The translations under genes were made by a program, and so were the position numbers. From a virus, in IMG/VR virus record IMGVR_UViG_3300043392_000054, positions 62,001 through 126,000 of that record: a stretch of DNA of 64,000 nt; one strand, given 5' to 3'. Below are positions 1-64,000 of this stretch, piece after piece (the stretch's first letter is position 1; each line of letters begins with the position of its first letter). The notes beneath the pieces were generated by a model that searched no databases, was not told where the DNA came from, and saw only the letters and a program-made list of their open reading frames with translations.

Positions 1-1
1 T

Positions 2-103
2 TGGGCTAGAATGGCTCTTTGTGATTTCATTAAATTAAATGGTTCAACAGTTGCAGCAGTGAGACGTATGTTTGTGGAGTATAACGCTAATAGAAATTTT
101 TAA
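2..103 (+). CDS. C-terminal end of a gene cut by the window edge
   Basis: An open frame runs from the window edge to a TAA at 101-103 and encodes about 33 residues ending in ...YNANRNF. The frame has no stop before the edge and ends just ahead of a late-type promoter motif and the portal gene, so it is probably the 3' end of another late structural gene. Too little is visible to assign a family. Confidence 0.5.
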   Translation, partial: WARMALCDFIKLNGSTVAAVRRMFVEYNANRNF

Positions 104-105
104 GA

Positions 106-117
106 GAATATATAATA
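106..117 (+). promoter_or_regulatory. Late-type promoter motif before portal gene
   Basis: GAATATATAATA is a variant of the GATATATAA motif found ahead of most structural genes here. It sits 40 nt before the portal start and directly after the stop of the preceding gene. It resembles the T4 late promoter core TATAAATA. Confidence 0.45.
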
Positions 118-145
118 AAATAATATAAAACTTTAATCCATAATT

Positions 146-1765
146 ATGGCAGGATTCGTAGATAGAAACGGCCCATTTAGTACAGGTAAACGACAATTTA
201 ATTTAAGTGATACACTTAAGAAATTATCGTCGTTTGGTATGTATTACGATGACATGGTATTGAGACAATCTCAAGCCATTGGACCAGCTGAGGACCAATT
301 TGGTTACGGCCAAATGAACTTAATGGGCGTTGATTCAGATGACATTTATGGTGCATTCGCAGCACTTTCGATGGCAGATACAAACATGAGAAAGAACATT
401 CCGTTCTTTGACATGAATTATAAATCTAAAAGAGAAGAATTAAGACAATTCTCTTTATATGATGAAATCGAGGACATTCTAGACATTTTATGTGATGAAT
501 CAATTGTATTTGATGAAAAGAATTTCGTAGCAACACCTTCTTTAATTGGTTTAGAAGTTTCTTCAGATGTTACAGAATATTTAAATAAAGCATATAGAAA
601 CATTTATCAATATTTTGGCTTCGCAGCTGACCAATCTATTTGGTTTTATTTTAGAAAATGGTTAATTGACGGTTATTTATCTTTTGAGATTATTTATAAC
701 CCAGAAATGACAGAGATTATTGGTTTTAAAGAGATTGACCCAGTTACTTTGGTACCAGCTTATAATAAAGATGATGGTAAAAAAGTTTGGATTCAGTTTA
801 AAGACGACCCGATTAAAGAGAGAAAGTTATATGATGCACAAATCATCTATATTTCTTATTCTTCTATTACAACAGCTTCTCGTATTTCTTACGTAGAAAG
901 ATTAATTAGAGCATTCAACTTAATGAGAGTTATGGAACATACTAGAGTTATCTGGGCTGTTACTAATGCCTCATATAGAATGAAGTTTATTATTCCAGTT
1001 GGTGGTAAATCTAAGACTAGAGCAAAGCAATCGCTTGCGCAGTTAATGAATAACTATAAAGAAGTAGTTGACTTTGATTGGGATTCAGGCGTTCTTAAGA
1101 CTAATGGTAAACCAATGCTTCAATTCAATAAGGAATATTGGTTACCTTCTAAGGATGGTGAGCAACCTGAAATTGAAACTTTAGGTGGAGAAGGTCCAGA
1201 GATTAATGATGTTGATGCATTAAAGTATTTTGCCGATAAATTAAAGCACGTATCTAAGATTCCATATAGTAGATTTATGTATGAAGATGGCGGTGGAGAA
1301 AACAATCTAGCTGCAGATGGTATGATTAGAGATGAAATTAAATTCTCTAAGTTTGTAAATCGTTTACGTTCTTCATTCCAAGAAATTTTAGTGAAGCCAT
1401 TATGGTTACAAATGTGTATTAAATTCCCTGAATTTAAAGAAGACCCAGCATTCAAAACGCAAATCTCATTAAGATATAATGAAGAGAACATGTTCGCTGA
1501 AATGAAAATGATGGAGATTATGGAAAAACGTTTAGACTTTATCTCTAAAATGAAGAGCGATTTAATGATTCAAAATCCAATGACAATGGAAGAAGAATAT
1601 TACTTCGATATGGACTTCTTAGTTGATAAGTACCTTAAACTTTCACCAGACGATAAAGCTGCAAACGAAGCTGCTAAAGCTAGAAAGGATGCAGAAAAGG
1701 CTAAAGAACCACCAGCTGACCCAATGGGAATGGGCGGAATGGGAGGAGGCCTAGGAGGATTCTAA
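146..1765 (+). CDS. 20: Portal vertex protein, T4 gp20-like
   Basis: At 539 aa this is close to T4 gp20 (524 aa). It forms the dodecameric ring at the capsid vertex through which DNA is packaged and onto which the neck is built. The N-terminal region is followed by an alpha/beta core (residues about 100-300, with the YDEIEDILDILCDESIV segment typical of gp20-like portals) and a helical C-terminal region ending in a Gly/Met-rich tail (PADPMGMGGMGGG). The prohead protease and major capsid genes follow, as in T4 (20-67-68-21-22-23). The family assignment is from the recognised pattern and synteny; no alignment was run. Confidence 0.88.
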   Translation: MAGFVDRNGPFSTGKRQFNLSDTLKKLSSFGMYYDDMVLRQSQAIGPAEDQFGYGQMNLMGVDSDDIYGAFAALSMADTNMRKNIPFFDMNYKSKREELRQFSLYDEIEDILDILCDESIVFDEKNFVATPSLIGLEVSSDVTEYLNKAYRNIYQYFGFAADQSIWFYFRKWLIDGYLSFEIIYNPEMTEIIGFKEIDPVTLVPAYNKDDGKKVWIQFKDDPIKERKLYDAQIIYISYSSITTASRISYVERLIRAFNLMRVMEHTRVIWAVTNASYRMKFIIPVGGKSKTRAKQSLAQLMNNYKEVVDFDWDSGVLKTNGKPMLQFNKEYWLPSKDGEQPEIETLGGEGPEINDVDALKYFADKLKHVSKIPYSRFMYEDGGGENNLAADGMIRDEIKFSKFVNRLRSSFQEILVKPLWLQMCIKFPEFKEDPAFKTQISLRYNEENMFAEMKMMEIMEKRLDFISKMKSDLMIQNPMTMEEEYYFDMDFLVDKYLKLSPDDKAANEAAKARKDAEKAKEPPADPMGMGGMGGGLGGF

Positions 1766-1782
1766 TAAACAATAATAAAAAT

Positions 1783-2154
1783 ATGAAAACTTACATTAAA
1801 ACATTTGAGCAATTCATTTTTGAAAATGATAACTCTGTAAAGGCACCAGATTCTAAAGTATTTATAGATGATGTAACTATTGAATCAGGAGAAACAATTA
1901 AAGCTGCTGAAATTTTAGGTGCTATCACTTCATCTGAAACTGAAGAAGAATTTAAATCTTATTTCTTCGAAACATACGGGCAAAACGCATTTACAGTAGA
2001 AGATATGGGTAAATTATTAACCTATTTTAATAAGTACCAAGAAGAAAAAAATCAAGAAGAGACTGATAAAGAAGAAGCTGAAAAATCAAAAGAAGGAGGC
2101 GAAACAGCTGATATCGGTGGTGGAGATGCAGAAGCTGATTTAGGTAAATTATAA
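1783..2154 (+). CDS. Small acidic prohead-core-like protein
   Basis: 123 aa, positioned where T4 has the small core proteins gp67/gp68, between portal and protease. The N-terminus (MKTYIKTFEQFIFEN) resembles the start of the virion-like protein at 5799, suggesting a shared capsid-targeting or propeptide segment. The C-terminal third is a strongly charged Glu/Lys run ending in a Gly/Asp/Ala stretch. The role as an internal scaffold component is inferred from position and composition; sequence identity with gp67 or gp68 is not evident. Confidence 0.5.
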   Translation: MKTYIKTFEQFIFENDNSVKAPDSKVFIDDVTIESGETIKAAEILGAITSSETEEEFKSYFFETYGQNAFTVEDMGKLLTYFNKYQEEKNQEETDKEEAEKSKEGGETADIGGGDAEADLGKL

Positions 2155-2181
2155 TTTTTAAAAAAGTTATAATATTAAGAG

Positions 2182-2190
2182 GATATATAA
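2182..2190 (+). promoter_or_regulatory. Late-type promoter motif GATATATAA
   Basis: GATATATAA lies 31 nt before the start of the protease-scaffold gene. The same 9-mer, or a one-base variant, recurs about 30 nt before many structural genes in the window. Confidence 0.55.
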
Positions 2191-2212
2191 TCAAAATATA
2201 GTATTAAAATAT

Positions 2213-4063
2213 ATGAATATGAACGCAAAGCTTTTAATTCTAGAAAGAAGCGGCAATACTTTATCATTTAAACAAGACAACGCTGGTGCTTATGTATTAG
2301 AAGGAGTTTTTGGTGAAATCGATAAATTAAATCGTAATAATAGAATTTACACTGAAGATGAATACCTTCCACAGGTTGAAGCTCTTCAATCTAAAATCAA
2401 TTCATCTAAATTATTAGGCGAATTAGACCACCCACAAAATTTTGACATTTCACTTAAAAACGTTTCTCATATTATTGAGGAATTAAGATATGATAAAGCT
2501 AATAAGCAAATCTTAGGTAAGATTAGATTATTAGATACAGATGCAGGAAGACAGGCAAAAGCTTTAGTAGATGCAGGTGTTCCATTACATATTTCATCAA
2601 GAGCAGCAGGTACAGTAGAATCAAATGGTAAAGTTAAAATCAAACAATTATTTACTTATGATTTAGTAGCTGACCCAGGTTTTGCTAACGCTGAATTAAA
2701 AAGAGTTAATGAAGCTTTTGGTTTTGAAGAAGATTCAGACCTTTTAATTTATGAAATCAATCCAACAATTGAAAATACACAAACACAAATAAAAGAATCA
2801 GAAAAAATGGAACAATCAAAATTCGTTAGCTCTGAAGACTTCAATAATTACTCAAAGTATTTAGCTGAAGAAATCAAAGCTCTTAAAGAGGCTCAAGCGA
2901 AGGCAAATGACTCTGAGTCATTAAATACTCAAGTTGAGAACTTAAAGGAATATGCATCTTATTTAGCTGAAAAGGTAAATCAATCAATTGCTTATTCTGA
3001 ACACGTTGCTGAAAAAGCAGACCAAGGTATTCAATTTGCAGATACTTTAGCTGAAAAGTTAGAACAAGCTATTCAATACTCTGAGCATATTGCTGAAGGT
3101 ACTGAACAAATCAAAAACTACACAAACTATTTAGCTGAAGCATATAATGCAGGTGCAGCTACACATGAGAATGTAGTTAAGTACATGGAATACTTAAAAG
3201 AGAACTTACAAAAAGTTACTGAGTATGCTGAATACGTTGCTGAAACAGTTAACTCTAATCTATTAATGGAAGCTGATGATGTTATCGGTACACAAGCTGA
3301 TGATTTAGATGGTAAAACTAAAGATGTTTCAGGTGATATTGAATTTGATGATAAAGCAGTAGACCAATCAGCTCACGATGATTCTAAAGAATTAGAAAAG
3401 GATTTAAAAGGTGAAGATGATGCTGCAAAAGAAGTTGCTATCGATGGCGAAGCAGCTGATAAAGTTAAAACTCAAGCAGGTGAAAAAGCTGAAGAAGGCG
3501 AAGCTGGTAAAGAAGTAGTTGAATCAGTTGATAGAATGGAAGCATATAAGAATGAAATTTCTTCTAAGTTATCCGCTTTATTAGAATCAGCATCTGCAAA
3601 GCAGGTTGAAGAGCCACATTTCTTTAAATTTATTTCAGAAGCTAAGAAAGAAGAATTTAATGCTTTAACGACTGAAGAAAAAACAGCAGTAGCTGCAGCA
3701 GTAACTGGTAAAGGTTTCTTAACAGAATCTCAAATCTATGCATTATGGAACTCATCTTTAGCAGGCGCAGTAAATACAGAGAGCAACGAGCCTTACGTAT
3801 TATCAGCAATGCCTAAAGAATACAGAGAAACATACAATGCGTTATCTGAGTCAAAGAAGAATCAATTATTAGCTCAATCTAAGTATTTTAGATTAGAGAC
3901 AGAATATCAAGTAAGAAATTTCTGGCAAACAAGAGACCTGAGAGAATTTGCTCCAGTAATTGAAAGAGTAGAAATGATTAAAGAATCTACAGAAGAAGTT
4001 AAGCAATTACCATACAATATGGAAGGTGTAGCTGAAGCTTTAAATAAAAAGTTTAAAAAATAA
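2213..4063 (+). CDS. 21: Prohead protease fused to scaffold-like core (gp21-gp22 type)
   Basis: 616 aa. Residues 1-190 match the T4 gp21 prohead protease family (herpesvirus-like serine protease fold). GELDHP contains the likely catalytic His73 and HISSRA the likely catalytic Ser128/129. The enzyme cleaves scaffold and capsid proteins during maturation. Residues about 199-420 are helical, with repeated YLAE/HVAE/YVAE heptad-like units typical of a scaffold core (gp22 role), followed by an acidic linker and a C-terminal helical domain. In T4 protease (212 aa) and scaffold (269 aa) are separate genes; here they are one frame. An in-frame ATG at 2807 (Met199, after an A-rich run) could allow separate synthesis of the scaffold part. 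Protease assignment is firm; the fusion interpretation is inferred. Confidence 0.85.
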   Translation: MNMNAKLLILERSGNTLSFKQDNAGAYVLEGVFGEIDKLNRNNRIYTEDEYLPQVEALQSKINSSKLLGELDHPQNFDISLKNVSHIIEELRYDKANKQILGKIRLLDTDAGRQAKALVDAGVPLHISSRAAGTVESNGKVKIKQLFTYDLVADPGFANAELKRVNEAFGFEEDSDLLIYEINPTIENTQTQIKESEKMEQSKFVSSEDFNNYSKYLAEEIKALKEAQAKANDSESLNTQVENLKEYASYLAEKVNQSIAYSEHVAEKADQGIQFADTLAEKLEQAIQYSEHIAEGTEQIKNYTNYLAEAYNAGAATHENVVKYMEYLKENLQKVTEYAEYVAETVNSNLLMEADDVIGTQADDLDGKTKDVSGDIEFDDKAVDQSAHDDSKELEKDLKGEDDAAKEVAIDGEAADKVKTQAGEKAEEGEAGKEVVESVDRMEAYKNEISSKLSALLESASAKQVEEPHFFKFISEAKKEEFNALTTEEKTAVAAAVTGKGFLTESQIYALWNSSLAGAVNTESNEPYVLSAMPKEYRETYNALSESKKNQLLAQSKYFRLETEYQVRNFWQTRDLREFAPVIERVEMIKESTEEVKQLPYNMEGVAEALNKKFKK

Positions 4064-4087
4064 GTTTTTTAAAAAAACACGTTTTTT

Positions 4088-4101
4088 AAGATAATATATA
4101 G
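4088..4101 (+). promoter_or_regulatory. Late-type promoter motif before major capsid gene
   Basis: AGATAATATATAG is a variant of the GATATATAA motif. It lies 112 nt before the capsid start, leaving an unusually long leader that contains a stem-loop (4121-4159). Confidence 0.45.
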
Positions 4102-4120
4102 TAAAAGATTAAAGTAATAA

Positions 4121-4159
4121 TCGACTCTTGGATAAGAAGCAAAAATCCTACAATGTCGA
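4121..4159 (+). promoter_or_regulatory. 5' leader stem-loop of the major capsid gene
   Basis: TCGAC (4121-4125) pairs with GTCGA (4155-4159) and GGAT (4130-4133) pairs with ATCC (4145-4148), giving a two-part hairpin in the leader of the most highly expressed late gene. It is not followed by a T-run, so it is not a terminator. A role in mRNA stability or translation is only a guess. Confidence 0.4.
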
Positions 4160-4212
4160 GTAGCTACAACATAGTAGCAAAACAATAAACATAAAAAAAC
4201 ATTTTTAAAAAA

Positions 4213-5676
4213 ATGGCACAATTAATTAACGAAGCAGAAATCAGAGAAACATGGTCTCCGATTATCGAATCTGCAACTGGTATCACAGATGCTGGTAAAT
4301 TAGCATGGATGTCTGAGTATTGCCATAACCACAAGTTATACGAAGACGCAAACATTATGAGATTAGACCCAACTATGAACTTAAGAGGTATGGGTGCAGT
4401 TTCATTCCCTTCAGGATTTGGTTCTAACCCAACTGCAGTAGGTTCAGGTGACAAAGCTCCAACTTTATTACCATTAGCAATGCAAGTTGCTGCGCAAACT
4501 ATCGCATTAGACTTAGTTCCAGTTATTCCAATGGCTGGTCCAATGGGCTTATTATCTTACTTAGACTTCGTTTACGAAGGTGGTAGATTAGACAACGGTG
4601 TAGCTCCAACTTACGTTAAGGCTGCTGGTGTTGTTGGTGATATCGCTGCAGTTCCAGGTACTAACGGTGCTTACGAATATGCTGGTAAATCAAGAATTGA
4701 TGGTAAATCAATCTACAAAGTTGGTGCTATTGATGGTGCTAACGCAACTGTTGCTGAAGACTTAGAAGCTGCTGGTGCTACTGCTGGTTCAGTTGTTTTA
4801 GTTAAAGCATTAGAAGACCACTTACCAGGTTTCTCTGGAAAAGATTCTGAGAACGCTTACTCAAGAGAAGAAGGTGAAAGAACTCCAGATAAGTTAATGG
4901 GTCTTTCTTTATTCTCTAAGGCTGTTGAAGCTAAGACTATTCAAGTTGCTGCTGCAGTAACTAGAGAGCAAGTTCAAGACTTAAAGCAATTTGGTGTTGA
5001 CGCAGTTGCTCAAGTTGAAGCTGTTTTAGTTAACGAATTAACTCAAACTATCAACGACTTAATCATCAAGAACATCGATTCATTAGGTGCTTCTAACATC
5101 ACTAAGGCTGTTGCAGCTGGTGAAATCGCTTCAGGCGCATTAGATATTAAATTATACGGTGCTGCTGATTTCCAAGGTGGTAAGACTGAAGGTTCTGAGC
5201 ACAGAAAAATCTTAACAGGTATTTTAGCTGCTGCGAACTTAATCGCTAACAGAGGTAGAAGAGGTGCTGGTAACTTTGCGGTTGTAGGACCACAAACAGC
5301 TACAGCTTTACAATCAGTTGCTGGTTACGTACCAAACCCATTTGCTAACACAGTTTCTCAAGCTGCAGGTGCAATCTACCCAGTAGGTTCAATCGCAGGT
5401 GTTCAAGTTTACACTAACCCTAAGTGGAAGTGGAATAACTTAGACGTATTAGTTGGTAGAAAAGGTGACGGTAACGGTCCTGGTTTAGTGTTCATGCCAT
5501 ACTTAATGGCTGAATCAGTTCAAACTATCGCAGAAGGTACAATGGCTCCAAAGGTTGCTGTTAAGTCTAGATTTGCTTTAGTTGAAGCAGGTTTCCACCC
5601 AGAAACACAATACGTTAAGACTACTATCTCTGCAGTTGCAGGTTCATCATGGTCTAACTTAATTTCTTTATCTTAA
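4213..5676 (+). CDS. 23: Major capsid protein, T4 gp23-like
   Basis: 487 aa (T4 gp23 is 521). It forms the hexamers of the HK97-fold shell. The segment from about residue 45 (MRLDPTMNLRGMG) through VPVIPMAGPMGLLSYLDFVYEG corresponds to the conserved gp23 region where T4 reads NSPTGQVFALRAVY. A short N-terminal region (LINEAEIRETW) corresponds to the gp23 propeptide end (T4 KAELLNKW); INE|A could be a gp21-type (L/I)xE cleavage site but this is unproven. Codon choice is more restricted (TTA, GGT, GCT, AAC dominant) than in neighbours, as expected for high expression. A strong terminator follows. Confidence 0.92.
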   Translation: MAQLINEAEIRETWSPIIESATGITDAGKLAWMSEYCHNHKLYEDANIMRLDPTMNLRGMGAVSFPSGFGSNPTAVGSGDKAPTLLPLAMQVAAQTIALDLVPVIPMAGPMGLLSYLDFVYEGGRLDNGVAPTYVKAAGVVGDIAAVPGTNGAYEYAGKSRIDGKSIYKVGAIDGANATVAEDLEAAGATAGSVVLVKALEDHLPGFSGKDSENAYSREEGERTPDKLMGLSLFSKAVEAKTIQVAAAVTREQVQDLKQFGVDAVAQVEAVLVNELTQTINDLIIKNIDSLGASNITKAVAAGEIASGALDIKLYGAADFQGGKTEGSEHRKILTGILAAANLIANRGRRGAGNFAVVGPQTATALQSVAGYVPNPFANTVSQAAGAIYPVGSIAGVQVYTNPKWKWNNLDVLVGRKGDGNGPGLVFMPYLMAESVQTIAEGTMAPKVAVKSRFALVEAGFHPETQYVKTTISAVAGSSWSNLISLS

Positions 5677-5711
5677 TTCTAAATCAAGAATTAGAAATAG
5701 TTTAATATTGC

Positions 5712-5747
5712 GAAAGGGCTCTCATTTTGGGAGCCCTTTCCTTTTTT
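5712..5747 (+). terminator. Rho-independent terminator after the capsid gene
   Basis: A perfect 10-bp stem, GAAAGGGCTC (5712-5721) with GAGCCCTTTC (5731-5740), is followed by a T-rich tail. It is the strongest terminator in the head cluster and would insulate the capsid transcript. Confidence 0.93.
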
Positions 5748-5759
5748 ATAAAAGAGAAA

Positions 5760-5768
5760 GATATATAA
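5760..5768 (+). promoter_or_regulatory. Late-type promoter motif GATATATAA
   Basis: GATATATAA lies directly after the capsid terminator and 39 nt before the next start codon. Confidence 0.55.
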
Positions 5769-5798
5769 AGAAACAGTTATTAATATAATACTCTAAAA

Positions 5799-6872
5799 AT
5801 GGAAAAAATTAACAATTTCGAAAACTGGTATAGTAAAATTGTAGAATCAATTTCAGTATCTAAAAAAGCTGCAGAAGCAAACGAAGATAATGCAGTACAA
5901 ACTGCAGATGTTACAAATGCTACAACTTCAGCAGAAACTTCAAAAGCTAATATAATTAGCGATGTCGATTCTATTATGAATACTCTTTCTCAATTATCTG
6001 TTCAAATTAAAGAATCTATTGATTCTATTGATTTATTTGAAAGCGAAGAGGTAGAAATTTTAGAAGAAGATGTAATTAATGAATTAACGGCTGGAGAAGC
6101 TGGTAGTAAATTAGCAGATTGGATTTTTTATGCCCCTAAATATAGAAATATGCAAAAGAAAATCAATAAGATGAAGCTTAATGCTTTAGATATTCAAATT
6201 GCAGTTGATAATTTAGGAGGTTCTGAACAAGAAAGAGCTAAAGCAGATGCATTAAGAGCTAAAAAATCAACATTATCTCAACAAATATCTGATTTACAAT
6301 CTGCTGTAAATGATAAAGCAAAAGAAAGAGGAGAATATATTCAAAAGGTATTAAGCTCTGAAAAGATTAAAGGTCAAATGGAATTAGTTAAACGTTCTTC
6401 TGGTCAAGAAGATGACCCATCTAAGAAAAAGAGTTTAGCAGATTCTATGAAAGAATTACAAGCTAGATTTCAAGAAGAGGAAGCTGCTATTGCTAAATTA
6501 AAAGATAAAGCTAAACAAGACGGCGCTAAAAAGGCAAACAAAGAAAATGTCGCAGATAAAAGAGCAAAGGAACAAGCTGAAGCCGATAAAGAGGCTGCAG
6601 ATAAAGCTAAAGAAAAGCCCGAAGCTAAAGAACCTAAGAAAAAAGAGAAACCATCAGCAAAAGAATCTTTATTTATTGCTGCAACTGAATTAGGTTTAAA
6701 TGAAATGGCAGCTGAAATTTCATCTAAGCAAGATTGGCAATTTGAAGACAACTCGGCATTATATGTTAAATATAATACAGAAATAGTTAAACAACGTTCT
6801 ATTAATAAATTAAATGAATCACGTCATCAAAATTTATCAATTGCAGATAAATTTAGAATGTTATTAGACTAA
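5799..6872 (+). CDS. Charged coiled-coil protein, probable virion component
   Basis: 357 aa, not recognised as a named family. The N-terminus (MEKINNFENWYSKIVES) is similar in style to the 1783 protein. The middle (about 130-290) is predicted from composition to be helical and coiled coil, very rich in Lys, Glu and Ala (runs such as KAKEKPEAKEPKKK). The C-terminal about 70 residues look globular. It has its own late-type motif and follows the capsid gene, which points to an internal head or head-decoration role; this is inferred. Confidence 0.6.
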   Translation: MEKINNFENWYSKIVESISVSKKAAEANEDNAVQTADVTNATTSAETSKANIISDVDSIMNTLSQLSVQIKESIDSIDLFESEEVEILEEDVINELTAGEAGSKLADWIFYAPKYRNMQKKINKMKLNALDIQIAVDNLGGSEQERAKADALRAKKSTLSQQISDLQSAVNDKAKERGEYIQKVLSSEKIKGQMELVKRSSGQEDDPSKKKSLADSMKELQARFQEEEAAIAKLKDKAKQDGAKKANKENVADKRAKEQAEADKEAADKAKEKPEAKEPKKKEKPSAKESLFIAATELGLNEMAAEISSKQDWQFEDNSALYVKYNTEIVKQRSINKLNESRHQNLSIADKFRMLLD

Positions 6873-7379
6873 TTATTTTTTAGAATTCTTTTTAGCTAAT
6901 TTAAGGAACTCCTTTTGCTGTTGTAGAAGGAGTTCTTTGCATTTCTTGCGAAACTCAACCGATGATTTTAAAATACGGCTATCTACCATTGGAGCTTTTA
7001 ATACATCATGATATTCTGGATGAACAAAGTTTTCTAAACTAAAATCATCCATTCTAGCTCTAATAGGTTTTCCAGATATAGCACAAACCCAATCAATAGT
7101 TTGATAATTATCCAATAGCTCTTCTTTGTGGATTATTTCCCCAGTAGACCAATCATAGAATAATTTATTGAATACATTGTGAGACTTAAATGTATAGCTG
7201 TGTTGTTCAAATAAAATTTGAACGAATTGGTCATTTTTACATCTATCTCTAAGTAACGGAAAATCATTTAACAATCTTCTTTGTGCACGAGATAAAGTTG
7301 AAAGCCTAATACCAAAACGATTCATCGGGTATGGACCACCCGTTCTAATAATCTCTGGATATTTCTTTTTAATTGCCAT
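6873..7379 (-). CDS. Conserved-looking phage protein of unknown function, sole minus-strand gene
   Basis: 168 aa from the ATG at 7379; an ATG at 7400 would add MFQINNN. The shorter start is preferred because the minus strand reads GATAAATAATAAT just upstream, resembling the T4 late core. The product is basic and helical (RTGGPYPMNRFG near the start, C-terminal KKCKELLLQQQKEFLKLAKKNSKK-type tail). The stop abuts the stop of the + strand gene with no gap, so the two units converge, and it diverges from the clamp-loader gene. No family recognised. Confidence 0.7.
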   Translation of the reverse strand: MAIKKKYPEIIRTGGPYPMNRFGIRLSTLSRAQRRLLNDFPLLRDRCKNDQFVQILFEQHSYTFKSHNVFNKLFYDWSTGEIIHKEELLDNYQTIDWVCAISGKPIRARMDDFSLENFVHPEYHDVLKAPMVDSRILKSSVEFRKKCKELLLQQQKEFLKLAKKNSKK

Positions 7380-7443
7380 ATTATTATTTATCTGAAACAT
7401 TTTAAAGGTATCTTGTATAATTTAAATAACACAAATAATAAAC

Positions 7444-8394
7444 ATGGTTAACGCACTATTTACAGAAAAGTATCGTCCTAAAAATTTAGATGAATTAATT
7501 TTACCAGAAAGGGTAATGAATAAGTTTAAAAATGGTTTAACGCAAAATGTATTGTTTGCAGGTTCACCTGGAACAGGCAAAACATCAACTGCTAAAGCTA
7601 TTATTAATCAATTTGAATTACCATATTTGTATATCAATGCATCGCGAGACACTTCAGTGGATGTTATTAGAACTCAAATCACAGATTTTTGCTCTACCAT
7701 GTCAATCCTAGATGACCGTGATAAATTTAAAGTAGTTATACTAGATGAGGTCGATGGTGTGTCAGACCAGTTCTTTAAAGCTCTGAGAGCAACGATGGAA
7801 CAATTTGCTTCAAACTCTAGATTTATTGCTACCTGTAATTACATTAATAAGTTACCAGATGCTATTCTTTCTCGTTTTGAAGTCATTAATTTTGATTTTG
7901 ATAAGTCAGAAGAAACAGAATTGACCAAAAAATATATTAAGCGCGTATATGATATTTGTGGTAAAGAAGGCATGACTATCGAAAAGCCAGCTTTAGTTGA
8001 ATTTGTAAAAAGAAACTTTCCAGACTTACGTTCTACTTTAAGCAAATTACAGGGTTATAAATCGCAAGGCACCGTTAATATTGGAATTGATGATGTAAAA
8101 CGTTTCAATTCGGTCTATAAAGATGTCTTTGACCTAATTTTTAATGAAACAGACCCTGTTAAAAACTATAAACTTTTAGTTAGTGAATATTCAAATAGAG
8201 TCGATGATGTATTAGAAATGTTAGGGAGCGATTTCATTGAATATATTCAAGCTGAGAAACCAAATAATATTAAAAATATACCCCAAATTATAATTACAGT
8301 AGCAGAGCACCAAGCACAGAGAATTCACGTAATTGACCCAATCATTACAATGTTATCTTGCGTTTATCGTATACAAGAAATAGTTAGGTCTTAA
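7444..8394 (+). CDS. 44: Sliding clamp loader large subunit, T4 gp44-like
   Basis: 316 aa (T4 gp44 is 319). An AAA+ ATPase of the replication-factor-C type that loads the sliding clamp at primer ends. Walker A is GSPGTGKT (residues 40-47), Walker B VVILDEVDG (about 97-105) and the sensor/arginine-finger SRF motif is at 143-145. The C-terminal helical collar domain is present. Its partner is probably the small protein at 9844. It starts a replication block after the divergent promoter region 7380-7443. Confidence 0.93.
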   Translation: MVNALFTEKYRPKNLDELILPERVMNKFKNGLTQNVLFAGSPGTGKTSTAKAIINQFELPYLYINASRDTSVDVIRTQITDFCSTMSILDDRDKFKVVILDEVDGVSDQFFKALRATMEQFASNSRFIATCNYINKLPDAILSRFEVINFDFDKSEETELTKKYIKRVYDICGKEGMTIEKPALVEFVKRNFPDLRSTLSKLQGYKSQGTVNIGIDDVKRFNSVYKDVFDLIFNETDPVKNYKLLVSEYSNRVDDVLEMLGSDFIEYIQAEKPNNIKNIPQIIITVAEHQAQRIHVIDPIITMLSCVYRIQEIVRS

Positions 8395-8421
8395 AAAAAA
8401 TAATAGTAAATATATTTTTAC

Positions 8422-8446
8422 TTGTCATAAAAATTAGTTATATTTG
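8422..8446 (+). promoter_or_regulatory. Middle-type promoter (TTGTC-N12-TATATTTG)
   Basis: TTGTC at 8422-8426, 12 nt, then TATATTTG at 8439-8446. It is the first of 15 copies of this arrangement in the window and lies 14 nt before the exonuclease start. Confidence 0.75.
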
Positions 8447-8459
8447 TATAACAGATAAC

Positions 8460-9680
8460 ATGGAAGAAGATATGAAATTAGGAAAACATACATTACTTAT
8501 AGATGGAAATTATTTTATCTATAGCAGATTATTCGTAATGCCAAAACCCAATAAGGGTAAATTATTAGGAGATGAAAAAAGCAAAGGACAATTTCTTCGT
8601 AAATTGTGCATTGACTTTGCATCTGAAATTAGAAAAATGCAACCATTTTTAGATAAGATTGTTTTAACGATTGACTCTAAATCTTGGCGCAAAGACCTTT
8701 TTCCAGAAGCTGAATATAAAGGTACAAGAACTCAAGATGATACAGTTGAATGGGAATCAGTTTATCAGATTTATGAAGAATTTAAAACGGTATTAGCTAA
8801 AAGAGGTGTTATTGTACAACAGGTAAATGGCGCAGAAGCAGACGACTTGTTATTTGCTTGGTCTACTTATTTAAATGCTGCAGGCCAAAACTGCATTGTA
8901 TGGACTGGAGACCGTGACTTGATTCAATTAGTAGATTATTCAAAGGCAACTGATGGCTATACTTTATGGTATTATAACACTAAGAAAAGACTAATTGTAT
9001 TTGAAGGTTTTAATAAAATGATGGGTATGCCTATTGACGAATCTTCTGACAATGATGACTTATTATTTAATCTTGCAAGTAAAACAGCTCTTTTAGAAAA
9101 AGTAAGAGCTGATGTAAATGATTGGATTAAAAAGAATGGCATTGAAATTGAAGAAATCAATTGCGATAACTTTATTTTTCAAAAGATTTTAACAGGCGAT
9201 AAATCAGATAATATTAAATCAGTAGTTACTTGGTCAAAGGGTGGTAGAACCTACAATATTAGTCTTAAACAAGCTGATAAAATCTTAGAACAGTATTTAA
9301 AAGAAGAATCTGTCTTTACAATCGACCACATGTTTAATGAGTCTCAAGTTGACAAAATAGCAGATATAATTTATAGAGTTGTCGGTAATTCTACTAAATC
9401 TCAAATTAAAGCCAGATTTAATCAAAACCTAGATATAATGTTATTACACTATAACACTATTCCAGAAGCGATTCAATCTCAAATGCAAAAAGCTATTGAT
9501 ATTAGCATTGAAATTGAACCAGAATTAAATAGATTAACGCAATTAGAAAAGATTCTTGAGGGAAATCCATGGTTACAAGTTAAATCTGATGTACCTAGTC
9601 AATTTGACCCATTTGAAGGTCTAGAAGATAGTAATAGTTCAACACCATTAACAAAAAAATTAGATGGAGGCTTATTCTAA
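8460..9680 (+). CDS. rnh: 5'-3' exonuclease, T4 RNase H-like (FEN family)
   Basis: 406 aa (T4 RNase H is 305). It removes RNA primers and flaps from lagging strands. Metal-binding acidic motifs of the family are visible: LLIDGNYF near the N-terminus, GAEADDLLFAW in the middle, TGDRDLIQLV after it and LTGDKSDNIKSVV ahead of the helix-hairpin-helix region. An extra segment of about 60 residues between GDRD and GDKSDN explains part of the extra length. Start at 8460 follows the promoter closely; ATG at 8472 (MKLGKH) is an alternative. Confidence 0.9.
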   Translation: MEEDMKLGKHTLLIDGNYFIYSRLFVMPKPNKGKLLGDEKSKGQFLRKLCIDFASEIRKMQPFLDKIVLTIDSKSWRKDLFPEAEYKGTRTQDDTVEWESVYQIYEEFKTVLAKRGVIVQQVNGAEADDLLFAWSTYLNAAGQNCIVWTGDRDLIQLVDYSKATDGYTLWYYNTKKRLIVFEGFNKMMGMPIDESSDNDDLLFNLASKTALLEKVRADVNDWIKKNGIEIEEINCDNFIFQKILTGDKSDNIKSVVTWSKGGRTYNISLKQADKILEQYLKEESVFTIDHMFNESQVDKIADIIYRVVGNSTKSQIKARFNQNLDIMLLHYNTIPEAIQSQMQKAIDISIEIEPELNRLTQLEKILEGNPWLQVKSDVPSQFDPFEGLEDSNSSTPLTKKLDGGLF

Positions 9681-9837
9681 ATCACTCGAAGATATCGAAA
9701 CAATCGATATGATACTAAATGAAGCTAATGCGTATAATCTAAGAGCAGAAGTTGAAGAATCTGCCCATAAATTAATAGCTGAAGGCATGACAGATGTAAA
9801 TGCGTATGAATGTGCATTTATGGATTGGATTAAATAA
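9664..9837 (+). CDS. Small acidic protein overlapping the exonuclease end
   Basis: 57 aa (starts MEAYSKSLEDIETID, ends CAFMDWIK). It begins 17 nt inside the end of the exonuclease gene in another frame and stops 6 nt before the next gene, so the cluster is translationally packed. The composition is helical and acidic. No family recognised. Confidence 0.65.
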   Translation: MEAYSKSLEDIETIDMILNEANAYNLRAEVEESAHKLIAEGMTDVNAYECAFMDWIK

Positions 9838-9843
9838 TAAGAT

Positions 9844-10269
9844 ATGTTAGACGAAACAAAATTATTTGACTTTATAAAGATTTTATTTACAAAGCCAAAG
9901 GATTATAAACAAATCAAAAATCATACAAAGAATCGTCATCAGTTTATGGTGAATAGATTTTTTGCTATTAAATTTCCAGCAAATGCGCAATTATTTAATC
10001 TTAACGGTATTAACGGTGCATCAGTCGTTGATTCATGGAGTTTAGTTGCACAAAGATTTACATCAGTTCCAACGTGGATTTATACTAAAACAAAAAAATC
10101 AGCAGCAGCTGAAAATAAAAGCGATTATATACCTAGTGAAGAGGTAATTGACCTTTTTATGCGTAAAAATGAAATAGGCAAAAGAGAATTTAAAGAGCTT
10201 AAGCAATTTGCTCCAGATAAACTTGAAGCTGAACTTAAAAAATTAGAAAAAGCAATTAAAGTTTACTAA
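9844..10269 (+). CDS. 62: Probable clamp loader small subunit, gp62-like
   Basis: 141 aa (T4 gp62 is 187). The pattern ...HQFMVNRFFAIKFP...LNGINGASVVDSW... followed by PTWIYTKTKK resembles the core of gp62, the non-ATPase subunit that holds the gp44 tetramer. Position two genes after gp44 supports this. The similarity was judged by eye and is moderate. Confidence 0.55.
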   Translation: MLDETKLFDFIKILFTKPKDYKQIKNHTKNRHQFMVNRFFAIKFPANAQLFNLNGINGASVVDSWSLVAQRFTSVPTWIYTKTKKSAAAENKSDYIPSEEVIDLFMRKNEIGKREFKELKQFAPDKLEAELKKLEKAIKVY

Positions 10270-10913
10270 TGGAATTTTCGACATTTAATTCAATCGATAT
10301 TATAGACATTGTTCTATATAAATATAATTATTACGATAATAGATTATGGACAGGTGCCAAGAATCAATTACGTTATATTGAAATTAATCCACAATCTATT
10401 TTAGTTTCTCCAGATGATGTAAAAAAACATTTAGAGGTTACATATCCAAATGAATTAAATAAATTTAAGGCTATTGGTTCTGAGTTTTTACATAAAGAGG
10501 CTAATTCAATCTATTTTATGAATAGATTTTTATATCAAATGCCTAAAATGAAATGGATTAAATTGACTTTAGATAAAAGTAAAAACTATTCTAGAGTTAT
10601 AGGAAATGAATCACAAACGTCTAAATCAATTAATTTTAGCTATAAAGTTTTACATGCAACTGTTAGGCTGTATGATATTTTTTCAGAAGAAGAATTATTA
10701 GCTTTAAATAAAATTTTATTAGAATTAGGTTTATTAGAACCTCATATTCCATATATGAGACACAGTCTAAATGAAATAGTAGACAAATTAGACAATTGGT
10801 TAAATTCAGCGGATGCTGATAATGAAATTGATGTTGTTGCTATTTTATTAGATATGATAGACCCTAAAATGCAAGGTGATAATCCAGAAATATTATTAGT
10901 AACAGACTATTAA
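10269..10913 (+). CDS. Unknown protein in the replication block
   Basis: 214 aa. The ATG overlaps the stop of the gp62-like gene by one base, so the two are probably co-translated. It is rich in Tyr, Ile and Asn near the N-terminus and has a helical acidic C-terminus (NSADADNEIDVVAILLDMIDP). No transmembrane segment and no motif recognised. Confidence 0.65.
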   Translation: MEFSTFNSIDIIDIVLYKYNYYDNRLWTGAKNQLRYIEINPQSILVSPDDVKKHLEVTYPNELNKFKAIGSEFLHKEANSIYFMNRFLYQMPKMKWIKLTLDKSKNYSRVIGNESQTSKSINFSYKVLHATVRLYDIFSEEELLALNKILLELGLLEPHIPYMRHSLNEIVDKLDNWLNSADADNEIDVVAILLDMIDPKMQGDNPEILLVTDY

Positions 10914-10921
10914 TTCTTTTA

Positions 10922-10930
10922 GATATATAA
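10922..10930 (+). promoter_or_regulatory. Late-type promoter motif GATATATAA
   Basis: GATATATAA is 30 nt before the GTG start of the membrane protein; it marks the change from replication to structural genes. Confidence 0.55.
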
Positions 10931-10951
10931 AAGAAAAGAGTTCTGTTCTCG

Positions 10952-11377
10952 GTGAATATTAAACAAATCATATCGGATTTTGGTAAAAGAGAATCTTTAG
11001 TATACATTACAGTATTATTATGGATAGCCTTTGGTATTTTTGGAGCTTATAAGCAGGCTAATTTTTCACATTTAGCCGCATATTTTGGTTCTTTAACTAC
11101 TTATGTTGCTACTTATATTTGGGCTGAATCAAAACGCCCAAGCGATAAAACTAGTGTATTTAAACCAGGTCCAAGTTCAAGAAGAGAAATAATGATATAT
11201 GTTATAGTTGTATTATGGGCTATAGCTGGTGTTATTGGTATAGAATTTGGTGCAAACATTAATGATTTAGCAATTTATTTCATGGCATTAACTGGATTTA
11301 TAGCGTCATGGATTGCAGGAGAAGTTTATACACCTCAGGATTCTTTAAAAGAATATCTAAATCCTAAAAAAGATTAA
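10952..11377 (+). CDS. Four-helix membrane protein with an internal duplication
   Basis: 141 aa with a GTG start. Four hydrophobic segments lie at roughly residues 15-34, 39-57, 81-99 and 105-123. The halves look duplicated: RESLVYITVLLWIAFGIFG aligns with REIMIYVIVVLWAIAGVIG, and each is followed by a second helix after NFSHLAAYF or NINDLAIYF. Location is the inner membrane. A holin or accessory lysis role is possible but unproven. The start is fixed by an AAGAAAAGAG run 13 nt upstream. Confidence 0.7.
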   Translation: MNIKQIISDFGKRESLVYITVLLWIAFGIFGAYKQANFSHLAAYFGSLTTYVATYIWAESKRPSDKTSVFKPGPSSRREIMIYVIVVLWAIAGVIGIEFGANINDLAIYFMALTGFIASWIAGEVYTPQDSLKEYLNPKKD

Positions 11378-11381
11378 AATT

Positions 11382-13322
11382 ATGGTTAGAGGTAGCACAG
11401 CTAATGAGTATGGAGATTATTTAATTGCATCTATTCAAGACCCGTATACTGACGTTGTACGAGTTTTAGATTGGCAAATATTAGCTGGACTTTCAGATTC
11501 TACAACAGTAGGAACTATTAGTTTAGTAAGAGGCAGTAAAATAGTTAATGGATTAGCAACTAACTTTTCTAATTTAAATAATGGTGATTTTATTATTGTA
11601 GGTAACTTAAAACTAGAGGTTGACCAAATAGTCGATACACATAAGTTATTGTTAGTTAATAATGCACCTACAACTGTAACTAATGTTCAATTTTTTAGAG
11701 AACAAAATGACTATAATAACTTTACATACGAGTTTAGATTTTCTAAAGATGGTAAAGTTTATAATGAATTTCATGAATTAAATAAGCAAAATGACTTTGG
11801 TGATATAATGTCAATGGAGTTTAATCCTAGAGAAAAATTATATCTAGACGTAAAAGCTGAGGTTAATATTATTCAACCTGGTAATTCAATAACTTTAATT
11901 GCAGTAACATATACATTAGAAAAAGATAATGGTATTGTTGATTCATGTCCTCAACTATGTTTAGATTGTACAGACCCATTCTTATACACAGGTTGTGCTA
12001 ATATTAGAGTTGATTGCGAATACGATAATCTTTTTAATCCTTATAATTTAAATAAGGCTCAACAGGTTTATTTACAAATGTCTAATTTAGTTAATGATAT
12101 ATTTGGACATAAGGTGACCTATTTTAAAACTGAGCCAGACCAAAGAACAAAAGATGTTATTTTAATGGAATACTCTCTATTTGATGTAGTAGACCAAAAA
12201 GACATTAAGATATTAGTGCCAGATAATGAATTCCCACAAGAGTCAACTATTTCCTATGATATGTTTGGTATGGATTTTGAAGAATTTGAGATTCATATCG
12301 TAAGAAAGGAATTTGAAACAGCATTTGGATATAAAGCGTATCCAAGAGCAAAGGACTATATGTATATTCCAATTATCAATAAAATGTATTCGGTTAGTTC
12401 AGTTGCCTTAGGTGACCGTTTTAATGCTGCTAAATCTTATTGGAAAGTTAAACTAACTAAATATAGTGATAATAATGCGATTGACCCAGATGGATTTGAT
12501 TTAGCTACTGACGAATTAATTACAGGTATTGATGAAATATTTGGTGCAGAAATTCAAGATGCGTATGACAAAGATACACATCCACAGCAATTTCAAACAG
12601 TTTCAACTGCATATAGAGATGGAATTAGAACATTTATGGAAAAGAACTTATCAATTGTAGATTATGACCTTAAAAATAGATGGACTGTTGTCTCTAAAAA
12701 TTATTATGATTTAACTAAAGTTGAAAGAGGTGAAGTAGCAATTGAATATGCTAAAATGAGTAAATTAAGCAATACTGAAAATTTTGCTATTACAGTATGG
12801 CTTCAACCTCAATTTCCAAATGGGTATGCTGCCGATGAATTTGTATTTGGTGACTATGATGGAATGCTAGGATTTAGAACTACTCTTTCTCCTCAAGAAT
12901 TTAAGGTTACTATTAATAATATTCAATATTCATTTACACATGGCCTTACATTCTCGACTTCAAAATGGTATGCATTTATCTTAAATGGTAGTAATGACTT
13001 TAAACAATTATCACTATACATATATTCATTAGACCCTGCTATTAATTTTAATAGACCTCAATTAGGAGATAATGACCTAGTATATGAGTTTAATGAAACT
13101 AAATCAGTTACGCAAGCATTTGTATGGGATTCTAATACACATTATAATATTAGAGGCGGTAAATTATTATTAACCAACTTAAGATTATTTAAGACTCCGA
13201 TTGAATTTGAACAGCATCACAATGTCTTAAATCAATATATGGTTAGAGATTCACAGCAAGCTCTTATTATTGATAATGCAATTCCTTCTATCGGATACCA
13301 GAAGTTCAAAAATGCTCGTTAA
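11382..13322 (+). CDS. Large virion structural protein, possibly neck or tail associated
   Basis: 646 aa, beta-rich. The N-terminal part (1-200) looks like beta domains, the middle contains a Cys cluster (CPQLCLDC...TGC...DC, about 189-214), and the C-terminal about 180 residues (ENFAITVWLQPQFP ... GKLLLTNLRLFKTPIE) have the look of a LamG/concanavalin-like jelly roll. It sits just ahead of terminase genes, where T4 has neck genes 13-15, so a neck, whisker or fibre-like role is inferred. No exact homologue recognised. Confidence 0.6.
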   Translation: MVRGSTANEYGDYLIASIQDPYTDVVRVLDWQILAGLSDSTTVGTISLVRGSKIVNGLATNFSNLNNGDFIIVGNLKLEVDQIVDTHKLLLVNNAPTTVTNVQFFREQNDYNNFTYEFRFSKDGKVYNEFHELNKQNDFGDIMSMEFNPREKLYLDVKAEVNIIQPGNSITLIAVTYTLEKDNGIVDSCPQLCLDCTDPFLYTGCANIRVDCEYDNLFNPYNLNKAQQVYLQMSNLVNDIFGHKVTYFKTEPDQRTKDVILMEYSLFDVVDQKDIKILVPDNEFPQESTISYDMFGMDFEEFEIHIVRKEFETAFGYKAYPRAKDYMYIPIINKMYSVSSVALGDRFNAAKSYWKVKLTKYSDNNAIDPDGFDLATDELITGIDEIFGAEIQDAYDKDTHPQQFQTVSTAYRDGIRTFMEKNLSIVDYDLKNRWTVVSKNYYDLTKVERGEVAIEYAKMSKLSNTENFAITVWLQPQFPNGYAADEFVFGDYDGMLGFRTTLSPQEFKVTINNIQYSFTHGLTFSTSKWYAFILNGSNDFKQLSLYIYSLDPAINFNRPQLGDNDLVYEFNETKSVTQAFVWDSNTHYNIRGGKLLLTNLRLFKTPIEFEQHHNVLNQYMVRDSQQALIIDNAIPSIGYQKFKNAR

Positions 13323-13330
13323 TTTTTGTT

Positions 13331-13339
13331 GATATATAA
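13331..13339 (+). promoter_or_regulatory. Late-type promoter motif GATATATAA
   Basis: GATATATAA exactly 30 nt before the small terminase start. Confidence 0.55.
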
Positions 13340-13360
13340 TCTGAAATAATATTATATTAT

Positions 13361-14035
13361 ATGTCAGAAGAAAAGAAACGAACGATTAGCGAACAAGCTG
13401 ATGATATTCGAAAAGAATTAGATGAATTAATCGGTTTAGATGAAACCCCAATTTCAGATATTGCAATAAAAGACCCAGCTCTACCTTCAGTTAGAGATAG
13501 AGCACCTATTTCATTTACTAATATGAAAAGCGGTGCTACTGCAAAAGCTAAGAAGACAATTAATGCTTTAATGAAATTCTATCTAGATGCAGACATCATA
13601 GAAAAAGATGAATACATTGTAGCAAAAAGAGAAATTGATGAAATGACAATGTCTTCATTAGTATATCAATTACAAGCTGGAGAAGTTGCATTAACAAGAT
13701 TACTAGAAACTATCGATGACGGTGAATTAGCCCCAAGAATGTTTGAAGTACTTGCTACATTACAAAAATCAATGCTTGATATTATCAAATCTCAGACCAT
13801 GTATCTAATGGCAACTGAAGAATCTACTAAAAGAATAGCAAGAGACATTGAACTATACAGAAAAAATGTTGATAAGCAAGAGATTATTGAAGCGGGTGGT
13901 TCAACTGATAATGGAAATGTTCAACGTGGAACAAAAGATTTAATGAGATTAATTCAACAAGCTAAAAGCGTAAATACTGGAGAAGAATTTGAGGAAACAA
14001 CAGCTGAAGATGTTGAAATAAACGAAGAAGATTAA
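13361..14035 (+). CDS. 16: Terminase small subunit, T4 gp16-like
   Basis: 224 aa (T4 gp16 is 164). It has the helical core of the DNA-recognition subunit of the packaging motor, with a helical central segment (FEVLATLQKSMLDIIKSQTMYLMATEES) as in gp16 oligomers. It is followed after 2 nt by the large subunit, the same order as T4 16-17. The assignment leans on both the helical pattern and synteny. Confidence 0.8.
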   Translation: MSEEKKRTISEQADDIRKELDELIGLDETPISDIAIKDPALPSVRDRAPISFTNMKSGATAKAKKTINALMKFYLDADIIEKDEYIVAKREIDEMTMSSLVYQLQAGEVALTRLLETIDDGELAPRMFEVLATLQKSMLDIIKSQTMYLMATEESTKRIARDIELYRKNVDKQEIIEAGGSTDNGNVQRGTKDLMRLIQQAKSVNTGEEFEETTAEDVEINEED

Positions 14036-14037
14036 TT

Positions 14038-15867
14038 ATGGCAGAGAACGCAAGTGATAACGTTTGGATTCCCAAGGGTTCAGGTGAAGAATCTTCAACT
14101 ACTAAACTAGTTTGGTCTTCAAAAAACGTTAAGGATTATATAATAGCAATTGACAAGGGTTATAAACCTAATGTTAGTTCACCTTTTTATGAAGGTAAAC
14201 AACATTTACGTAAAGGTAATATTGTCTTTGAATATACAGATGCTGAAATTCAAGAAATAACAAGATGCGCAAATGATATTGTTTATTTTGCAGAAAAGTA
14301 TGCTGTAGTAATGACCGATGATGGTATAAAAAAGGTAAAACTTAGAGAATACCAAAAAACAATGTTAAAAAATCTACAGGATAATAGATTTAACATTGTT
14401 TTAGCATCAAGACAGATGGGTAAAACTGTAACATCTTCTATTTTCAATGCTTGGTTTATTACATTTAATTTTGATAAAAATACTCTGCTTTTAGCCAATA
14501 AAGCTGATTCAACAAAGGAAATTATTGATAAGGCTAAGGTTGTTATAGAACATTTACCTTTCTATATGAAACCTGGAATTATTAAGTATGACGTAATGAA
14601 CGTTAGGGCTGATAATGGTTGTCGTTTAGTGGGTCAATCAACCACTGCCAAAGCCGGTATCGGTTTTACTATTCATAATCTGTATCTTGATGAGTTTGCC
14701 CATATTCCACCAAATATCGTAGATGTATTCTATGAGAACGTTTATCCTACTCTTTCTTCTTCGAAGATTTCTCGTATCAATATTACATCAACTCCAAACG
14801 GATTTAATAAGTTCTATGAAATTTGGTCAGCTGCAGAAAAGGGTGATAACGCATATACACCATTAAGAATTGACTGGTGGCAACATCCAGACCGAGATGA
14901 TGCATGGTATCAAAGAGAACTTAGAAACTTAGGTTCTGAAGAGGCATTTAATAGACAGTACGGTAATGAATTCGTAAGTTCATCTACTCTATTATTATCA
15001 CCGGGCTCAATGGCTCAAATGAGAAAGAAAGCAAAGAAGTTTATTTACCATGAACTAGAAGAATTCGATAATATTCACATAGATGTAAAGGGCTTTTTAG
15101 GATTTCACCCTGGCTTTGATATAGAGAATGCTAGAAGTGAAGACCATAGATTTTTATTTTCAGTCGATATTGCTGAAGGAAATGGAGGAGATTATTCTGT
15201 AATTAATGTGTTTGAAATTGAACCAATGACTAAAAAGCACATTGATAATATTCAAAACCCAGGTGCGATGTATGATTTCTTTAGAATGAATCAAATTGCA
15301 GTGTTTAGGTCAAATGAGCACGTAATTGAAGACTTTGCAAAGATACTTTATACATTAGCATGTGAGGTCTTTAACCCTGAATCAGTTAAAATGATTATAG
15401 AATTTAACACGTATGGTTCTATCTTAATGAAATATTTACAAACCGTATTTCCTCAAAGAAATGAATTTGAAGATGATATGGTTTTAAGATTTAAGCATAG
15501 ACACGATAGCAAAGGTTTAAATTTTGGAATTAGACTTAAAGCTGATAATAAATCAGTATTTTGTCAAAACTTTAAAAAATTAATAGAACAAAATAGACTA
15601 TTTATTAATGAAGTAGAAACAGTTAATGAAGCATCTCTTTTTGGTACTCTTAAAAATGGAAGTTATGGAGCTCAAATGGGTCACGACGATACAGTTATGA
15701 CAGCTATTTGTGCAACTGAATTTTATAGTACAACTGATTATGCAGATTACGTTGAAGAATTACTAGATATTATAGATGAAGACTTACATGATTATATGGA
15801 ATCTGTTTTATACAGAGATAATGATAGCCAAGGAGACTTACAATATGATATTTATGACCTAGTATAA
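14038..15867 (+). CDS. 17: Terminase large subunit, T4 gp17-like
   Basis: 609 aa, same length as T4 gp17. The ATPase domain carries Walker A SRQMGKT (124-130), Walker B LYLDEF (215-220) and the coupling motif TSTPNG (250-255). The C-terminal RNase H-fold nuclease domain carries VDIAEG with Asp377 and a late GHDDTVMTA motif. It packages and cuts concatemeric DNA at the portal. All catalytic motifs look intact. Confidence 0.95.
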   Translation: MAENASDNVWIPKGSGEESSTTKLVWSSKNVKDYIIAIDKGYKPNVSSPFYEGKQHLRKGNIVFEYTDAEIQEITRCANDIVYFAEKYAVVMTDDGIKKVKLREYQKTMLKNLQDNRFNIVLASRQMGKTVTSSIFNAWFITFNFDKNTLLLANKADSTKEIIDKAKVVIEHLPFYMKPGIIKYDVMNVRADNGCRLVGQSTTAKAGIGFTIHNLYLDEFAHIPPNIVDVFYENVYPTLSSSKISRINITSTPNGFNKFYEIWSAAEKGDNAYTPLRIDWWQHPDRDDAWYQRELRNLGSEEAFNRQYGNEFVSSSTLLLSPGSMAQMRKKAKKFIYHELEEFDNIHIDVKGFLGFHPGFDIENARSEDHRFLFSVDIAEGNGGDYSVINVFEIEPMTKKHIDNIQNPGAMYDFFRMNQIAVFRSNEHVIEDFAKILYTLACEVFNPESVKMIIEFNTYGSILMKYLQTVFPQRNEFEDDMVLRFKHRHDSKGLNFGIRLKADNKSVFCQNFKKLIEQNRLFINEVETVNEASLFGTLKNGSYGAQMGHDDTVMTAICATEFYSTTDYADYVEELLDIIDEDLHDYMESVLYRDNDSQGDLQYDIYDLV

Positions 15868-15888
15868 TATAATTTCATAATAAGCATA

Positions 15889-15897
15889 GATATATAG
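15889..15897 (+). promoter_or_regulatory. Late-type promoter motif GATATATAG
   Basis: GATATATAG, one base different from the common form, 37 nt before the sheath gene. Confidence 0.5.
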
Positions 15898-15925
15898 AAT
15901 ATAAAAAAAATAATACTCAAAAATT

Positions 15926-18526
15926 ATGGCACTTAGTCCTCAATTAGCGAACTTTAAAAGCTCAGGTGTGTACAGATTAGAATTTGATAAATCTATCACA
16001 ACTAGCTTTAATACGCAAACACTTAGACTGGTAGTTGGTCACTCTAAAAAGGGTCCTTACAATACTCCAGTACTTTGCCAAACTGCAGAAGAATTTAATG
16101 CAGTGTTTGGTTCAATTGATTTAAATTTAGAGAAAAAAGGTATGTTCTTTCACAGATCGGCATTAGCTGCTTTAGGAAGAGGTGCTATTTTAGCTCTAAA
16201 CTTAGCAAATATCGACGAAGATGATACAGTTTCATACCAATCATTAGTAACTAATGGTTCAAAAGATTCTATTTCTGCTAACTCTGGTTCAAAAGAATAT
16301 TCAAGCATTTTTAATGTTGATAAATTTTGGTTCCCAGAAGATAAAGAAGTTATCAATTCAATCGGAGCTGATTCTGATAGAATTTTAAATTTAGTTAATA
16401 TTAAGCAAGAACCTATTACGGTTATCGTAAGAAAGGCACAAGATGTTGCTCAATTTGATATTTCTGCAAGAGAATGGTATGGTCAAGGTAATGTACCAGC
16501 ATTCTTAAATGATTTTGATTACTTATCAGATTTCATGGTAGATGTATTTGTATTTAAAGGAGAATTTGATGCAGCTACATTAGATACAGACCCAGTTTAC
16601 GGTGCATATTTCACTGCTGATGGTTTAATCAAGGCTAAATTAAATGAATTTGCAAACTTAAGACAAGTTTCTTTAATTGCAAAATATACAGGTTCAGTAA
16701 TTCCAGGTTTTAAAGACTTAGAAGGTAGAAACTTATACATTGAAACTGCAATTAATCAAGAAGCAAGAAGAACAGGTTTATTCTGCGCAATTAACGAAGA
16801 TGCTGTAACTGATATTACAGGTACTAAAGTTGATTTCATTGGTCACAACTATGATGATAACCAAGATTACAACTTATTATCTTACAAAGCAACTCAAACA
16901 GTTAACGACCTTTCTATTGTTTTACCAGCAGCGGCTAATAACGGTGGAGATGCAGTAATTACAAGTTTACACACTACTTCTGTTGCAAATGATACATTAC
17001 ATATTGAAAACTTAGATTTAACTGGTACTATTACAACTGGTCAATTATTCTTAAGTGCATCTACTCCAGGTGAATATGTTCAAATTACACACGTTGAATA
17101 TACAGCTGGTGTATTTATTGTAACTGCAAACGGAGCAATTGCTTCATCATACGCAGGTATTGATACTACTTCTGCAGCATCAAGCTTACCATATTTTACT
17201 TTATCAGCTTCTAAATTTGTTCATTACTTCATGACAGCTGGAGCGGTTCAAGGTACTTATGCTAATATCGGTGGTGGTCAATTTACAATGACATTTGATA
17301 TGACTGGTCATACTTCAACTGCAATCAACTTCCCAATTAAAAAGGGTAACTTTGTTAATGCGGCTGCAGCTGGAAGAGTTGCAAGAGTTAAAAGAGTTCA
17401 AGAAACAATTAACGGAAATGTTCATACATTTACAGTAACATGTGACCAACCAGTTGCAGATACTTGGGCATACCACTTTGTTCTTTCTTTTGAAGAAGCA
17501 TCTTCAGTTTATAAGACTTTTGTTTTAGGAAAAGCATCAGTTGGTGAAAAATCTATCTCAGGTGTTCTTTCTCAATTATCAGGTACTAATTTATTTAATG
17601 CTTTAATTGATAAAGATTTAATCGATTACAGATATATCGTAGATACGTTTGGTTCATTAGAAAATGGTGGAATTTTAAATAAGAGAGAATTATCATTCTT
17701 AGCACACGAAAGACAAAATGCTTCTGCAATCTTAAATGCTCCAATGATTAAAGATTTCAAAGCATCTACTAATCCATCTTTCAAAGATGCAAGCGGTGCA
17801 TTCCAAACTGAATACGTTGCTTCAGGTGGTAATTTAGATATGAATCCAAATGCTCTTTATTCTTTACCTTCTATTAATGACGGTGCAAACTTCGCATTCT
17901 ATTATGGTCCAGGTTTAGTAGTAAGAGAAAATGGTAAGGACGTTATTGTTCCTCCAGCTGCTTACGTATCTAATAACTATGTTGATAAATTCTTTAACGC
18001 TTTACCATGGTCAATCGTTGCAGGTCCAAGAAGAGGAGTTGTTTCAGGTGCTAATGTAGTTGGTGTTGAATATCCATTTGCAAAAGCGGATAGAGATATT
18101 TTAGAACCATTTGGTATTAACCCAATCGTATTCCAAAGAGGTGCAGGTTTAACTATCACTGGTAATAAAACAGCTCAACAATCTATTCAATCAGCTTTAT
18201 CTTCAGCTCACGTAAGAGAAGTATTAATCTACATTGAAGAAGGTTTAGCTAAAATCTTAAAGAACTACGTATTTGAATTTAATACAGCTCAAACAAGATT
18301 AGAGATTAAAACTTTAGCAGATTCATTTATGAATTCATTAAAGGCAGATGGCGGTGTTTACGACTTTAAAAACGTAATGGACCAAACTAATAATACAAAT
18401 GATGTAATTGATAATAACATCGGTATTTTAGATACATTTGTTGAACCAGTTAAAGGTTTAGAAATTGTAGTACAGAGAACAACAGTATTAAATACTGGAG
18501 AAATTCAAACTGGAAACTTTTCTTAA
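15926..18526 (+). CDS. 18: Tail sheath protein, T4 gp18-like
   Basis: 866 aa against 659 in T4. The N-terminus (PQLANFKSSGVYRLEFDKS...LRLVVGHSKKGPYNTPV) is typical of myovirus sheath subunits. The C-terminal region (residues about 600-860) holds the conserved assembly core (NALPWSIVAGPRRGV...; EGLAKILKNYVFEFNTAQTR). The middle, about 290-560, is an enlarged surface-exposed insertion rich in Thr, Ala and Gly. It is followed 30 nt later by the tube gene, as in T4. The contractile sheath makes the phage a myovirus morphotype. Confidence 0.93.
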   Translation: MALSPQLANFKSSGVYRLEFDKSITTSFNTQTLRLVVGHSKKGPYNTPVLCQTAEEFNAVFGSIDLNLEKKGMFFHRSALAALGRGAILALNLANIDEDDTVSYQSLVTNGSKDSISANSGSKEYSSIFNVDKFWFPEDKEVINSIGADSDRILNLVNIKQEPITVIVRKAQDVAQFDISAREWYGQGNVPAFLNDFDYLSDFMVDVFVFKGEFDAATLDTDPVYGAYFTADGLIKAKLNEFANLRQVSLIAKYTGSVIPGFKDLEGRNLYIETAINQEARRTGLFCAINEDAVTDITGTKVDFIGHNYDDNQDYNLLSYKATQTVNDLSIVLPAAANNGGDAVITSLHTTSVANDTLHIENLDLTGTITTGQLFLSASTPGEYVQITHVEYTAGVFIVTANGAIASSYAGIDTTSAASSLPYFTLSASKFVHYFMTAGAVQGTYANIGGGQFTMTFDMTGHTSTAINFPIKKGNFVNAAAAGRVARVKRVQETINGNVHTFTVTCDQPVADTWAYHFVLSFEEASSVYKTFVLGKASVGEKSISGVLSQLSGTNLFNALIDKDLIDYRYIVDTFGSLENGGILNKRELSFLAHERQNASAILNAPMIKDFKASTNPSFKDASGAFQTEYVASGGNLDMNPNALYSLPSINDGANFAFYYGPGLVVRENGKDVIVPPAAYVSNNYVDKFFNALPWSIVAGPRRGVVSGANVVGVEYPFAKADRDILEPFGINPIVFQRGAGLTITGNKTAQQSIQSALSSAHVREVLIYIEEGLAKILKNYVFEFNTAQTRLEIKTLADSFMNSLKADGGVYDFKNVMDQTNNTNDVIDNNIGILDTFVEPVKGLEIVVQRTTVLNTGEIQTGNFS

Positions 18527-18556
18527 TAAATAGATAAAAAATAAAACACATACAAA

Positions 18557-19111
18557 ATGGCTTTACCACATTATTCACAAGACCAGACTTCTAAGAAGGG
18601 TATGCAGTACGAACCGGTACAGGCAAACCTATTTGAAGTGACAATCTTACCTCCTGCTGGTGTTGCTGGTTCTTCTTTATTATTACAACACGTTAACAAG
18701 ATTAGCGGTTTAAATCTTTACAAAGAAATTTCAGCAGTTGAACAAAAATATAAATTCTCTAAAAGAACTTTCGCTGGCATGCCAGATGAAACAACTTTAG
18801 ATGTTGCTATTGAGTTCTCATTAAACTTAAATGATTCTAATCAAGCTTATCTTTATAAGACTCTTAGAGCATGGTATAACAAGCAATATGACCCACAAAC
18901 AGGTGTTATGGGTCTTAAAAAGGATTACACTGGAACTATCGTAGTTGTTCAATATAACAGAGCAGGTGATATTTACAGAACAATCACTTTAGAAGATTGC
19001 TTTATCACTTCAGGTTTACCTTTCACAGAAGAGTTAAACTATGAGACAACTGATGCTCAATTATTAGAAGTTACTTGGAAAGTAAATACTTTCAAAGAAG
19101 TTTTAGCTTAA
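18557..19111 (+). CDS. 19: Tail tube protein, T4 gp19-like
   Basis: 184 aa (T4 gp19 is 163). It forms the hexameric rings of the inner tail tube. The pattern NLFEVTILPPAG at the start, the central segment KIVEISAVEQKYKFSKRTF-type strand (visible as ISAVEQKYKFSKRTFAG) and LEDCFITSGLPFTEELNYETTDAQLLEVTWKV at the end are typical of gp19 and Hcp-like tube proteins. Terminator follows. Confidence 0.92.
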   Translation: MALPHYSQDQTSKKGMQYEPVQANLFEVTILPPAGVAGSSLLLQHVNKISGLNLYKEISAVEQKYKFSKRTFAGMPDETTLDVAIEFSLNLNDSNQAYLYKTLRAWYNKQYDPQTGVMGLKKDYTGTIVVVQYNRAGDIYRTITLEDCFITSGLPFTEELNYETTDAQLLEVTWKVNTFKEVLA

Positions 19112-19129
19112 TTTTAAATTTATAAAAAA

Positions 19130-19159
19130 AGAGGGTGAATATTTTCATCCTCTCTTTTT
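19130..19159 (+). terminator. Terminator after tail tube gene
   Basis: AGAGGGTGA (19130-19138) pairs with TCATCCTCT (19145-19153) with one G-T pair, followed by TTTTT; the flanking A and T runs extend the stem and may allow function in both directions. Confidence 0.88.
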
Positions 19160-19166
19160 GTCACAA

Positions 19167-19175
19167 ATATATATA
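19167..19175 (+). promoter_or_regulatory. Late-type promoter motif (ATATATATAA)
   Basis: A TATATATAA-type motif directly after the tube terminator and 35 nt before the next start. Confidence 0.45.
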
Positions 19176-19201
19176 ATATATTATTAATATAATCATAACA
19201 A

Positions 19202-19429
19202 ATGTCGAACGTAGATAAATTAACCAAAAAACTCCAAGTACTTTTAAGTGAAGAAGAAGTTTTTATATTGAATAGAATTATCTTAAATGATGCTCTAGAA
19301 AATCAAGAAAGACCAATCTCAATTTCAGCCTTTATAAGAGAATTAATTAGAAAGGAAATCGAAAGTCGTCCAGAAGGAGATAAAACCTGGAGTAGTGATA
19401 GAATTAATCAACTTAAATCAAAGAAATAA
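19202..19429 (+). CDS. Small ribbon-helix-helix-like protein
   Basis: 75 aa. The segment LSEEEVFILNRIILNDALENQERPISISAFIRELIRKEIES looks like a ribbon-helix-helix arrangement in which PISISAFIRELIRK is the second helix. The last base of its TAA is the first base of the next ATG. A DNA-binding or assembly role cannot be decided from the sequence. Confidence 0.6.
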   Translation: MSNVDKLTKKLQVLLSEEEVFILNRIILNDALENQERPISISAFIRELIRKEIESRPEGDKTWSSDRINQLKSKK

Positions 19430-20373
19430 TGAATCAAGAAGAAAATCAAAATTTAGAGGAACAATACAAAAACATTGTAAATATGACAGAAGCTCAAAAT
19501 GAAGCACCTTTAAATTTAGGTAAGGTTGACATGTCAAAACATTCAACACAAAAGGCAGCAGACCCAGATACAGTTCTGGGATATTACACAATTGATATGG
19601 AAAATTTACCATCAGGTGGTAGATTTTATTCAGCCGATTCTGTAATATCGATTCGTTCAGCAAAAGTTGCTGAAATTAGACATTTTTCAACAGTTGACGA
19701 TAGCAACTTAATTGATATAGAAGAAAAATTAAACTATATCGTTAAATCATGTATTCGTTTTACTAGTAAATCTAAAGTTCTTTCTTATAAAGACATTTTA
19801 GAAGAAGACAGAGTTTTCTTATTACTTTCAATCAGAGACTTAACTTTTCCAGAGCCAGAAAACAAATTAACAGTTACTGCTAAAACAAAAGATGGCGAAG
19901 AGTTTGAGGCTGAAATTGCATCGAAGTATTTTCAATTATCAAGAATTCCTGATGATATTCAAAAATATTATGATGACAATACAAGAAGATTTGAAATTCA
20001 AACTAAATCCTTTGGTACAATTACAATGTGTCCACCAACTATTGGTGTTATGGAGGTTATTACTGACTATATTAGAGTTAGACAAACTGAAAGAAAACCA
20101 TGGGACCAATCATTCTTACAGATTTTACCCTATATTCAAAAAGATTGGAGAGGTTTTAATGAAGCTGCAATTTTTAAAGGTGAAGTTGAATTCCAAGCTT
20201 GGAATGAAAGAAAGTATATGTTAGTTTATAAGTTAGCTGAACAGATGAAAATTGGTGTACAACCTGAAATGTTAGTACAACACGAGGATGAGGAGGTACT
20301 CGTTCCTATCAGCTTTCGTGACGGAATCAAATCTCTTTTCATTATTCAAGATTTCTCTTCAGAACTTCTTTAA
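19429..20373 (+). CDS. 26: Baseplate hub / tail assembly chaperone, probable gp26-like
   Basis: 314 aa. After a disordered N-terminus, the segment LPSGGRFYSADSVISIRSAKVAEIRHFSTVDDSNLIDIEEKLN followed by ...CIRF resembles the T4 gp26 family of hub-assembly proteins (T4 gp26 is 208 aa). Such proteins occupy the position of tail assembly chaperones, before the tape measure, as seen here. The downstream +1 frame overlaps its 3' end and encodes a gp51-like protein. Assignment is by pattern and synteny. Confidence 0.6.
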   Translation: MNQEENQNLEEQYKNIVNMTEAQNEAPLNLGKVDMSKHSTQKAADPDTVLGYYTIDMENLPSGGRFYSADSVISIRSAKVAEIRHFSTVDDSNLIDIEEKLNYIVKSCIRFTSKSKVLSYKDILEEDRVFLLLSIRDLTFPEPENKLTVTAKTKDGEEFEAEIASKYFQLSRIPDDIQKYYDDNTRRFEIQTKSFGTITMCPPTIGVMEVITDYIRVRQTERKPWDQSFLQILPYIQKDWRGFNEAAIFKGEVEFQAWNERKYMLVYKLAEQMKIGVQPEMLVQHEDEEVLVPISFRDGIKSLFIIQDFSSELL

Positions 20374-20386
20374 GACTAAGTTTTAT

Positions 20387-20587
20387 ATGATGTATCACTT
20401 GAAGTTACAACCTTCAGAAATTGATGCATTTGATTATTACGAATACCATTATTATATTAAAGATATGACAGAGGTATTAAAGAAACAAAAGGAGAATCAA
20501 GATAGTGAACAGCAACAACAGCCGAGCACTAAAATGCCAACCTTTAAGCAACCAAGCTTTAAAATGCCATCGATGCCTAAAAGATAG
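20387..20587 (+). CDS. 51: Hub assembly protein, probable gp51-like, possibly made by +1 frameshift
   Basis: 66 aa from the double ATG at 20387/20390 (MMYHLKLQPSEIDAFDYYEYHYYIKDM..., Gln/Pro-rich tail with repeated KMP motifs). T4 gp51 has a comparable LSPQEFDELPYFEYE-type start. The frame is open upstream to 20288, inside the gp26-like gene, so a +1 shift at CTT-T (20368-20371, at the gp26 stop) would make a fused chaperone, in analogy with tail chaperone pairs of other phages. Independent start at 20387 is the simpler alternative. Confidence 0.6.
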   Translation: MMYHLKLQPSEIDAFDYYEYHYYIKDMTEVLKKQKENQDSEQQQQPSTKMPTFKQPSFKMPSMPKR

Positions 20588-20590
20588 ATG

Positions 20591-20599
20591 GATATATAC
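20591..20599 (+). promoter_or_regulatory. Late-type promoter motif GATATATAC
   Basis: GATATATAC, one base different from the common form, about 30 nt before the tape measure start. Confidence 0.5.
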
Positions 20600-20618
20600 A
20601 AAAAAGAAATAGATTATT

Positions 20619-23396
20619 TTGAGTATTTTTAGAAGCCCTTTCGAAAAGCTTAGTTTAGAAAATCAACAAGAAATAGCAGATGCTGTCTGGATTACCGCAG
20701 AGTCGGTAATGCCAGGCGGTGCGCTATTTAATAAGGTTGATGAATTAATTAGGGCTGTAAAAAAACAATCTTCTGCAAGTAGTAAAGAAAGTTCATCAGG
20801 TTCTATGGGTTCTGCCATTATGATGAAACTTTTTGGTGGAAAGGCTATGTCAGCAATAGGAAAGGGTTTACAATTAATTGTAAAAGCTCTTAATTCTTTA
20901 AAAGGAACTGCTGAAGAAACTAAAGCTAAAATGGAGGCTATTGTAATTGGAGTAGATGCAATTGCAAAAATAGGTCCATCAATTCTTAAATTTGCGGGTT
21001 ATATGGCATTAGCAGCACCTTTATTAATCATAGGTGCTATTACTTCCCCTTTATTTGCACTTAGTGTATATTTAATTACAAAAGCTATTCAATTTGGAAC
21101 TAAGCCTTTAGCTGATGAAAAAACAAAGTTAGCTCTTGAAGGATTAAAAGATGTTGCAATAGCAATTTTAGCTTTAGGTGTTGCAATGGTTTTAGCTGTA
21201 CCATTATATGGATATGGTATTAAATCTCTTCCATATATAGCATTAACGTTAGTAGTTTTAGGAGGAGCATTTTTTGTATTAGATAAATTAGGAATTGCAG
21301 ATTCAATTAAGAAGGTTTCAATTGGTCTTATGTTTGCATCGGCCGCAATTGTAACTCTTTCGTTAGGTCTATTCTTTGCCTCTATGATTTTAGATGCTAT
21401 TCCAGATAAATGGACTACTTTATTTCAAGTTGCTGGAATAGTTTTAGCAGTTGGATTAATATTTTTTATTGTTGGTAAAGGAGCGGCTTCAATTATACAA
21501 GGCGCAATAGCAATGACTCTTGCCGTAATTCCAATTGCATTATTAGGATTATCTATTGGTTTATTCTCGGCAATGGTACCTCCAACTGAAGAAGGTTGGA
21601 TTATGTTAGCTCAAGTGGGCGCTGCATTATTAGGCATTGGAGCTTTAATGGCACTTGCAGGTACAGTAGCACCATTTATTTTAGCTGGTGCTGTTGCAAT
21701 GGGAGTAGCAGGATTAGCTCTTTTATTTATTGCAGGTGGAGTTGCAGCATTTGCTCAATTATTTAAAACAGGTGGATTAGAAAATTTATTAGCTGATTCA
21801 GGTCACGTAACTGATTCCTTTTTAGGCTTTGGCGGTGGTAGAATGATGTCCAAAATGGAATACTTTATGTATTCATTAGCTAATTCATTCTTATTAAATC
21901 CATTAGCTATTGCATCTATGTATGCTTCTGCTCCAGCTATGATTTTAGTAGGTCTTTCTTTATTAAGTGTTGCAAAGGGTATTGAAGCTTTTCAAAGACT
22001 TAAAATAAATTATGACGTTTTACCAAATCAAATAGAAAAAGTTACGACTGTTTTAGCTAATACATTTGGTAAAATTGGTTCTAAATTCCCAGGCGGTAGA
22101 AATTTCTTATCGTTTGTTGGCCTTGGCTCTCAATCTGCTGTAGCAGACGGTATAGATGCCGTATTAGGAATGGGTAATGCTTTAGGTTCTATTGCTGAAG
22201 GTTTAGTAGCAATGGCATCTTTAAAATTCCCGATTTATCAAGGCACTAAAATTGTTGGTTATAAAACTATGACTAGTGATACCTTTACTAAAGTATCAGT
22301 AAATGCAAGCATGATAACCAATGTATTAGCTGATGTATTTGGAGAAATTGGAAGAAAGTATCCAGGTGGTAGAAACTTATTTGGTCTGGGTTCAGGTCAA
22401 TCTGACGTTGTTGATGGAGTTAATGCTGTTACAGGTATGGGAGATGCTGTAGCTGAAATAGCGAAAGGTGCTCAATTAATGGCAGACCTAAAATTCCCAG
22501 TTTATGATAGTAACGGGAAAATTGTAAGCTATCATTCTTTAGATGCAAATGCTTTACAAAGAATCAAAACTAATACTCAAAGTTTAGCATTGGGCTTTAC
22601 AGCAGTGTTCGGTTCTATTGGTAAAAGCCCAGATGCTGAAGATAGTTGGGGTTGGTTTGGTAAATCTAATATTGAAAGAGGTATTTCATTAGTAGAAGAT
22701 TTTTCAAACCCTATTCATAAATTAGTTCAAACTGCAACTTTAATTGTTTCTAATAAATTAGACCCTGCAGCTTTAAAATCTAAAATTACAGGTATAATAG
22801 ATGCATTTACAACAGCTTATGCTAAAGTTGGAACTGCCAAAGAAGTAGATGCAGGTTTAGTATCGTTAACAGGTTTATTAGCTGATAATTTAAAGAGAGT
22901 AAGTGATAATGCAAATGGCTTTAGTAGATTTGTTGACAGTTATGGTAGATATGTAAATCACTTTGTTAAATTTAAAGATACTGTAAATCAATTCGATAAA
23001 GAGAATTTAAAATTAACAAATGAATTATTCCAAGGTTTAACATATTTAACTAAGACCGATGACGCTATCGAAAAAATGGGAGAACAATTAGTTTCTGCTA
23101 TTGATAAATTAGCAACAATGATTGAAGAAGCCAAAACAACAATTACAGCTTCTGGTGAAAAGCAAGCCGGCGTTATGGAAACAGTTGGAAATGCTGTTAC
23201 AACTGGTATGAATACTGTTAAAGGAGCATTAGGCGTAACACCTGATACTCCAGCCACAAAAGACCCTAAAGCAAAAGACCCTAAGGGAGCAACACCTGCC
23301 GCAAGTACAAATGTTGATGGATTAATTGCTTCAATGAATGAATTAATTGCAAGATTAGATAGTTCTGCAAATCCTATTAGAGTTAGACAAGTTTAA
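20619..23396 (+). CDS. Probable tail tape measure protein
   Basis: 925 aa from a TTG start (MSIFRSPFEKLSLENQQ). Long hydrophobic helices fill residues about 120-400, typical of tape measure proteins. About residues 470-700 hold three similar units of roughly 100 residues, each with a TFGKIGSKFPGGRN / VFGEIGRKYPGGRN / VFGSIGKSP motif and a following ADGIDAV or VDGVNAV helix. The C-terminus is Pro/Lys-rich and ends in a short helix. It follows the chaperone-like pair, as tape measures do. T4 gp29 is shorter (590 aa); another large virion membrane protein is the alternative. Confidence 0.65.
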   Translation: MSIFRSPFEKLSLENQQEIADAVWITAESVMPGGALFNKVDELIRAVKKQSSASSKESSSGSMGSAIMMKLFGGKAMSAIGKGLQLIVKALNSLKGTAEETKAKMEAIVIGVDAIAKIGPSILKFAGYMALAAPLLIIGAITSPLFALSVYLITKAIQFGTKPLADEKTKLALEGLKDVAIAILALGVAMVLAVPLYGYGIKSLPYIALTLVVLGGAFFVLDKLGIADSIKKVSIGLMFASAAIVTLSLGLFFASMILDAIPDKWTTLFQVAGIVLAVGLIFFIVGKGAASIIQGAIAMTLAVIPIALLGLSIGLFSAMVPPTEEGWIMLAQVGAALLGIGALMALAGTVAPFILAGAVAMGVAGLALLFIAGGVAAFAQLFKTGGLENLLADSGHVTDSFLGFGGGRMMSKMEYFMYSLANSFLLNPLAIASMYASAPAMILVGLSLLSVAKGIEAFQRLKINYDVLPNQIEKVTTVLANTFGKIGSKFPGGRNFLSFVGLGSQSAVADGIDAVLGMGNALGSIAEGLVAMASLKFPIYQGTKIVGYKTMTSDTFTKVSVNASMITNVLADVFGEIGRKYPGGRNLFGLGSGQSDVVDGVNAVTGMGDAVAEIAKGAQLMADLKFPVYDSNGKIVSYHSLDANALQRIKTNTQSLALGFTAVFGSIGKSPDAEDSWGWFGKSNIERGISLVEDFSNPIHKLVQTATLIVSNKLDPAALKSKITGIIDAFTTAYAKVGTAKEVDAGLVSLTGLLADNLKRVSDNANGFSRFVDSYGRYVNHFVKFKDTVNQFDKENLKLTNELFQGLTYLTKTDDAIEKMGEQLVSAIDKLATMIEEAKTTITASGEKQAGVMETVGNAVTTGMNTVKGALGVTPDTPATKDPKAKDPKGATPAASTNVDGLIASMNELIARLDSSANPIRVRQV

Positions 23397-23407
23397 ATCA
23401 GCTATAT

Positions 23408-24349
23408 ATGAAAGGCGTTCATGTTAATTGGACTCGGCCATTTTTTGAAAGACATCGTTTAAGAGGTCATGGTTTCAAAATACAAAGAGAGTTACAGGAT
23501 TCATATACTCAACCAACTTATCAAATTCTTTATACTATTTTATCAATATTAAGATGGAAACAATTTAACGGGCCCATTAAATTATACACTGACACAATAG
23601 GTTTACAATTCTATAAATCTATTGGAATTGATAAACTATATGATGAAATCAATACCGAGATTTTAGATAATTACACTGAAATTGATGCTGCTCATTTTTG
23701 GACTTCAGGCAAAATTCATTGTCTACAATTTGAAACTGAACCGTTTACATTTTTAGACCAAGATTTTATAGTTAGAGGTAAAATACCAAGTCATTCAACT
23801 GATATTGCTATAGGCCATTGGGAAATACCTAGAGGTTATTATTATTTTACAAGAGAACAATTTGATAGAGAAGTAAGTCATTATAAACTACCGGATGATT
23901 ATAATCCTAACGCATGGATTCCTAATACTTCGTTTATGCAAATTAATAATATAGAAGTTATTAAGAATTATGTTGAAGAACATAAAAAGATGGTAAGTAC
24001 TAATGAAGATGTACCCGAATGGTTTTGGTTGCTAACTGACCAGGGTGTATTAGGTCATACTATAAGACATTTTAATTATTCCGTAGATTCTTTAACAGAT
24101 AAAATATTTTTAAGCGACTCAGACTATGGGAATGAATCCACGAGAGCACAAGGCCTTTCAGAGGCTTGGTATTATCCAATGAATGCTAATTTAGACAAAG
24201 ATTCTTTAGAATGGGAGCATGTTTGGTTAGCAAAAGTAGTCTATGGTTTAAATCCTGATTTTTTAGCACAAGATATAAAAAGATTTAGAGATGAAATTTG
24301 GCATGTGTTTCCAGAACATCGAGAATTGTTGCTGATAAATAACTTATGA
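23408..24349 (+). CDS. Glycosyltransferase-like protein (GT-A type)
   Basis: 313 aa. The pattern of a GT-A fold is visible: YQILYTILSILRW with IKLYTDTIG early, then FLDQDF (about 116-121), a DxD-like motif for metal and nucleotide sugar binding. The C-terminal half has many Trp and Tyr residues. It overlaps the next, also glycosyltransferase-like, gene by 4 nt. The substrate is unknown; glycosylation of DNA, virion or host surface are all possible. Confidence 0.6.
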   Translation: MKGVHVNWTRPFFERHRLRGHGFKIQRELQDSYTQPTYQILYTILSILRWKQFNGPIKLYTDTIGLQFYKSIGIDKLYDEINTEILDNYTEIDAAHFWTSGKIHCLQFETEPFTFLDQDFIVRGKIPSHSTDIAIGHWEIPRGYYYFTREQFDREVSHYKLPDDYNPNAWIPNTSFMQINNIEVIKNYVEEHKKMVSTNEDVPEWFWLLTDQGVLGHTIRHFNYSVDSLTDKIFLSDSDYGNESTRAQGLSEAWYYPMNANLDKDSLEWEHVWLAKVVYGLNPDFLAQDIKRFRDEIWHVFPEHRELLLINNL

Positions 24350-25122
24350 TACCTATAATTAGAGTGTTTTGGGGTTCTCAAGAATCTATATGGAATGAAG
24401 TACCATTAAATCCTTTATTTGACGAAGAACTAGTTATAGTTTGGGGCATTGAAAATGAGGATAGATTCAAATCAATGGGCTATAAAACATATTTAATGGC
24501 TAGAACTGAAAGTGAACCTGAATTTAGTACTATTTGGGACCATTTTGCTCATAAGTTAATGGCTCTTAAAGTCGCTGAAGACCTATATGAAGAGTATTTG
24601 TTTTTAGATTGGGATGTACAAATAGTTAAACCATTAGATTTTCATTTTTGGAATTTAATTAAAAATGGAAAAGCAGTTCAATGTCCTTTATATGCTTATC
24701 CACTAAATTATGAAAAATCAGTTATTAATTTAATAGATTCTACACCTGAAAAAAATTGGGACCCTAATTTAAAACCCTGGTTACGTAAACAGATTCAAAC
24801 CTTAAATTTATATCATTGGAGTTTAGATAATTTATTAGTAGTGCCTAATTTTTGTTTCTTTTATTCAAGAAGGTCTGAGATTATGAATAATTTACTCCAC
24901 ATATATAAAAAATTAGAAATTAAAACTTGTATTGAAGAGTTTTCATTTTTAGTTTGGGCTAATTGTAATATGGATGAATATATTTTAAAATATGAACCAT
25001 CAGTTATAGATGGTCGACCAGATGAATATAGTCATTTTGATATACAATCTAACGTGTCTAAGCAGATTAATCAATACACTAGAAAATTTATTAATAAAGA
25101 TATTTACTTAAAGCATATATAA
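24346..25122 (+). CDS. Glycosyltransferase-like protein (GT-A type)
   Basis: 258 aa. ATGA overlap with the preceding gene. VEDLYEEYLFLDWDVQIV-type segment gives a DxD motif (FLDWDV, about residue 86-91) in the position expected for DXD-dependent sugar transferases. It resembles the 23408, 37600 and 44173 proteins in overall plan rather than close sequence. Acceptor unknown. Confidence 0.6.
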   Translation: MIPIIRVFWGSQESIWNEVPLNPLFDEELVIVWGIENEDRFKSMGYKTYLMARTESEPEFSTIWDHFAHKLMALKVAEDLYEEYLFLDWDVQIVKPLDFHFWNLIKNGKAVQCPLYAYPLNYEKSVINLIDSTPEKNWDPNLKPWLRKQIQTLNLYHWSLDNLLVVPNFCFFYSRRSEIMNNLLHIYKKLEIKTCIEEFSFLVWANCNMDEYILKYEPSVIDGRPDEYSHFDIQSNVSKQINQYTRKFINKDIYLKHI

Positions 25123-25833
25123 ATGTATTTTAAAAAACCATTAATAGATACGGATACTCCAGATATTAAATATTTGGCTCCAATTCCAGTTTATCAACAT
25201 CAGTTTGAAGATGATGAGTTCCATAAGAGGGTTTATGATTTTGGATTTAATTATCTAGATGAAAAACAACGTTTAATGGGACAAGAATTACCAGGTCAAT
25301 TTGATACTGAAAGACAAGAAAACTTTCAGGTTTGGTATGACCGACAAGATGAATGGGTTGAAGAAAATGAATTACAACCAATTGGTAGTAGATTTTGGAC
25401 ACCGCCTAATGATTTTCTAGAGGTTGATAACCCAGATGTTAAAATAATTAGGGATAGAATTGAACAAGGTTATTTATACCTAATAGAATCTTTAGGCTAT
25501 ACACACAATTCAAAACCAATAATCACTGAAAGCTGGATGCAATACTATGACCCATATAGTGGTCGTGGTCACAATGCACATAATCATTGCAGATGGAGCC
25601 CTGATGAGGCAAAACCAATGATGTTTTCTGGTGGCTATTATTTATCAGATGGTCAACCTATTAAAGACCATCCGTATTCTGGAGTTTTTGCATTTCATAT
25701 TAGAGGTATGAAACACTTTATAAGACCTAAAAGAGGTATGCTAATTATTTGGCCTTATGATATTGTGCATTCGGTAGAACCATTTTATGGAGCCGAGCAT
25801 AGATGTGTAATAAATTTTAATATTCAAATATAA
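25123..25833 (+). CDS. 2OG-Fe(II) oxygenase family protein
   Basis: 236 aa. Residues about 160-236 carry HNAHNH (candidate metal-ligating His), GGYYLS, WPYDIVHSVEPFYG with the distal His, and EHRCVINFN with the Arg that binds 2-oxoglutarate. This is the double-stranded beta-helix pattern of the 2OG-Fe(II) dioxygenase superfamily common in T4-like phages. It immediately follows the two glycosyltransferase-like genes (no gap), so it may modify the same target. Substrate unknown. Confidence 0.75.
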   Translation: MYFKKPLIDTDTPDIKYLAPIPVYQHQFEDDEFHKRVYDFGFNYLDEKQRLMGQELPGQFDTERQENFQVWYDRQDEWVEENELQPIGSRFWTPPNDFLEVDNPDVKIIRDRIEQGYLYLIESLGYTHNSKPIITESWMQYYDPYSGRGHNAHNHCRWSPDEAKPMMFSGGYYLSDGQPIKDHPYSGVFAFHIRGMKHFIRPKRGMLIIWPYDIVHSVEPFYGAEHRCVINFNIQI

Positions 25834-25880
25834 TTTTGAAACAAAATAGTTTATCCTGGTATAATTAAAGTAATTAATCA

Positions 25881-25889
25881 GATATATAG
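25881..25889 (+). promoter_or_regulatory. Late-type promoter motif before tRNA gene
   Basis: GATATATAG lies 17 nt before the first base of the tRNA, the expected distance for a late start site just upstream of the mature tRNA. Confidence 0.5.
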
Positions 25890-25906
25890 ATTAGTTACTT
25901 AAACTA

Positions 25907-25991
25907 GGAGAGTTGGCAGAGCGGTCGAACGCGTCGGTCTTGAAAACCGAAGACTGTAACAGGTCCGGGGGTTCGAATCCCTCACTCTCCT
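25907..25991 (+). tRNA. tRNA-Ser (anticodon UGA)
   Basis: A complete cloverleaf of 85 nt. Acceptor GGAGAGT pairs with ACTCTCC (25984-25990); the anticodon stem is TCGGT/ACCGA with loop CTTGAAA, anticodon TGA at 25941-25943; there is a long variable arm (GAC...GTC) typical of serine tRNAs; the T-arm is GGGGG-TTCGAAT-CCCTC. It reads UCA, a common codon in this AT-rich genome. The 3' CCA is not encoded, so maturation needs CCA addition; the phage encodes such an enzyme at 30707. Confidence 0.96.
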
Positions 25992-25993
25992 CA

Positions 25994-26021
25994 GGACTTA
26001 ATGAAAATTAAGTCCTTTTTT
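25994..26021 (+). terminator. Terminator after tRNA-Ser
   Basis: GGACTTAAT (25994-26002) pairs perfectly with ATTAAGTCC (26007-26015) over a GAAA loop, followed by TTTTTT. It makes the tRNA a stand-alone late unit. Confidence 0.93.
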
Positions 26022-26120
26022 ATTTAAAGTGGTGCCACACTTAAAAGAGGTCCTGAGTCAATAATGGCTTTAGAATTGTTGCAAAGCAATAAAAGGATTT
26101 TAATAAAACAAATAAGCACT

Positions 26121-26924
26121 ATGAGTACAAATAAACCAAGCGCACATATTGCGCTTAACAACAATCGTCTTAAGGCGTATGCCGATGTCATCTATCTTAA
26201 AGATGGCGATGAGTTTCAAATCGAACTCTTTAATCCTTGTCAAGTCTCAGTACTTGCAAAAATTTACATCAACGATAATCTAATTTCTACATCTGGTATG
26301 TTAATCAGACCAGGCCAAAGATATTTTTTAGAGCGTTATATTGATGATAATAAAAAATTTAAGTTCAATACTTATACCGTAGATTCGGGTACTACACCTG
26401 AAGTTTTAGAATCAATTAAGAAAAATGGTTCAATTCGCGTTGATTTTTATAGAGAATATGTTCCTACTCCAATTTTTGACTATAAAAATATTTGGCAAAC
26501 TGGTACAGCAGCTCCAATTAATATCTTTAAATCAAACGATATAAATTATAGTTATTATAATTCTATAAATTATGATTCTGTAAAGAGTTCCGGCACCTTA
26601 ACTTCATCTACATACAATTCAGTTAATACCTCTAATACAAGTGGTATTAATACTAAAATTATTGGTAATGGATTTCATGTTGATAATGTTGAAAAATCAG
26701 TAGAAACTGGTAGAATTGAAGGTGGGTCAAAATCATCTCAAACATTTAGTACAATTAAATCTGATTTTGAACAAATTGCATGTGCAACTTCAGAATGGAA
26801 AATTTTACCAGATTCTCATCGTCCAATTGAGGTTAAGGAGATTAGAAATTATTGTTCTAATTGTGGAACCAGAATGAAGAAACAAAGTTGGAAGTTTTGC
26901 CCTAATTGTGGTGAAAAATTATAA
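26121..26924 (+). CDS. Beta-rich protein with C-terminal zinc ribbon
   Basis: 267 aa from ATG 26121; an in-frame ATG at 26064 would add 19 residues, but the conserved-looking sequence begins at MSTNKPSAHIALNNNRLKAY. Residues 1-110 are beta-rich (YLKDGDEFQIELFNPCQVSVLAKIYIND). A low-complexity Ser/Thr/Asn region follows, and the C-terminus holds a zinc ribbon YCSNCGTRM...WKFCPNCGEKL (two CxxC pairs). Function unknown; the same layout recurs in large-phage proteins of unknown role to my recollection. Confidence 0.65.
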   Translation: MSTNKPSAHIALNNNRLKAYADVIYLKDGDEFQIELFNPCQVSVLAKIYINDNLISTSGMLIRPGQRYFLERYIDDNKKFKFNTYTVDSGTTPEVLESIKKNGSIRVDFYREYVPTPIFDYKNIWQTGTAAPINIFKSNDINYSYYNSINYDSVKSSGTLTSSTYNSVNTSNTSGINTKIIGNGFHVDNVEKSVETGRIEGGSKSSQTFSTIKSDFEQIACATSEWKILPDSHRPIEVKEIRNYCSNCGTRMKKQSWKFCPNCGEKL

Positions 26925-26936
26925 TAAATAATAGTG

Positions 26937-27521
26937 ATGGCACCACTTAAATTTATTCTACTCTCTTCTTTTTTATTTTTAGGACTCAATTTCCCAGATA
27001 CTGTATTAGTTAAAAATGATGTTTATTCAATTGAATATTCTGAAAAGCTAGAACAACCTGTTAATATTGAATATACCGTAGATTGTTCTCATGCATCGGG
27101 TATAATTTATTCTAGATTTGGTATGAACTTTTATACTGAAAAAGGAATTAAAACATCTGATGATAATGATTACAAAAGTAATATTTGGGATAGAGGTCAC
27201 ATGGCACCAGCTGCAGATTTTAGCTGTGATTTAGATAAATTAAAGAAAACGTTTTCATATGTTAATTGTGCATTACAACATAAAGACCTAAATAGAGGAG
27301 CATGGAAAGACTTAGAAGAATATGAAAGAGAACTTGCATTTAAGTCTATAGTAAGTATTAAGATACAAGTAGAATTTAATCAAAGTAAAACATTAAGCAC
27401 AGGAGCAACTATTCCATCAGGATTTACAAAAACTATTTTCATAAACGGTAAATTTTACCAATCTTATTATTTTCCAAATAGCAAACCCATTCAATCTTTT
27501 GAAAAATATTTAGTAAAATAA
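26937..27521 (+). CDS. Secreted DNA/RNA non-specific endonuclease (beta-beta-alpha metal type)
   Basis: 194 aa from ATG 26937 (an upstream GTG at 26934 is less likely). N-terminal signal peptide MAPLKFILLSSFLFLGLNF. The DRGHMAPAADF motif (catalytic His, about residue 84-94) and NCALQHKDLNRGAW (metal-binding Asn) define the NUC/EndA family. The enzyme would act in the periplasm or outside the cell, for example on incoming DNA of competitors or host nucleic acid. Phage role inferred. Confidence 0.88.
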   Translation: MAPLKFILLSSFLFLGLNFPDTVLVKNDVYSIEYSEKLEQPVNIEYTVDCSHASGIIYSRFGMNFYTEKGIKTSDDNDYKSNIWDRGHMAPAADFSCDLDKLKKTFSYVNCALQHKDLNRGAWKDLEEYERELAFKSIVSIKIQVEFNQSKTLSTGATIPSGFTKTIFINGKFYQSYYFPNSKPIQSFEKYLVK

Positions 27522-27539
27522 TTGCTCAAATATTTTTTA

Positions 27540-27564
27540 TTGTCTAGGTTTTTTAGTAGATTTA
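27540..27564 (+). promoter_or_regulatory. Middle-type promoter
   Basis: TTGTC 27540-27544, 12 nt, TAGATTTA 27557-27564, preceded by an A/T tract. The next ATG is at 27595. Confidence 0.75.
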
Positions 27565-27594
27565 CAGTATACTAATAATTAAACCAACAATATT

Positions 27595-27936
27595 ATGTCA
27601 ATTAAAGCACGTTTACTTGGATTAAAAGAGGTTACTTCGCAAACTCAAGCTAATAATGGTACAGTTTGTTATTATGACCCTATCACAAAATGTGATTACA
27701 TAAGCTATGAAAGCGGTTATGTTCGTCGTAAATATTCTGCTAAACATTGGAGAACTGGTAGAACTATCTTTACAATGTATCAATTAAATAAAACTCGTAC
27801 AGTACAACGTGAATTAAGTTGGATTCCAGGTAAACTAGTTGATTGCACTGAGCGTATTTTGGAAATGGATGCAGATAAACGCATGGATATTATTTGTCGA
27901 GCAGCTGTAAATTATCGTAAACACCTTAGTAAATAA
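27595..27936 (+). CDS. Unknown small basic protein
   Basis: 113 aa, first gene behind a middle-type promoter. Basic, with YYDPITKCDYISYESGYVRRKYS in the first half and a helical C-terminus. It is followed 4 nt later by the SWIM-type protein, so the two share a transcript. No family recognised. Confidence 0.65.
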   Translation: MSIKARLLGLKEVTSQTQANNGTVCYYDPITKCDYISYESGYVRRKYSAKHWRTGRTIFTMYQLNKTRTVQRELSWIPGKLVDCTERILEMDADKRMDIICRAAVNYRKHLSK

Positions 27937-27940
27937 TAAG

Positions 27941-28279
27941 ATGGATATTTTTGAAATACCACAAGAGAATCCACATGGCTTTTTTGCAATGCTAACCTTA
28001 AACAATACAACATATGTTTGTCCAGGTTGGCACAAAGTTCCATTAGGCACAAAGCGCGAACAGATTAAGTTAATTAATTTAAATCCAACTCCAATTCAAA
28101 CAGTAAAACCAACATCTTTACAAAAAGTTTTTAAGGTAGAAGGTTCTAAACAAGGTGTAATATATGATGTTAAAGTTTTTAATGGTAATTGGACTTGTAA
28201 TTGTCCAGCTTCTAAATGGAGTAGAAGTGAATGCAAGCACATTAGAAAATTAAAAGAATCTGAAAAAATAAACGCTTAA
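27941..28279 (+). CDS. SWIM zinc-finger-like small protein
   Basis: 112 aa. The C-terminal third reads VYDVKVFNGNWTCNCP followed by ASKWSRSECKHIRKLKES, matching the CxCx(n)CxH SWIM zinc-finger pattern used for DNA or protein binding. No catalytic domain is attached. It may act as a small nucleic-acid-binding adaptor. Confidence 0.7.
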   Translation: MDIFEIPQENPHGFFAMLTLNNTTYVCPGWHKVPLGTKREQIKLINLNPTPIQTVKPTSLQKVFKVEGSKQGVIYDVKVFNGNWTCNCPASKWSRSECKHIRKLKESEKINA

Positions 28280-28289
28280 ATATTTTTTA

Positions 28290-28314
28290 TTGTCAGAAAA
28301 ATTGATTAGATTTA
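28290..28314 (+). promoter_or_regulatory. Middle-type promoter
   Basis: TTGTC 28290-28294, 12 nt, TAGATTTA 28307-28314; next ATG at 28333. Confidence 0.75.
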
Positions 28315-28332
28315 CAGTATAACAAAAAAGAT

Positions 28333-28551
28333 ATGAAAAACACAATCGTAACCTTATTAGACAAAAAAGAAGAACTTGAACATTCTTTAGCAGAAACACG
28401 CAAATTCTTAGAAGAAGGCGGTTTTAAATTATTTGCAGTATTTAATGGCACTCTAGTTAAAACTATTGATATGATGTCTCAAGACTTAGAGAAAATCAAT
28501 GAAGAATTAAGAGAAGCTATACAAGATGTAGACACTTACGAATGTATCTAA
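28333..28551 (+). CDS. Small coiled-coil protein
   Basis: 72 aa, mostly helical with heptad-like Leu/Ile spacing (LLDKKEELEHSLAETRKFLEE; MMSQDLEKINEELREAI). First gene of a middle transcript leading into the lipoprotein and beta-barrel genes. Function unknown. Confidence 0.65.
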   Translation: MKNTIVTLLDKKEELEHSLAETRKFLEEGGFKLFAVFNGTLVKTIDMMSQDLEKINEELREAIQDVDTYECI

Positions 28552-28556
28552 AAAAT

Positions 28557-29384
28557 ATGAAATTTTTAATTATACCAATTTCATTTATCCTATTTAATTG
28601 CACTGTTCCAGAAGCGATTGAAACTAATCCAGTTGTAGAAACAAAACCTGCAACTGGCATTAATTATTCAACAGCTACGCTTAATGGTGCTTTAATAGAT
28701 GAGGGCTGTATGTGCTCTGCGATTAATAGAGGTTTTGTTTATTCTGAGAGTAAAAAAGACCTATTAAATGGAACTTTAGTTAATGCTGGTAACGGTAATA
28801 AAGGTCCTATTTCCTTTAAGTTAGAAAATCTTAAAAAGGATACCAAGTATTATTTCAATACTTATGCTATTAATTCAACTGGAAAAATTTACGGTATAAT
28901 CGATAGTTTTATTACAAAACCTAAAATAATTGATAGCTTAATTATTAAACCGGGAGCATCTTGGGAATATAAGCTAGTTACGCCAGAAACTGGTTGGACT
29001 ATGGCTTATGGTACTTGGCCTAAAGGTAATGCACCATTTGGAAATCTTAAATCAACAAACCCAAGCGATTCATCATTTTTATTTAGTTATAATACTCTAT
29101 GGCCAGCTAAAAAAGTCTTATATGTTAGAAATAAAGTAGATTTAACTGAATATGACTTAAAGAGCATTAGATTTAGCATAGCTGTTGATAATGGTTACGA
29201 GTTAATTGTAAATGGCAAACTTGTCTCTAAAAAATACGCAAATTTCTATACTTATAGATGGGAGTATAGTGAAATCATACCTTCTTCATTCTTAAAAGAC
29301 GGAGAAAATATAATAGCCATAATCTTAACAGACGATGGAGGATACACTGCATTTGATATGCAATTAACTGGAAAAGCCCGATGA
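28557..29384 (+). CDS. Surface lipoprotein with FN3-like domain
   Basis: 275 aa from ATG 28557 (ATG 28542 lies inside the previous gene). Signal MKFLIIPISFILFNC ends in a lipobox-like Cys15, so it is probably lipid-anchored. Residues about 40-130 look like a fibronectin type III domain of the kind found in Bacteroidota surface lipoproteins (YSTATLNGALIDEG ... TKYYFNTYAINSTGKIYG). The C-terminal part may be a beta-sandwich (YELIVNGKLVSK). The stop overlaps the next start (ATGA). Likely host-derived; possible superinfection-exclusion or adhesion factor. Confidence 0.75.
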   Translation: MKFLIIPISFILFNCTVPEAIETNPVVETKPATGINYSTATLNGALIDEGCMCSAINRGFVYSESKKDLLNGTLVNAGNGNKGPISFKLENLKKDTKYYFNTYAINSTGKIYGIIDSFITKPKIIDSLIIKPGASWEYKLVTPETGWTMAYGTWPKGNAPFGNLKSTNPSDSSFLFSYNTLWPAKKVLYVRNKVDLTEYDLKSIRFSIAVDNGYELIVNGKLVSKKYANFYTYRWEYSEIIPSSFLKDGENIIAIILTDDGGYTAFDMQLTGKAR

Positions 29385-30118
29385 GATACTTACTAATCTT
29401 ACTATTAATTTCGCAGGTTTCATATAGTAAACCGAAACATTATTCTAGAATAGTAACAACGCCTAGATTTGCAATATTTAGAGCTGACCCTTATTTTAGA
29501 AGATTCACGCCAATTAAATCCTTTTCAATACAAACTGGAGGTTCTGGTTATTTTGGAGACATTGCACCATTTAAAGTATATGGCACCACTGCTCTTAAAT
29601 CAGTTAGACCAAATTTAGGTGTAGAATATGCCCATAAGTTTAAAAAGAACTTAAGCTATAGAATCAATTTAAATTGGATTCAAATCTCATCAAGTGATAA
29701 GTATTATGATTCTTGTTCATCGTATACTGCTAACTTTATAAGAGGTGCTAGTTTTACAACAAATATGTTAGAATATACAACAGCATTTCAGTATGATATG
29801 CCAATTGGTAAATTTACACCTTATGTTTTTGCTGGCTTTGGTGGTTTTATTTATAATAGACCTGAAGATAAACAATTAGATGCATCTCTTTCTGTACCAG
29901 TCGGAGCTGGCATTAAAACTAAGTTAAGCGACCATTTTGATATTGGTGCAGAATTAAATTATAGATATACATCAACTGATAAATTAGATGGCATAACTGA
30001 TGATGCAAAATATACAGGACCAAAGATTCCAAGCATTATGATTGGTCCAGATTTATTCTATACCCTTCAAATCAAATTAACTTATCATTTTTTAGTTGAT
30101 ACTAATTGTCCACGTTAA
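29381..30118 (+). CDS. Outer-membrane beta-barrel protein
   Basis: 245 aa. Signal peptide MRYLLILLLISQVSYS. Repeated amphipathic strands with aromatic ends (FGDIAPFKVYG, LGVEYAHKF, YRINLNWIQIS, FTPYVFAGFGGFIYN, FDIGAELNYRYTS, LFYTLQIKLTYHF) fit an eight-strand OmpA-like or DUF6089-like barrel. It is translationally coupled to the preceding lipoprotein. An exported outer-membrane protein in a phage suggests receptor masking or envelope remodelling. Confidence 0.78.
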   Translation: MRYLLILLLISQVSYSKPKHYSRIVTTPRFAIFRADPYFRRFTPIKSFSIQTGGSGYFGDIAPFKVYGTTALKSVRPNLGVEYAHKFKKNLSYRINLNWIQISSSDKYYDSCSSYTANFIRGASFTTNMLEYTTAFQYDMPIGKFTPYVFAGFGGFIYNRPEDKQLDASLSVPVGAGIKTKLSDHFDIGAELNYRYTSTDKLDGITDDAKYTGPKIPSIMIGPDLFYTLQIKLTYHFLVDTNCPR

Positions 30119-30135
30119 ATTAAACAAATATAAAT

Positions 30136-30369
30136 ATGAACAAAAATCTTTTTAAAGGACTTCTTTTTATATTAGGAAGCTTACTATTAATTTCAGTTTA
30201 TTATGTTGCTTCATCGAAAAAACAGTATCCAATTCATGTTGATGGTCAAACTGAATATCGTCGTTATGAATACGATTGCGATAGCATTGTAGGAAATTAT
30301 GCATATCGCGATGGTGTAAAATTAAAATTGGCTGGCAAAACTGAACATTTTTTCAATGAAGAAAAATAA
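30136..30369 (+). CDS. Small membrane-anchored protein
   Basis: 77 aa with one N-terminal hydrophobic segment (residues about 6-25, LFKGLLFILGSLLLISVYYVA) and a polar exported tail with Cys48. It ends the exported-protein cassette. Function unknown. Confidence 0.65.
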   Translation: MNKNLFKGLLFILGSLLLISVYYVASSKKQYPIHVDGQTEYRRYEYDCDSIVGNYAYRDGVKLKLAGKTEHFFNEEK

Positions 30370-30398
30370 TTGAAAAATAAAGGCTTAAAAATTTTGGG

Positions 30399-30423
30399 TT
30401 GTCATCTTTTTTTAGTAGATTTA
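30399..30423 (+). promoter_or_regulatory. Middle-type promoter
   Basis: TTGTC 30399-30403, 12 nt, TAGATTTA 30416-30423; next ATG at 30450. Confidence 0.75.
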
Positions 30424-30449
30424 CAGTATATCAATAACGAATACTAATT

Positions 30450-30689
30450 ATGATGACATTGAATCCACAAGCTGAAATGGTTTACTTACGTTCTGGTAAT
30501 GCCTATGTTGATTATACTAATCGCGTTCTTCATTTAATTACAGTTGATTCTGAGTTTAATGAAGTTATTAACTCAGTACCCTTTGACCAAGTAAATAGCA
30601 GCATATTTTTTGATTTGTCGGAAGAAGATTATAACATTCTTTATGCTGCATGTTGGGACCTTCCTCTTGAAGAAAAATCAAGTTTATAA
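30450..30689 (+). CDS. Small unknown protein
   Basis: 79 aa, acidic, starts with a double Met (ATG at 30450 or 30453). Contains the strand-like run NRVLHLITVDSEFNEVI. First gene of the transcript carrying the CCA-adding-type enzyme. No family recognised. Confidence 0.6.
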   Translation: MMTLNPQAEMVYLRSGNAYVDYTNRVLHLITVDSEFNEVINSVPFDQVNSSIFFDLSEEDYNILYAACWDLPLEEKSSL

Positions 30690-30706
30690 AATTAAATTCA
30701 AATATA

Positions 30707-31441
30707 ATGCCACAAATATTTAAAGTAGGAGGTTGCGTAAGAGATAAGTTACTTGGAATAGAATCTAAGGACATTGATTTTACATTTGTCTTAGATGATG
30801 AAAGAACTGTTGAAGAGGGTTTTGAAATCATGAAAGATTGGTTAGATGACCATGATTTTACTATCTTTTTAAGCACTCCAGAATGTTTTACAATCAGAGC
30901 TAAGTTTCCATCAGGCCACAAAAATGAAGGCATGGTAGCTGACTTTGTGTTAGCCAGAAAGGAAGTTGGCTACGAAGAAGGAACTCGCAGACCTATTTTA
31001 GAAATTGGAACCTTAGAAGATGATTTAATTCGTCGAGATTTTACGGTTAATGCAATCGCAGAAAACGAAGACGGCATGCTAATCGACCCATTTGGTGGAG
31101 GTCAAGATATTATTGATGGAGTTTTAAGAACACCAATGGACCCAATGGTCACTTTAATGGATGACCCATTACGAATCTTACGAGCTTTTAGATTCTCATT
31201 AACTAAGAACTTCTTAATGGATGAGAAATTACAAGCTGCTATTTCACAGCGAGAAGCATGGGACAAAATGAAATTGGTAGTTAGTCAAGAGCGCATTAGA
31301 GAAGAACTCACTAAATGTTTTAAGCATGATACAATTTCTACCCTAGGCATGTTATTTGTAATTGAAGAACAGATTCCTGGAGTTGTTGCTGATATTTTAC
31401 TTGCAAATGGATTGTGGTTGAAACCAACTACAGAATTATAG
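30707..31441 (+). CDS. cca: CCA-adding / poly(A) polymerase-type nucleotidyltransferase
   Basis: 244 aa, shorter than bacterial CCA enzymes (about 400). The class II nucleotidyltransferase signature is clear: FKVGGCVRDKLLG, the metal-binding DIDFTF, RRDFTVNAIA and the DPFGGGQDI loop followed by DDPLRILRAFRF. The C-terminal body and tail domains are reduced. It could repair or add the tRNA 3' CCA missing from the phage tRNA-Ser gene, or repair ends cut by host tRNA-targeting toxins. Specificity for CCA against poly(A) cannot be decided by eye. Confidence 0.88.
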   Translation: MPQIFKVGGCVRDKLLGIESKDIDFTFVLDDERTVEEGFEIMKDWLDDHDFTIFLSTPECFTIRAKFPSGHKNEGMVADFVLARKEVGYEEGTRRPILEIGTLEDDLIRRDFTVNAIAENEDGMLIDPFGGGQDIIDGVLRTPMDPMVTLMDDPLRILRAFRFSLTKNFLMDEKLQAAISQREAWDKMKLVVSQERIREELTKCFKHDTISTLGMLFVIEEQIPGVVADILLANGLWLKPTTEL

Positions 31442-31454
31442 ATATAAATATAAT

Positions 31455-31574
31455 ATGGAAACAATCATTTTTTTATTTTTAACAGCAACCGTTATTTCTC
31501 TTATTGCAATTGCATGGGACAATAAAATTAATCACAACCCAAACGAAGAAGAAACAGAAGATAACACATATTAA
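31455..31574 (+). CDS. Tiny single-pass membrane protein
   Basis: 39 aa: one hydrophobic helix (METIIFLFLTATVISLIAIA) and an acidic tail (NPNEEETEDNTY). It sits 13 nt after the preceding stop and 10 nt before the cupin gene, on the same transcript. Confidence 0.55.
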   Translation: METIIFLFLTATVISLIAIAWDNKINHNPNEEETEDNTY

Positions 31575-31584
31575 ATTTTAACAA

Positions 31585-31932
31585 ATGCAAGACGAATCAA
31601 TCCGACCATGGGGTCATTATGAAATTTTATCAGAATCATCTCATAGTAAAGTAAAACAAATTACAGTTAAACCAGGTAAAAGACTTTCATATCAATATCA
31701 TCATCATAGGTCTGAGATTTGGATTATTGTTTCAGGTAGTGGAATTTTTACCCTAGATGGACAAACTTCAATGGTTATTGTAGGAGATACATTACGTATA
31801 CCAGTAGAAGCAAGGCATCGAATAGAAAACAATAGTCAAGACCAGGATTTAATATTCATAGAAGTTCAACGAGGAACCTATTTTGGAGAAGATGACATCA
31901 TTAGAATTGAAGATGATTTTGATAGAAAATAA
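31585..31932 (+). CDS. Cupin, mannose-6-phosphate isomerase type II-like
   Basis: 115 aa, matching the C-terminal cupin domain of bifunctional ManC/AlgA. RPWGHYEIL start, YQYHHHRSEIW metal-binding His cluster, GDTLRIPVEARHRI with the distal His. Such stand-alone domains isomerise fructose-6-P and mannose-6-P, or related sugars. With six glycosyltransferase-like proteins in the window, a role in sugar supply is plausible. A terminator follows. Confidence 0.85.
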   Translation: MQDESIRPWGHYEILSESSHSKVKQITVKPGKRLSYQYHHHRSEIWIIVSGSGIFTLDGQTSMVIVGDTLRIPVEARHRIENNSQDQDLIFIEVQRGTYFGEDDIIRIEDDFDRK

Positions 31933-31954
31933 TTTTAAAATTTATTGAAAAAAA

Positions 31955-31988
31955 AGCCCAAATATTTTTTTATTTGGGCTTTTTTTTG
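31955..31988 (+). terminator. Terminator merged with the next promoter
   Basis: AGCCCAAATA (31955-31964) pairs with TATTTGGGCT (31971-31980), followed by eight Ts. The 3' arm contains the ATTTG box of the following middle-type promoter. Confidence 0.92.
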
Positions 31989-31996
31989 TAGATTTG
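31972..31996 (+). promoter_or_regulatory. Middle-type promoter embedded in terminator
   Basis: ATTTG 31972-31976 takes the place of TTGTC, then 12 nt, then TAGATTTG 31989-31996; next ATG at 32033. Confidence 0.65.
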
Positions 31997-32032
31997 TATT
32001 GTAATTAAATAACAACTTAAAAAAATACAATT

Positions 32033-32410
32033 ATGGGATGTTTTAGCTTTATTTGCAAAGAGAGTGGTTTACCAGTTGCTTCAGATTCTTTTTCTGGCGA
32101 CGCTGTTCGTATGTACTTATTGGTAAATGGTAAAGTAGTTGAAGAGATGCGAGGTCATTATGATTCATATGGTAGAGTGTTTAAATCCGATTTTGATACA
32201 TCATTTGAATGGAAAATGGATTGGGACAAAGCAGTTGACTTAATGTTTGATGAAGATAAAAGTAATGGTATGGCTGTTGTTTTAGAAAAATACTTTAACG
32301 GTAATATACCAACTACTCGTAGTGAAAGCGACCGAAACCAAGGTTGGGGGAATCCAAATGGTGGACAAGCTAAAATTAGCGAACCTGTTCATATTGTTTA
32401 TGAATATTGA
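32033..32410 (+). CDS. Unknown protein (MGCFSFIC family-like)
   Basis: 125 aa starting MGCFSFICKESGLPV. It contains SFSGDAVRMYLLVNGKVVEEM and YDSYGRVF, a pattern I recall from uncharacterised phage and bacterial proteins. No signal peptide. Function unknown. Confidence 0.65.
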   Translation: MGCFSFICKESGLPVASDSFSGDAVRMYLLVNGKVVEEMRGHYDSYGRVFKSDFDTSFEWKMDWDKAVDLMFDEDKSNGMAVVLEKYFNGNIPTTRSESDRNQGWGNPNGGQAKISEPVHIVYEY

Positions 32411-32463
32411 AACCTTTTCTTAAAGGGTAAATATAACTAAGGTCTTTTCCCGGTTGAAAGGTT
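32411..32463 (+). promoter_or_regulatory. Possible leader stem between two genes
   Basis: AACCTTTTC (32411-32419) can pair with GAAAGGTT (32456-32463) with a one-base bulge, closing a 36-nt loop with CCC and GGG runs. There is no T-run after it, so it is not a normal terminator. The 89-nt gap 32411-32499 otherwise shows nothing recognisable. Confidence 0.3.
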
Positions 32464-32499
32464 ATCTTTAAAGGGGACTTATAATTAAAAAAATCATAT

Positions 32500-33303
32500 A
32501 TGCCAGAATTAGCAGAATTAATACTAACGGCCGATTATATTAATGAGATTGCAAAAGACAAAGTCTTTTATGCTATAGTAAAAAATCCAGTGCACAAAGG
32601 CTTAGACATTTCACAAGATATACAAGCTCCTTTTACTATTAAAGCTAAAAGCAGAGGAAAAGAATTAAAGCTTGAACTTAATTCACTTCCAGATTCTAAT
32701 TTATATATTTCTGCTAATTTAATGATGACAATGGGTATGGCTGGTCATTTTAAATGGGTTAAAAATGGATTTGTAGAGAAGCACGCTCATCTTATATTTA
32801 AATCGGATGAAGGTTCTTTAGCCTTTGTGGATGTTAGACGGTTTGGTAAATGGAAATGGGGATATTGGGGAGAAGACCGAGGGCCAGACCCAATTAATGA
32901 CTTTCAAAACTTTGTCAGAAATATTAAAAACAATCTTCATAAAAGGGATTTTGATAAGCCTATTTGTGAAGTCTTAATGAATCAAAAATACTTTAATGGT
33001 ATTGGTAACTATTTAAGAGCTGAAATCTTATACAGGACTGATATTAATCCATTTATGTCAGCTAGACAAGCATTACAATTAGCTCCTGAAATTTATAAGC
33101 TATGTAAATGGGCACCGATGCAAGCCTATAATTTAGGAGGAGGTCAATTAAAAGATTGGCAAAATCCATTCGGTCCATATAAAGAAATGATGAAAAGCTG
33201 GGATGAATTTATGATTTGCTATGGAAATAAAAATATGGCAAAGGTCGAAGACCGAAACGGTAGAACTTTCTGGTATGACCCTAAATGGAAGACTGATATA
33301 TAA
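32500..33303 (+). CDS. Fpg/Nei-family DNA glycosylase, zincless-finger type
   Basis: 267 aa. The N-terminus MPELAE gives catalytic Pro2 and Glu3. MMTMGMAGHFKW and FVDVRRFGKW match the family core, and KYFNGIGNYLRAEILYR is the helix-two-turn-helix. The C-terminus (CYGNKNMAKVEDRNGRTFWYDPKWK) lacks the four zinc Cys of bacterial Fpg and instead reads like the zincless finger of NEIL1/plant Fpg, with Arg in GRTFWYDP. It excises oxidised bases and nicks the abasic site. Confidence 0.9.
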   Translation: MPELAELILTADYINEIAKDKVFYAIVKNPVHKGLDISQDIQAPFTIKAKSRGKELKLELNSLPDSNLYISANLMMTMGMAGHFKWVKNGFVEKHAHLIFKSDEGSLAFVDVRRFGKWKWGYWGEDRGPDPINDFQNFVRNIKNNLHKRDFDKPICEVLMNQKYFNGIGNYLRAEILYRTDINPFMSARQALQLAPEIYKLCKWAPMQAYNLGGGQLKDWQNPFGPYKEMMKSWDEFMICYGNKNMAKVEDRNGRTFWYDPKWKTDI

Positions 33304-33319
33304 AATATAAATTTGTAAA

Positions 33320-33766
33320 ATGGTTATTAAACTAAATTCTGGAGAAGAGTGCAACCTATCTTTCTCTAATAACTGTGTCAAACTCACAAATTGGTCTAGC
33401 AGAAATTTATTTGCAGAGTGGTATAAAAATGGTGAATTTTATGGTAGCATGCCAGTCAATGGTCATACTTGGGCTGCAATGCCATTTGACTCAATTGATG
33501 AGTGGAAAATTGATATAGTTGGCGAATATTCATTTACAAATTCTTTACAAGGTAAAAATGTTTTAATTAATGCTACGTTAGAATCAAATGATGCAATAGA
33601 AAAACTAAATCAATTCTGTAAAGATGCATATATAAAACATAAGTGTCATATTTACGTATACACTAAAATGAGTCATCTATTAAATTTAAAATCTGAATAT
33701 TTTCAAACTCTTAGACTAAATAATCAAATTGAAATAATGAGTTTAGGTTTAAATAAAACTTTTTAA
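33320..33766 (+). CDS. Unknown protein between glycosylase and oxygenase
   Basis: 148 aa. The first half is beta-rich with NWSSRNLFAEWYKNGEFYGSMPVNGHTW; the second half is helical. One nt separates its stop from the next ATG, so it is co-expressed with the 2OG oxygenase. No family recognised. Confidence 0.6.
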   Translation: MVIKLNSGEECNLSFSNNCVKLTNWSSRNLFAEWYKNGEFYGSMPVNGHTWAAMPFDSIDEWKIDIVGEYSFTNSLQGKNVLINATLESNDAIEKLNQFCKDAYIKHKCHIYVYTKMSHLLNLKSEYFQTLRLNNQIEIMSLGLNKTF

Positions 33767-33767
33767 T

Positions 33768-34442
33768 ATGGACAATTTAGTACAGATTTATGATAATTTT
33801 ATACCTGTAGATTATTGTAATAGAATTATTGCAGAGTTTGAATTAGACCCTAATATAATGGAAGGTGTATCAGGTGTTGGAGTTAATCATAATATCAAAA
33901 AGTCAACTGATTTAATGATAGCTTCTAGATTGCATTCTCCTGTATGGAATGAAATTTATCAATATATTAATGAAGCTCTTTTACACGCATGCGTTGATTA
34001 TGTTGGTAAATTTCCAATGATTTCTAGAACAGCTAAACATGAAACAGAATTATCCTTAATTAGAACTGTTAATGCAAAAATGGCGAATATTTCAAATTCA
34101 AAGCCACATATGCAAATGCAACGATATATCGGCGGAGAAGGATTTTATGCTTGGCATAGAGAAAATTATACAGATAATCCAACTATGTCGAAGCGTGAAA
34201 TGTTTTACATCATTTATTTGAATGATGTTGAAGAATCTGGAGAAACAGAGTTTTTATTTAATCCAATGAAAGTTAAACCTAAAGCTGGCAGTATTATTTT
34301 AGCTCCTGCTTTTTGGACTCATACACATAGAGGAAATCCATTATCTGACCCTAATGCTAGAAAATATATTATTACAGGTTGGTTAGAATTTACAGAAAAT
34401 GTAAATGTTAATTATGATTTTTTAGAAGATTATACTATATAA
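33768..34442 (+). CDS. 2OG-Fe(II) oxygenase (prolyl-4-hydroxylase-like)
   Basis: 224 aa. RYIGGEGFYAWHREN contains the first metal-ligand position as H-R-E instead of the usual HxD, then YLNDVEESGETEFLF, KAGSIILAPAFWTHTHRGNP with the distal His and ARKYIITGWL with the basic 2OG-binding residue. The overall layout is that of P4H/PKHD-type dioxygenases frequent in T4-like phages. HxE in place of HxD is worth noting. Substrate unknown. Confidence 0.78.
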   Translation: MDNLVQIYDNFIPVDYCNRIIAEFELDPNIMEGVSGVGVNHNIKKSTDLMIASRLHSPVWNEIYQYINEALLHACVDYVGKFPMISRTAKHETELSLIRTVNAKMANISNSKPHMQMQRYIGGEGFYAWHRENYTDNPTMSKREMFYIIYLNDVEESGETEFLFNPMKVKPKAGSIILAPAFWTHTHRGNPLSDPNARKYIITGWLEFTENVNVNYDFLEDYTI

Positions 34443-34505
34443 AAAGAAACTTTTTTACAAACTTTAATATAATTTATTCAATTTATACATTTAAATTCAA
34501 ATAAA

Positions 34506-35078
34506 ATGGCTAAGAAAAGCACAAAAACAGAAAAGCAACAAGTTACGTTGCAAGATTTACAAAATTTACGAACAGAATTAGAGAAAGAGGCAGCAGAAAA
34601 ACAAGTTGAATTAGCTAAACGTACTTATGAAATCGATTTTGAAAACATTTCAAACGTAACACGTACATTAGCTCATTTAAATAAAGATGTTAATTGGTCT
34701 ACAAAGAATGCAGCTTTATTAGTATCTTTAAGTGATGCTTTATGGGATGAGCAAGCTCGTTTAAAGGCAGAAGATTCTAAAACTAGTGCAGTTGTTTCTT
34801 TAAAGCAAGTAGACGTTAATACTTTGTACCAATCTCTTTTATCTGTACAAAGCACTGGAATCGAATCAGCTAGAAACTATGTTAAGTTATTAACTAATAT
34901 CGGTGCACAGATTACGCAAGCAATGCAAGCAATGGCAACTGCAAATCAAGAAATTCAATCAATCCACGTTGAATTAGCAGAATTAGACCAACGTATTGAC
35001 CAAGAAACTGGTACTAATACTGAGGAATCTCAAGCAGAATCAACATTAGAAGCTGTAACAAATGAAACTATCCAGTAA
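34506..35078 (+). CDS. Coiled-coil protein of unknown function
   Basis: 190 aa. The N-terminus is basic (MAKKSTKTEKQQ), followed by long helices (LRTELEKEAAEKQVELAKRTYEIDFENISN; QAMQAMATANQEIQSIHVELAELDQRID) and an acidic Thr/Glu tail. It overlaps the next gene by 17 nt. Structural or scaffold-like from composition only. Confidence 0.65.
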   Translation: MAKKSTKTEKQQVTLQDLQNLRTELEKEAAEKQVELAKRTYEIDFENISNVTRTLAHLNKDVNWSTKNAALLVSLSDALWDEQARLKAEDSKTSAVVSLKQVDVNTLYQSLLSVQSTGIESARNYVKLLTNIGAQITQAMQAMATANQEIQSIHVELAELDQRIDQETGTNTEESQAESTLEAVTNETIQ

Positions 35079-35598
35079 ATCTAAAAGTAGATTAGAATTA
35101 TTAGACATGATTGCAGAGGGCATTTCAAGCCCTGATGTATTCAACGTCATTAATTACAAATCTCAATCAGAGGATAAGATTAAGCAATTTGTATATCCTC
35201 ATTTAGTTGATGCTTTAACCGAATGGGTAATGCAAAAGAAAGATTTTAGTAGAGCCTTAGCAAAAGAAAAAGCTAAGGCCATGCTAAAATGGGAGGGTAA
35301 TGTAAACACTACAATTAATCATACTCATTTTATGGGTACGGCCAATAGACCTGATATGATTGTAGAAACAAATGACCTTAAAATTGCAATTGAATTTAAA
35401 AGAGGGACAGCAGGTTCAGATTTACGTTCAGGTTTTGGTCAATGTATGATTTACTCTACTATCTATGATTTTGTGTTATACATGTTTATTGATACCACGT
35501 CAGATTCTAAAATAGCTAGAGCTTCTAATGGAATTGCAGAACAAAATTTCTTAGAAGATTTATGGAATAATTTTAATATTAAATTCGTCATCGTTTAA
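35062..35598 (+). CDS. PD-(D/E)XK nuclease-like protein
   Basis: 178 aa. RPDMIV (Asp98) followed by KIAIEFKRG (Glu111, Lys113) makes the PD-(D/E)xK active-site pattern, and the following GSDLRSGFGQCMIYSTIYDFVLYMFID fits the helix and strand of that fold. A stand-alone endonuclease of this type could act in recombination, DNA degradation or host takeover. The stop overlaps the next ATG. Confidence 0.7.
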   Translation: MKLSSKSKSRLELLDMIAEGISSPDVFNVINYKSQSEDKIKQFVYPHLVDALTEWVMQKKDFSRALAKEKAKAMLKWEGNVNTTINHTHFMGTANRPDMIVETNDLKIAIEFKRGTAGSDLRSGFGQCMIYSTIYDFVLYMFIDTTSDSKIARASNGIAEQNFLEDLWNNFNIKFVIV

Positions 35599-43432: not shown

Positions 43433-44173
43433 ATGAAAATAGTTACAATCTCAGATACACATAATTCTCATTATGCTTTACGCGGAGAATTTGAATTACC
43501 AGATGGAGACTTATTAATCCATGCTGGTGATTTTACTATGTATGGTTATAAGCATGAAGTAGAAAGCTTTTTTTCATTCTTAAAAAAACAAGTTCATAAA
43601 TATAAATACGGGATTGTGTTTATTGCAGGCAATCATGACCGTTCATTTGACCCTAAATATTTTAAGGAATATGAAGACCATGACCTATTTTCAAAACATA
43701 TAGAGCCAGATAAACCTTATTGGTTACAGAATTTAATAAAAGGACTTCCAGATAATATACATTATTTAGAGAATTCATCTATTGAAATTAATGGTGTTAA
43801 TATTTGGGGCTCTCCTATTACACCTTGGTTTTTTGGAGACCGTTGGGCTTTTAATTCGCATCGCCATGAAATTGAAAAGTATTGGGAAACTATACCGAAT
43901 AACACTGATATAATAGTAACTCATGGTCCTTGTTTTGGTAAATTAGACCGAGTTAAAGATGGTCTTAATGTTGGTTGTGAAGCTTTGCTAGAACGAGTAG
44001 AAGAAATACAGCCAGTGTTGCATATTTCTGGCCATATTCATGAGGGTTATGGAAGTTCTAGAAATGAAACAACTGATTTTATTAATGCTAGTTTTTTAGA
44101 TGAAAGATATTTTAATAAACACACAGCTATTACATATGAAATTTACGGACCTAATTCAGACTATATAAAATAA
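43433..44173 (+). CDS. Calcineurin-like metallophosphoesterase
   Basis: 246 aa with all five motifs intact: SDTHNSH near the N-terminus, HAGDFTM, AGNHDRS, VTHGPCFG and SGHIHEGYG. These bind the two metals used to cleave phosphoesters. Substrate unknown; nucleotide second messengers or RNA ends are possible given the surrounding genes. It overlaps the next start by one base. Confidence 0.9.
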   Translation: MKIVTISDTHNSHYALRGEFELPDGDLLIHAGDFTMYGYKHEVESFFSFLKKQVHKYKYGIVFIAGNHDRSFDPKYFKEYEDHDLFSKHIEPDKPYWLQNLIKGLPDNIHYLENSSIEINGVNIWGSPITPWFFGDRWAFNSHRHEIEKYWETIPNNTDIIVTHGPCFGKLDRVKDGLNVGCEALLERVEEIQPVLHISGHIHEGYGSSRNETTDFINASFLDERYFNKHTAITYEIYGPNSDYIK

Positions 44174-44892
44174 TGAAAGATATTGCAATTTGTTTATTGG
44201 CATTTAAGGCACCAACAAGAGATATGAATGTCTTGGAAACAGAAGCCGATAATTTTTATCTTGAATCTGCAAAAAGACTAATCAAAAGAATCAATAAACA
44301 TTCGACTGCAGGTGTTTGTTTAATGACAAATATACCTTCTTATTTTCAAGATGTAGAAGTTGACATGTTAGTCGAAACTGAAGATGTTACAGCATATACT
44401 GATAAAATCAAAATATGTGAATATGCTTTATATGAATATAAAACAGCATTATATGTAGATTCTGACTGTAGATTTTTTATTGATATGATACCCGAACTAG
44501 ACTGGGAGCCTGGCTTTCATTCAGTTGGTGGTTGGTTTACTAATAATGATACAGCAGATTCTATTAAGTCTATTAGTTATTTTAAGTCAATTAGAGATTA
44601 TTGTGAATTAACAGGTCTTAATTTCGATAAAGCTCCATTGATTAATGAAAGGATGTTTGCAATTACGGGTCGTAAAGAACATAAAGCTTTTTTTGAATTG
44701 TATAAAGAATTAGCAGAAATTACAAAAGCAAATGATATGCAATTAGGTAATTATCCTATTGGCCGAGGGGAGGGTTTAGCAATGGGCCTTTCTATTCTTA
44801 ATTCTAAAATTAAATGGAATGATAAAAGTGATTCTATCATGAAATTGTATTCAACTTTAAGACATAATCCACAAAATGATGAAAATAAGTAG
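44173..44892 (+). CDS. Glycosyltransferase-like protein
   Basis: 239 aa. The layout IAICLLAFKAP, then CEYALYEYKTALYVDSDCRFF (DxD motif) is that of small GT-A-like enzymes, and the C-terminal NYPIGRGEGLAMGLSI could contribute to the acceptor site. It is coupled to the phosphoesterase gene (stop and start overlap). Acceptor unknown. Confidence 0.55.
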   Translation: MKDIAICLLAFKAPTRDMNVLETEADNFYLESAKRLIKRINKHSTAGVCLMTNIPSYFQDVEVDMLVETEDVTAYTDKIKICEYALYEYKTALYVDSDCRFFIDMIPELDWEPGFHSVGGWFTNNDTADSIKSISYFKSIRDYCELTGLNFDKAPLINERMFAITGRKEHKAFFELYKELAEITKANDMQLGNYPIGRGEGLAMGLSILNSKIKWNDKSDSIMKLYSTLRHNPQNDENK

Positions 44893-44906
44893 TCATTAAT
44901 TTTTTT

Positions 44907-44931
44907 ATTTCAAGAATTATAGTTATATTTG
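44907..44931 (+). promoter_or_regulatory. Middle-type promoter before PRPP-synthetase-like gene
   Basis: ATTTC 44907-44911, 12 nt, TATATTTG 44924-44931; next ATG at 44952. The stretch is nearly identical to the promoter at 47115 ahead of the interrupted NAMPT gene, tying the two genes to the same control. Confidence 0.75.
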
Positions 44932-44951
44932 CTTATCAAACAAAATAAAAG

Positions 44952-45800
44952 ATGATAAAATTAGACTTAGTAAACGCAGAAAAATCCGAGATTAAATATA
45001 AAATTAGTCAATTTCCGGATGGACAACAAACTATCGACCTAACGGAATGGAGCGCAATTGAGAGATATACTGACGTAATTCGTATTCATACACGCTTAAG
45101 TTCGTTTAAAGACGTTGAACTTTTAATTTGTGCAACACAAGCACTTCGTAATTTCACAGACCGTCCTATTACCCTATATGCACCTTATTTTTTAGGTTCA
45201 CGTTCAGACCGTAGATTTCAAAAAGGCGGAGTTAATTACTTAAAGCAGGTGATTTGTCCAATTATTAACTCATTGAATTTCGCAGAGGTTGCAGTATTAG
45301 ACCCACATTCAGACGTATTAGAAGCATGTTTAAATAATTATATAAAAGTTCCTAATCATATTATGGTTAAACATGCTCTAAAGGATATTAACGTAGATAA
45401 AAGTCAAATTTGTCTAGTAAGTCCTGATGCTGGAGCCTATAAGAAAATCTTTGATGTTGCAAAAGAATTTGGCATTGAGAAAATTATCACCGCTAATAAA
45501 GTACGTGACATGAAAACCGGAGAGATTCTTCAAACAGAAATTCCAACCCTGGACCAACACAATGATATTAAATATATTGTCATTGACGATATTTGTGATG
45601 GCGGCAGAACTTTTGTAGAATTAGCAAATGCAATCAAATGGGGTAGACCGAGCGCTCAAATTTATTTAGTCGTAACTCATGGCATTTTTAGTGCTGGATA
45701 TACTAAACTAGAAGAGTGTTTTGAAAGCATTTATACCACCAATTCTTACAAAGACATTGAAGGTGCTTCCGATAAAGTAAAACAATTTAATGTATTTTAA
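44952..45800 (+). CDS. prs: Ribose-phosphate pyrophosphokinase-like (PRPP synthetase or ADPR-pyrophosphate synthetase)
   Basis: 282 aa. The family plan is clear: YLAPYFLGSRSDRRF-like ATP segment (LYAPYFLGSRSDRRF), DPHSDV, VSPDAGAYKK for the metal/ribose-phosphate region and YIVIDDICDGGRTFVELA, the pyrophosphate loop. Compared with bacterial PRPP synthetases (about 315 aa) it is shorter and the loop reads DDICDGG instead of DDMIDTAG. In phages, a Prs-like and an NAMPT-like gene together form NARP1, which makes ADPR-PP and joins it to nicotinamide, restoring NAD+. Classical PRPP supply to NAMPT is the alternative. Confidence 0.85.
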   Translation: MIKLDLVNAEKSEIKYKISQFPDGQQTIDLTEWSAIERYTDVIRIHTRLSSFKDVELLICATQALRNFTDRPITLYAPYFLGSRSDRRFQKGGVNYLKQVICPIINSLNFAEVAVLDPHSDVLEACLNNYIKVPNHIMVKHALKDINVDKSQICLVSPDAGAYKKIFDVAKEFGIEKIITANKVRDMKTGEILQTEIPTLDQHNDIKYIVIDDICDGGRTFVELANAIKWGRPSAQIYLVVTHGIFSAGYTKLEECFESIYTTNSYKDIEGASDKVKQFNVF

Positions 45801-45817
45801 TATAAAATATAAAAACA

Positions 45818-46117
45818 ATGAGACGAACTGGTAAAACAACAAGAATTGCAAATTATGCAATTGACCAACTTCTAAGTTGTGGCAATGTAGTAGTTGCAGA
45901 CCACTCTGCGTTTGAAACGAATTATCCAGCCCATCCACAAGAACATTTAATTAATATGGTACTTGAAATTTGGGATAAATGTTACGCTAAAATATCACCA
46001 AATATTGAAGTAGATGTTAAAATGCATGCACTTCGGGATTTTGATAAATTTATAAGAGTTATTCATTTTAGTTTAAAACATAAAGAACCAATTACTGGCT
46101 CAGAACCTACGTTATGA
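45818..46117 (+). CDS. Small protein with P-loop-like start
   Basis: 99 aa. RRTGKTTRIANYAIDQLL looks like a minimal Walker A and its helix, followed by a strand VVVADH, but the remainder is too short for a normal NTPase. It overlaps the next ATG by 4 nt. It may be a regulator or a remnant. Confidence 0.55.
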   Translation: MRRTGKTTRIANYAIDQLLSCGNVVVADHSAFETNYPAHPQEHLINMVLEIWDKCYAKISPNIEVDVKMHALRDFDKFIRVIHFSLKHKEPITGSEPTL

Positions 46118-46635
46118 AATCAATAGAAATTAGTGATGAAATGTATGATAAGCTCATTACACTTGCAACGGAAATGACAACGCAAGACCCAAGAGCTACG
46201 AGAATGCCATATCTTTTTCAAATCAGAGATTGGAAACGTGTTTATGATTGGGATTTAAATGGAAATACAACATGTTGGGTAGATACCAATGGTGATTTTT
46301 GTGTTGTAGAAACTTTAGAAGATTTAAAAGATTATTTAGAAAGATATGGCATTATTCCACCTGAAAATCTAGAAGAATTATGGGAAGATAGTTATAATAT
46401 GCAAGATTGGATTGAAGAGAACTGTGAAGATTTACAAGAATGTTCATATTCAATGGAACCAGTTTATATAAATTCATTCTTAACAGCGAAGGCAGCGCAA
46501 GCACATTTAGATTTAAATGATTATCATTATCATAAAGACGCTGATGTCTATTTGAATCATGCTTGGAGAAATCCAGAAGCAGAATTAGTTTCAGAATTTT
46601 TATGTAGTTTAGTTAATAAAAAAATGCACACTTAA
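46114..46635 (+). CDS. Unknown acidic protein
   Basis: 173 aa, acidic, with WDLNGNTTCWVDTNGDFCVVETLEDLKDYLERYG and a C-terminal segment FLTAKAAQAHLDLNDYHY followed by HAWRNPEAELVSEFL. I recall similar uncharacterised proteins in phages and bacteria. Encoded in the NAD-related transcript. Function unknown. Confidence 0.6.
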   Translation: MKSIEISDEMYDKLITLATEMTTQDPRATRMPYLFQIRDWKRVYDWDLNGNTTCWVDTNGDFCVVETLEDLKDYLERYGIIPPENLEELWEDSYNMQDWIEENCEDLQECSYSMEPVYINSFLTAKAAQAHLDLNDYHYHKDADVYLNHAWRNPEAELVSEFLCSLVNKKMHT

Positions 46636-46649
46636 AAAAATAAAAAAAG

Positions 46650-46925
46650 ATGGCAATAGGACCAGAACAATTACGTGAAAATTTCATGAAAGAAGTTAAT
46701 GAGTTTGAAGAAATAATAGATTCAAAATTGTTAAAATCTAAATTACAAGGTAAAATCATGATTGATGCTCCAAATGGAATGACAGCATCGCACTTTATAA
46801 TTTTAAAGGACAGATATTTAAAGGCAGGTTGGGATGTGGTTAAACAAGAATTTGGAAACCAGAGAGACCCATGTAATTTAATTGTATTTGGACTAAACTT
46901 TTTCGAGGAAAATGGCACACGCTAA
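46650..46925 (+). CDS. Unknown small protein
   Basis: 91 aa, helical start (EQLRENFMKEVNEFEEIIDSKLLKSKL) followed by an alpha/beta segment (MTASHFIILKDRYLKAGWDVVKQ). It overlaps the next gene by 14 nt. No family recognised. Confidence 0.6.
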   Translation: MAIGPEQLRENFMKEVNEFEEIIDSKLLKSKLQGKIMIDAPNGMTASHFIILKDRYLKAGWDVVKQEFGNQRDPCNLIVFGLNFFEENGTR

Positions 46926-47100
46926 ACTTCACATGATTTGTGGCAACTGTGGTCAAAATGACATGTTTGACTATCACATTTCTACGGAAATCGATGATGA
47001 CACTGATGAGGAATATCAAGTAGTTTATATCGGTTGCAATAACTGTAATACCCTACACGTCTTAGATGATAACGCAGAATTAATTAAAGAAAATAATTAG
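46912..47100 (+). CDS. Small zinc-ribbon protein
   Basis: 62 aa with two CxxC knuckles (CGNCGQND and CNNCNTLH) separated by an acidic strand region, a rubredoxin-like zinc ribbon. Last gene of the transcript before the NAMPT promoter. Confidence 0.65.
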   Translation: MAHAKLHMICGNCGQNDMFDYHISTEIDDDTDEEYQVVYIGCNNCNTLHVLDDNAELIKENN

Positions 47101-47114
47101 TCAAATATTTTTTT

Positions 47115-47139
47115 ATTTCAAGAATTATAGTTATATTTG
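47115..47139 (+). promoter_or_regulatory. Middle-type promoter of the original NAMPT gene
   Basis: ATTTC 47115-47119, 12 nt, TATATTTG 47132-47139. It now stands ahead of a 22-codon remnant of the NAMPT start (47161) and the inserted homing endonuclease. Confidence 0.72.
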
Positions 47140-47160
47140 CTTATCATAAAAACATAAGAT

Positions 47161-47226
47161 ATGAATCCTTTATTTTTAACAGATGGTTACATTATCAGAA
47201 GGATACAAAACCTAACAATAAATTAG
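47161..47226 (+). pseudogene. Orphaned 5' end of the NAMPT gene
   Basis: The frame starts MNPLFLTDGY, identical over these 10 residues to residues 6-15 of the NAMPT-like protein at 47990, then diverges and stops at TAG 47224-47226 after 22 codons. The shared codons differ at synonymous positions (CCT/CCA, TTA/CTT, GAT/GAC, TAC/TAT). It marks the original start of the gene, cut off by the insertion. Confidence 0.85.
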
Positions 47227-47234
47227 ATATATAA
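47226..47234 (+). promoter_or_regulatory. Late-type promoter motif of the homing endonuclease
   Basis: GATATATAA 25 nt before the endonuclease start; the only late-type motif in this accessory region apart from the non-coding RNA locus. T4 homing endonucleases also often carry late promoters. Confidence 0.55.
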
Positions 47235-47250
47235 ATAAAAACAAATCTTT

Positions 47251-47988
47251 ATGAATTTTTATATTTATAAAATTACTAATTTGATTAATGATAAGATTTA
47301 TATTGGTAAAAGAAAAACTAATAAACTTATCGCAGAAGACGATTATTTTGGTTCTGGCGTGTTAATATTGAAAGCCATTGAAAAATATAAATTAGAGAAT
47401 TTTAAAAAGGAAATATTAGAAGAATGCACTGAAGAATCAATTAATGATAGAGAAATTTATTGGATTAATGTTTATAATTCAAATGACTTAAATGCTGGTT
47501 ATAACATATCTAGCGGCGGTGATGGTGGAGATTTAATATCTAATCATCCAAACCGAGAGGAAATTAGAGAAAGAATAAACAATTCTCTTAAAAATAGAGA
47601 ATTTACAGAAGAGCATAGAAAAAAATTATCAGAATCTAAACAAGGTGGTAAAAATCCAATGTATGGTACAAATCTTACTGAAGAAGAAAAAATACATTTA
47701 AGCACTTTGATAAAAGGTAGAAAAATGTCAAATCAATTTAAAGAAAATGTTTCTAAAGGTAAAAAAGGAGTTAAATTCACAGAAGAACATAAAGCTAATC
47801 TATCTAAGAATCATGCAGATTTTAAAGGTTATAAGCACTCTGAACAAAGTAAAGCAAATATGAGTGCAGCCAAAAAAGGAGCTATTTTAAATAAACCACA
47901 TGAATGTAAAAATTGTGGAAGATTTATATCAAGTATTCATAATTTAAACAAACACTATAATAAATGTATAACTATTAAAAATAAATAA
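47251..47988 (+). CDS. GIY-YIG homing endonuclease
   Basis: 245 aa. The N-terminal catalytic domain has YIYKITNLINDKIYIGK (the GIY-YIG module, 4-20) and the later DREIYWINVYNS containing the metal-binding Glu. The middle has repeated NUMOD3-like DNA-binding motifs (EFTEEHRKKLSESKQGGKNPMYG; FTEEHKANLSKNH; HSEQSKANMSAAKKG). A C-terminal zinc finger (CKNCG...HNLNKHYNKC) completes the DNA-binding part. It is inserted at codon 10 of the NAMPT gene and carries a recoded copy of that gene's start at its 3' flank. Not inside a recognisable intron. Confidence 0.93.
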   Translation: MNFYIYKITNLINDKIYIGKRKTNKLIAEDDYFGSGVLILKAIEKYKLENFKKEILEECTEESINDREIYWINVYNSNDLNAGYNISSGGDGGDLISNHPNREEIRERINNSLKNREFTEEHRKKLSESKQGGKNPMYGTNLTEEEKIHLSTLIKGRKMSNQFKENVSKGKKGVKFTEEHKANLSKNHADFKGYKHSEQSKANMSAAKKGAILNKPHECKNCGRFISSIHNLNKHYNKCITIKNK

Positions 47989-47989
47989 A

Positions 47990-49516
47990 ATGAGTACAAT
48001 ATCAATGAATCCATTATTTCTTACAGACGGTTATAAATGTGGACATAGAGAACAATATCCTAAAGGAACCACTTTAGTTTATTCAAACTTCACACCTCGC
48101 AGTAACAAGTATGCTCCGAAAGGATGTGAACAGGTAGTTTCATTTGGACAGCAAATGGTTGTACAACAAATTCACGAAGCATTTCAAAATGAATTCTTTA
48201 GTAAACCAAAAGATGAAGTTTGTGGTGAAATGAAACGCGAGTTATCATTGTACTTAGGTACTGATTATGATGTATCACATTTTGAAGCTCTACACGACCT
48301 AGGTTACTTACCTATCAATGTTAAAGCAATTGAAGAGGGAACATTAGTACCAATCAAAGTACCGGTATTAACAATTTACAATACACATCCTGATTTCTAT
48401 TGGGTAACAAATTACTTAGAGACAATTATCTCTAATTTGTTATGGAAGCCAATGACGTCAGCTACAATCGCTCACACATACAGAAAAATATTGACTAAAT
48501 GGCAAGAAAAAACAGATGCTGAACGCGGATGGTTTATTGATTGGCAAGGACATGACTTCTCAATGCGTGGTATGGATTCAGTTGACGCTGTTATTAGCTC
48601 AGGATTAGGTCACTTAACATCATTTAGTGGAACTGATTCATTACCTACATTGTATGGTGCTAGAAAATACTATGGAGAAACTGGATTTGTAGGTGGTAGT
48701 GTTAATGCAACTGAGCATAGTGTAATGTGCGCTGGTGGTTCTGACGATGAGGTAGGTACATTCAGACGTTTAATTGAAACATATCCAACCGGTATTTTAT
48801 CAATTGTATCAGATACATGGGACTTATGGAAAGTTTGCACTGAGCACGTAGCTACTCTTAAAGAAGAGATTTTAGCACGTGATGGTAAATTGGTTATTCG
48901 TCCTGATTCAGGCGACCCTGTAGATATTCTATGTGGAGAACCAATTATATCTCGTGATTATAGAGATGTTGTTGAAAACGCACAATTAGATTTAACACAT
49001 CCGAAATATAAAGGAGTTATCGAATTACTTTGGGATGTATTTGGTGGAACAATCAACGAACAAGGTTACAAAGTATTAGATTCTCATATTGGAGCCATTT
49101 ATGGTGACTCAATTACAATCGACAGGGCCGATGAAATTTGTAAGCGATTAGAAGCAAAAGGTTTCGCATCTACAAACGTTGTATTAGGTATTGGTTCATT
49201 CACATATCAATTTAATACTCGTGACACATTTGGTTTCGCAATGAAAGCAACCTATGTTGAGGTAAATAAACCTAAATTTAATGGTGATTTTAATCCTGAA
49301 GGTAGAGAAATCTTCAAAGACCCAATCACAGATGATGGAACTAAAAAATCAGCAACTGGGTTATTATTTGTCGGGAGAAATGATAATCTGGACATTGCTT
49401 TATATGATAGAGTAGATTGGTTATCTGAAAGTATGGGATTACTTCAACCCATTTACAAAGATGGTGAATTCTATAACGAAACAACATTAACTCAAATTCG
49501 TGAACGCTTAAAGTAA
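47990..49516 (+). CDS. nadV: Nicotinamide phosphoribosyltransferase-like (NAMPT/NadV or Namat)
   Basis: 508 aa. The start MNPLFLTDGYKCGHREQYP, the central SFSGTDSLPTLYGARKYYGE with NATEHSVM (catalytic His), SIVSDTWDLWKV and VIRPDSGDPVDIL are hallmark NAMPT segments. The enzyme joins nicotinamide to a pyrophosphorylated ribose. With the Prs-like gene at 44952 it fits either NAD salvage or the NARP1 pathway. ATG 47990 adds MSTIS; ATG 48005 matches the ancestral start preserved in the orphan copy. Expression now depends on transcripts through the inserted endonuclease. Confidence 0.93.
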   Translation: MSTISMNPLFLTDGYKCGHREQYPKGTTLVYSNFTPRSNKYAPKGCEQVVSFGQQMVVQQIHEAFQNEFFSKPKDEVCGEMKRELSLYLGTDYDVSHFEALHDLGYLPINVKAIEEGTLVPIKVPVLTIYNTHPDFYWVTNYLETIISNLLWKPMTSATIAHTYRKILTKWQEKTDAERGWFIDWQGHDFSMRGMDSVDAVISSGLGHLTSFSGTDSLPTLYGARKYYGETGFVGGSVNATEHSVMCAGGSDDEVGTFRRLIETYPTGILSIVSDTWDLWKVCTEHVATLKEEILARDGKLVIRPDSGDPVDILCGEPIISRDYRDVVENAQLDLTHPKYKGVIELLWDVFGGTINEQGYKVLDSHIGAIYGDSITIDRADEICKRLEAKGFASTNVVLGIGSFTYQFNTRDTFGFAMKATYVEVNKPKFNGDFNPEGREIFKDPITDDGTKKSATGLLFVGRNDNLDIALYDRVDWLSESMGLLQPIYKDGEFYNETTLTQIRERLK

Positions 49517-49522
49517 GCATAA

Positions 49523-50161
49523 ATGAAAGTAATATTCCTAGATATAGACGGGGTGATGAATTCCAGGGTCTTTTATGAACAGAGACATCGCCAGAGATGG
49601 AGAAAACCAATCACTTGGTGGTGGGATTTAAAGAGCCTATTTAGAAAAATATTTGGAATCAAATCCAACGGAGTTTCTATGGCAGATTATAAAACGCCTA
49701 GAGACTTTTACACCTTTGATTATCAATTTGAAAGATTGGCAGAGGAAACTTGCCCTCAAAAGTGGAGATGGTTAAGTAGATGGTGTAATGAAACCGGCAC
49801 AAAGATTTGTATCTCATCGGTTTGGAAAAATCATTTTGCTGAGAACGTTTACGTATCAGCTCCTGAACGATGGGAAAAGGCCCTGGTAAGACTTGGCTTC
49901 AAGTCCGGAACCTATGTAGGAATTACAGGTGAGAGAAGAACCTTAAGAGGTGAAGAGATTCAAGAGTGGTTGGATGTGCATCCTGAAGTCGAAGACTATG
50001 CAATCCTAGATGATGATTCAGATATGCTGACAGAACAATTTGCAAAGTTTTATCATTCAGACCCTTGGTTCGGCCTAACGCCGAACCACTTATATAGAAT
50101 TGAAAGACAATTTAGCAAACTAAACAATTACGAACATCTTAATATAACCAGAAAAAAATGA
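49523..50161 (+). CDS. HAD-family phosphatase-like protein (SAK-type HAD)
   Basis: 212 aa. FLDIDGVMN carries the DxD nucleophile pair, CISSVWK the Thr/Ser motif II and ILDDDSDM the acidic motif IV. It resembles the HAD domain of Swiss Army Knife RNA-repair proteins. An insertion of about 60 residues follows motif I. Overlaps the next HAD gene by 4 nt. A 3'-phosphatase role in RNA repair is plausible from the ligases and kinase nearby. Confidence 0.78.
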   Translation: MKVIFLDIDGVMNSRVFYEQRHRQRWRKPITWWWDLKSLFRKIFGIKSNGVSMADYKTPRDFYTFDYQFERLAEETCPQKWRWLSRWCNETGTKICISSVWKNHFAENVYVSAPERWEKALVRLGFKSGTYVGITGERRTLRGEEIQEWLDVHPEVEDYAILDDDSDMLTEQFAKFYHSDPWFGLTPNHLYRIERQFSKLNNYEHLNITRKK

Positions 50162-50754
50162 AAGTAATATTTTTAGACCACGATGGTGTGATTTGCCTCT
50201 CTAGCGAATGGGGCACTCGTCACAAGAAGCAGGAGGCCGCACGTAGAAAATTGAGTCAATCAGTCATGGCATTACCAGTTCTGGCTAGATACGATGACTT
50301 TAATAAGGAGGCGATTCAGGTCCTGAACGAGATTCTGGAAGAGACCGGAGCTGAGATCGTAGTTAGCTCAGATTGGAAGCGATGGGCGGATGTCGAGGAG
50401 ATGGGAGAATACTACTTATCACAGGGCATTATTAAGAAGCCGATTGACTTTACACCTTACTGTTCAGATTTACAGCGAGAGGGTAGAATTCCAGACTATG
50501 ATAATTTCAAGTGGAATCGAAGTGAAGATTTAGAACAAGAGAGACACTTTGAAATCTTAGACTGGTTAAGCCGACATCCGGAGGTGACTCATTGGGTTGC
50601 GGTCGATGACTTACACATGGGCATTCATGTTGAGAATAGCAGTTACGGACCGTTTGACAGGGACTGGGGTCTTCAAAACTTTGTCTGGACACCTCAAAAT
50701 AATGAAGGCATCAAACAACCCGGAGTAAAAGAAAAAATATTGAATTTTTTATAA
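50158..50754 (+). CDS. HAD-family phosphatase-like protein
   Basis: 198 aa. FLDHDGVIC (DxD), VVSSDWKRW (motif II) and WVAVDDLHMG (motif IV) are intact. It is a paralogue of the preceding gene and of the one at 52210. The region is less AT-rich than its neighbours (many GAG, CTG, CGA codons), which may indicate a different origin. Terminator and promoter follow immediately. Confidence 0.75.
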   Translation: MKVIFLDHDGVICLSSEWGTRHKKQEAARRKLSQSVMALPVLARYDDFNKEAIQVLNEILEETGAEIVVSSDWKRWADVEEMGEYYLSQGIIKKPIDFTPYCSDLQREGRIPDYDNFKWNRSEDLEQERHFEILDWLSRHPEVTHWVAVDDLHMGIHVENSSYGPFDRDWGLQNFVWTPQNNEGIKQPGVKEKILNFL

Positions 50755-50761
50755 AATAATT

Positions 50762-50792
50762 AGCCCGAATATTTTTTTATTTGGGCTTTTTT
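50762..50792 (+). terminator. Terminator merged with the next promoter
   Basis: AGCCCGAATA (50762-50771) pairs with TATTTGGGCT (50778-50787) with one G-T pair, then TTTTTT. The 3' arm doubles as the ATTTG box of the next promoter. Confidence 0.9.
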
Positions 50793-50803
50793 AGTTATAT
50801 TTA
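50779..50803 (+). promoter_or_regulatory. Middle-type promoter embedded in terminator
   Basis: ATTTG 50779-50783, 12 nt, TATATTTA 50796-50803; next plausible start ATG 50826. Confidence 0.65.
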
Positions 50804-50825
50804 CAGTATACTAATAAACAAAGTT

Positions 50826-51083
50826 ATGGAATTTTATCTTGGATTCGAACAAACACCAAAACGTAAATACGTTAAACGCGAAAAGTTAATTAAAGGTTCA
50901 CCTAAATACAAATTAATCAAAGAATATCCCGGTTCTAAACCATTGGGTACAATATTTGTACATGTTGAAGGTCATTTATGTTATGGAACGGAATATACAC
51001 CCGGTTTATATGAATACAATACAATGTGGGAACCTGAGTATTTTGCAAATTGGGTAGGTGAATATTATAAAATAATTAAATAA
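50826..51083 (+). CDS. Unknown small protein
   Basis: 85 aa from ATG 50826 (MEFYLGFEQTPKRKYVKREK). The longer frame from 50781 would start upstream of the promoter element and is rejected. Tyr-rich with a Gly/Thr segment KPLGTIFVHVEGHLCYG. No family recognised. Confidence 0.6.
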   Translation: MEFYLGFEQTPKRKYVKREKLIKGSPKYKLIKEYPGSKPLGTIFVHVEGHLCYGTEYTPGLYEYNTMWEPEYFANWVGEYYKIIK

Positions 51084-51090
51084 TAAAGTC

Positions 51091-51264
51091 ATGATAGAAT
51101 ACTTTGAATACTACCAATTACATTTAACAGACGGAAAAATTATTACAGGTCTAACTGAAGAGGAAGCCAAAATTCGTAGAGAATCTGGTTTATCTCCTGA
51201 AGAATTTCTAGTAGGACCTTATACTGGAATGAGAAATAAAGAAGATGAAAAAGAACAAGCCTAA
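51091..51264 (+). CDS. Small acidic protein
   Basis: 57 aa (MIEYFEYYQLHLTDG... EDEKEQA), 7 nt after the preceding stop and overlapping the next gene by 20 nt. The codon use matches its neighbours. Function unknown. Confidence 0.55.
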   Translation: MIEYFEYYQLHLTDGKIITGLTEEEAKIRRESGLSPEEFLVGPYTGMRNKEDEKEQA

Positions 51265-51391
51265 TCCAAAATTAAATGGCCTTACTGACCGACACGTTGC
51301 GCAAATCATTAGACGTAAGATGATTCAAAAAGACCACGGCGATAAGAACAAGTATAATAGAAAAGACAAATCATGGAAAAAACAGCAATGA
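51245..51391 (+). CDS. Small very basic protein
   Basis: 48 aa (MKKNKPNPKLNGLTDRHV..., ending KSWKKQQ), nested between and overlapping both neighbours (20 nt and 19 nt). About one third Lys/Arg; it could bind nucleic acid. Function unknown. Confidence 0.5.
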   Translation: MKKNKPNPKLNGLTDRHVAQIIRRKMIQKDHGDKNKYNRKDKSWKKQQ

Positions 51392-51612
51392 TGCAAATGT
51401 TGGAGTGGGTAAGAAAAACCTTTCCAATGGACTTAGATACACCAAGAATGATTGAAGAAAAAATTGAATCATTATTAAAGGTGGAGAAAGAGCAGATAAT
51501 GAATGCTTGGGATAAAGGAGATTGCTGTATCGACTTACCTAATGGAGATTGGGAGCAAAAATATAAATCTGCAGAAGAATATTACAACAAAATTTACGGC
51601 AATGATAAATAA
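51373..51612 (+). CDS. Small unknown protein
   Basis: 79 aa, acidic and helical (MLEWVRKTFPMDLDTPRMIEEKIESLLK), ending in an EYYNKIYG stretch. It overlaps the next gene by 11 nt. No family recognised. Confidence 0.55.
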   Translation: MEKTAMMQMLEWVRKTFPMDLDTPRMIEEKIESLLKVEKEQIMNAWDKGDCCIDLPNGDWEQKYKSAEEYYNKIYGNDK

Positions 51613-52201
51613 TCTAGAGCTTATTAAGCCCCTTTTAAACTTCGATAATGAAGGTGACTTCTATATGCTGTATATCTTTAAGCGTAAGAAAGACCAACCC
51701 GAAGGAGAACGCGACAATCACCAGTCAGTAAGAACTATTAAGACTTACTGTATTGATAGCGTTGAATACTTAGAGAAGAGATATGATGAGATTCAGCAAC
51801 TCTGTGAAATGTTTAAGGCCAGAGCATACATCCATATTCAGAAACAGAATCACAAGGATGTCGCGATGAATATGATTACCGAGATTGTTAATCGTATTCA
51901 ATCAGGTCAAATTAATCAAAAACACGTATTTGATTCCGTAGTTGGTCAAATTAAAACTCAAGAGAAGAGATGGATTGCGGATATTGATACTAAAGAAAAT
52001 GGAATTGAAAATCTAATCAGTAATGAAATCTATCAATTAAGACCTGTTGGTCCAAAGGTAGAAGCTATTATTCCAACTAAGAGTGGTTTTCATCTAATCA
52101 CTAAAAGATTTGATGTACAGGAGTTTAAGAAGCAATACCCCGACATTGACATACAAAAGAAGAACCCAACGGTTTTGTATATTCCACAATCGTTGATGTA
52201 A
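51602..52201 (+). CDS. Unknown protein, possibly primase-like fold
   Basis: 199 aa from ATG 51602; the longer frame from 51503 lies inside the previous gene and is not preferred. Segments ARAYIHIQKQNHKDVAMNM and TKSGFHLITKRFDVQEFKKQYP resemble archaeo-eukaryotic primase-like folds, in which a strand with GxH/SGxH-type residues contacts the nucleotide. I cannot place it with confidence. It sits in a cluster of nucleic-acid genes. Confidence 0.6.
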   Translation: MINNLELIKPLLNFDNEGDFYMLYIFKRKKDQPEGERDNHQSVRTIKTYCIDSVEYLEKRYDEIQQLCEMFKARAYIHIQKQNHKDVAMNMITEIVNRIQSGQINQKHVFDSVVGQIKTQEKRWIADIDTKENGIENLISNEIYQLRPVGPKVEAIIPTKSGFHLITKRFDVQEFKKQYPDIDIQKKNPTVLYIPQSLM

Positions 52202-52209
52202 AAAAATAT

Positions 52210-52749
52210 ATGGAAACAAGTATAATTTTTATAGACATTGATGGACCTTTAGCCTGGGCGACTTGGAATGAAGGTCGAGTTACGTTGCGAGAGGATACTC
52301 AATTTGAATTTAGGATACCATACCCATGGGTTAAAGAGGATTGTAAAGCATTACAAGAAATATGTGATGAAACTGATGCATCTTTAGTAATTAGTTCAGA
52401 TTGGAAAAAACATTATAGCATCATTCAATTAAGACATATATTCCGACATTATGGCATTACAGCACCTATTATAGACATAACTACTCATCAAGTTCTATGG
52501 AAAAAACTAAGTAGATGTTCTATTGATTGGGAAAGAGCTGCTGAAATCAAGAAATGGGCAAAAGACAACAAAGTTTCTAATTGGATTGCAATCGATGACC
52601 TAAATTTAGCAAAAGAATTTAAATGGTTAGGGATTCCGCAATGGAGACATATTAGAGTTGACGGTGATTTTGGTCACGGTGGTAGATTAAGAGATAAAGT
52701 TGATGAATGTATTAAAAAACTAAACAAAAAACAAAATGAAAGTAATTAA
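52210..52749 (+). CDS. HAD-family phosphatase-like protein
   Basis: 179 aa. FIDIDGPLA (DxD), VISSDWKKH (motif II) and WIAIDDLNLA (motif IV) are intact. Third member of the HAD group in this window. Its stop overlaps the lipoprotein start by 14 nt. RNA or nucleotide phosphatase activity is inferred from context. Confidence 0.75.
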   Translation: METSIIFIDIDGPLAWATWNEGRVTLREDTQFEFRIPYPWVKEDCKALQEICDETDASLVISSDWKKHYSIIQLRHIFRHYGITAPIIDITTHQVLWKKLSRCSIDWERAAEIKKWAKDNKVSNWIAIDDLNLAKEFKWLGIPQWRHIRVDGDFGHGGRLRDKVDECIKKLNKKQNESN

Positions 52750-52999
52750 AATCTTTGCAATTCTTACTGTTGTATTGTTATCTTCATGTGGCGAGAGTAA
52801 ACCAAATGTTAAACGCGTGTATAAGTATAAAGTCGGAGATGTAGTTTCATTGAAACCAGATGGACAACGAGCTACAATAATGGCACGCTACAATGTTAGT
52901 GATTATTATGACTATGTTGTAAAATATTATGTCGCAGACGATGAAAGATACTCCGAAGATTTAATTAAAGAGTTTGAAATTTTTAATAAGGTACAATAA
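52736..52999 (+). CDS. Small lipoprotein
   Basis: 87 aa. Signal MKVIKIFAILTVVLLSSC ends in a good lipobox (LSSC). The mature part contains YKVGDVVSLKPDGQRATIM, a small beta-barrel-like (SH3/Tudor-like) stretch. Exported to the periplasm or outer membrane. Role unknown. Confidence 0.7.
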   Translation: MKVIKIFAILTVVLLSSCGESKPNVKRVYKYKVGDVVSLKPDGQRATIMARYNVSDYYDYVVKYYVADDERYSEDLIKEFEIFNKVQ

Positions 53000-53002
53000 G
53001 AT

Positions 53003-53887
53003 ATGAGTTTAATTCCTGATTTTGATGAAGGTAAATATGTTCCGTTTAATAGAACGGATGATATTCATTTTAAACAGGTCTTTGAAGGAATTCCCAAGTC
53101 CATCATGAAATTCAATAAGGATAAATTCTTGATGGATTTAATTGATGACGATGATAGTGACTTGGGTAAAATTGAAGGAGAGGCAAAAGCCCGTGGGGGT
53201 GGATATGCAAAAAATCTAAGGTACTCTATTTACAATCCGAAACAGGCTAAATTTATCATAGAATATTTCACAGAACCGGGTTATACAATATTAGACCCAT
53301 TTTCTGGCCGTGGAACCAGAATGATGACCTCTTTGTATTTAAGTAGAAATTACAGAGGATATGATACTTCATCTGAAACTATTAAACTAAATCAAGACTT
53401 ATTAGAAAAAAAGAAGGGACTTTTAAATTCTAATTTTAAATGTGACTTAATTCATGGAGATGGAACTAAACTTTTGTATGAAGAATTAAATTCAGTCGAT
53501 GCAGTTTTCAGTTGTCCTCCATATTATGAGATTGAGCAATATTCTGGAGAAGAAGGCGATATTAGTATGCTTAAACCAGATGCGTTTGACCAGCAAATAG
53601 AAAGTATGTTTGAAAATCTTTATACGGTTATTAAGACTTCAAACTATGCAGATAAAAAATATCATCCGGTTATATTTACAGTTGGTACAATTAGAAGAGG
53701 CAAAGAAGGCGTGGTAGATATGGATTTTAAATTTCAGCAAGCAGCATATAAAGCTGGCTTTGTTTTATATGATAAATTGTTTACTGAAAATAATACACCG
53801 GGTGCAGGTTTTACATTTAGAAGAAACTACCAATGCGGATTTTTAACTAAATCTCATGAAACTACTCTGGTTTTTATGAAATTTTAA
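53003..53887 (+). CDS. DNA methyltransferase-like protein
   Basis: 294 aa. ILDPFSGRGTRMMTSLYL (about 94-111) is SAM-binding motif I of amino-methyltransferases and VFSCPPYYEIEQYSGEEGD (about 167-185) is the catalytic motif IV in the (S)PPY form seen in N4-cytosine and some N6-adenine enzymes. No specificity domain is obvious. It could protect phage DNA from host restriction. Reading SCPPY instead of SPPY or DPPY is unusual. Confidence 0.75.
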   Translation: MSLIPDFDEGKYVPFNRTDDIHFKQVFEGIPKSIMKFNKDKFLMDLIDDDDSDLGKIEGEAKARGGGYAKNLRYSIYNPKQAKFIIEYFTEPGYTILDPFSGRGTRMMTSLYLSRNYRGYDTSSETIKLNQDLLEKKKGLLNSNFKCDLIHGDGTKLLYEELNSVDAVFSCPPYYEIEQYSGEEGDISMLKPDAFDQQIESMFENLYTVIKTSNYADKKYHPVIFTVGTIRRGKEGVVDMDFKFQQAAYKAGFVLYDKLFTENNTPGAGFTFRRNYQCGFLTKSHETTLVFMKF

Positions 53888-53923
53888 TTTATATTTAAGA
53901 ATAATTAGTTAAAAGTTTTTTTA

Positions 53924-53948
53924 TTCTCAAATCTTTTAGTTATATTTA
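53924..53948 (+). promoter_or_regulatory. Middle-type promoter
   Basis: TTCTC at 53924-53928 with TC at the conserved place, 12 nt, TATATTTA 53941-53948; next ATG 53983. Confidence 0.7.
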
Positions 53949-53982
53949 CAGTATAATAATAAGAAACAATAATAACAAGAAA

Positions 53983-54249
53983 ATGATAAAAGGAGATAAT
54001 ATGTCAAACGCCCAATCTTGGGAACTTGAGATTGTGTGTAAAAATAAAAAATACCTTGATGCAGTTGTATCGGCAGTATTGAAGCGCGGTCTGATTAGTT
54101 TTGAAGTTGAAATTGTTGAGTTTTTTACTAATCATGATGGGTCAATTGATGGCAGGTATCTTGTTTTGATGTGGAGTAGTTGGTTTAATAATTTATCACC
54201 ATTAGCCGCTGATTTACAAAAAATAGAAGAAGAATTAGATGATTTTTAA
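53983..54249 (+). CDS. Unknown small protein
   Basis: 88 aa; ATG 54001 (MSNAQSW) is an alternative start preceded by AAAAGGAG, one of the few purine-rich Shine-Dalgarno-like runs here. Alpha/beta composition (KYLDAVVSAVLKRG; FEVEIVEFF). No family recognised. Confidence 0.6.
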   Translation: MIKGDNMSNAQSWELEIVCKNKKYLDAVVSAVLKRGLISFEVEIVEFFTNHDGSIDGRYLVLMWSSWFNNLSPLAADLQKIEEELDDF

Positions 54250-54269
54250 AATATCTAAACAACAAAAAA

Positions 54270-54521
54270 ATGACTAAAAATGAAAAAAGAGCTGCACTAC
54301 GTGTGTTTGCCGGATTACTATCAATAAGTGTGTTCGTAGTTGGATTGGTTTGGTTTCCGTATTTAACGATGGGACTAGTCTTAATTTTAAGTTTACTATT
54401 TATGATTCTTAAAGTTTATGTAGACATTGTAAATTCTTTAGATGCAGAAGATGCAGAAGATGCAAAAAAAGAATGGCAGGATCGTAAGCTCCGAGAAATA
54501 AAAAATGACATGTTATCATAA
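54270..54521 (+). CDS. Two-helix membrane protein
   Basis: 83 aa. Two hydrophobic segments (about 11-29 and 32-52) and a charged tail with a repeated DAEDAEDA unit encoded by a 9-bp repeat at 54440-54465. Inner membrane. Function unknown. Confidence 0.62.
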   Translation: MTKNEKRAALRVFAGLLSISVFVVGLVWFPYLTMGLVLILSLLFMILKVYVDIVNSLDAEDAEDAKKEWQDRKLREIKNDMLS

Positions 54522-54532
54522 CAACAAGACAA

Positions 54533-54772
54533 ATGACATACGAAGAAGCGGAAGAAATATCATTACGAGTAAAGTGGAAAACAGCCACATGTGGAGAAGG
54601 TGAACAATGTTGGTGCAGAAAGATTGTACCAGAAGTACCTATACTCTTTAAAAAAACAGAAACATCTGATGAAGATGAGTTTATAATAGTAGGTCCAGCC
54701 GAAATGCCTAAAGAATTAGCTGAACACTTTGTTAGATTACATAATAATTGGATAGATGGTGATGGCAATTAA
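54533..54772 (+). CDS. Small unknown protein with Cys pair
   Basis: 79 aa. TATCGEGEQCWCRKIVPEV contains three Cys and could bind a metal. The C-terminus is helical (EMPKELAEHFVRLHNNWI). Function unknown. Confidence 0.58.
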   Translation: MTYEEAEEISLRVKWKTATCGEGEQCWCRKIVPEVPILFKKTETSDEDEFIIVGPAEMPKELAEHFVRLHNNWIDGDGN

Positions 54773-54786
54773 ACAGCAATAAGACA

Positions 54787-55101
54787 ATGACAAAGATTAA
54801 AACGTGGAAATCAATATTCTTCCATCAGATGGATGAATACCCAACTTGGAAGAACATTAAAGACATTCAATTTGAGGATGATGATAGAATCAGAGTCTCA
54901 TACGAAGAACCATATCATTACGAAAATGAGTCATCCAATGGTGGGTGGGTTATTGAAGTGGAAAGAGAAATGGAGGAAACTGATGAGGAGTATGAAAAGA
55001 GAATGAAAAGAATAAAGTCGGATGAGGAATGGCAAAAGAAACGAAATTATGAAACCTATCTTAAGTTGAAAAAACAATTTGAAAATGATTTAACAGATTA
55101 A
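54787..55101 (+). CDS. Small charged protein
   Basis: 104 aa, strongly acidic centre then Lys/Glu helices (EMEETDEEYEKRMKRIKSDEEW). It lies 17 nt before the RNA ligase gene, on the same transcript. Function unknown. Confidence 0.58.
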   Translation: MTKIKTWKSIFFHQMDEYPTWKNIKDIQFEDDDRIRVSYEEPYHYENESSNGGWVIEVEREMEETDEEYEKRMKRIKSDEEWQKKRNYETYLKLKKQFENDLTD

Positions 55102-55118
55102 CGGTAAACAATAAGACA

Positions 55119-56204
55119 ATGGAAAGAAAATTAGCAAGCATTCAAAAAGTAGCCAGTATTAGACCGATTGAAGGAGCTGATGCCATCGAGGTGGCTCGTA
55201 TCAATAACTGGGATGTTGTAGTTAAAAAAGGAGAGTACAAACCCGGCTATCTATGTGTTTACTGTGAGATTGACTCCTTCTTACCAATCAAAGAGGAGTT
55301 TGAATTCTTACGTAAAAGTTCTTATAAGAAGATGGCAGACCGTGAAGGTTTCCGTTTAAGAACTATTAAATTAAGAGGTCAAATAAGTCAAGGTCTTTTA
55401 TTACCTCTTTCAGTTTTAGAAGGAGAAGATGAGATGAAAATTGGCACATGTACACAGGAGCATGGTATATTGCAACTAGGACCCTATGATGACGCTTTAG
55501 TTATTGAAGAAGGTGTAGATGTGACAGATTTATTAGATATTGTTAAGTATGAAGCTCCAATCCCGGCCGAGTTAAGTGGTAAAGTTAAGGGTAATTTTCC
55601 ATCCTTTTTGAGAAAAACCGATGAGGAGCGGGTCCAAAACTTAAGTAAAGAATATCAAAAATGGGTTGCAGAAGAATTAAATTTTTATGTGACTGAGAAG
55701 TTAGATGGCAGTTCAGCTACTTTTTATTTAAATGATGGTCAGTTTGGAGTTTGCTCTAGAAACTTAGACCTATTAGAGACTGAAGACAACACATTTTGGA
55801 GAGTGGCCAGAGAAATGAAAATTGAGGAGAAGTTAAGAGCCAATGATAACCATAATATGGCTATACAAGGAGAGCTGATTGGTGAAGGTATCCAAGGCAA
55901 TCCTTATAAAATCAAAGGGCAGACAGTTAAGTTCTTTAATGCCTTTGATATTGATAGACAGGAGTATTATGGCTTACCGATATTCCTGGCTCTTTTCAGA
56001 CACCAGTTTCAATTAGACACAGTACCAATCTTGACTAATTTAACAATGAAGTTACCAGAAACTATCGACGAATGCTTAGCCTACGCTGATGCTAAGTCAG
56101 TATTGAATCCCGAGTTTGACCGAGAAGGAGTTGTGTTTAGAACAATGAATCGTAAGATTAGCTTTAAGGCTATCTCAAATAAATTTTTAATGAACGAAAA
56201 ATAA
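55119..56204 (+). CDS. RNA ligase, DraRnl/Rnl5-like
   Basis: 361 aa. The N-terminal OB-like module (ASIQKVASIRPIEGADAIEVARINNWDVVVKKGEYKPGYLCVY) is the mark of the Deinococcus DRB0094-type ligases. The adenylyltransferase domain has motif I EKLDGSS (Lys194), GVCSRN, motif IV GELIGEG and motif V EGVVFRT...SFKAISNKFL. This family seals nicks with a 3'-OH RNA end. All catalytic residues are present. It is one of two ligase families in the window. Its stop overlaps the next ATG. Confidence 0.9.
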   Translation: MERKLASIQKVASIRPIEGADAIEVARINNWDVVVKKGEYKPGYLCVYCEIDSFLPIKEEFEFLRKSSYKKMADREGFRLRTIKLRGQISQGLLLPLSVLEGEDEMKIGTCTQEHGILQLGPYDDALVIEEGVDVTDLLDIVKYEAPIPAELSGKVKGNFPSFLRKTDEERVQNLSKEYQKWVAEELNFYVTEKLDGSSATFYLNDGQFGVCSRNLDLLETEDNTFWRVAREMKIEEKLRANDNHNMAIQGELIGEGIQGNPYKIKGQTVKFFNAFDIDRQEYYGLPIFLALFRHQFQLDTVPILTNLTMKLPETIDECLAYADAKSVLNPEFDREGVVFRTMNRKISFKAISNKFLMNEK

Positions 56205-56473
56205 TGAATCTACTATCCCGATTTAAGAGCTCAGAGAATCCTCGCTACAAAATAGTTGAGTGTAAGAAAATAAATCATTTTGGTGAAGTCACTGACCGTA
56301 AATACCTTGTCTTGGAGAGAAAATGGCGTATTATTTATGTTTATTTTCAAATGACAGATAGCTATCATTACCCTGCACTTTTTGACACTTTAAAGCAAGC
56401 AGAAGAATACTTAGCAAAAGTATTGACGCCTGAGCCAAATATAGTTGCAACTGTAATTAAAGAAATTTTATAG
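56204..56473 (+). CDS. Small unknown protein after RNA ligase
   Basis: 89 aa, basic, with several Tyr residues (KYLVLERKWRIIYVYFQMTDSYHYPALF). One-base overlap with the ligase stop implies co-translation. No family recognised. Confidence 0.58.
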   Translation: MNLLSRFKSSENPRYKIVECKKINHFGEVTDRKYLVLERKWRIIYVYFQMTDSYHYPALFDTLKQAEEYLAKVLTPEPNIVATVIKEIL

Positions 56474-56476
56474 AAA

Positions 56477-57193
56477 ATGAAACTAGGAGAATTTATCAAG
56501 AGCTTTAGCCATAACAATATGATTAGGTTACACTATGAAATGGAAAGTGGAACTAAATGCGTATTAGGAGATTGGGATAATGTGTCAATGGACCATGAGA
56601 TTCTAAAAGGCAAAGGTAAGAATCGACATTATATTAATAACGAGGTCTTAGGATTAGTCGGTATTAATTTCCAAGGTTCATCTACTCATTATCCTGAAGC
56701 AATTAATATTGTTATTGAATATTTAGAAAATCAACCAATCGTCGATGAGGTAGTTGATGGACTTGATATAATGTTTAATGAGATTGAAATTTCGACAAAC
56801 AAACAATTAGAACAGTTAAAGGCTCATCTTGAAAGTCCAGAGGGCAAGGCTTCACTTAGCAAATGGGCTAAGAAGTATGCAAATGAGATGGAAGTTAAAG
56901 ATAGATGGGTTGAAAAGATTAAAAAGTATTATGGTGACAATATTGACCTTTTAATCGAAAAGTTAATGGACAAATATTATTCTAAAGAGTATACTGATAG
57001 AGAACATAAAATGAATGTAGAACCAAGAGAACCTCTCTTATGGCTACTTCGAGATTATGCTGCAACGTATGGTGAAGAGTGCGAGGATGAAAAGTACTTT
57101 AATGATTTTACAGCAGAAGCTTATTATATAGGTTCCTACGTTATTCAGCTCATGATAGGTCAAGGCTCATGCATTAGAATTGATGAAAAATAA
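56477..57193 (+). CDS. Unknown helical protein
   Basis: 238 aa. The first 90 residues are alpha/beta, and the rest is helical (TNKQLEQLKAHLESPEG; WVEKIKKYYGDNIDLLIEKLMDKYY). I recall similar uncharacterised proteins in T4-like and other large phages. Function unknown. Ends the RNA ligase transcript. Confidence 0.62.
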   Translation: MKLGEFIKSFSHNNMIRLHYEMESGTKCVLGDWDNVSMDHEILKGKGKNRHYINNEVLGLVGINFQGSSTHYPEAINIVIEYLENQPIVDEVVDGLDIMFNEIEISTNKQLEQLKAHLESPEGKASLSKWAKKYANEMEVKDRWVEKIKKYYGDNIDLLIEKLMDKYYSKEYTDREHKMNVEPREPLLWLLRDYAATYGEECEDEKYFNDFTAEAYYIGSYVIQLMIGQGSCIRIDEK

Positions 57194-57211
57194 TTAGCCC
57201 TAAATTTTTTT

Positions 57212-57236
57212 ATGTCGTACTTTTTTTGTAGATTTG
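57212..57236 (+). promoter_or_regulatory. Middle-type promoter
   Basis: ATGTC 57212-57216, 12 nt, TAGATTTG 57229-57236; next ATG 57261. Confidence 0.75.
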
Positions 57237-57260
57237 TATTATAATTAAAACAAACACATT

Positions 57261-57443
57261 ATGAGCATTTTTTCAAAAAGAATAGAAGATTTAAAATCAC
57301 GAGGATTTAGAGAAACTAAAGTAGGAATGACAAATGATAAATACGCTTTCCTATGGTATCAAATAGATACAGATGAAATATCTGATAGCGAATGGGAGGA
57401 TTACCTCTTGAAATTAACTAACACTCAAACAAAATCAATATGA
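57261..57443 (+). CDS. Small unknown protein
   Basis: 60 aa (MSIFSKRIEDLKSRGFRETKVG..., acidic end DEISDSEWEDYLLKL). It overlaps the lipoprotein start by 4 nt. Function unknown. Confidence 0.58.
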   Translation: MSIFSKRIEDLKSRGFRETKVGMTNDKYAFLWYQIDTDEISDSEWEDYLLKLTNTQTKSI

Positions 57444-57721
57444 AAAAATTATTAGCAGTATGGATTGTAGCATTAACAATCATGACGCTTATTTATGGTT
57501 GCACTGAAAATCAGAGCGCTAGAAATTATGGTGGAACAGAAACAGTTCAGCTAGAAAAAGGAGTTCGCGTAGTAAACGTTACTTGGAAAGGCGATGAGCA
57601 GCTTGGTTCTTTATGGATTCTCACTAAAAAGGACACTACTACTAAGCCTACTACATATTCATTCAAAGAGAAATCAAATTTTGGTGTAATGGAAGGCACC
57701 GTAATTATTATAGAAAAATAA
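57440..57721 (+). CDS. Small lipoprotein
   Basis: 93 aa. Signal MKKLLAVWIVALTIMTLIYGC with a lipobox (IYGC), then a beta-rich mature part (VVNVTWKGDEQLGSLWILTKK). It resembles the lipoprotein at 52736 in size. Exported; role unknown. Confidence 0.7.
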   Translation: MKKLLAVWIVALTIMTLIYGCTENQSARNYGGTETVQLEKGVRVVNVTWKGDEQLGSLWILTKKDTTTKPTTYSFKEKSNFGVMEGTVIIIEK

Positions 57722-57745
57722 TTTTAAAATTTATTAAAAATAATT

Positions 57746-57776
57746 AGCCCGATATTTTTTAATGTCGGGTTTTTTG
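57746..57776 (+). terminator. Terminator merged with the next promoter
   Basis: CCCGA (57748-57752) pairs with TCGGG (57765-57769), extended by A-T and G-T pairs, followed by TTTTTT. The TGTC box of the next promoter lies in loop and 3' arm. Confidence 0.82.
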
Positions 57777-57786
57777 TTTATATTTG
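57762..57786 (+). promoter_or_regulatory. Middle-type promoter embedded in terminator
   Basis: ATGTC 57762-57766, 12 nt, TATATTTG 57779-57786; next ATG 57815. Confidence 0.75.
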
Positions 57787-57814
57787 TATTGTAATTAAAA
57801 CAAATAAACAAATC

Positions 57815-58726
57815 ATGGAAAATTCAATCAAAGTAGGTTACGATTCCCAAACTGGTTTTTATACATTTAAAAACACGTATAATGCAACAGCAGAAATGAA
57901 CGGCAAGTCTCTTACAGACCCATTGAAAGGTTTTAGAAGTGGAGAACTTGTAGTAACTTCTGAGAAACCAGAAACTATTACATATAAAACGTCTGGCCGT
58001 AAATTAATCGGTTATGACAATATTGAAGATTTAACTACTATTTCCGTAGAGAAATATAAAGAACTTGAAGCTAAAATTAAATTAACTAGAGAATGGGATG
58101 AAGATTCTGAAGAATTTACATACTCTAATTTAGAAGATGAGGTTTTTGCTTTAAGATTTGCAAGAACTTACAAACCTATTTATGAAAATGTTGAAGAAGT
58201 TCATAATTTAGAAATTGAGTTTATTGAATATCCTGTAAGTGCTTACAAATGTATTATTCCATTGTATTCTCTAGATGCAAATAATGTATTTGAAACAAAA
58301 TGTAAATATGTGCCTAATAATATTGAAATGTTTTTTGATATTTGTGCCTCATTTGGTATTGATAAAGGCAGAATTGATTTACCTAATCATTCTGGTTTAA
58401 GATTTGTTAAAATCGACGATAAATTTGTAGCAGGTATGGAAGATCATGAAAGGACTTTTGCACCAACAATTATTGATACTTATGAAGGATGTATTACTAG
58501 AATGGAATCTACTCGTAAAAAATTAGAAGATATAGTTAGTTTTCATGTTGCTAAACAATCTCAAAAGATTGTAGACACATCGACTATTGGGTATCTTTTA
58601 ACTCAATTAAAATCTGTGCAAAACTCAATTTCTAGTTTAGAAGTTAAACAAAAAGAATATAATTCACAGAGAGCCATTTTAAATAGAGTTGGAGAATTAA
58701 TTAATACTTATAAAGAACAAGCATAA
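57815..58726 (+). CDS. Unknown protein with helical C-terminus
   Basis: 303 aa. The N-terminal part is beta-rich (VGYDSQTGFYTFKNTYNATAEM), the middle alpha/beta and the last 80 residues form long helices (TRKKLEDIVSFHVAKQS; TQLKSVQNSISSLEVKQKEY). It is alone on its transcript. No family recognised. Confidence 0.65.
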   Translation: MENSIKVGYDSQTGFYTFKNTYNATAEMNGKSLTDPLKGFRSGELVVTSEKPETITYKTSGRKLIGYDNIEDLTTISVEKYKELEAKIKLTREWDEDSEEFTYSNLEDEVFALRFARTYKPIYENVEEVHNLEIEFIEYPVSAYKCIIPLYSLDANNVFETKCKYVPNNIEMFFDICASFGIDKGRIDLPNHSGLRFVKIDDKFVAGMEDHERTFAPTIIDTYEGCITRMESTRKKLEDIVSFHVAKQSQKIVDTSTIGYLLTQLKSVQNSISSLEVKQKEYNSQRAILNRVGELINTYKEQA

Positions 58727-58791
58727 TTTTAAAACTGTGTCAGAATCTGCAATTAAAAAAAATAGAAAAATAAAACATCGATTATTTTTTA

Positions 58792-58816
58792 TTGTCAGAT
58801 AAATGTGTTATATTTA
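58792..58816 (+). promoter_or_regulatory. Middle-type promoter
   Basis: TTGTC 58792-58796, 12 nt, TATATTTA 58809-58816; next ATG 58842. Confidence 0.75.
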
Positions 58817-58841
58817 CATATCTAATTAAAACAACCAAGTT

Positions 58842-59498
58842 ATGAAAATTGTAGTAAATCCAGGTCAACGAGTATTCTTTACTTCAGATACCCATTATAA
58901 TCACAGTAATATTTGCAGAGGTGTTTCTAACTGGGAGGGAAATAGAGAAAACCGAACTCGTGATTATGATACGTTGAATCAAATGAATATTGACCTTATT
59001 GATAATATCAATATGCTAGTAATGGAGGATGATATTTTGATTCACTTAGGAGATTGGTCTTTTGGAGGTTTTGAATCAATTACTGAATTTAGAAATCAAT
59101 TGAATTGTAAAAATATTCACCTTTTTTTGGGCAATCATGACCATCATATTTTAAATAATAAAGATAATGTACGCGACTTATTCTCTTCGGTTAATGAGCA
59201 ACGAATGGTAACTATTGTGATGCCTCCATCAATAAAGAACGGTCCATCTGAGAAACATAGATTTGTTTTAAGTCATTATCCAATTGCTTCTTGGCAAAAT
59301 ATGGGAGAGGGCGTAATGCACTTGCATGGTCATATTCACACTCCGCATGAATTTAAAATTGGACCAGGTAGAATGATGGATGTTGGAATTGATGGAAATC
59401 CAGATTTTCAACCATACACAATTCAACAAGTTTTGAAACTAATTGCTAATAGACCTATAAAATCTTTATTACAACATCAGCTTGACCATCATGAATAA
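58842..59498 (+). CDS. Calcineurin-like metallophosphoesterase
   Basis: 218 aa with intact motifs: FTSDTHYNH (Asp16, His18), HLGDWSFGG, LGNHDHH, LSHYPI and LHGHIH. It is of the same subfamily as the degenerate 35598 protein, which keeps the layout but not the ligands. Likely acts on a phosphoester in nucleotides or nucleic acid. It overlaps the next gene by 8 nt. Confidence 0.9.
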   Translation: MKIVVNPGQRVFFTSDTHYNHSNICRGVSNWEGNRENRTRDYDTLNQMNIDLIDNINMLVMEDDILIHLGDWSFGGFESITEFRNQLNCKNIHLFLGNHDHHILNNKDNVRDLFSSVNEQRMVTIVMPPSIKNGPSEKHRFVLSHYPIASWQNMGEGVMHLHGHIHTPHEFKIGPGRMMDVGIDGNPDFQPYTIQQVLKLIANRPIKSLLQHQLDHHE

Positions 59499-59973
59499 AG
59501 AATCTAAGCGAACTGTTTCAAAACAAAAACAGGTCAAAGAAAAAACTTCTGAAGTGTTAAAACAATTTAATGAGCATCTTAACGATGAAGAATTAAAAAG
59601 AAATTATGATGGTTTTATAAAAACAAAAAGTATTATTGAAGTAAGAGTTGAAAGGTATATTACACAAATAAATTCTTTACAAGATAATATTAATAAGCAT
59701 AGAAACTGTATCATAGATACTCTTAAATTGGGTTATACAGATATTTCGTATCTTATTGGAGGTTTATCTCAATTGGAATCTGATTTAGAAAGAGTAAATG
59801 AGGACTTGTTTAAATCAAAGACAGAATTAGATAAAATTAATAGCAATATAGAACGTTATGAAGAATTATCTGAAAGAACTAAATTAACTTATTTTAAATT
59901 ATTATCTAATTCAGGCGATATTAAAGGAACTTGGTTAGAATTTAAAGAACAATACAAAGATAAAATATTTTAA
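59491..59973 (+). CDS. Coiled-coil protein
   Basis: 160 aa from ATG 59491 (ATG 59482 lies deeper inside the preceding gene). Nearly all helical, with heptad-type repeats (ITQINSLQDNINKHRN; GLSQLESDLERVNEDLFKSKTELDKINSNIERYEEL). It lies between a phosphoesterase and a nucleic-acid kinase-like gene. Function unknown. Confidence 0.62.
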   Translation: MNKESKRTVSKQKQVKEKTSEVLKQFNEHLNDEELKRNYDGFIKTKSIIEVRVERYITQINSLQDNINKHRNCIIDTLKLGYTDISYLIGGLSQLESDLERVNEDLFKSKTELDKINSNIERYEELSERTKLTYFKLLSNSGDIKGTWLEFKEQYKDKIF

Positions 59974-59977
59974 AATA

Positions 59978-64000: not shown

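Follow-up and report, generated by a model that had tools for sequence, protein, structure and literature searches.

Replacement of a gene end by an endonuclease ORF is known from fungal mitochondria, where mORF gene hybrids have been described for atp6 of Allomyces and for atp6, atp9, cox2 and nad3 of Glomus (PMC3630166). In these hybrids the endonuclease ORF, which is of the GIY-YIG type in the atp9 case, brings a foreign gene end that takes over from the native one, which persists as a duplicate out of use (PMC3630166). The 'N-terminal duplication' introns of Tremella fuciformis mtDNA likewise combine a mobile element with partial replacement of the host gene and a duplicate fragment (PMC7315562). 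In phages, the seg genes of T4 and other homing endonuclease genes (HEGs) include free-standing GIY-YIG genes that home without introns and use host-gene promoters, but the T4 seg genes are placed between intact genes; mobE of Aeromonas phage Aeh1 does lie within a metabolic coding sequence, nrdA, although nrdA there continues to function as two separate parts (PMC2988022). A word search of the review of T4 elements, which describes split genes, found no mention of duplication or restoration of a gene end (PMC2988022), and a literature search of incomplete coverage found no phage report of HEG-linked gene-end replacement.

The locus lies within a window of 64,000 nucleotides, the whole stretch of DNA analysed, which lies on a single metagenomic contig and spans bases 62001-126000 of a virus record 182,829 bases long (Table 1). 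Direct reading of the sequence bears out a preliminary description in which the peptide MNPLFLTDGY is coded twice (ATGAATCCTTTATTTTTAACAGATGGTTAC, 47161-47190, and ATGAATCCATTATTTCTTACAGACGGTTAT, 48005-48034), with a GIY-YIG endonuclease between both starts and an intact nadV restored behind it: the HEG is complete and scores above the TIGR01453 cut-off, and the downstream gene encodes a complete protein of 508 aa. The first copy does stop early as described, although after 21 codons (MNPLFLTDGYIIRRIQNLTIN) rather than 22, and the two starts differ at 5 of 30 bases, all synonymous, but non-synonymous changes directly beyond the junction had been missed. The HEG is accompanied by a new 5' end, as also proposed, yet the donor's own gene start, acquired via co-conversion, is a better reading than a start made by the element. 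A duplicate gene end flanking a HEG, with the native copy out of use as in the mORF type, is present as nadV stub and intact gene, and likewise in thyA. The fungal hybrids differ in that the 3' (C-terminal) end is replaced, and in mitochondria, whereas in the phages it is mainly the 5' start and the junction is recoded (PMC3630166). The Tremella elements are described as introns, some of them spliced (PMC7315562), whereas no intron was detected here, and in contrast to the split nrdA (PMC2988022) nadV is restored complete. The earlier claim of invasion without an intron is supported, given that a mobile group I intron was rejected on the lack of any Rfam match to E 1 in 46500-49600 and on the completeness of the downstream nadV with its own start. 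An intein was likewise rejected: the HEG is read from an ATG of its own to its own TAA, nadV begins after it and the frames are separate.

Table 1. Features of the nadV locus, in window coordinates.
Feature	Position	Strand	Evidence
Original nadV leader with probable promoter, at present 5' of the stub	47102..47160	+	aligns with nadV upstream regions of stub-less relatives; TTATATTTNC motif
Stub: apparently native nadV codons 1-10, then 11 in-frame codons unrelated to NAMPT, TAG (47224-47226)	47161..47226	+	29/31 bases vs L048 nadV start
Second nadV-like remnant, other frame (LSEGYKT)	47191..47211	+	19/21 bases vs L061 nadV
GIY-YIG homing endonuclease gene (HEG), 245 aa	47251..47988	+	TIGR01453 64.7 bits; NUMOD3; PHROG 314
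Complete functional-looking nadV (NAMPT)	47990..49516	+	NCBIfam PRK09198 E 4e-161; departs from consensus at 13 of 383 conserved columns
Changed patch, codons 12-16 (T12C, H15R, Q16E), beyond the stub junction; proposed cut-resistant site	48038..48052	+	3/13 consensus departures

The HEG product has an N-terminal GIY-YIG domain, two NUMOD3 motifs and a C-terminal zinc-finger-like tail (CxxC..HxxxC), and matches the homing endonucleases of PHROG 314. Its first motif reads YIY instead of GIY, within a sequence that belongs to the GIY-YIG family by score, and the match to the I-TevI domain (1ln0) is weak, with Y6, Y17, E68 and N85 kept as judged by eye. It is the sole gene of this family found in the whole record, and a scan of genome contigs yielded no relatives. 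The same HEG is present on a different contig, at locus L081, with 68% amino acid identity (dN 0.22, dS 1.9), directly 5' of nadV and behind a decayed nadV-like stub.

The match of the stub to nadV 5' ends was equalled by none of 400 shuffles and so is not due to chance. The DNA just 5' of the stub aligns with the nadV leaders of loci that have no stub (L018-L020, L077 and L032), which places the stub, it appears, where the old gene started; random 100-mers of the window reached the leader alignment score in 4 of 300 draws, and a possible reason is that the TTATATTTNC motif, with 9 copies in the window against 3.45 expected, is a repeated promoter. From these alignments the stub appears to be the native 5' end of nadV with its native leader kept. 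The retention of a promoter region and a start codon would also suit an upstream leader ORF with a role in regulating nadV or the HEG, and another locus, L001, likewise has a short ORF 5' of nadV. This explanation is very unlikely, given that stub lengths and tails vary by case, that the L081 stub has decayed and that 79 of 80 nadV loci have no such ORF. Directly behind the presumed native stub, the second remnant gives a match that 1 of 400 shuffles equalled. It shares homology with the nadV-like sequence that precedes the HEG in L081, and that sequence in turn resembles nadV 5' ends (0 or 1 of 400 shuffles as good). The remnant is probably an older stub, left by a previous invasion and carried along with the HEG. 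Given its alignment with the L081 flank, we infer that the HEG was at nadV starts before the lineages of the window and L081 split and that the window lineage was then invaded again.

The open frame of the functional-looking nadV begins at 47990 (MSTIS), 15 bases before the internal ATG at 48005 that corresponds to the start in relatives. Its departures from the family were counted over columns in which 70% or more of 68 relatives agree, and the three that fall at codons 12, 15 and 16 are only modestly clustered. Identity to the best relative over 10 codons is 0.73 at this patch against a mean of 0.91, with about 5% of 10-codon stretches as low, and the recoded motif YKCGHREQYP was not found elsewhere in IMG/VR. 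In nadV the imported segment cannot clearly be assigned to L081 as its source, and the evidence here is only suggestive of a foreign replacement end beside a native stub.

It is suggested that a free-standing GIY-YIG HEG moved into the nadV start by intron-less homing, reducing the native 5' end to a stub while importing both itself and a cut-resistant 5' end; this account is considered probable. The nuclease would cut nadV alleles that have no insert, in the region of codons 10-17; homologous recombination with the donor nadV would mend the break on the right, and the left side would join upstream of the donor HEG. Ahead of the HEG and then the full gene, the recipient's first codons and promoter would persist as a stub without function. 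Since the donor-derived first codons would differ at the cut site, the nuclease would no longer cut the restored gene, which would be functional at once without splicing and would be transcribed from the old promoter through the HEG. In this order of events the nested second remnant would record an earlier round.

Of 80 other nadV loci found by similarity, 79 carry no stub. The exception is L001, the single duplicated-start case, which has nothing, and no HEG, between stub and gene and so presents, in form, the very finding that had been named as counting against the claim. Codons 1-20 of its functional nadV have their nearest counterpart in the HEG carrier L081, whereas for codons 21-60 it is found in L041, and on this basis L001 is read as the scar of an invasion or as a recombinant without a HEG. 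For the same phage no syntenic site without the insert was found. Two-piece nadV matches in Staphylococcus and Bacillus phages and in a Kolpuevirus were set aside, each gene being annotated as a single CDS. In the Rhodococcus phage Weasels2 (L248:978-1511) an HNH endonuclease ORF lies between prs and nadV and overlaps the nadV start, with no stub visible by eye.

The clearest case comes from thyA. The L317 stub (MNSIDKQYQILLQSILDYGVEKSDR) matches the stub-less, native-type thyA of L326 at 67 of 75 bases, whereas codons 1-25 of the functional L317 gene match L326 at only 40 of 75 and the HEG carrier L274 at 66 of 75; from codons 29-50 the gene is again nearest L326 (88%). Across four HEG carriers, codons 1-18 of thyA are 86% identical, where random quartets give 70% (0 of 5000 as high), with no excess beyond codon 28. 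This mosaic, together with the excess of identity among carriers, indicates that the HEG moves together with a short stretch of the gene's 5' end, which in thyA, by these comparisons, has been imported along with it. At the stub junction DRTGTGT is recoded to ETRNGGT in L274, L291, L317, L335, L338 and L356, all of them beside HEGs of the L274 type, while L147 has a HEG and keeps DRTGTGT. The altered allele is associated with an adjacent HEG (4/11 versus 2/70 in the first set of 81 loci; Fisher p 0.0026, or 0.013 without the near-duplicate L317/L318). These counts ignore shared ancestry, and the model itself predicts that the 5' ends share it. An altered (TRNG) thyA with no adjacent HEG detected is present in L253, L261, L262, L265, L295, L297 and L316, which could be immune alleles that have lost the HEG. 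Given that the window is one metagenomic contig, the nadV junction might be thought an assembly artefact in which two phages were joined. This is the least likely of the explanations considered and is highly improbable, for two reasons: first, the same type of junction occurs in L081, on another contig, and second, the thyA cases are repeated in independent assemblies (L317/L318, L332/L333 and L335-L337).

The DNA 5' and 3' of each GIY-YIG HEG was compared in 140 non-redundant HEG rows (about 139 loci), with the 99% point of a mismatched-pair null as threshold, a null that is conservative because its top pairs share a target gene. Eighteen rows (17 distinct loci) exceeded the threshold against 1.4 expected, L149, L387 and L073 among them being doubtful on inspection. 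Genes with the 5' pattern were found to include thyA (L147, L274/L333, L317/L318 and L338), an unnamed gene marked by the motif PITRIN (L405, L345 and L343, with L119 by motif), the terminase large subunit of L402, an unnamed gene of L379 and, just at threshold, the DNA polymerase of L394. A 3' version was present in L068/L215 (thyA) and L129. The pairing of a HEG with a replacement 5' end thus recurs in other, unrelated phage genes.

The same structures might instead arise by homology-facilitated illegitimate recombination, in which a foreign piece consisting of a neighbour gene and a nadV start is joined by chance on the left and by homology on the right, the HEG being merely carried along. 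Duplicate thyA ends without a HEG do exist, at the 5' end in L267 and L270 and at the 3' end in L249, L273 and L301, where small non-HEG ORFs take the place of the HEG (two in series in L267), and the L001 stub has nothing between it and nadV. In these six loci either the HEGs were later lost or recombination alone can make the same structure. As a general explanation this is unlikely: the pattern is strongly over-represented at HEG loci, the DRTGTGT recoding accompanies the HEG and is absent from L267, L270 and L068, and the prs control gave no stub pattern (0/46 and 0/50 loci). Homing by the HEG itself remains the preferred reading and, extended beyond nadV, it is reasonably likely that start-swapping GIY-YIG HEGs tied to a cut-resistant 5' end of the target are widespread in phages, act on thyA, nadV, terminase, perhaps DNA polymerase and others with neither intron nor intein, and leave nested stubs, one per invasion.

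A selfish nuclease of this kind could hit conserved coding sequence without a splicing device by carrying a self-immune replacement for the gene end. If true, this would explain abrupt allele changes at gene starts and would offer a way for selfish elements to spread without killing the target gene. Nested stubs would then be fossils of successive invasions, short ORFs 5' of phage genes may be relics, and the stub junction and recoded patch are candidate cut sites for uncharacterised phage endonucleases.

Several further loci are of separate interest. In L267 (1926-2517) the two small non-HEG ORFs before thyA each have a thyA-like start (MNNVDKQYIISV and MNNLDKQYQSLLQDI), and the pair represents serial insertions at the gene start. 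L270 (1876-2517) has a 213-codon ORF in which a thyA-like start (MEDLDKKYQSLLQDVLNNGVT) continues into unrelated sequence; this ORF may be a new gene that arose from a stub. L127, with a high score in the first survey, was rejected as it looks like two tandem paralogous genes. L073 was also rejected: the stub is kept, but the kinase-like gene downstream of the HEG (7754-8476), beside HEG and stub, has an in-frame stop in its P-loop (GLP*LGSGKST). Within the window, adjacent ORFs at 38498-41085 share a similar stretch (KYTYSKFWLAEQFDFD and KYNNPKFWVAEQIGFD) and are probably tandem paralogues.
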